A DNA stretch of 23,459 nt from positions 1 to 23,459 of the IMG/VR virus record IMGVR_UViG_3300027365_000062; one strand, 5' to 3'. The translations under genes and the position numbers were made by a program. This document shows, one piece after another, positions 1 to 23,459 of the stretch. Origin of the DNA: a virus. The notes below the pieces were generated by a model. That model made no database searches, was not told where the DNA came from, and saw nothing but the letters and a program-made list of their open reading frames with translations. Positions within the stretch are counted from its first letter, which is position 1. Each line of letters starts with the position of its first letter.

Positions 1-1499
1 GTCTGGAACAAACGGAAGTGGGCCGGATCGTCAAACAGCGGCTGCAACTTGGAGACGGTTTCAGGCGAGTTGATGATGCGGCTTGCAGCGTTGAAGTTTG
101 TCGATGGGTCCATGACCTTGCCGTAAAGACTCCGCGCAACGCCTGTGCGAAAGGCCTCCTTCTCGGCCTTGCCCATGCCCGCCACCATCTTGACCACTTG
201 CTCGCTGTCGAGCTTGCCAAAGTCAGACAGGCCCGCTCGCATGGCGTCAATCACCTCCATGTCTCCAGCGTACTCCTGTCGGGCGGCACGGTAGGCAGGG
301 ACGTTCTCGTCGATGGCGTTCACAAATTCCTTGCGCAAGCCGCGCAGGGCGCTTGCCTCTGCTGTGGACATGCCTTGGCCACGGAAACCCGACTCAATGC
401 TGGCGTCGATTCCGCGCTTGATGTAGTCCAGAGTCCGCACGTCGGGCAGCTTGGTCAGCTCCAGGATTTCCGCGCCGCTTTCAGTGAACTTACCGGTGGG
501 CTTGTAAATCTCAGGCAGCGCAAACCGGCTGGGGTCCTCGCCGCGCAGCTTGGCAGCCTGAGCCTCTGTGTCGGCAATACTGCGGGCCTTGGCAAAAAAC
601 GACTGGAACTGCGGGTTTTTCAGCGCCTCAACGATGCGCGGGTCATCCACATCGCCCCATGCATACGCCTCGTCGTACATGGTCCCGGCCTTGCTGCGCA
701 GGTCCTGCACCAGCTTGGCCTCGTCTGCGTAGTAGTCGCCAGGCTTAAGACCCTTGGCCACCTGTTGGTATGTGCGCTCGCGTGACCCGGCCTTTTGCTG
801 GCCGAGAGTTTTTTCAACCTTGCGCGTGCCTTTGCCTGTGCGTTGTGCAACAGCCTCGGCCAAATCGGCGAGGGCATAGTCAACGTTGGCCACGGTGCTG
901 GGCACACCCATGGCGCGATCACGGACCATCATCTGCTCGATCTGCTGGGGCGTCAGGTTTGACTCCTTCATGGCCCCACTGAGCTTCTCGCCCGCCCGAG
1001 TGGCAATTGCCGCCTCGCTGGGAGCCAGGCGGTCGCGCAGCCAAGATCCAGCGCCCTTTGCGCTGCGAAGCGCGATAGGGGTGCCCAGGCCAATTGCCCC
1101 GCCCAATATGCCCCCAGCCGCGCCGCCGCTCAGCCGGTCGCCCTCAACGGCCGAGCCAGCGCCGGAAACGGCCCCTGTGGCCGCGCCAAGGCCAGCCAGG
1201 CGAGCCAAGGCCCCAGCGGTGGTGCGTTTCGCCTGTGCGGCCCCGGCAGCCTGTGCACCGGGTAAAAACATCATGCCAAGGGCTGGGGCCATGCCGCCGC
1301 CAAACTCGGCCACGGTGGAGGCGATGGGGGCCTCCTTGGAGTACTGCGCATATTCCTGTCGGATTTTTTGCAGCGCGTCCTCGTATTTCTCGTTACCTAG
1401 CCTTGAGCGAAAGAAGGCCTCGGCCTCGTCGCCCCAGCCCATGCCCAGGCCTTGGCCCAGAAACGCCCGTGCAGCGCCTTTTACTTTGTCGACCATCAT
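1..1499 (-). CDS. Internal/ejected virion protein, partial (runs off the left edge)
   Basis: An open frame from ATGATG at 1499 that stays open to base 1, giving about 499 residues with the C-terminus missing. The N-terminus (MMVDKVKGAARAFLGQGLGM) is amphipathic. Residues 60-145 form a Gly/Ala-rich hydrophobic region (GLGAATGAVSGAGSAVEGDR, then GGILGGAIGLG) like the putative membrane-inserting segments of phage DNA-injection proteins such as P22 gp16/gp20. The remainder is helical and charged, with many Ala, Lys and Glu. The start overlaps the stop of the previous gene (ATGA or TGATG). No peptidoglycan-hydrolase motif is visible in the part present; one could lie beyond the edge. Confidence 0.75.
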   Translation of the reverse strand, partial: MMVDKVKGAARAFLGQGLGMGWGDEAEAFFRSRLGNEKYEDALQKIRQEYAQYSKEAPIASTVAEFGGGMAPALGMMFLPGAQAAGAAQAKRTTAGALARLAGLGAATGAVSGAGSAVEGDRLSGGAAGGILGGAIGLGTPIALRSAKGAGSWLRDRLAPSEAAIATRAGEKLSGAMKESNLTPQQIEQMMVRDRAMGVPSTVANVDYALADLAEAVAQRTGKGTRKVEKTLGQQKAGSRERTYQQVAKGLKPGDYYADEAKLVQDLRSKAGTMYDEAYAWGDVDDPRIVEALKNPQFQSFFAKARSIADTEAQAAKLRGEDPSRFALPEIYKPTGKFTESGAEILELTKLPDVRTLDYIKRGIDASIESGFRGQGMSTAEASALRGLRKEFVNAIDENVPAYRAARQEYAGDMEVIDAMRAGLSDFGKLDSEQVVKMVAGMGKAEKEAFRTGVARSLYGKVMDPSTNFNAASRIINSPETVSKLQPLFDDPAHFRLFQ

Positions 1500-2758
1500 T
1501 CATCCCCTGGGATTTGGGTTGCACGGTATGCGCCCTGGTTGATATCGTTGAGGCGCTTCTTGTTGCGAGCGTAGATTGCTTTCATGGCATCTGCTGCGTT
1601 GCGCATGATGCGGCCCCGCTCTTCGATGCTTTTTGCCGCCATACCTTGCGTTGCCAGCAGGGCTTGTCGCTCGTCGTTCGAAATCGCACCGGGGAATGTG
1701 GCTTTGAGCTGCGACAAAGCGGCTTTTTCCAGCAGGTTTTCCAGCTCGCGAGTGTTGGCCACTTTGGGGTCTTTGCTGCCCACGGCTTCGAGCGCCTTGC
1801 GCTGCGCTGTGTCCACCAGTGAGGTGTCAAACGTGTTGGGGTTCAGCTCCAACGCGCGCTTGATGTTTTGATAGCCCTGCGACGTCTGCGCCAGCAAGTC
1901 CTCTGTTTCGGTCTTGAGCTTCATCTCAGGCGCTGTCAACTTTCCGGCCTGCTCCTTCTGGAAACCAAACTTCTGCTGCTGCAAGGCGGCGGTGGCTTGT
2001 TGCACGCCCATGTTGGCCAGTTGAGCATTGATCAGCCCCATCTGCCGCTCCACATTCAGCTCGGCGATTTGGCCAACGCGCTTTTGATACTCGGGCGTGC
2101 CAGGCTTCAAGCCTTCGTCCAGGGCTTGCTTGCCTGCGCTCGACTGAGGCTGGCCGGACTTCACGTAGTCCTTGATCAGCTCTGTTGCAATTGCGCGCTG
2201 GTCCTTCATCTCTTCGCCCGCGAGCTGGCGCAGTGTTGTCAGGTCCTCTTTGGCCCCGGCCATGCGCATCTTCTGCGCTTCCAGGCCAAGCTGCAGCTTG
2301 CTGGCCGCGCCTGCCTTTTTCGCCTCTCGCTCCTCCTTCTGGTACTGAGCCATGACGTTGCCCGCCGTGCCCAAGTTTTCAAAGAAGCTGCCGGTCTTGC
2401 CTGGCGTGCCAAATGCAGCGGCCAAGCGGAAATACATCTCGGCTTTCGATGGACCGCTTTCTGTCTGGCCTTCCATGGCGCTTTGCAGCATTTTTTGAAA
2501 GGCCTCTGTCTCGGCCGTTGAAGTCTTGCGAGCCGCCTCCAGCTCTGCGCGGTAGGGACTCTCGGCGCTGCCCTGGTACTTCTGGATCAAAGACAGAAGC
2601 TGCTGCGAGCGGTCGACAGGCGCAGGCGATTCTGGCGCGACGGCCGTCATTGGGGCTTGCTCCGGTACCGGGTTTACTTGAACGCCAGTTGGGAACATCT
2701 GGGAGCCTGGGTAGCTCAGCAGCCCGTAGCTGCCAGCCATGTCTTGCAAAGAGGCCAT
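1496..2758 (-). CDS. Coiled-coil internal virion / DNA-ejection protein (putative)
   Basis: A 420-residue protein. The first 50 residues are Pro/Gly-rich and flexible; from about 50 to 280 long charged Ala/Gln/Lys/Glu helices follow. The C-terminal part has LLEKAALSQLKATFPGAISN, then DERQALLATQGMAAKSIEER near 365-385, a pattern that recurs at the ends of phage internal or ejection proteins, from memory. No membrane segment is seen. It has its own AGGAG site ten bases before the ATG, and its stop overlaps the next gene's ATGATG start. The role in DNA delivery is inferred from neighbours and composition. Confidence 0.7.
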   Translation of the reverse strand: MASLQDMAGSYGLLSYPGSQMFPTGVQVNPVPEQAPMTAVAPESPAPVDRSQQLLSLIQKYQGSAESPYRAELEAARKTSTAETEAFQKMLQSAMEGQTESGPSKAEMYFRLAAAFGTPGKTGSFFENLGTAGNVMAQYQKEEREAKKAGAASKLQLGLEAQKMRMAGAKEDLTTLRQLAGEEMKDQRAIATELIKDYVKSGQPQSSAGKQALDEGLKPGTPEYQKRVGQIAELNVERQMGLINAQLANMGVQQATAALQQQKFGFQKEQAGKLTAPEMKLKTETEDLLAQTSQGYQNIKRALELNPNTFDTSLVDTAQRKALEAVGSKDPKVANTRELENLLEKAALSQLKATFPGAISNDERQALLATQGMAAKSIEERGRIMRNAADAMKAIYARNKKRLNDINQGAYRATQIPGDE

Positions 2759-2778
2759 GTGCGGTGCTCCTAGAGTTT

Positions 2779-3951
2779 TTACTGAGTGAGTTTATAAAGG
2801 CCAGCAGCCGCAGCGCCAGCCGACGCCAACTGAGACAGCGGCGACAGACCGGTGTTTGCTGTGCCCGTCTGCGTTGTGGTCTGTGGCGTGATCGGGGCCA
2901 TGCCGCGAATCTGAGTGGACAGCCAGTCCAGCGTCTGACGCGGGTAGGCTTGCTCTTCGGCAAACTGCTGGCGAGCTGCATCGATTTCTCGCTGCTGCTG
3001 GCTTTGGTAGGCAGATCCGGACGCTTCGAGAGCGGCGCGATCTTGAGCGTTCATCGCCTGCGATGCCTGCGTGAGCGCACCAAGCTGCTGCTGAGCGGAA
3101 AGCTGCCTATTAATGTCCGTCGATGCAAGCTGGCCCGACATCTGGCCAAGGTTGGCCATCTGCTGCGCCTGTTGCGCGGTGAGGGAGCCGCTTTGTTGCG
3201 CAGCGGTGAGGTAGGCCTGCTGCTGAGCTTGACCCAGGCCACCCGCCGTGGAGGCAAGTTGAGCTTGACGTGATGCGTCCTGTTGTGCAGCGCCCAGGGC
3301 TTGGCCATAGCCTTGCTGCAGAGCCTGCGACTGCTGGCCAAGGATGGACTCTTGAGTGTCGCGCAATGCACGCGAGCCAAACTCACCCATACGCGTGCCG
3401 CCAAACTGCCCGGCCTTGATGAAAGCATCCGAGACACCTGGAAGCAAGTTTTCGCTCAAATTACGGGCACCAAGCCTGGCGATCTGATCCGTCACGTTTT
3501 GCGTGTACGGGTTCATGTAATCTTGAATGCCACCTGCAGCGGATTGGCCAGCCTGCTGCAAGTAAGGCGATGCCGCTTGCAGGCCTCCAGACTCCAAGCC
3601 GCTTTTCATGTACCCCTGCGCCGCCGCCAGAGGATTTGCTTGCGCAGCCTGCTGGATGTAGGGCGATGCCGCCTGCGAAGCGCCCATGCCCGAGGTCAGC
3701 GCACCGGTCTGCGTCATGGCTTGGTTCATCGAAGGAATCCAAGAGCCAACGTCCTCAGCTGTTTTTTTGTAGGCCTGCTCTTGGTAGGGCGTCAGGCCCG
3801 CCACGCGCTCGCCAGAATAGCCCTGGTAGGGCATGTTTGCGATGTTGGCCGAGGACTGGATTTGGCTAAAAATCGCGTCCTGCATCCACTTCGGGGTTTC
3901 GGTTGACGACGTCGTATAAGACGTTGCAGGGGTTCCAGTAAAAAGGCTCAT
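2779..3951 (-). CDS. Gln/Ala-rich internal virion protein (putative)
   Basis: A 390-residue protein dominated by Gln, Ala, Ser and Gly. The start has GTPATSYTTSSTETPKWMQD, then GERVAGLTPYQEQAY near 47-61. Similar segments AASPYIQQAAQANP and AASPYLQQAGQSA recur at about 95 and 125. Residues 205-335 form a long Gln/Ala-rich, presumably helical region (QQQAYLTAAQQSGSLTAQQA). There is no membrane helix or enzyme motif. Proteins of this composition next to nozzle and ejection genes are usually found inside the capsid or the ejected channel. It overlaps the previous gene as ATGA and is followed by a 20-base gap with an AGGAG site for the next gene. Confidence 0.7.
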   Translation of the reverse strand: MSLFTGTPATSYTTSSTETPKWMQDAIFSQIQSSANIANMPYQGYSGERVAGLTPYQEQAYKKTAEDVGSWIPSMNQAMTQTGALTSGMGASQAASPYIQQAAQANPLAAAQGYMKSGLESGGLQAASPYLQQAGQSAAGGIQDYMNPYTQNVTDQIARLGARNLSENLLPGVSDAFIKAGQFGGTRMGEFGSRALRDTQESILGQQSQALQQGYGQALGAAQQDASRQAQLASTAGGLGQAQQQAYLTAAQQSGSLTAQQAQQMANLGQMSGQLASTDINRQLSAQQQLGALTQASQAMNAQDRAALEASGSAYQSQQQREIDAARQQFAEEQAYPRQTLDWLSTQIRGMAPITPQTTTQTGTANTGLSPLSQLASAGAAAAGLYKLTQ

Positions 3952-5774
3952 TTCATGTACTCCTTGATGTACGACAGTGGGGACTTAGCGTTGGGGCTGA
4001 ACTTGCCTTTGGCCAGCGCCTTGCCCTTGTGCGAACGGATTTGTTGGCGCATTTTGTCGAGGCGTTTTGCACCCTCTTTTGTCGAGCCGTCGCCGACAAG
4101 CGCAACAGTCTCCGCGTCCATGACATATTCTCCGTCAGAAAGCCTGGCGTCGATAGTGTCATCGCGCCCGGAGCCGCCGCCTTGTGCAAGGTAGGCCATC
4201 TGGCTTAAAGCCCCCTGACGGCCCATCATGGCCCCGCCACGAGCCTTCTTGACGGGCGATTCCACCGGCTTGAGGTAGTTGTCCATCTTGTTCCAGTTGT
4301 AGGCCACATACGAGCCCAGCGGCTGCCCGGCTGAGGCGGCATCGGCTGTAATCCGGCTCCAGTCCCAGGACTGCAGCGGCTTGCTGAAATAAGCCTGCTG
4401 CTCGGGCGAGAGCGCGTTTTTCACCTGTTCGGGCGTTTTTGCCGCACCAAGCATGCTGGTGAGCGGCAATGCCACGGCTGCTGCCTTGCCCCAATTGAGG
4501 CCGCTTGGTGCCGGGGCAGGGGCTGCGGCCGGAGGCGTGATGCCTGTGCCCATGTCTTGGCCACCATAGCCCAGAGGGGCCACGGGCGCACCGCTTGTGA
4601 GGTCGTAGTTTCCTTTAAAGTCCGTCGGCCCACGGAATCCCACCTCTCCGGTCATGAAATCCGTGGTCTGCAGGCCCGCGTCCGGGATTGGCTGCATGGT
4701 CATTTCGGGCGCTGTCAGGCCCGTCTCGCCGCCACCAAAGCGAGCCCCTGTGCCGCTTGTCGCAGCCTCCGACGGCTTGATCCTGTTGCCGATGTTCGTT
4801 GTCAGGCCCGCCAGCACGGCTCCGGTCAGTGAGGCCTTGGGGTCGTAGCCCGAGGCCATCATGCTGCCAAACTGCTGGCCTCCCGCCTTGAACGCCTCAC
4901 CGCCGACCTGGCCCATTTGACCGCCAATCATCTGGCCGACCGCTCCCTGCATGGCACCCTTGGCGAATCCCTGCCCCGTGGCCGCGCCGGTCACACCGCC
5001 GACAAGGCCGCTGCCCAGCACAGCCTGGCCCGCTTCGCCCAAGCCCAGCCCAAGCGCCGAGTTTGCTGCGCCACCCACAGCGCTGCCAAGACCGCCACCC
5101 ATGCCGCCCATGACCGCGCCTTGCAAGATGTTGCCGCCGCTTAGGCCGGAGCTGACGCCACCAATCACAGCGCCGCCCAGCATTGCTGCCGCCGTACCGC
5201 TTGCGCCCAGGGCCGCGCCAATTGCAGTGCCCAAGCCGGGCGCAACGAATGACAGCACGATGGGCAAGATTGGAGCAATCGCCTTGAACGCCTTTTTCAA
5301 GCTGCTGCCCAGGCCGTACTCGGGCATGCCGGTGCGTGGGTTGATCGAGCCAGCGCCGCCGTGGGCACGCAGCAGGCGGTCCTCAAACGGCGTGATGTGC
5401 GCCAGGCGTGTGTCGCCACGGCGACCAGCTTTGGCAATCGCATTCAAGCCGCCCCTGGCAAAACCTGCGGGCACTTGCTGCGGGGCCGACATGCGCTGCT
5501 TGACGATCTTGAGGGCCAGCAAGGCAGCGGCCAGGAAGGCGGGGTCGAACTGCTCCGGAATATCCTCGGGGTCCATGACGCCGCTGGCAATTGCCGAGCT
5601 GCGCATGTCCGAATATGCCTCCGGGTTTTGAAGCGTGAACTCAAAGGCGCTGATCAGCTTGTCAATCGCCTGTAAATTGACATCTGGGTCAGCGGAAAGC
5701 TCAGCGGCAATCTCATCGACCGCCGACTGAAGCTCCGGATTTGACTGCAGTTGTTGCATCAAGTCATCATTCAT
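3948..5774 (-). CDS. Large internal/ejected virion protein with Gly-Ala hydrophobic core
   Basis: A 608-residue protein counted from the ATG at 5774, which overlaps the previous stop as ATGA; the extension to 5891 is a shadow. The N-terminal 100 residues are acidic and helical. GAGSINPRTGMPEYGL near 140-155 is a motif I associate with internal virion proteins. Residues about 160-300 are very rich in Gly, Ala and Met with hydrophobic stretches (PILPIVLSFVAPGLGTAIG), which could insert into or cross membranes during DNA entry. The end carries ARLSDGEYVMDAETV and a Lys-rich tail (HKGKALAKGKFSPNAKS) conserved among environmental phages, from memory. No lytic transglycosylase motif is visible. The ejection role is inferred. 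Confidence 0.75.
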   Translation of the reverse strand: MNDDLMQQLQSNPELQSAVDEIAAELSADPDVNLQAIDKLISAFEFTLQNPEAYSDMRSSAIASGVMDPEDIPEQFDPAFLAAALLALKIVKQRMSAPQQVPAGFARGGLNAIAKAGRRGDTRLAHITPFEDRLLRAHGGAGSINPRTGMPEYGLGSSLKKAFKAIAPILPIVLSFVAPGLGTAIGAALGASGTAAAMLGGAVIGGVSSGLSGGNILQGAVMGGMGGGLGSAVGGAANSALGLGLGEAGQAVLGSGLVGGVTGAATGQGFAKGAMQGAVGQMIGGQMGQVGGEAFKAGGQQFGSMMASGYDPKASLTGAVLAGLTTNIGNRIKPSEAATSGTGARFGGGETGLTAPEMTMQPIPDAGLQTTDFMTGEVGFRGPTDFKGNYDLTSGAPVAPLGYGGQDMGTGITPPAAAPAPAPSGLNWGKAAAVALPLTSMLGAAKTPEQVKNALSPEQQAYFSKPLQSWDWSRITADAASAGQPLGSYVAYNWNKMDNYLKPVESPVKKARGGAMMGRQGALSQMAYLAQGGGSGRDDTIDARLSDGEYVMDAETVALVGDGSTKEGAKRLDKMRQQIRSHKGKALAKGKFSPNAKSPLSYIKEYMK

Positions 5775-5998
5775 GTCAGTGCTCCAACAAGCCTCTCGGC
5801 CCATTCTTTCCAGTTTGTGAATTGGTAAGGAATCGGAAGATTCCGGCCAATCGTGGTGTTGTTCAAAAACTGCATCCCCCAATCCTGCCAAAGATCAGGA
5901 TTGTCAAGTCGCCCAAATGCGCCATACGGGTCCAGGTCAAGCACCAATTGAGCCGCCCAATCGGTCAGCTCCATATTGGTTGGCATCGTGATCATCAT
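5771..5998 (-). CDS. Small conserved phage protein, unknown function
   Basis: A 75-residue protein rich in Trp, Asp, Asn and Leu (WAAQLVLDLDPYGAFGRLD, WQDWGMQFLNNTTIGRNLP). There is no membrane segment. Tandem ATGATG codons at 5998-5993 offer two starts, both overlapping the nozzle stop; the stop overlaps the next start as ATGA. I do not recognise a family. The pattern of spaced Trp and Pro residues in a helical context suggests a small structural or chaperone-like protein that acts with the nozzle or the large protein encoded next. Confidence 0.7.
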   Translation of the reverse strand: MMITMPTNMELTDWAAQLVLDLDPYGAFGRLDNPDLWQDWGMQFLNNTTIGRNLPIPYQFTNWKEWAERLVGALT

Positions 5999-7515
5999 CC
6001 CAGCACCGTCCTGTCGCCTGTTTCCATGTGGCCAATGATCTGGCCCATCTGGTAGTCGCCATACAAAGCGTTGGACTCAAAGCGCACGCGCAACTCACGG
6101 CGCTGCTCTTTGAGCATCACGATCTGCTCGAACGGCTGATCGGCTTGCTCCGGGAACGTGAATGTGGAGCTGACCACCTCGGGCGCTCTTGCGTTTGCGC
6201 GACCTGTGACCTGCACGGTCATTGGTCCGTTTTGCACAAAATCCGGCTCGATGGTCGAGATTCGAAGATAGCTGTCCTGGCCCTGAGCAATTGAGGACAA
6301 GTCGGCCGTTTCAAAAAATGACTGGATTGGAGCCGCCAGCGTGCCATCGATTTCGTCCACGCCCTGCTCATGCACCCAGGTGCGGTAACCGCTGGGAGAA
6401 GGAATGGCATCGACCAAGATGGGCGACATGAAGGCGTTGTTGTAGCCCCCAGCAGATCGGCCAGAGGTAGGCAGTGCGGTGTCGTACCAAGTGTTCTCGC
6501 GCACGTTGTAGATCACCGCGTGCGTGCATTCGGTGGCGTCACCCCTGGGGTACGCCCACCAGATTTCGCCAAAGCGCGGAACCTTCCAGGAGAACACTTT
6601 GCTGTGCTGGCTTGGGTTCAGGCCGTCCAAGAAGTAGTTGATGTTCATCTGGTTTGGCACATCGCGCACCACGCCGTTGAACATCAAAAACCGATCAACG
6701 CCAGCCCAATAAAAAACGCCGTCGTAATCCACGACAGAGTCTGCCGACATGATCGAGGTGTCGGTGGCGATCACGTCAAACTGGAACACGGTCGCACCAC
6801 CGCTGAACGTGGCACGAATCACCGCATCGTAGGCCCAGAAGATGCCAGCAGGCGCAGAGCCCGAGCCCGCGCGAAGGGGCATGCCCTTGATGATCTTTTG
6901 GCCCCACACGCGAGCTATGCCGGACCCGCTACCCGTCAGGTCTGAAGGCTCTCCAGGCACGGACCAGCCGATGATGCCTGCGGTGCCGTAGTAAAACAGG
7001 TAGGGGTGCAGCGCCACGATGCCGCCCGTGGCGTTGGCACCTGCGGGCAATGTGACCTCCGTCAAAGCAGCGGTGCCCAAAATGTTGCCATAGAAAATTT
7101 GGCCACCCACATCGTTGCACAGGCACGAGCCGTTGGGGGCCACGTGCGCAAGCAAGGCGTTGTAGGTGGTCGAGCTTTCATAGATCGACTGAAACATCCA
7201 GCGGTTGTTAACCGAGTCCACCAACGTAGATGGCGTGCGGTCCGAAATGATGCTGGAGTTTTTGTTGGCATCAATCGTGAACCGCTCCAACGTGCTGGAG
7301 CCGCCGCTGTGGCAATATTGCAACAGTTGCTGCGTGAAGCTGTTGAAGCCGCGCGAAATCTCGGTGAGGTATTTTGAAATCGAGCGATACCCGCCAATCT
7401 TGCGAGGCAGGCCGCGTTGGAAACGAACCCACTGGCCGTCAACGTAGAAGTCGCCCTCAAACTTGGTGCCGTCGCGTTTGATGCCCGGCTGTGATCGCAG
7501 GATTTGTGTTGGCAT
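5995..7515 (-). CDS. Tail nozzle / packaged-DNA stabilisation protein (P22 gp10-like)
   Basis: A 506-residue protein resembling P22 gp10 and related nozzle proteins. The start (PTQILRSQPGIKRDGTKFEG) and QWVRFQRGLPRKIGGYRS near 27-45 are characteristic of the family. The centre contains repeated aromatic beta-blade-like segments (YDGVFYWAGVDRFLMFNG near 263-280, VFSWKVPRFGEIWWAYPRG near 305-325, HAVIYNVRENTWYD near 331-345), consistent with a beta-propeller-like domain. The end (ELRVRFESNALYGDYQMGQI) is also typical. By family knowledge six copies close the tail channel and hold packaged DNA. It follows the adaptor and a fibre gene, as expected for a short-tailed virion, and is overlapped by the next gene as ATGA. 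Confidence 0.85.
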   Translation of the reverse strand: MPTQILRSQPGIKRDGTKFEGDFYVDGQWVRFQRGLPRKIGGYRSISKYLTEISRGFNSFTQQLLQYCHSGGSSTLERFTIDANKNSSIISDRTPSTLVDSVNNRWMFQSIYESSTTYNALLAHVAPNGSCLCNDVGGQIFYGNILGTAALTEVTLPAGANATGGIVALHPYLFYYGTAGIIGWSVPGEPSDLTGSGSGIARVWGQKIIKGMPLRAGSGSAPAGIFWAYDAVIRATFSGGATVFQFDVIATDTSIMSADSVVDYDGVFYWAGVDRFLMFNGVVRDVPNQMNINYFLDGLNPSQHSKVFSWKVPRFGEIWWAYPRGDATECTHAVIYNVRENTWYDTALPTSGRSAGGYNNAFMSPILVDAIPSPSGYRTWVHEQGVDEIDGTLAAPIQSFFETADLSSIAQGQDSYLRISTIEPDFVQNGPMTVQVTGRANARAPEVVSSTFTFPEQADQPFEQIVMLKEQRRELRVRFESNALYGDYQMGQIIGHMETGDRTVLG

Positions 7516-8714
7516 CAGAATGTCCCGCCAACAACAACACCGGCAGGTGCAATGCCAAGCGCCGCATAAGCAGCAGCCGGATCGACAGCGGTGAACAGGG
7601 CATCACCGACCGATGTGGCCCCCAGGTTAATTCGGGCCGCTCCAGCGGTCGTTGCGCCGGTACCGCCGTCCGACACCTGAATGGGCACAGCCAGGCCACC
7701 CGTGTCAGCGTTGACCACGTTGGTGCCGTCGCAGTACAAAATCGAGCGCGAGCCTGCCGCCACCAGGACGCCAGTGCCAGCCGAGGTTTTCACCGTGAAA
7801 TTGAAAGAGCCGGTCGTCTCGTTGTTGACCCAATACTGCTGCACCGTCGTGGGCACAATGATGTTGCGATTGCCCGTCAACGTGCCCGTGAAGCCATAAG
7901 CAATTCGGTTCAGCTCCGTACCCGTCAGCGTGTAATTGCCCGTGCCCGAGACGTTGATCGAGGTGTAGTCAAACGCAAATGTCGCGGACTGGCCAAAACC
8001 GATGGTGTAGAAGGCCTGGCCGTCCGTGGCAATGATGGCCGACTCGCCAGGCTGGAAGGACAGCGTTGCCGATCCATCAATCAAAATTGTGCCGTTGGGA
8101 TCTGCCACAACAGCGCCAGAGCCCGAGTTGCGCAGGTAGCAAAACCAGTCGTTGCCAACTGTTGCCGCCGTCGGCAGGGTCAGCGTCCCGGCTGCACCGC
8201 TCCAAACAAACATCCTGGCCCGGTCGTTGATGCCCGCCGTGTAGTTGCTGTTGAAAGTGGTGATCGGCACAGACTGCGAGAGCAGCGTGCCAACCGCGAC
8301 GATGCCGGTACCGGCCAACGATGAGGCGTTGACCTGCGAGGTCGATGCGCCGTACTGCAGCGCAACCCAGGTGCCAGCGGCTGTGCTGTTGTTTGAAAGG
8401 TAGACCTGCCACAAAACGCCAGGAGCAATCGAAACAACCTGCACGCCCGTTGCATCTCGAACGGTGAATGTGTGAGCGCCCTTGTTGTTGAACAAGATGG
8501 TCTGTCCACGGCCTGTTTTGTTGGCCGCAGGCAGCGTCACCGACAGACCAGAGGACGCCGGGGTGACGTCCATGATCTTGGTGGCCAGATTTGTGCTGGT
8601 ACTTGTTTCTTCTGGCCAACTCAGCGTGGTGTTGACGGCCAGGGCCAGGGCGCTGTAATCGACCTCGCTGGGGTAGATGTTGGCACCGCCAAAAACATCG
8701 GTGTATGTGGTCAT
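7515..8714 (-). CDS. Fibre/tail structural protein
   Basis: A 399-residue Thr/Gly/Ala/Asn-rich protein with low charge and repeated short beta stretches. It begins MTTYTDVFGGANIYPSE, a start common to phage fibre-like proteins; the middle has two related blocks, each a Leu-Pro-Ala/Thr-rich strand followed by an N-rich turn (SVTLPAANKTGRGQ near 57-70 and LTLPTAATVGNDWF near 177-190). Near the C-terminus lies GGTGATTAGAARINLGA, the same module as in the 822-residue fibre, and both end in GGTF. It sits between the adaptor and the nozzle gene, so it may be the nozzle-attached fibre or a spike adaptor. No enzyme motif is visible. Overlaps are ATGA upstream and TGATG downstream. Confidence 0.75.
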   Translation of the reverse strand: MTTYTDVFGGANIYPSEVDYSALALAVNTTLSWPEETSTSTNLATKIMDVTPASSGLSVTLPAANKTGRGQTILFNNKGAHTFTVRDATGVQVVSIAPGVLWQVYLSNNSTAAGTWVALQYGASTSQVNASSLAGTGIVAVGTLLSQSVPITTFNSNYTAGINDRARMFVWSGAAGTLTLPTAATVGNDWFCYLRNSGSGAVVADPNGTILIDGSATLSFQPGESAIIATDGQAFYTIGFGQSATFAFDYTSINVSGTGNYTLTGTELNRIAYGFTGTLTGNRNIIVPTTVQQYWVNNETTGSFNFTVKTSAGTGVLVAAGSRSILYCDGTNVVNADTGGLAVPIQVSDGGTGATTAGAARINLGATSVGDALFTAVDPAAAYAALGIAPAGVVVGGTF

Positions 8715-9340
8715 GCTTCACTCCGTTGGGCGCTGCGGTCCATGATCCGTTTCATGTCCTCGCCGCTGATTGCCTGGGCAGCCCTGTCGTACATCTGCTG
8801 CCAGGTGCCGATCCGCTGGTCGTTTTTCAAGAACGGCGAAGCCTCAAGCAGCGTCGCGTACAGCAAAAGATCGGGCGCATATTCGGTGACCCAATTGGTC
8901 TGGAAATCTTCGCCAAGAAAACGAGGCTGCTCATAGTACAGGACCTCCAGCGTCTGCGCTGCAACAGGCGTCGGGGTAATCAGCCAGTGGTTGTAATCGT
9001 AGTCGGCATAAAACTGCGGCACAGCCGTCACGGCCTCATTGGGCCAGTAGCTGCGGCAATACTCATACGACCGGGCAAAAATGGGCTGCCCATCAAGCGT
9101 CATGCTGATGGTGTCGCGCCAGCGGTCGGGCTTGCGGTAGGTGGCAACGCCAATTTGCAGCGGGGTTTGAACAGCACGGATGAAACCTTGGATTTTCAGC
9201 TCGCGCGAAATGCGGCGCTCGCCCAAAGTGATCAGGCGAGGCAACTGCTCGTAGACAATCTGATCGCTCTCGGCCGTGAAGCCTCGCTCAAGGTAACGTC
9301 GAACGTCCTCGAGCAGGCTGGTGTAAGTCATGGTGTACAT
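8711..9340 (-). CDS. Head-tail adaptor protein (SU10/gp4-type)
   Basis: A 209-residue protein with helical N-terminus (TYTSLLEDVRRYLERGF), the pattern QLPRLITLGERRISRELKIQG at about 29-49, a beta region with TYRKPDRWRDTISM, and a helical end containing YAPDLLLYATLLEASPFL. From memory this is the pattern of phage SU10-type adaptor proteins, which form the ring joining the portal to the tail nozzle in short-tailed phages. The start at 9340 has GGAG five bases upstream; the second Met (9331) is too far from it. The stop overlaps the fibre gene as ATGA. Together with the gp4-like protein at 16925-17916 it makes two adaptor-like genes in the window. Confidence 0.8.
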   Translation of the reverse strand: MYTMTYTSLLEDVRRYLERGFTAESDQIVYEQLPRLITLGERRISRELKIQGFIRAVQTPLQIGVATYRKPDRWRDTISMTLDGQPIFARSYEYCRSYWPNEAVTAVPQFYADYDYNHWLITPTPVAAQTLEVLYYEQPRFLGEDFQTNWVTEYAPDLLLYATLLEASPFLKNDQRIGTWQQMYDRAAQAISGEDMKRIMDRSAQRSEA

Positions 9341-9393
9341 AAGCTCTCCGCATTGGGATAAAGCCGCTGATGCAGCGAGCGCCTGGTGGTTGG

Positions 9394-9423
9394 ATTATCG
9401 CTGCAATTCATAGTCATCGGCAA
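9394..9423 (-). promoter_or_regulatory. Candidate promoter for the adaptor-nozzle unit
   Basis: On the minus strand TTGCCG (9423-9418) and GATAAT (9399-9394) are 18 bases apart, just after the hairpin at 9429-9450 and about 55 bases before the adaptor ATG at 9340. The same TTGCCG box is seen in the candidate at 17978-18006. The rest of the 113-base gap shows only a GGAG ribosome site. Confidence 0.5.
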
Positions 9424-9428
9424 GGTGG

Positions 9429-9450
9429 CAAAAACCTGGGAGGCTTTTTG
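9429..9450 (-). terminator. Weak terminator-like hairpin after the lysozyme gene
   Basis: On the minus strand CAAAAAGCCT, CCC and AGGTTTTTG form an imperfect stem (one bulged G) around a 3-base loop, immediately after the lysozyme stop. The A tract, short GC stem and T tract also fit a small intrinsic terminator readable in both directions. Strength is doubtful because the GC part is only three pairs. Confidence 0.4.
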
Positions 9451-9453
9451 CTT

Positions 9454-9969
9454 TTAACTCAGGAACAGAGAAATCTCGGCTTCACGGCGTTTGACCAGCC
9501 CGGGGAGAACCTTGCCGCCGCCCTTGGTCCAAGCCCGGAACGCCTCGGCTGCGCCAGCCCAATCGCCCCGGTTGGCCTTCATGCGGATGGTGCTGCGCTG
9601 GAGGTTGCCTAAACCGAAGTTAAAGGAAATGCTGACCAGAGCGTCAAAGCTGCCTTGACGCCCAACCACGCCGGGAACAAGACGAAGAACACCCCGTTCA
9701 AAATTTCCGACATCAACTCGGAATAGTTCGTCGATCTCCTCTTTTGTCCAGACACGGTTGTCCTCCGGTTTCAGTGGGAACTCACTGCGGATCATGGGGA
9801 TGTCCTCTTTGGTCTTGCCCGGTGGCCGGACCATGGGGAGCCTGATCTGCTCTTGGTACAAGACGTGGCCGTAGCCAATCGTCCAGATGTGCGCCGGGCA
9901 AAGGTAGGGCCGAGAGCGCTTGCCCTCGAACCGGTGCATCAGGTCTTCACCTGCCTTGCTCAGTTTCAC
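9454..9969 (-). CDS. GH24 lysozyme (endolysin, T4-type muramidase)
   Basis: A 171-residue protein with the phage lysozyme signature: Glu15 in HRFEGKRSRPYLCPAHIWT, then TIGYGH at 30-35. Comparing with T4 lysozyme (Glu11, Asp20, Thr26), the matching residues are Glu15, Cys24 and Thr30, so the catalytic Asp is replaced by Cys. T4 D20C is reported to keep activity, so the enzyme is probably functional. It would cut peptidoglycan between MurNAc and GlcNAc. The start is a GTG overlapping the holin stop (GTGA); the next ATG (Met11) would remove part of the first helix. No signal peptide or SAR helix is present, so holin-dependent export is expected. An insertion near 50-70 lengthens the usual lobe loop. 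Confidence 0.93.
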   Translation of the reverse strand: MKLSKAGEDLMHRFEGKRSRPYLCPAHIWTIGYGHVLYQEQIRLPMVRPPGKTKEDIPMIRSEFPLKPEDNRVWTKEEIDELFRVDVGNFERGVLRLVPGVVGRQGSFDALVSISFNFGLGNLQRSTIRMKANRGDWAGAAEAFRAWTKGGGKVLPGLVKRREAEISLFLS

Positions 9970-10469
9970 TTCTTGCTCCAGCCGCGAGAGCCAAACCAGA
10001 AACCGATGATGCCGCCCAGCATGGCCATTTCGTCAGCACTGAAAATCAGGTCGGCGTACTTGATGACGTCATCAATGCTGGTGATCAGGCCGGGGTGATT
10101 CCACAGATACCAGGCCATGAATCCGTTGATCAAAACCAGCTCAAGGACAAAAATGTAGGTCACCGTAGGGCGCACAGTGCCCACGTAGTTGGAAACCCAT
10201 GTGGAAGCCTTCTCAAGCACCTTCTCGTCGTGCGAGAGCGCCGCCTCAGTCATTCGGGCGTCAGTCTCCATCTGGACTTGATCGGTGCGGACCTCTTCGA
10301 TCTTCAGTTGGGCAGCGAAGCCCTGCGCGGCCATAGCCAGCTCGCGCTCGTTCTGCAGCGCCGCCAGCCGAAGCTCGTGCGCTTGGTCGGCCTTGTTCTG
10401 GAAGAACTCCAGCAGCTTCGGGAGACCGGAGATCAGCAGACCCCCAAGAGTTGAGAAAAGTGAAAGCAT
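9966..10469 (-). CDS. Putative holin (3-TM, GTA-holin-like)
   Basis: A 167-residue protein counted from the ATG at 10469; a TTG three bases further upstream is possible but less likely. It has a hydrophobic N-terminal segment (LGGLLISGLPKLLEFF), a charged Ala/Glu-rich helix (about 28-90) and two membrane helices at about 103-123 (TYIFVLELVLINGFMAWYL) and 143-160. This layout, with the TVRPTVTY stretch before the second helix, resembles the 3-TM holins of gene-transfer agents and related phages. It lies directly upstream of the lysozyme and overlaps its start as GTGA. By family role it would open the inner membrane to release the lysozyme, which lacks a signal peptide. Confidence 0.7.
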   Translation of the reverse strand: MLSLFSTLGGLLISGLPKLLEFFQNKADQAHELRLAALQNERELAMAAQGFAAQLKIEEVRTDQVQMETDARMTEAALSHDEKVLEKASTWVSNYVGTVRPTVTYIFVLELVLINGFMAWYLWNHPGLITSIDDVIKYADLIFSADEMAMLGGIIGFWFGSRGWSKK

Positions 10470-11086
10470 CAATTACCCCTTTTGGTTAGCATGGCGCTGG
10501 CAATCTCCAGCATGAATTTTACTTGTTCAAGGTTTTCTGGCTCCTGCGGCCAGCCGACCGTAACCTGCCCCACAAACCTGTGGCTGTCCGGTGGAACGCT
10601 CACCCGGCAGGTGAAGCCCACGCCCTTCTCGATGTACCACAGACCTACCTCGGACTGAGCGTAGCGGTACTCGCTGCAGGGAATATCGTTGGTCATCAGC
10701 TTGATGACGTCGTTGTTGTTGGCGGTGTTCTGGCTGAACAAACCCACGTCAATGTCTTCAATGGTCTTGTCCCTGCCGTCCTTCGTGTAGGCCTTGTACA
10801 GCACCCGGCTGTTGAACAGGGGGTTGACCTTAAACACGGCCACCACCGTGGCACCTGTCTTTTTGAGCAGCATGGCGCTGGCGTCGTCCGCACGGTCGGT
10901 GTTGATCTCGGGGAGCTTCTTGGACTCCTTGTAGGCGTCCATCATGAAGGTTTGGTTTTGCCACAGGAAGTAGCCAGCGAAGGCCACCACGCCCATGAGC
11001 AAAATGGCAAACAGCTTGAACGGCGAGTCCACATACCCGAGCACTTTGTCGAGGGTGGTGTTGGCGTTTAGCTTCTCGTCGCTCAT
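10469..11086 (-). CDS. Inner-membrane protein with periplasmic domain, unknown function
   Basis: A 205-residue protein with a short polar N-terminus, one membrane helix at about 24-42 (KLFAILLMGVVAFAGYFLW) and a long C-terminal domain of about 160 residues that would lie in the periplasm. The domain holds two Cys at 137 and 160 that could form a disulfide there. No family is recognised. The layout (N-terminal anchor and periplasmic domain) is what an i-spanin or a lysis inhibitor such as T4 RI or T would show, but no coiled coil typical of Rz is seen. It overlaps the previous gene by ATGA and the holin candidate by TGATG. Confidence 0.75.
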   Translation of the reverse strand: MSDEKLNANTTLDKVLGYVDSPFKLFAILLMGVVAFAGYFLWQNQTFMMDAYKESKKLPEINTDRADDASAMLLKKTGATVVAVFKVNPLFNSRVLYKAYTKDGRDKTIEDIDVGLFSQNTANNNDVIKLMTNDIPCSEYRYAQSEVGLWYIEKGVGFTCRVSVPPDSHRFVGQVTVGWPQEPENLEQVKFMLEIASAMLTKRGN

Positions 11087-11529
11087 CGCAGGTGCTTCAT
11101 GTAGATGACAAAACCGCCGACCATCAGGCCAGCCAAGACAATAGTCGCCATGCCGATGGCGATGTACTCGGCCATCTTTTCAAGGTCTTCCTTGCGCTTC
11201 TTGGCCTCACGGGCTGCAGCCTCTTTGGCCTCTCTGCGCTTGCGTGCCGCTGCGGCTTGGAAATTCTGCCAGTCACCCCACATGCCCGGGCGACCTGCGT
11301 AGACCATGCGCTCGCGCAAATCTTCTTCCTGCTGCCGGAGCTGCTCCAGCGCCATAAACTCTTCGAGGTCAGAGCCGCCGCCCTTTTTATTGGCTTTTTC
11401 CTGAATCTTGGCTTTGTTGTCGAAGTAATCAAAGACCCGCGAGCCGAGCTGGTGTAGCTCTTTACCGTTGGCCAGCGCACCTTTTATTACTGCAAAGGCC
11501 GCATTGGCGGCGGCGATTTCGGCAAGCAT
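11083..11529 (-). CDS. Coiled-coil protein with C-terminal membrane anchor
   Basis: A 148-residue protein with an Ala-rich N-terminal helix (1-30), a Lys-rich linker around KKGGGSD (48-54), a strongly charged Ala/Arg/Lys/Glu coiled coil at about 85-118, and one membrane helix at 122-144 (IAIGMATIVLAGLMVGGFVIY) ending in MKHLR. The C-terminal tail anchor puts the bulk in the cytoplasm, the reverse of an i-spanin. Such proteins are seen beside lysis genes in environmental phages, from memory, without a known role. It starts right after the 32-residue gene and overlaps the next gene by ATGA. Confidence 0.75.
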   Translation of the reverse strand: MLAEIAAANAAFAVIKGALANGKELHQLGSRVFDYFDNKAKIQEKANKKGGGSDLEEFMALEQLRQQEEDLRERMVYAGRPGMWGDWQNFQAAAARKRREAKEAAAREAKKRKEDLEKMAEYIAIGMATIVLAGLMVGGFVIYMKHLR

Positions 11530-11628
11530 TTACAGCCTCCATACAAACGGCAAAATTATGCTTGTGGACCAAACAACAAACCCAATCAAAAGGGCCGCTG
11601 CAATGAATGCAACAGCCCAATCTCTCAT
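11530..11628 (-). CDS. 32-residue single-helix membrane protein
   Basis: A tiny open frame starting at the ATG at 11628, overlapping the lipoprotein stop as ATGA, and ending with TAA directly before the next ATG (TAAATG). It codes for 32 residues with an N-terminal MRDW, a hydrophobic stretch at residues 5-29 (VAFIAAALLIGFVVW within it) and an Arg near the end. Without this gene there would be an unexplained 96-base gap in a cassette that is otherwise gapless. Single-helix proteins of this size in lysis regions may be holin-like, antiholin-like or lysis-timing proteins; none of these is shown here. Confidence 0.65.
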   Translation of the reverse strand: MRDWAVAFIAAALLIGFVVWSTSIILPFVWRL

Positions 11629-12218
11629 GGCACCGTAGTGGTGTTTGTTGTGGTCACGGTATCCGTGCTGGTCACCACAGTTGGAGTAGCCGTATTGTCA
11701 GTAATACCGCCACCAGCAAGGCGACCACTGTTGCCAGAGTTTGACCCACTGTTTGCTCCAATCGAGTAAGAACCCGCACCGATCACGCCTGTGCCGCTCA
11801 AGGTCACGTTGGCCGCTGGTGCTTGAATCTGCGATGCGATGCCCACGAACGCTGCGTTGGTACTGATGCCCAAAGCTGTCGCGTTGTCAGACTGACGCAT
11901 ACCCAAGCTGGTCTGCTTGTTGATTGTGTACACCTGCCCTATGGTTGGCAGGAGCAAACCAGTCCACTGCATGGCGTAATCGGCCCAGTTCTTGGGGGCG
12001 GCAATCTGCGTGTTCTGCTGACCGCCACCCATCTGCAGTGACATGACCGCAGCAACCTTGGCCGTGGTGTCACCTTGCTTGGCGATGTCTGCCAGAGCTT
12101 GATAACGGGCTGTTTGGGCCGCTGCTTGAGCTTTGTGGGCATCGGCATAGGCTTGGTACTCTTTTGTCGCGCAGCCTGTCAGGGCCACGGAGCAGACGGC
12201 AAGGGCAAGTAGTTTCAT
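11625..12218 (-). CDS. Phage lipoprotein of unknown function
   Basis: A 197-residue predicted lipoprotein. Starting at the ATG at 12218 gives a clear signal peptide (MKLLALAVCSVALTGC) with lipobox LTGC and Cys16 as the lipidated residue. The upstream extension to 12488 is a shadow of the two previous genes. After Cys16 come an Ala/Gln-rich helix (about 20-60), a central region, and a Gly/Ser/Asn/Thr-rich tail from about 150. Lying between the fibre block and the lysozyme, it could act as an outer-membrane part of lysis (o-spanin-like) or as a superinfection-exclusion lipoprotein; it is longer than, and not Pro-rich like, classical Rz1. It overlaps both neighbours by four bases (ATGA). Confidence 0.75.
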   Translation of the reverse strand: MKLLALAVCSVALTGCATKEYQAYADAHKAQAAAQTARYQALADIAKQGDTTAKVAAVMSLQMGGGQQNTQIAAPKNWADYAMQWTGLLLPTIGQVYTINKQTSLGMRQSDNATALGISTNAAFVGIASQIQAPAANVTLSGTGVIGAGSYSIGANSGSNSGNSGRLAGGGITDNTATPTVVTSTDTVTTTNTTTVP

Positions 12219-12376
12219 TTTGGCTCCACGGCCTCTTGAGGCACAGCGACTTGTGGGGACACTTGCTCTTGCAGGGCTTGGATGATCTGGAACACTTCGC
12301 CATAGGGGCGAGTGCCGAGGTAACCCAAGATGCCTTGCATCAGGCTGAGTTTGACTGTGACGTCTTGATCGTTCAT
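12215..12376 (-). CDS. Small 53-residue phage protein
   Basis: A short gene coding for 53 residues, beginning MNDQDVTVKLSLMQGILGYL and ending with AVPQEAVEPK. It is bounded by ATGA overlaps on both sides (12373-12376 and 12215-12218), which strongly supports it being real. The sequence suggests one amphipathic helix pair (residues 8-38) with a Gln/Pro-rich tail and no membrane segment. A similar short protein occurs after fibre genes in other environmental phages, from memory, without known function. It opens the run of overlapping genes that leads to the holin and lysozyme. Confidence 0.7.
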   Translation of the reverse strand: MNDQDVTVKLSLMQGILGYLGTRPYGEVFQIIQALQEQVSPQVAVPQEAVEPK

Positions 12377-12678
12377 GTTGCGCTCCAAGGAAGGCCGGAC
12401 TCTTGTACGGGGTTGATCTGTGCGTCAATTTGGCTTTGCAAGCTGGCTTCAACAGTGTCTTTGCCAAGCGAGTTTTGCACCCAGCCAACCACCTGTGCTT
12501 CGGTCAATTGGTCGTAGGGGATGAATGTCTCACCGGGCTGCTCTTGGTAGCCCACAGTGCCGTAGGTATTGGCGCTGTATGTGCCATCAGTGGCAGACAC
12601 GTTGTAATGCACTGTGACCACGAAACCATCAGAGGTTAGGCGATCCATTTGCGAGATTGTCCAGAGGTAGGTTGTCAT
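12373..12678 (-). CDS. DUF7936-like phage protein
   Basis: A 101-residue soluble protein with the pattern TYLWTISQMDRLTSDGFVV at the start, YSANTYGTVGY in the middle, and PYDQLTEAQVVGWVQNSLG followed by an INPVQESGLPW end. From memory this matches a widespread phage family annotated as DUF7936, found beside fibre genes. The N-terminal half is beta-like and the C-terminal half helical. The function is unknown; its position after the two fibres suggests a fibre-assembly or baseplate-related role. The ATG has AAGGAA eight bases upstream, and the stop overlaps the next start as ATGA. Confidence 0.8.
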   Translation of the reverse strand: MTTYLWTISQMDRLTSDGFVVTVHYNVSATDGTYSANTYGTVGYQEQPGETFIPYDQLTEAQVVGWVQNSLGKDTVEASLQSQIDAQINPVQESGLPWSAT

Positions 12679-12687
12679 GGTGGTTCC

Positions 12688-14127
12688 TTAGTTAGATTCG
12701 AGGGCCGCAACACGGGCGCGGAGGGATTGGATTTCAGCAACAAGGTCTGCAATGACTTCAGGTGTGCTTGGCTGCATTTGCTGGTAGACAGGCTTACCTT
12801 CAGCATCCACGGCATCTTTGCTGCCTGTAACGCTACCTGCATACACCTCTTGGAATTGGTGCGCCAAGAAGCCGCGAGTGCGTGAGCCATCAGCGTTCCA
12901 TGTGTACTCAACAGGCTGCAAGGCATCAATACGCTGACCTGCATCAGCCACAGGACCAATGACAGTTTTCAGGCGGTAGTCGGATGTGGTGTTGTAAGTA
13001 GTTAAAACAGTTGTAACGGTAATAGAGCCAACTTGGGTGCTTGCACGCCTAAAAAGAACAACGCCTCCGTCACTGCTTTCACGATTGAAGTTTGCTGCTT
13101 CTGCGTTGGCATTTGTGACAGTTATACCGTCTGCTTTTGCGACAAAACCAGACGTTCCTATTGAGGTTGTTGTTTTCCCCACCAGCAAATTCCCGCTGGA
13201 GTCGATACGGGCACGTTCTGCAACTAAATCGCCAGCAGGAGCGGTATAAAAACGAAGTTCACCAGCATCTGTTGTGCCAACGCTATACCCACGAATCGCA
13301 GCTTTAGTGTAAACGCCAGCAGGGAATCTGATTTCTTGATAGCCGCCGTTAACTGCGCTCGCAGCGCTTAGGACAATATTTCCACGCACATCCAACTTAT
13401 CCGCAGGCGAAGTCGTCCCAATCCCCAGACCTGTGCTGGTCAGGCGCATTTGTTCGGCGGGGGTAGAGCCAAGTCCAAACTTGATTGCGCCACTTGCATT
13501 GCTGCTGTAAATGTTCAGGGCAGATGCCGCAGTGCCCAACAGAGGCTGACCCGCTGCAATCATTCCAAAAGAACTGGCAGCAGAGCCAAAAACACCAAGA
13601 CCAATTGTGGTGTTTGCATCGTTGGAAGCAGTGGCGTTAAAGACCTGCGCTGTGCTGCTTGTAGCCTTGAAATTTCCCGCTGTTGCAGCAGACGTTGTGG
13701 ATGTCAACACCGTCCCATCAAACGTCAGCGCAGACCCCGTGGTCAGGACTTTGCTGCCGTTCAAGTAGGCCACGCCGTTGGCTGTGCCGCCGGAGAGGGT
13801 GAGCGCCCCGGACATGGTGACCGCAGCCAGGCCCGTGAGGTTCCCCGAGTCGTCCAAGATGCCAACCGAGTTTTGCACCAGCTTGCCGGTGGTGGTGTCA
13901 AAACGCACCAGCGCGTTGTCGGTGGACGAGGCCGGACCGACCACATCACCGCTTGCACCGGCCTTGGTGGCCAGCACCTGCACTACGCCCAGGTTGTCCT
14001 TGTAGAACAGCTTGCCGTCCGTGATGTTGATGCTCAACTCACCGTTGGCCAGATTCCCCGCCGTTGGCGCTGCAGCAGCAGTGGTGGAGTGGTAGAGCTG
14101 AATGGGTGTGAAGCCTGCTTGAGACAT
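12688..14127 (-). CDS. Tail fibre/spike with C-terminal S74 intramolecular chaperone
   Basis: A 479-residue fibre protein starting at the ATG at 14127, which has AGAGGA about seven bases upstream; the start at 14175 would overlap the previous gene without a ribosome site. The first 40 residues (FTPIQLYHSTTAAAAPTAGN) resemble common fibre N-termini. The end carries a peptidase S74 domain: TSDYRLK near 381-387 supplies the Ser382/Lys387 pair spaced five residues apart as in endosialidase-type chaperones, followed by RTRGFLAHQFQEVY and a C-terminal coiled coil (VIADLVAEIQSLRARVAAL). Such domains drive trimer folding and then cut themselves off. GC content drops in the middle of the gene, suggesting module exchange. 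It probably binds the host receptor together with, or instead of, the 822-residue fibre. Confidence 0.9.
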   Translation of the reverse strand: MSQAGFTPIQLYHSTTAAAAPTAGNLANGELSINITDGKLFYKDNLGVVQVLATKAGASGDVVGPASSTDNALVRFDTTTGKLVQNSVGILDDSGNLTGLAAVTMSGALTLSGGTANGVAYLNGSKVLTTGSALTFDGTVLTSTTSAATAGNFKATSSTAQVFNATASNDANTTIGLGVFGSAASSFGMIAAGQPLLGTAASALNIYSSNASGAIKFGLGSTPAEQMRLTSTGLGIGTTSPADKLDVRGNIVLSAASAVNGGYQEIRFPAGVYTKAAIRGYSVGTTDAGELRFYTAPAGDLVAERARIDSSGNLLVGKTTTSIGTSGFVAKADGITVTNANAEAANFNRESSDGGVVLFRRASTQVGSITVTTVLTTYNTTSDYRLKTVIGPVADAGQRIDALQPVEYTWNADGSRTRGFLAHQFQEVYAGSVTGSKDAVDAEGKPVYQQMQPSTPEVIADLVAEIQSLRARVAALESN

Positions 14128-14144
14128 AATTTTTCCTCTGAAAT

Positions 14145-16613
14145 TTAGAACGTGCCACCGGAAATGCCGGACCACGTTGGTGCGCCCGAGCCTGCCGACG
14201 TGAGCACCTGACCGGCCGTGCCGTTGGGAATAAATGCCGTTGCGCCTGCGCCGGACTGGTACGGGATCTGGGAGGCCGCGCCGCCCGCCAGGTTGGTGGC
14301 CGAGGTCGCGTTGCCCGACAGCGAGGCCGTGATGGTCCCGGCGCTGAAGTTGCCCGAGGCGTCACGCGCCACGACCTTCGAGGCCGTGTTGGCCGATGTG
14401 GCGTCCACGTCAAATGTGCGAGCTGCTGAGCCGTTGTAGGTGCCGGTGGATGTGAGATAAGCTCCCGCCGTCAACGCGTTGACCACAGACCCGGCCTGCG
14501 TGGCAGAGCCAACAGACAGCGTCGATTGGGCCGCGTTCTCCCAGCGTTGATCCACAGCGTCATAAACGATGACATCGCCTGCAGACAGCGTGCCAAACTG
14601 AACGTTGCCATCGGTGCCGCCCAGAACAGAGCCAAAAGATGGCCGCACGAACAAGATGCCGTTTGCCACACCGACGTTCACCACCGCCGCCATGATGGCG
14701 ATGGCGTTAGGCGTGACGGGCTTGGTCTTGGTTAGGCCTCCAGCCACAGCCGGGTTGAAGTACAGAACCTGGCCCTGCGTCCAAGCCTCTGCGCCGCCAG
14801 TGGTGTTGATGCCTTTGACCTCGCCAAACTCAACGACGGTGATCCAGTCGTTTGTCGCGCCCGTTTGCATGGCCACGCCAAGGATGTAGTTGGACTGGTC
14901 TGCGGTCAGTCCGGTGGCGGGAGCCGCCGTCAAGCCGCCGCTCGAACCGAGCGTGCCGGTGAACATCATCACCTGGCCCTTGGTTGCGGCTGCGCTGAGT
15001 CTGACCCGGTAGTACATCTCTTCACCGATGTGCTGGACCACTGCGCCGTTCATCTGGAATGACAGCGTCTGGAACATATCGGCGGGGTCGTAGTACAGAC
15101 GCCCGGTGGCATCAACCACGGTGGCAGTGGTGTCGAACTGAATGAAATCAGGCGAAGAGATGCCGCCCGTCACCCCGGTCATGGAGGTGATGTCGTTGTT
15201 CGCCCCCAGCACCGCCGCCGACAGGTTTGCGCGCGCCGTGGCCGCTGTTGTGGCCCCGGTACCGCCGTTGGCCACAACCAGGGTGCCGCCCAGCGTCACA
15301 GCGCCCGTGGTGGCCGTTGCGGGCGTCAGGCCAGTGGTACCCCCATCCCAGCTTAAAACGCCCGTGTTGGCAATCGTGACCGCCGTGGAGCCGTTGTAAG
15401 ACGTTCCCGACAGGCCGGTGCCAATCGTCAGCGCCGCAGACGCCGTGGCCGTCACCGTGATCGAGCCGCCAAGCGACACAGGCGTGCCGTTGATCGTGAC
15501 CGATGAAAAGCTCAGCGCCGCATTGGGGATGTTCGACAGCGTGTTCAACGACGCGTCGATGGTCTTGTTTGTGATCGCCTGCGCCCCGGTCAGCGTCACC
15601 CCGTCCGTGATGCCGTAGCCCGCAATCGTGGTGGGCGTGCCGGTCACGTTGGACCATGCAGGCGTCACAGCCGTGGTGCTGGCGCTGGTCACCACGCCCT
15701 TGCTGTTTACAACCAGGACAGGCACCAACGCGCCCGAGCCGTAGGTGTTGGCCACAACGCCCGAGGCAGGCAGGTCGGCGTTCACCATGGCCCGGAATGT
15801 CGGGTCGGCATTTCCACCCGCAGTCGGCCCTGCAAAAAACGTGTTGGCCGGTACCGGGGCCACGATCAGCGTTGAGCCCCACGTGGGCGCGCCTGAGCCG
15901 CCCGACACCAGGACTTGGCCCAAGGTGCCCTGGGGGCCAATGTAGAGGCCGTCGGCCCCGGACCACACCACCGCGCCTGGCTGCATCGTCAGGCTGCGAC
16001 CGGTACCGCCTTGGTCAATCGGCAAAATGCCGTCGACCTGCGTCTGATCGGCCAGGTTAACCGCTGGGTGCCTGTGGTCCGAGCGCGAGAGGGTCAGCGC
16101 CGTGCCGACCGTGCCCGAGTTGTTCAGCGCCAGCGGGGCGCTTGTGCCATACGACGCGGCAAGGGTCACGTTCGAGGACAGCGGCCCGCCGCCCGTCAGC
16201 CCGTTGCCAGCGATCACCTCGCGCGAGGTGGGCACAAAGCCTGTGATCGACAGCGGCACCTGAGTGGCTGCCATCACGCGGCCCGTGGCGTCAACGGTGA
16301 ACTGAGGCACGTTGGTGCCGTCGCCATAAACCCCAGGCGTCACGCCAGAGGCCGCAAGCTCCGTGGTACCGATGCCGCCAGGCGCGACCGACAGGGTCAC
16401 GTTTGACGACAGCGCGCCGCCACCGGCCAGGCCCGTGCCCGCGATCACCTGGCGAGTGAGGGGCACGCCTGCGACGTTGAGCAGGTCACCGGCACGGATT
16501 TTGTAGGTCACCCCCTGATAAACCCCGATCAGCAACGAGTCCTCAGACGCCACAGGGGCGTCGGGCAGTTGCGTAATCCGGGTCGGGATGAGGTTTGATG
16601 GAACAGTTGCCAT
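14145..16613 (-). CDS. Large tail fibre protein
   Basis: An 822-residue protein rich in Gly, Thr, Ala, Val and Asn. The N-terminal part (SNLIPTRITQLPDAPVASED) is a typical particle-binding fibre start. Two near-repeats follow: GTGLAGGGALSSNVTLS near residue 58 and GNGLTGGGPLSSNVTLA near 135. Later come GGTGATTAATARANL, a module common to phage fibres, two copies of a GQVL-SGAPTW motif, and the end GISGGTF. By family knowledge such trimeric beta-rich fibres bind the host surface. No enzymatic domain or S74 chaperone is seen. The ATG lies three bases after the previous TAA and has only a weak GTGGA site, so coupling to the upstream gene is likely. The same GGTF ending occurs in the 399-residue fibre at 7515-8714. 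Confidence 0.85.
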   Translation of the reverse strand: MATVPSNLIPTRITQLPDAPVASEDSLLIGVYQGVTYKIRAGDLLNVAGVPLTRQVIAGTGLAGGGALSSNVTLSVAPGGIGTTELAASGVTPGVYGDGTNVPQFTVDATGRVMAATQVPLSITGFVPTSREVIAGNGLTGGGPLSSNVTLAASYGTSAPLALNNSGTVGTALTLSRSDHRHPAVNLADQTQVDGILPIDQGGTGRSLTMQPGAVVWSGADGLYIGPQGTLGQVLVSGGSGAPTWGSTLIVAPVPANTFFAGPTAGGNADPTFRAMVNADLPASGVVANTYGSGALVPVLVVNSKGVVTSASTTAVTPAWSNVTGTPTTIAGYGITDGVTLTGAQAITNKTIDASLNTLSNIPNAALSFSSVTINGTPVSLGGSITVTATASAALTIGTGLSGTSYNGSTAVTIANTGVLSWDGGTTGLTPATATTGAVTLGGTLVVANGGTGATTAATARANLSAAVLGANNDITSMTGVTGGISSPDFIQFDTTATVVDATGRLYYDPADMFQTLSFQMNGAVVQHIGEEMYYRVRLSAAATKGQVMMFTGTLGSSGGLTAAPATGLTADQSNYILGVAMQTGATNDWITVVEFGEVKGINTTGGAEAWTQGQVLYFNPAVAGGLTKTKPVTPNAIAIMAAVVNVGVANGILFVRPSFGSVLGGTDGNVQFGTLSAGDVIVYDAVDQRWENAAQSTLSVGSATQAGSVVNALTAGAYLTSTGTYNGSAARTFDVDATSANTASKVVARDASGNFSAGTITASLSGNATSATNLAGGAASQIPYQSGAGATAFIPNGTAGQVLTSAGSGAPTWSGISGGTF

Positions 16614-16616
16614 TTT

Positions 16617-16928
16617 TTAATCCACGATGTAGATGAAGCGTTGGCCATCTTCTGTCACAACAAACCGCGAGCCGTCCTGCGTGATCACGCCCGAGGGGTT
16701 GGTGGTCACGGGCACATCCGGACGCACAAACGGCAACACAATCTGATCCTCTTTGCGAGGCGCAAGCCGGTAGGGGTCGTAGTCGTCCGTGTCCGCATCG
16801 CAGACCATCAGGGCCGGAAAATTGGGGTCCGGATGCAACTCGGCCAGCCGGAACTTGCGCGAGCACCGGGCGCAGATGGCCAAGCCGTATGTCGGCTCTC
16901 CGGTGGGGTCGATGAACATGCCGCTCAT
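16617..16928 (-). CDS. Small Cys-motif (zinc-ribbon-like) phage protein
   Basis: I place the start at the ATG at 16928, giving 103 residues; the longer version starting at 17015 adds an Arg/Trp-rich extension that is only the shadow of the adaptor gene. The chosen start overlaps the reframed adaptor stop by four bases (ATGA). Residues 19-22 (CARC) and a later Cys within MVCD, about 24 residues on, suggest a partial zinc-ribbon or rubredoxin-like knuckle with His or Asp ligands. The C-terminal part is beta-like (SRFVVTEDGQRFIYIVD). Related small proteins occur beside adaptor and fibre genes in other phages, from memory, with no known function. It may be a fibre-attachment or minor virion protein. 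Confidence 0.7.
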   Translation of the reverse strand: MSGMFIDPTGEPTYGLAICARCSRKFRLAELHPDPNFPALMVCDADTDDYDPYRLAPRKEDQIVLPFVRPDVPVTTNPSGVITQDGSRFVVTEDGQRFIYIVD

Positions 16929-17916
16929 TTTGTGTAGCAGCCAATGCCAGGGTTGATAAAGGTCGGGGAGCCATCGTTGTCGCCATCCCATGCGGACTGA
17001 CGTGCGGCCAACCAACGCTGCTCCAAGAGCGGCATCATGTTTGCGTCAACGCTTGGCGTCTCGGAGGCCACGCGCGAGGCCAAGCCGCGATGATCGCCTC
17101 CAGCCAACGCTGGGGCACCTCGACGTCTTGGCGCAGGTTTTGTGTGTCCATGATGTGGCGGTGACGCCACACGATCAGCTGCTGGTGCTCAGCGGCCAAG
17201 TTGGGCGACGGCCACAGGTTCATCACCGGCTGCGGCAAATCACGCTGGAACCAGTAAGTCAGCGGTCGGCCCATGAACACCTTGTTGCTCTGGGCCACGT
17301 AGGTGTCGCGGTTGAGCTGGCCCATCGGGATTTCTTGGGGCAGCGTGCCCAGGTAGATTTCCTCAACCAGCATCGGGGCGGTGCTGGTGATGCGGAAGAA
17401 CTCGCGCGCCACGGCAGGAACCACATCGGTCCAAGTCCAATCACCGGCTGCGGCTGCCGTGGTTTGCGTGCCCACCGGGGTCCAGATGATGCCGTCGGGG
17501 GATGTTTCAAACGTCAGGTCAACCGCTGCGCCAAGCCACTTGACGCCCACGGTGTTGACCGTGCCCACGCCACCGTCTTGGTCCGTGAAGTCCACGGTGT
17601 AGCTGGTGGGCAAAGCAACCGTGGTGCCGGTCAGCTCCTGCAGCGTGCGCAAGTTGGCGTTGAGCACCTCAACGGTACCGTTGGACAGGGTGACGACGGG
17701 CTGACCCTCGTAGAACGGGTAAATCTGGCGCTCGATGCACCAGCTGGGGGTCTTGGTGTTGGCCAGCTCACTGAGCAGAAGATACAGCGCATCCAAAGCG
17801 TAGGTTTGCATCTCGGCAGTGATGGCCTGGGCAGGAAGGCGGCAACGGCGAAAGGCGGTATCGACCACCTTAAGCGCGTTGAATGTTGTGTTGCTGATAC
17901 TGCCGGAAAAGGCCAT
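16925..17916 (-). CDS. P22 gp4-like head-tail adaptor, interrupted by an apparent frameshift
   Basis: The ATG frame from 17916 codes for 293 residues ending at 17035, but its last 15 residues (from Trp279, Pro/Arg-rich) do not look like the family. Moving back one base near 17083 restores a natural ending (LASRVASETPSVDANMMPLL and on to GIGCYTK), giving 330 residues and a stop at 16925 that overlaps the next start as ATGA. The N-terminal helices (about 8-60), the DVLN-type VEVLNANLRTLQ segment near 82-93 and the helical end starting VPQRWLEAII resemble tail accessory/adaptor proteins. A beta insertion at about 125-200 (FETSPDGIIWTPV) recalls a galactose-binding-like fold. A missing base in the sequence or a real mutation is more likely than programmed shifting, as no slippery heptamer is present. 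Confidence 0.7.
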
Positions 17917-17977
17917 GCTAACTCCGTAGGTGGTCGTCAGATGGCCGCTGGTCCAGCGTGCCCTTTGGGGTTGTGGA

Positions 17978-18006
17978 ATTGTAGATCAAGGGCAACAGGG
18001 CGGCAA
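17978..18006 (-). promoter_or_regulatory. Candidate promoter for the adaptor/fibre unit
   Basis: On the minus strand TTGCCG (18006-18001) and TACAAT (17983-17978) are 17 bases apart. Transcription would start near 17971, about 55 bases before the ATG of the next gene at 17916. The -35 box lies inside the stem-loop. The rest of the 108-base gap shows only a GGAG ribosome site. Confidence 0.45.
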
Positions 18007-18026
18007 ACTTGCCGCCCCGCTTGATC
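17984..18026 (-). terminator. Two-part stem-loop at the end of the GGKV-protein gene
   Basis: An inner perfect 8-base-pair stem (GGGCGGCA / TGCCGCCC, 17998-18017, 4-base loop) is enclosed by an outer 7-base-pair stem (GATCAAG / CTTGATC, 17984-17990 with 18020-18026) that includes bases of the stop codon. There is no T tract after it. It may be an mRNA 3'-end stabiliser or a weak terminator. Confidence 0.5.
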
Positions 18027-18411
18027 AGCAATTCGGGACTTTGCCGCCTTTTTTCATGGCCAGCATTGGCTCGCGAGAGGCGACGGGAACCATGCGGCGA
18101 GCAGGGGCTTGGACTTTGCGGCTGGCCATCATGGCATCACGACGCATGGTGGGCGTCACCGCCATCTCGCGCTTGTCCATCGCCTCGATCTTGGGCACCT
18201 TGCCGCCCTTGGCCAGCTTGGTCAGGGGCTCGCCCTTGTGCATGGCCTTCTCGTGCTTGTGGACGGCGGTCTTCACCGTCTTCTTGTCCATGGCCGCGTC
18301 GCTGTGGACTTTGCCGCCCTCGGCGTACTTTTTGACAGCGCCGCCAGAGGCTTTGCCGGACGGTGCTTTCTTGCCGCCAAAATCAAATTCTTTCACGTAT
18401 GTGCAACCCAT
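18025..18411 (-). CDS. Lys-rich basic protein with GGKV repeats, unknown function
   Basis: A 128-residue, very basic protein with many Lys, Arg and Met and few hydrophobics. The motif GGKV occurs at residues 32-35, 69-72 and 122-125, each preceded by a short basic or polar stretch (YAEGGKV, LAKGGKV, KKGGKV). Similar Gly-Lys motifs occur near the ends of large internal virion proteins in related phages, and the 608-residue protein in this window ends in a like Lys/Gly-rich tail. Such a protein could bind DNA or the negatively charged inner capsid surface; that is inference. It probably lacks a compact fold. AAAGGAG precedes the ATG by about six bases. A two-part hairpin starts at its stop codon. 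Confidence 0.7.
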   Translation of the reverse strand: MGCTYVKEFDFGGKKAPSGKASGGAVKKYAEGGKVHSDAAMDKKTVKTAVHKHEKAMHKGEPLTKLAKGGKVPKIEAMDKREMAVTPTMRRDAMMASRKVQAPARRMVPVASREPMLAMKKGGKVPNC

Positions 18412-18422
18412 GGTGTGCTCCT

Positions 18423-18665
18423 TTAATCCCTATTGGGATGCCCTTTCAGGCTGTCAATCTTGCGCTCAATCCGATCAAATCGGTCAAGCAGTTGCTGTAC
18501 GTCCGCGCGAAATTCAGCTCTTGTGATGTGGTCCCGCGCAACTTCCTCGCGCGTGCGGTTGAGCAAGATACCAAGACGTGCAATCTCGTCAAACTTGCTT
18601 TTCAGCAAAAACCCCATCAAAGCCACAACAGCACTGAGGACAATATTCCAGACCATCATTTCCAT
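18423..18665 (-). CDS. Small membrane-anchored coiled-coil protein, unknown function
   Basis: An 80-residue protein with one hydrophobic helix at about residues 4-21 (MVWNIVLSAVVALMGFLL) followed by a charged helix of about 50 residues with heptad-like Leu/Ile spacing (residues 27-74). The first ATG has GGAGG ten bases upstream. The topology, a short N-terminus and a long amphipathic tail, recalls small phage membrane proteins such as i-spanins or holin-associated proteins, but its position among head genes, far from the lysozyme, argues against assigning one. It could also be a minor virion protein that acts at the membrane during DNA entry. No function is claimed. Confidence 0.7.
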   Translation of the reverse strand: MEMMVWNIVLSAVVALMGFLLKSKFDEIARLGILLNRTREEVARDHITRAEFRADVQQLLDRFDRIERKIDSLKGHPNRD

Positions 18666-18691
18666 GACGCTAAACCTCCGCGTCTTGGTTC

Positions 18692-19102
18692 TTACGCTGT
18701 CGCGTAGGTTTTGATGCCTTCAATCACGATGGTGTAGCGGTCGCCAGCAGCGGCCCCCACGGTCGTGAACAAAACATCGCCGGTCTTGCCTGCGCCAGCG
18801 TTGTTTGGCAGACCGCCAAACGAGCTGTAGTCCATCAGGTAAAACTTGTCAGCAGGGATGGTTTCACACAGCAAATCGGTGGTGGCATCCCAAAGGATAT
18901 CCACGGACATGCCTTGTGTTTGCGCCCACACCTTGTTGATCTTGATGCCGTTGCAAGCCAGGCCAGAGGCGTTTGCGTTCAAAGCGGAAACGTCAATTTT
19001 GACCACACCGGTTTCACCCGTGCTGTCTGAAATGTTGGTGAACTTGCCGATGAACAAACGCTCACCGTCAAGGATGGTTTGAGAGGTTACTGCGTCAGCC
19101 AT
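18692..19102 (-). CDS. Putative phage structural protein
   Basis: A 136-residue protein without membrane segment or signal peptide. The sequence alternates short beta-like stretches (residues 15-35, 50-75, 105-133) with Gly/Asn turns and ends YTIVIEGIKTYATA. It resembles small structural proteins encoded between the coat and adaptor genes in environmental podoviruses, but I cannot assign a named family. The neighbour upstream is the NVTG-repeat protein and the one downstream a one-helix membrane protein. An AGGAG site lies seven bases before the ATG. It may be a second decoration or capsid-stabilising protein. Confidence 0.65.
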   Translation of the reverse strand: MADAVTSQTILDGERLFIGKFTNISDSTGETGVVKIDVSALNANASGLACNGIKINKVWAQTQGMSVDILWDATTDLLCETIPADKFYLMDYSSFGGLPNNAGAGKTGDVLFTTVGAAAGDRYTIVIEGIKTYATA

Positions 19103-19128
19103 GTTGCGCTCCTGTTGGAAATGTGGAG

Positions 19129-19150
19129 CCGGGGCCGGTCAAGGCCCCGG
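19129..19150 (-). terminator. GC-rich hairpin between structural genes (attenuator or weak terminator)
   Basis: CCGGGGCC and GGCCCCGG form a perfect 8-base-pair stem with a 6-base loop, eight bases after the NVTG-protein stop. No T tract follows on the minus strand, so it is more likely an mRNA-end or attenuating structure than a full intrinsic terminator. Confidence 0.45.
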
Positions 19151-19157
19151 GTTTGAA

Positions 19158-19553
19158 TTAGGCCGCGACAGCGCCATTCAAAGCAACGATGGCCCAGCCA
19201 GCGGCCGTGTACACCAAGGTGGCAGACTCACCCACGTTTGTGAAGGTGATGGTGGTGAAGCCAACCTTGGTGGTTGGCGTCAGCACTGCACTGCCGCCGT
19301 CGACGGTATGCACAATGGTTTTGAACTGTCCGGCCGCACCGTTGGCCAGCGTCAGTGCCTGGGCAGCGCCGGTGGTGGTCAGCGAAGTGACAGCGGTCGT
19401 GGTGTTGACTGCGCCAGCGCCAGAAAGGGCTTGAACGGTACCGGTGGTGGTGCCGGTCACGTTGCCGGTCACGTTGCCGGTCACGTTGCCGGTCACGTTG
19501 CCAATGAAGCCGTTGGTCGAGTTAACTGGACCGGAGAAGGTAGTGTTTGCCAT
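19158..19553 (-). CDS. Putative virion surface protein with NVTG tandem repeat
   Basis: A 131-residue Thr/Gly/Ala/Val-rich protein with almost no charged residues and no membrane helix. Residues 19-34 consist of four NVTG units, encoded by four 12-base DNA repeats; the rest alternates in a beta-sandwich-like pattern and ends GWAIVALNGAVAA. G-x-V/L-T-G repeats are common in phage fibre and head-fibre proteins, where they form extended beta or helical stalks. It lies just downstream of the capsid gene terminator, so it may be a decoration or short head-fibre protein. The ATG has GAGGA about seven bases upstream. The product role is inferred from composition and position. Confidence 0.65.
   Translation of the reverse strand: MANTTFSGPVNSTNGFIGNVTGNVTGNVTGNVTGTTTGTVQALSGAGAVNTTTAVTSLTTTGAAQALTLANGAAGQFKTIVHTVDGGSAVLTPTTKVGFTTITFTNVGESATLVYTAAGWAIVALNGAVAA
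19452..19499. repeat. Four perfect 12-bp tandem repeats
   Basis: The 12-base unit GCCGGTCACGTT (forward strand) occurs four times in a row without a mismatch and starts a fifth copy (GCC). It codes for NVTG on the minus strand. Such in-frame repeats can gain or lose copies by slippage and so change the stalk length of the encoded protein. Confidence 0.95.
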
Positions 19554-19640
19554 AGTGATTTCCTCACATGCGAGTTGTGCGCAGCCGTCTGCATGTCGTC
19601 GGCCAGGGCGGGCCGTCTGCTGCGCGAAAAAAAGGTGCCC

Positions 19641-19671
19641 AACAAAACCCCCGCCACGGGGGCAGGGGTTT
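19641..19671 (-). terminator. Strong Rho-independent terminator after the capsid gene
   Basis: On the minus strand AAACCCCTGCC and GGCGGGGGTTT pair through 11 positions (one G-U wobble) around a CCCGT loop, followed by TTTTGTT; a second run of seven T lies further on. It begins 13 bases after the capsid stop codon. It is the clearest terminator in the window. The rest of the gap (19554-19640) shows no promoter I would defend, only a 9-base direct repeat (GCCGTCTGC in the forward direction at 19584 and 19612). Confidence 0.8.
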
Positions 19672-19684
19672 CAGTTGGCATCTT

Positions 19685-20599
19685 TTAGACGCCAGCGGTG
19701 CCGTACAGGCCGCGTGGGTCAGTCCAGCCCAGAACGTATCGCTCTGTGGCCTTGTAACGCATGCTGTCGGTTTCGAAGTCGCCTTCCATGGATTTCTCCA
19801 GGCCGCGACGCATCAACAGTTTCAGACCTTCGGGAGCGTCGGTCTGAATCCACCAGGCTGTGGTGGAAGTGATACGCGAGAGGTTGGCTTGGCCAGAGGC
19901 CAGCAAGCCCATCGACTTCACGGGGTTGATGTCGTTGTCAGCGGTACCGCTGCGCAAAACCGACTTGAGCAGCGTCTCGGCCTGGAACACGTTGGACGGA
20001 CCGGTGACGATCTGTTTGGGTGTCAAGCGGATACGCTTGCCGTTGTTGTCCACCGCATTGCGGATCTGGATCAACAACTGCTCAAGCGATGTTTGCGACA
20101 AAGCGGCAGGGGTGGTCAGCTGGTTGCTGAACGTGCCGTTGACGATGGGGTGCGCTGTGGAGATCAAAGACACGCCGTCGCCACCTGTGTACGCACCGTT
20201 GAAAGCGCGGTTCAGGATGTTGGCAGCCAGGGTTTCTTTGGTCTCGATCAACGACTGAGCCAGGTGCTTGGCGTAGGTCTGACCGATACGGATGTGGTCG
20301 CCGTCTTCAACCAAAACTTTGGTCAAAGCGAAGGCCAGGCCGTACACCTTGTACAGGTAGCGCTGCAGGAACAGCACGCCACCAGACTGGTACGTCACTG
20401 CCATGCCGTCGGGCAACTCGGGAGCTGCGCCAAAGCCGTACAAGACGGGCTCTTCATGGTAGTTGCGTGGGATGCCTTTTTGCTCGCGGAACACTTGTTT
20501 CCACTCGTCGGCACGCTGGTCATAAACACCGTCGAACACTTCGTTCAAGATCGGTTCAACAACGGAACGGAAGTCCGTACTGCGCATTGGGGTTGCCAT
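19685..20599 (-). CDS. Major capsid protein (HK97-fold, putative)
   Basis: A 304-residue protein resembling phage major head proteins. Recognisable parts are the N-terminal helix region (RSVVEPILNEVFDG), the stretch STAHPIVNGTFSNQL near residues 146-160, and RIRLTPKQIVTGPSN near 190-205, which recall Mu-like and podoviral coat proteins. The C-terminus has TERYVLGWTDPRGLYG, a typical terminal beta region. By family knowledge it forms the icosahedral shell on the scaffold; the co-chaperonin encoded upstream may help it fold. There is no visible N-terminal propeptide. It is followed three bases later by an AAG and then a strong intrinsic terminator, fitting a highly expressed last gene of a unit. 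The HK97 fold itself is inferred. Confidence 0.85.
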   Translation of the reverse strand: MATPMRSTDFRSVVEPILNEVFDGVYDQRADEWKQVFREQKGIPRNYHEEPVLYGFGAAPELPDGMAVTYQSGGVLFLQRYLYKVYGLAFALTKVLVEDGDHIRIGQTYAKHLAQSLIETKETLAANILNRAFNGAYTGGDGVSLISTAHPIVNGTFSNQLTTPAALSQTSLEQLLIQIRNAVDNNGKRIRLTPKQIVTGPSNVFQAETLLKSVLRSGTADNDINPVKSMGLLASGQANLSRITSTTAWWIQTDAPEGLKLLMRRGLEKSMEGDFETDSMRYKATERYVLGWTDPRGLYGTAGV

Positions 20600-20612
20600 T
20601 TTTCAGCCCTCC

Positions 20613-21212
20613 TTAGATGCTGTTGACCGCAGCTTTGTAGTGGTGTTCGTTGATACGAACGGTGGCCACGACATAAGCGTCTGTCAAAGAGTCATTGATG
20701 TTGTAAGCAAAGCCGGTGATCTGGAATTGACCAGAGGTGGCTTGGATCACGCTGAGTTGAGTGTTGCTCAGACCTGTGCGGGTCGAGCCACCGGGCGAGG
20801 CCACGGTCCAATCGCACTCTTCGCCCACAGCCGTTTGCACGGTGGTGGTGCCAGGTGTGCCTGGGTTCGTGTACTGCACGTCGAACAGCGTCTCGGGATC
20901 GTCATAGACCCAAGCGGTGATCTCAGTGCCCGTAGTGCCTGTCGGCCAGAAGGGGCTGATGGTCGGCTTGCCGGACGCGTCGAGGTACTGGCAGCCAGCA
21001 AAGATTCCCAACAGGGAAATGCCGTCTGTAGTGCCGTCACGGGTGCCGTCAGAGCTGCCCAATTGAATGACACCAGCGTCGGTCAACTTCACAGGGTCGC
21101 CCTGGAAGATGTTGGCCGCGTAGGTGCTCGCGATGGTGTAGGCCTTCGGACGCATCTGACCACTGTTGTGGAAAGATGGACGGAAGCCAAAAGGTGCGCT
21201 TGTCGAGGACAT
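20613..21212 (-). CDS. Putative head decoration/structural protein
   Basis: A 199-residue protein rich in Gly, Thr and Ser with an alternating beta-like pattern, no membrane segment and little charge. It starts SSTSAPFGFRPSFHNSG and contains QGDPVKLTDAGVIQLG, a pattern seen in environmental phage head proteins encoded next to the coat protein (from memory). It lies directly upstream of the major capsid gene with a 13-base gap, so it should be made in similar amounts. Its size and composition fit a decoration protein on the outside of the capsid. I cannot name a specific family, and a minor structural role is possible. The ATG follows an AAGGAA site about ten bases upstream. Confidence 0.65.
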   Translation of the reverse strand: MSSTSAPFGFRPSFHNSGQMRPKAYTIASTYAANIFQGDPVKLTDAGVIQLGSSDGTRDGTTDGISLLGIFAGCQYLDASGKPTISPFWPTGTTGTEITAWVYDDPETLFDVQYTNPGTPGTTTVQTAVGEECDWTVASPGGSTRTGLSNTQLSVIQATSGQFQITGFAYNINDSLTDAYVVATVRINEHHYKAAVNSI

Positions 21213-21254
21213 TTGGCGTTTTCCTTATGGAAGGTTGAAGATGGAAACAACTTG

Positions 21255-21785
21255 TCAGGTCAGCTCAAAACGAGCGTTCCTGCGTTGCCCAATTTCCGCA
21301 TTGCCATCACCCATGTCCAGACGTGACTTCGATGATCTCGCTTGCTGCTCCATGAACTCGGCTGTGTCGCTGAGCTTTTCCTCCTCGCGCAGAGGGGCGT
21401 CATGGTGAGCTTCCTGCATGTATTTCTCATACAGGCTCATTGGCAGCTTGAATGCAAGCATCTCGTTCACACCAATAAAGCCCTGATACTCACCAGTTTT
21501 GATGGTGACGTAATCCCAGCCAGGAACATCATCCGGCTTTAGGGGCTCGTAACCCAGCCGCATTCGCATGTGGATGGAGTCGCGATTGTTTGTCGTGGTC
21601 AGCCAGCAGCAATGCCAGCCTTCGAGTTTTGGCAAGTCCGGTAAAGAGGACTGGTGGAACTGTTGTCGGAACATTTCAACCCGCTCGTCGTCGGATAACT
21701 TGCGATCTTCAGTTTTGGTGCGATCTTGCATCGCACGGCTGTCGCGGTTATCACCAGCAGATTTTTTAAAGCGTTCGTCAGACAT
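21255..21785 (-). CDS. Conserved phage protein of unknown function, capsid region
   Basis: A 176-residue soluble protein with no signal peptide or membrane segment. The first 45 residues are charged and polar (probably disordered or helical), the middle (about 50-125) holds Trp, Tyr and Cys residues including the LEGWHCCWLTTTNN stretch and looks folded, and the end from about 128 is again charged. I do not recognise a named family. It is the first gene after the promoter at 21814-21842 and precedes the decoration and capsid genes, so a role in head assembly or as a minor head protein is a contextual guess. The ATG has AAGGAG seven bases upstream. A 42-base gap separates it from the next gene. 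Confidence 0.75.
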   Translation of the reverse strand: MSDERFKKSAGDNRDSRAMQDRTKTEDRKLSDDERVEMFRQQFHQSSLPDLPKLEGWHCCWLTTTNNRDSIHMRMRLGYEPLKPDDVPGWDYVTIKTGEYQGFIGVNEMLAFKLPMSLYEKYMQEAHHDAPLREEEKLSDTAEFMEQQARSSKSRLDMGDGNAEIGQRRNARFELT

Positions 21786-21813
21786 TACTCGCTCCTTTCA
21801 GCGATTGTGGAAA

Positions 21814-21842
21814 ATTATAGGCTTGATTTTTTGCAAACACAA
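21814..21842 (-). promoter_or_regulatory. Sigma70-like promoter for the capsid unit
   Basis: On the minus strand TTGTGT (21842-21837) and a perfect TATAAT (21819-21814) are separated by 17 bases, in an AT-rich island within GC-rich DNA. Transcription would begin near 21807, about 22 bases upstream of the next ATG, which has AAGGAG seven bases before it. The -35 box and spacer overlap the loop and an arm of the stem-loop at 21820-21849. Confidence 0.6.
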
Positions 21843-21849
21843 TCAAGCC
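21820..21849 (-). terminator. Terminator-like stem-loop after the scaffold gene
   Basis: A perfect 9-base inverted repeat (GGCTTGATT / AATCAAGCC on the minus strand) with a 12-base loop starts within the last codons of the scaffold gene. It is followed by the T/A-rich run TATAATTTT. It may stop part of the transcripts arriving from upstream. The A/T-rich tail is not a pure T run, so termination strength is uncertain. Confidence 0.5.
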
Positions 21850-22790
21850 CGATTTGCTTTGTCATACGCGGCATACCGCTTGACGTACTTTTGACGCAAA
21901 ACCGGGTCGTCCCAGACACCTGCATCGATCAACGCCTGCTTGCGCTCGGGGCTGATGTAGACCTCGGTCCGGGTCGACTGAGGCGCGTGCTCACGGCCAG
22001 AGCCGACGGCAGGTCCGCCGCGTGGGGCGCGATTGCTGGCTTGCGCCTTGCTTTCAAAACGCTCAGGCAGGCGACGGGCCGAACGCTTGCGCAGCTCTTC
22101 CCAATAGTCGTCCGACTTGGGGTCGAAGCCCTCGCGCATCAAAGCCGCGTCAATCGCCAGCACGATGGCCGACTCTTCATCGCTGCCGTCGGGCTTGTAC
22201 CAGGGCGCATCTTCCATGAAGTCCCTGGCATGCTCAATGACGGCCGGGTCGATGCCGGTGTCGTTTTGCACCGGGGCCACGCGGGCAGACTGCTCGCGCT
22301 GCTGCTTGACGCTGGCCAGGTGGTTGGCCTTGGCGAAAGCCTGGTCCCGGTACCGCATCGCCTGCGTCACGTCCTCGCCGTTGCCAGCGGCCACGGCCTT
22401 GGCAATCACCTGCTCAGCCATCCGGGCCTCGTTCATGGCCTGCTGAATGCTGGCGTCGACGGAGCTGAGGTCTTGCTGCACGGCCCGCTGCTCTTGGGCC
22501 GTGAGGCGGCGCTCCAGATCGTCATTGCGGTTACGCAGGAAACTCAGCTCCAGCTTGTCGCGGCCAATCGCCTCGTCGCGGCGCTTTTTGCGCTCGAGCT
22601 TTTCCAGGCGACGACGCTCGCGGATTGCCTCGCGCTCTGGGTCGTTGGCATCGCCCTGGCTCTCGCCGTCGTCGTTGTCGCTGCCGTTGAGGCGCTCGTC
22701 TTGGTCGTCGGCAGTTGCTGCGGCCCGGTCTTCAACGATGATGACATCTTCGTTGTCGGGCTTGCCGTCGTCTTCGGTCATGGTTGGCAT
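21843..22790 (-). CDS. Probable capsid scaffolding protein
   Basis: A 315-residue charged protein. The first 50 residues are strongly acidic (many Asp/Glu), residues 50-115 are rich in Arg, Lys, Glu and Leu with a coiled-coil look, and the C-terminal part (from about 225) is basic, ending in a helical segment around ISPERKQALIDAGVWDD. This composition, and the position shortly before the major capsid gene, is typical of internal scaffolding proteins, whose basic C-terminus binds the coat protein. I chose the ATG at 22790, not the one at 22826, because it sits two bases after the previous stop and has GGAG nine bases upstream. The stop codon lies in the stem of a hairpin that also holds a promoter. 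No protease motif is visible. The role is inferred from composition and context. Confidence 0.7.
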   Translation of the reverse strand: MPTMTEDDGKPDNEDVIIVEDRAAATADDQDERLNGSDNDDGESQGDANDPEREAIRERRRLEKLERKKRRDEAIGRDKLELSFLRNRNDDLERRLTAQEQRAVQQDLSSVDASIQQAMNEARMAEQVIAKAVAAGNGEDVTQAMRYRDQAFAKANHLASVKQQREQSARVAPVQNDTGIDPAVIEHARDFMEDAPWYKPDGSDEESAIVLAIDAALMREGFDPKSDDYWEELRKRSARRLPERFESKAQASNRAPRGGPAVGSGREHAPQSTRTEVYISPERKQALIDAGVWDDPVLRQKYVKRYAAYDKANRA

Positions 22791-22792
22791 GG

Positions 22793-23035
22793 TCAGATTC
22801 TCCAGGTAATTGCTTTGACAGCCCACATCTGTGCAGTCTGGGCTTCTGTGATTGCGACACTGGCCATGCGCTTAACCTCGGCGTCTTCGGTCGAGTTTCG
22901 CAGGTCGTTCATCTGATTGATGGCAATGGCAAATGCGGCCTTGCACGCTTGCACAGCGGGATCGCCGCTGGGGTTGAACGTGATTCCCACGGCTTTTTCG
23001 CCGTAGGTTAGCTCGCGTTGAGTGTTTTCGCTCAT
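22793..23035 (-). CDS. Putative Acb2/Tad1 hairpin-domain protein (candidate nucleotide-sponge counter-defence)
   Basis: An 80-residue protein with two predicted helices. Residues 10-23 (TYGEKAVGITFNPS) and residues 60-77 (VAITEAQTAQMWAVKAIT) match, from memory, a small phage family grouped with the Acb2/Tad1 hairpin domain. Acb2 and Tad1 proteins bind cyclic nucleotides made by CBASS and Thoeris and so block effector activation. The pattern of Ala, Gln, Met and aromatic residues in the second helix resembles that of Acb2. The start is fixed by AAGGAG seven bases upstream of the ATG, overlapping the stop region of the co-chaperonin gene. The stop lies two bases before the scaffold start, so it is expressed with head genes. 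The function is inference; it could equally be an uncharacterised structural or regulatory small protein. Confidence 0.6.
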   Translation of the reverse strand: MSENTQRELTYGEKAVGITFNPSGDPAVQACKAAFAIAINQMNDLRNSTEDAEVKRMASVAITEAQTAQMWAVKAITWRI

Positions 23036-23044
23036 GTCAGCTCC

Positions 23045-23440
23045 TTAAATGAACGCACGGATGGCCAGCGGGTCGCCGGTCACCTGGCCGATGATGTCCA
23101 GATCATTGAAGATCACGAACAGAGCGGTCTCGCCGTTGGGCAGGGGAACCTCCCAGCGGTCGCCGCCGTACTTGGCCACGCGCACGTAATCGCCGGGGCC
23201 GCACCAACTGCCCTCGGGCCAGGACTCCATGCTGTTTCGGTTCTTGAAGGCAAGGGAGCCGACAGACACCACCTTGGCCACTTGCGTGTTCCACTTCTCG
23301 GTGTCTCTGGAGCCGTTGTCCAAAATGATGCCGGAGGCCGTTTTTGTCTTGGGGCTGCGGATCTGCACCAAGACTCGACTTCCGAACGGGGTGATGCCCG
23401 GGTCCGCGACCGGGAAAGCCTCAATCAACGCTTCGCTCAT
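23045..23440 (-). CDS. Phage GroES-like co-chaperonin
   Basis: This 131-residue protein resembles the Cpn10/GroES fold. Residues 18-27 (PFGSRVLVQI) match the first beta strand of GroES, and residues 29-42 form a mobile-loop-like segment containing Ile38-Ile39-Leu40, in the position of the GroES IVL tripeptide that docks on GroEL. It is longer than bacterial GroES (about 97 residues), as phage versions such as T4 gp31 also are. By family knowledge it would cap host GroEL and help fold the major capsid protein; no GroEL is encoded here. The ATG has an AAGGAG site close upstream, and the gene ends with a TAA that is followed at once by the ribosome site of the next gene. It heads the capsid-morphogenesis block, which fits the role. 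The family call is from sequence pattern only. Confidence 0.85.
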   Translation of the reverse strand: MSEALIEAFPVADPGITPFGSRVLVQIRSPKTKTASGIILDNGSRDTEKWNTQVAKVVSVGSLAFKNRNSMESWPEGSWCGPGDYVRVAKYGGDRWEVPLPNGETALFVIFNDLDIIGQVTGDPLAIRAFI

Positions 23441-23459
23441 ACTCTGCTCCTTTCAGCAG

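Follow-up and report, generated by a model that had tools for sequence, protein, structure and literature searches.

The 23,459-base virus record IMGVR_UViG_3300027365_000062, analyzed over its whole length (the window), contains a genuine phage lysis cassette that holds undescribed membrane proteins. The new element in it is g6, a protein with a pair of cysteines, which is a candidate T-like holin and would form, together with its neighbour g5, a constant control unit. We consider it somewhat probable that a T-like holin and lysis-control unit, g4-g5-g6, drives an exchangeable holin-endolysin pair, g7-g8.

Organization of the gene cluster

Genes g1 to g8 run from position 12678 to 9454 on the minus strand (Table 1). 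As described in the original prediction, all seven junctions between these open reading frames (ORFs) are overlaps or direct abutments. The g1/g2, g2/g3, g3/g4 and g5/g6 junctions are 4-base ATGA overlaps, TAA is followed directly by ATG at g4/g5, g6 and g7 meet in TGATG, and g7 and g8 in GTGA. If the alternative TTG start of g7 at 10472 is used, the g6/g7 junction becomes a TTGA overlap instead. The members named in that prediction (lipoprotein, one-helix protein, tail-anchored coiled coil, Cys-pair protein, holin candidate and lysozyme) are all present. The gene arrangement is real, but the eight genes do not make up one conserved cassette, g1-g3 being variable neighbours. For g2, no Pfam or PHROG match was found, and no tblastn match among the 80 related loci described below. 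In related loci the DUF7936 gene co-occurs with an S74 tail fibre gene and is inconsistently associated with g5-g6; g1 is a tail fibre neighbour and probably not a lysis gene.

Table 1. Genes of the cassette in the window, with their predicted products and database matches.
Gene	Position	Strand	Length (aa)	Product	Match
g1	12373..12678	-	101	DUF7936 protein	PF25590, E 2.2e-32 (Pfam)
g2	12215..12376	-	53	soluble protein, between DUF7936 gene and lipoprotein gene	
g3	11625..12218	-	197	lipoprotein, LTGC lipobox; optional gene	
g4	11530..11628	-	32	membrane microprotein, one helix	
g5	11083..11529	-	148	tail-anchored cytoplasmic coiled coil; constant partner of g6	
g6	10469..11086	-	205	T4-T-like holin candidate	phrog_31287, E 3.7e-22
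g7	9966..10469	-	167	membrane protein in holin slot	phrog_6637, E 2.3e-13
g8	9454..9969	-	171	phage lysozyme endolysin	PF00959, E 2e-34; phrog_7, E 6e-46

Conservation of g5-g6 and exchange of the holin-endolysin pair

A scan of IMG/VR with g6 located 471 related places, and the best 80 of the 471 were compared. These 80 loci are the closest matches and include several near-duplicates, so that counts made on them are not independent. A tblastn search with the g5 of the window gave a match in every one of the 80 loci except L061, which carries a more distant g5 (35%); the match in L058 is only 31%, and in three loci it covers g5 only partly, the contig end being reached. The 4-base overlap of g5 and g6 recurs in 75 of the 77 related loci where it could be measured. 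Microproteins of about 30 aa resembling g4 are encoded directly upstream of g5 in 46 of the 80 loci, and also in L086. Recurrence of the overlap, presence of g4 relatives and purifying selection on g6 (see below) together indicate that the arrangement is not due to chance.

In each of the 74 branch A loci that extend far enough downstream, g6 (with g5 upstream) precedes a holin-slot gene, which in turn precedes an endolysin gene. The slot is occupied by members of PHROG 6637, 1544 or 3427, and the endolysins belong to four families: lysozyme, GH108, GH19 and M15. The PHROG 6637 gene is always found with lysozyme (21/21); the other two holins are combined variously with endolysins of three families. 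Since g5-g6 is kept while both the holin and the endolysin families are swapped, what is conserved is g4/g5-g6-(holin)-(endolysin), with g5-g6 constant and the holin-endolysin pair exchangeable. Across the 80 loci, co-conservation of the cassette genes thus holds for g5-g6 with a holin and an endolysin and fails for g1-g3.

Selection on g6 was estimated from the 80 sequences: median pS was 0.60, pN 0.07 and dN/dS about 0.06. Choosing the closest matches inflates g6 protein identity and does not account for the high pS. These values point to old divergence under strong purifying constraint and not to mere recent copying.

Additional genes were seen in some loci. In L019 (5012-5490) and L027 (4600-5080) a gene for an extra membrane protein with two hydrophobic helices lies between g6 and g7. 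Many loci (L002:5248-5472, L065:5251-5466 and similar) encode, upstream of g5, a protein of about 60-75 aa in which a single helix is combined with a coiled coil, an XhlA-like layout.

The prediction of g7 as a holin candidate agrees with its position: in other loci the same slot is held by annotated holins (phrog_3427, with a PF11351 match in L002). The g7 of the window itself gave no match to PF11351 (GTA_holin_3TM) in Pfam; its relative in L088 reaches PF11351 above the cut-off with an E-value of 1.6e-5. Both PHROG 6637 (g7) and PHROG 31287 (g6) are families without assigned function. The endolysin g8 has no signal or anchor helix, and in addition to its Phage_lysozyme match (Table 1) has the catalytic pattern E-8aa-(D/C)-5aa-T, read from the sequence as FEGKRSRPYLCPAHIWT.

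Predicted fold of g6 and comparison with T4 holin T

The original prediction listed the Cys-pair protein and missed its T-holin-like character. C137 and C160 are the only cysteines of g6, and they are invariant even in relatives with 22-33% identity. An AlphaFold2 model of g6 made with 24 homologues (pLDDT 81.5) comprises a short helix, a membrane helix at residues 22-43 and a globular alpha/beta domain. Its predicted topology is that of a T holin: one membrane helix near a cytoplasmic N-terminus, followed by a large domain in the periplasm. Long N-terminal tails rich in Lys and Arg are found on the g6-family members of a sister branch, whose identity to g6 is about 33%.

When the model was compared with PDB by Foldseek, it matched the periplasmic domain of T4 holin T (6psk_T, from the structure of this domain complexed with antiholin RI) with an E-value of 1.9e-5 and a target-normalised TM-score (TMt) of 0.72, the highest TMt among the 50 matches listed. 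Phytochrome GAF domains gave comparable E-values and lower TMt. The periplasmic domain of g6 is predicted to be GAF-like, and its likeness to T is at the level of the fold only, GAF domains matching as well. In BFVD there were 31 matches to the g6 model below 1e-3, among them three annotated phage holins, from Proteus phages phiP4-3 and Stubb and Serratia phage PS2. Two uncharacterised jumbo phage proteins, H6X3V2 (RaK2) and K4F9M1 (GAP32), also match the model in fold in BFVD; T and RI have been stated to be absent from RaK2 (PMC3622015).

Alignment of the g6 family with the T family by hhalign covered 172 columns, with a probability of 72% and an E-value of 3.3e-5. In a control with the T periplasmic columns shuffled the score was kept (mean 39.9 versus 39.0), so the sequence signal shared by g6 and T is confined to the N-terminal anchor region. 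The control ruled this match out as proof of homology, leaving a similarity of the anchor region, and no sequence homology across the periplasmic domain was detected by it. PF11031 (Pfam) matched neither the g6 of the window nor five relatives, T4 T itself giving 1.5e-118. No meaningful match was returned by PDB sequence searches with g6 and a g6 profile, no prophages were found in genome contigs searched with g6, and no GAF-like T holin came up in a literature search. T4 T likewise has two conserved cysteines, C175 and C207, at positions other than those of C137 and C160, and C207, near the C-terminus of T, has no counterpart in g6. Because the sequence signal is limited to the anchor and Pfam does not place g6 in PF11031, we do not claim membership in the T family and propose g6 as a candidate with a T-like way of working.

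Candidate partner genes

The model of g5 is all-helical and of low confidence, too uncertain to serve for a fold search. Relatives of g5 adjoin holin or endolysin genes in L086, L219, L220 and L221, where the stretches read contain no g6; either holin may therefore be the target of g5. This occurrence of g5 without g6 in other phages speaks against a T-like control unit. In L219 (Roseobacter phage CRP-403), a CHAP enzyme with C-terminal hydrophobic helices is encoded at 5394-6026, directly after the g5 relative.

In the sister branch, an ORF of about 90 aa adjoins g6 in 34-35 of the 36 loci counted, usually with a 4-base overlap. Its product has an N-terminal signal peptide and two invariant cysteines. 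The family lies directly after g6 in L175-L208 (for example, L191:5651-5932). Searches of Pfam, PHROG and PDB returned no match for it, and comparison with T4 RI showed no similarity in sequence. Where the sister branch has this secreted ORF, branch A has g5; the secreted gene was not found in branch A, including seven contigs that were read further (G008 over its first 60 kb). It is known that RI binds the periplasmic part of T and RIII the cytoplasmic part (PMC8385771). The secreted protein of the sister branch is a candidate RI-like antiholin. L191 has a pair of different g6-family genes near each other (3553-4158 and 4902-5654), and so does L193 as judged by tblastn.

Relatives of g6 in other phages and its possible roles

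In Edwardsiella phage GF-2 the g6 relative, gp77, is located between a Q-like gene and the endolysin gene, which is followed by Rz. In Vibrio phage IKEMa6-1 the order is g6 relative, endolysin, Rz, with an Rz1-like lipoprotein frame inside Rz, as read from the translations. The g6 relative thus fills the holin slot before endolysin-Rz in both phages, and the g6-lysozyme-Rz order was found in seven IMG/VR viruses, GF-2 included. A g6 relative is also present in Straboviridae S13 and Ci1, and PHROG 31287 includes both GF-2 gp77 and the Cronobacter S13 protein. PF11031 (T) was not detected in S13 or Ci1 and was positive in four comparison phages (two Straboviridae and two Demerecviridae). Between the tail fibre gene and asiA, the position of t in T4, S13 has only a 72-aa ORF. 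A search of viral contigs for relatives of the S13 protein found none.

As a separate holin, g7, is present in the window, g6 need not be the hole-former. It could instead be a dedicated regulator, an antiholin or a signal sensor, that inhibits or releases g7 as the true holin, with g5 as an accessory. Such a role is consistent with the holin-slot gene in every complete branch A locus, with the constant pairing of 6637-family g7 and lysozyme, as would fit a g7-g8 execution pair, and with the predicted fold, which is a typical sensor fold. However, no g7 was found in GF-2 and its relatives, GF-2 is also without g5, and g6 alone precedes a soluble endolysin there; moreover, S13 and Ci1 carry the g6 relative where T was not found. 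We therefore regard a purely regulatory g6 as rather doubtful.

A role outside lysis, in which g5-g6 would be a superinfection-exclusion or other host-takeover membrane unit merely riding in the late lysis operon, appears unlikely. In Straboviridae and in contigs of very large size, the g6 relatives do lie away from any obvious lysis gene cluster, and a host target could explain the strong conservation. Against this, g6 adjoins holin or endolysin genes in branch A, in most of branch B and in the GF-2 group, and holin T is the closest solved fold by TMt among the matches listed.

Lipoprotein g3 and the lack of recognisable spanins

We agree with the earlier observation that the cassette has no recognisable Rz/Rz1. 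A lipobox scan of the window identified g3 as the sole lipobox ORF. Its relatives are present in three of the 80 loci (L003, L059 and L071), and none were found in cultured phages. When the coding strand of each of the 80 loci was scanned strictly for lipoboxes, no locus other than these three yielded a lipoprotein. A search of 30 related records with PF03245 gave no match over the cut-off and a single sub-threshold match, in a GF-2-type record. The 55.9-kb contig G015, probably complete in view of its terminal repeat of 80 bases or more, keeps g4-g5-g6; its two lipobox candidates are doubtful and lie far from the cassette. These scans found no conserved o-spanin lipoprotein accompanied by an i-spanin. 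As no spanins were found in 91 of 677 surveyed phages (PMC6139136), their absence is not very unusual.

The non-classical spanin of the original prediction, in which g3 with g6 or g5 would fuse the inner and outer membranes, could draw on the single lipobox ORF, the i-spanin-like type II topology of g6 and the PF03245 result, but it was rejected on the conservation of g3 and the predicted fold of g6, which is globular with no coiled coil, and is most improbable given also that G015 keeps g4-g5-g6 with no convincing lipoprotein and that classical Rz stands alongside a g6 relative in GF-2.

Proposed mechanism and comparison with known systems

The lysis-timing set suggested in the original prediction is supported in outline and is the best reading of g5-g6. 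In the proposed T-like control of lysis, the execution layer would consist of g7, a multi-helix holin, and g8, a cytoplasmic lysozyme, swapped among phages, and the control layer of g5-g6, often with g4. Anchored N-in by one helix, g6 would accumulate in the inner membrane like T4 holin T, and its GAF-like periplasmic domain would receive or transmit the signal that sets the time of hole formation. It may cause lysis by itself; alternatively, it may gate g7 or assemble together with it. We infer that g5, tethered to the membrane on the cytoplasmic side, would regulate either g6 or the holin, in place of a cytoplasmic antiholin like T4 RIII; in the sister branch, the secreted protein may occupy the RI-like periplasmic place.

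To our knowledge, it is mainly in T4 that lysis regulated by holin T and antiholins has been worked out in detail. More tentatively, g6 and its partners (g5 here, the RI-like secreted protein in the sister branch) might be a widespread and so far undescribed lysis-control system of the T/RI type. Hundreds of environmental phages would then carry it as a constant module for timing lysis, perhaps including lysis inhibition, to which holin-endolysin pairs are attached interchangeably. If PHROG 31287 proteins are T-like holins, then lysis timing by periplasmic sensing extends beyond T4-like and T5-like phages and is common in environmental phages, it operates alongside a second holin, with inheritance separate from that of the holin-endolysin pair, and an abundant family without a function gains a name.

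Like two-component Rz/Rz1 spanins, the cassette combines a lipoprotein gene with that of a type II membrane protein in a single operon; unlike in those systems, the lipoprotein g3 is not conserved, g6 has no coiled coil, and Rz coexists with a g6 relative in GF-2. Holins of GTA_holin_3TM (PF11351) and PHROG 3427 occupy the same slot as g7 and have a similar length and C-terminal helices, whereas the window's g7 is a PHROG 6637 member, and PF11351 is reached only by a relative of it. In PHROG 31287, of which g6 is a member directly by sequence, the GF-2 protein comes without g5 or g7 and with Rz. Compared with the T4 partners of T, g5 would act on the same side as cytoplasmic RIII but is membrane-anchored, and the sister-branch ORF resembles RI, a small secreted periplasmic protein, in size, export and position but not in sequence. 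Unlike T4 holin T, a class III holin (PF11031), g6 has no Pfam match, has its second cysteine elsewhere, and clusters with a second holin and g5 and not beside tail fibre gene 38 and asiA. It is like T in size (205 versus 218 aa), in the number of conserved cysteines (two, at other positions), in one N-terminal membrane helix with a cytoplasmic N-terminus, in the predicted periplasmic fold and, in the sister branch, in having the gene of a small, putative periplasmic partner beside it.
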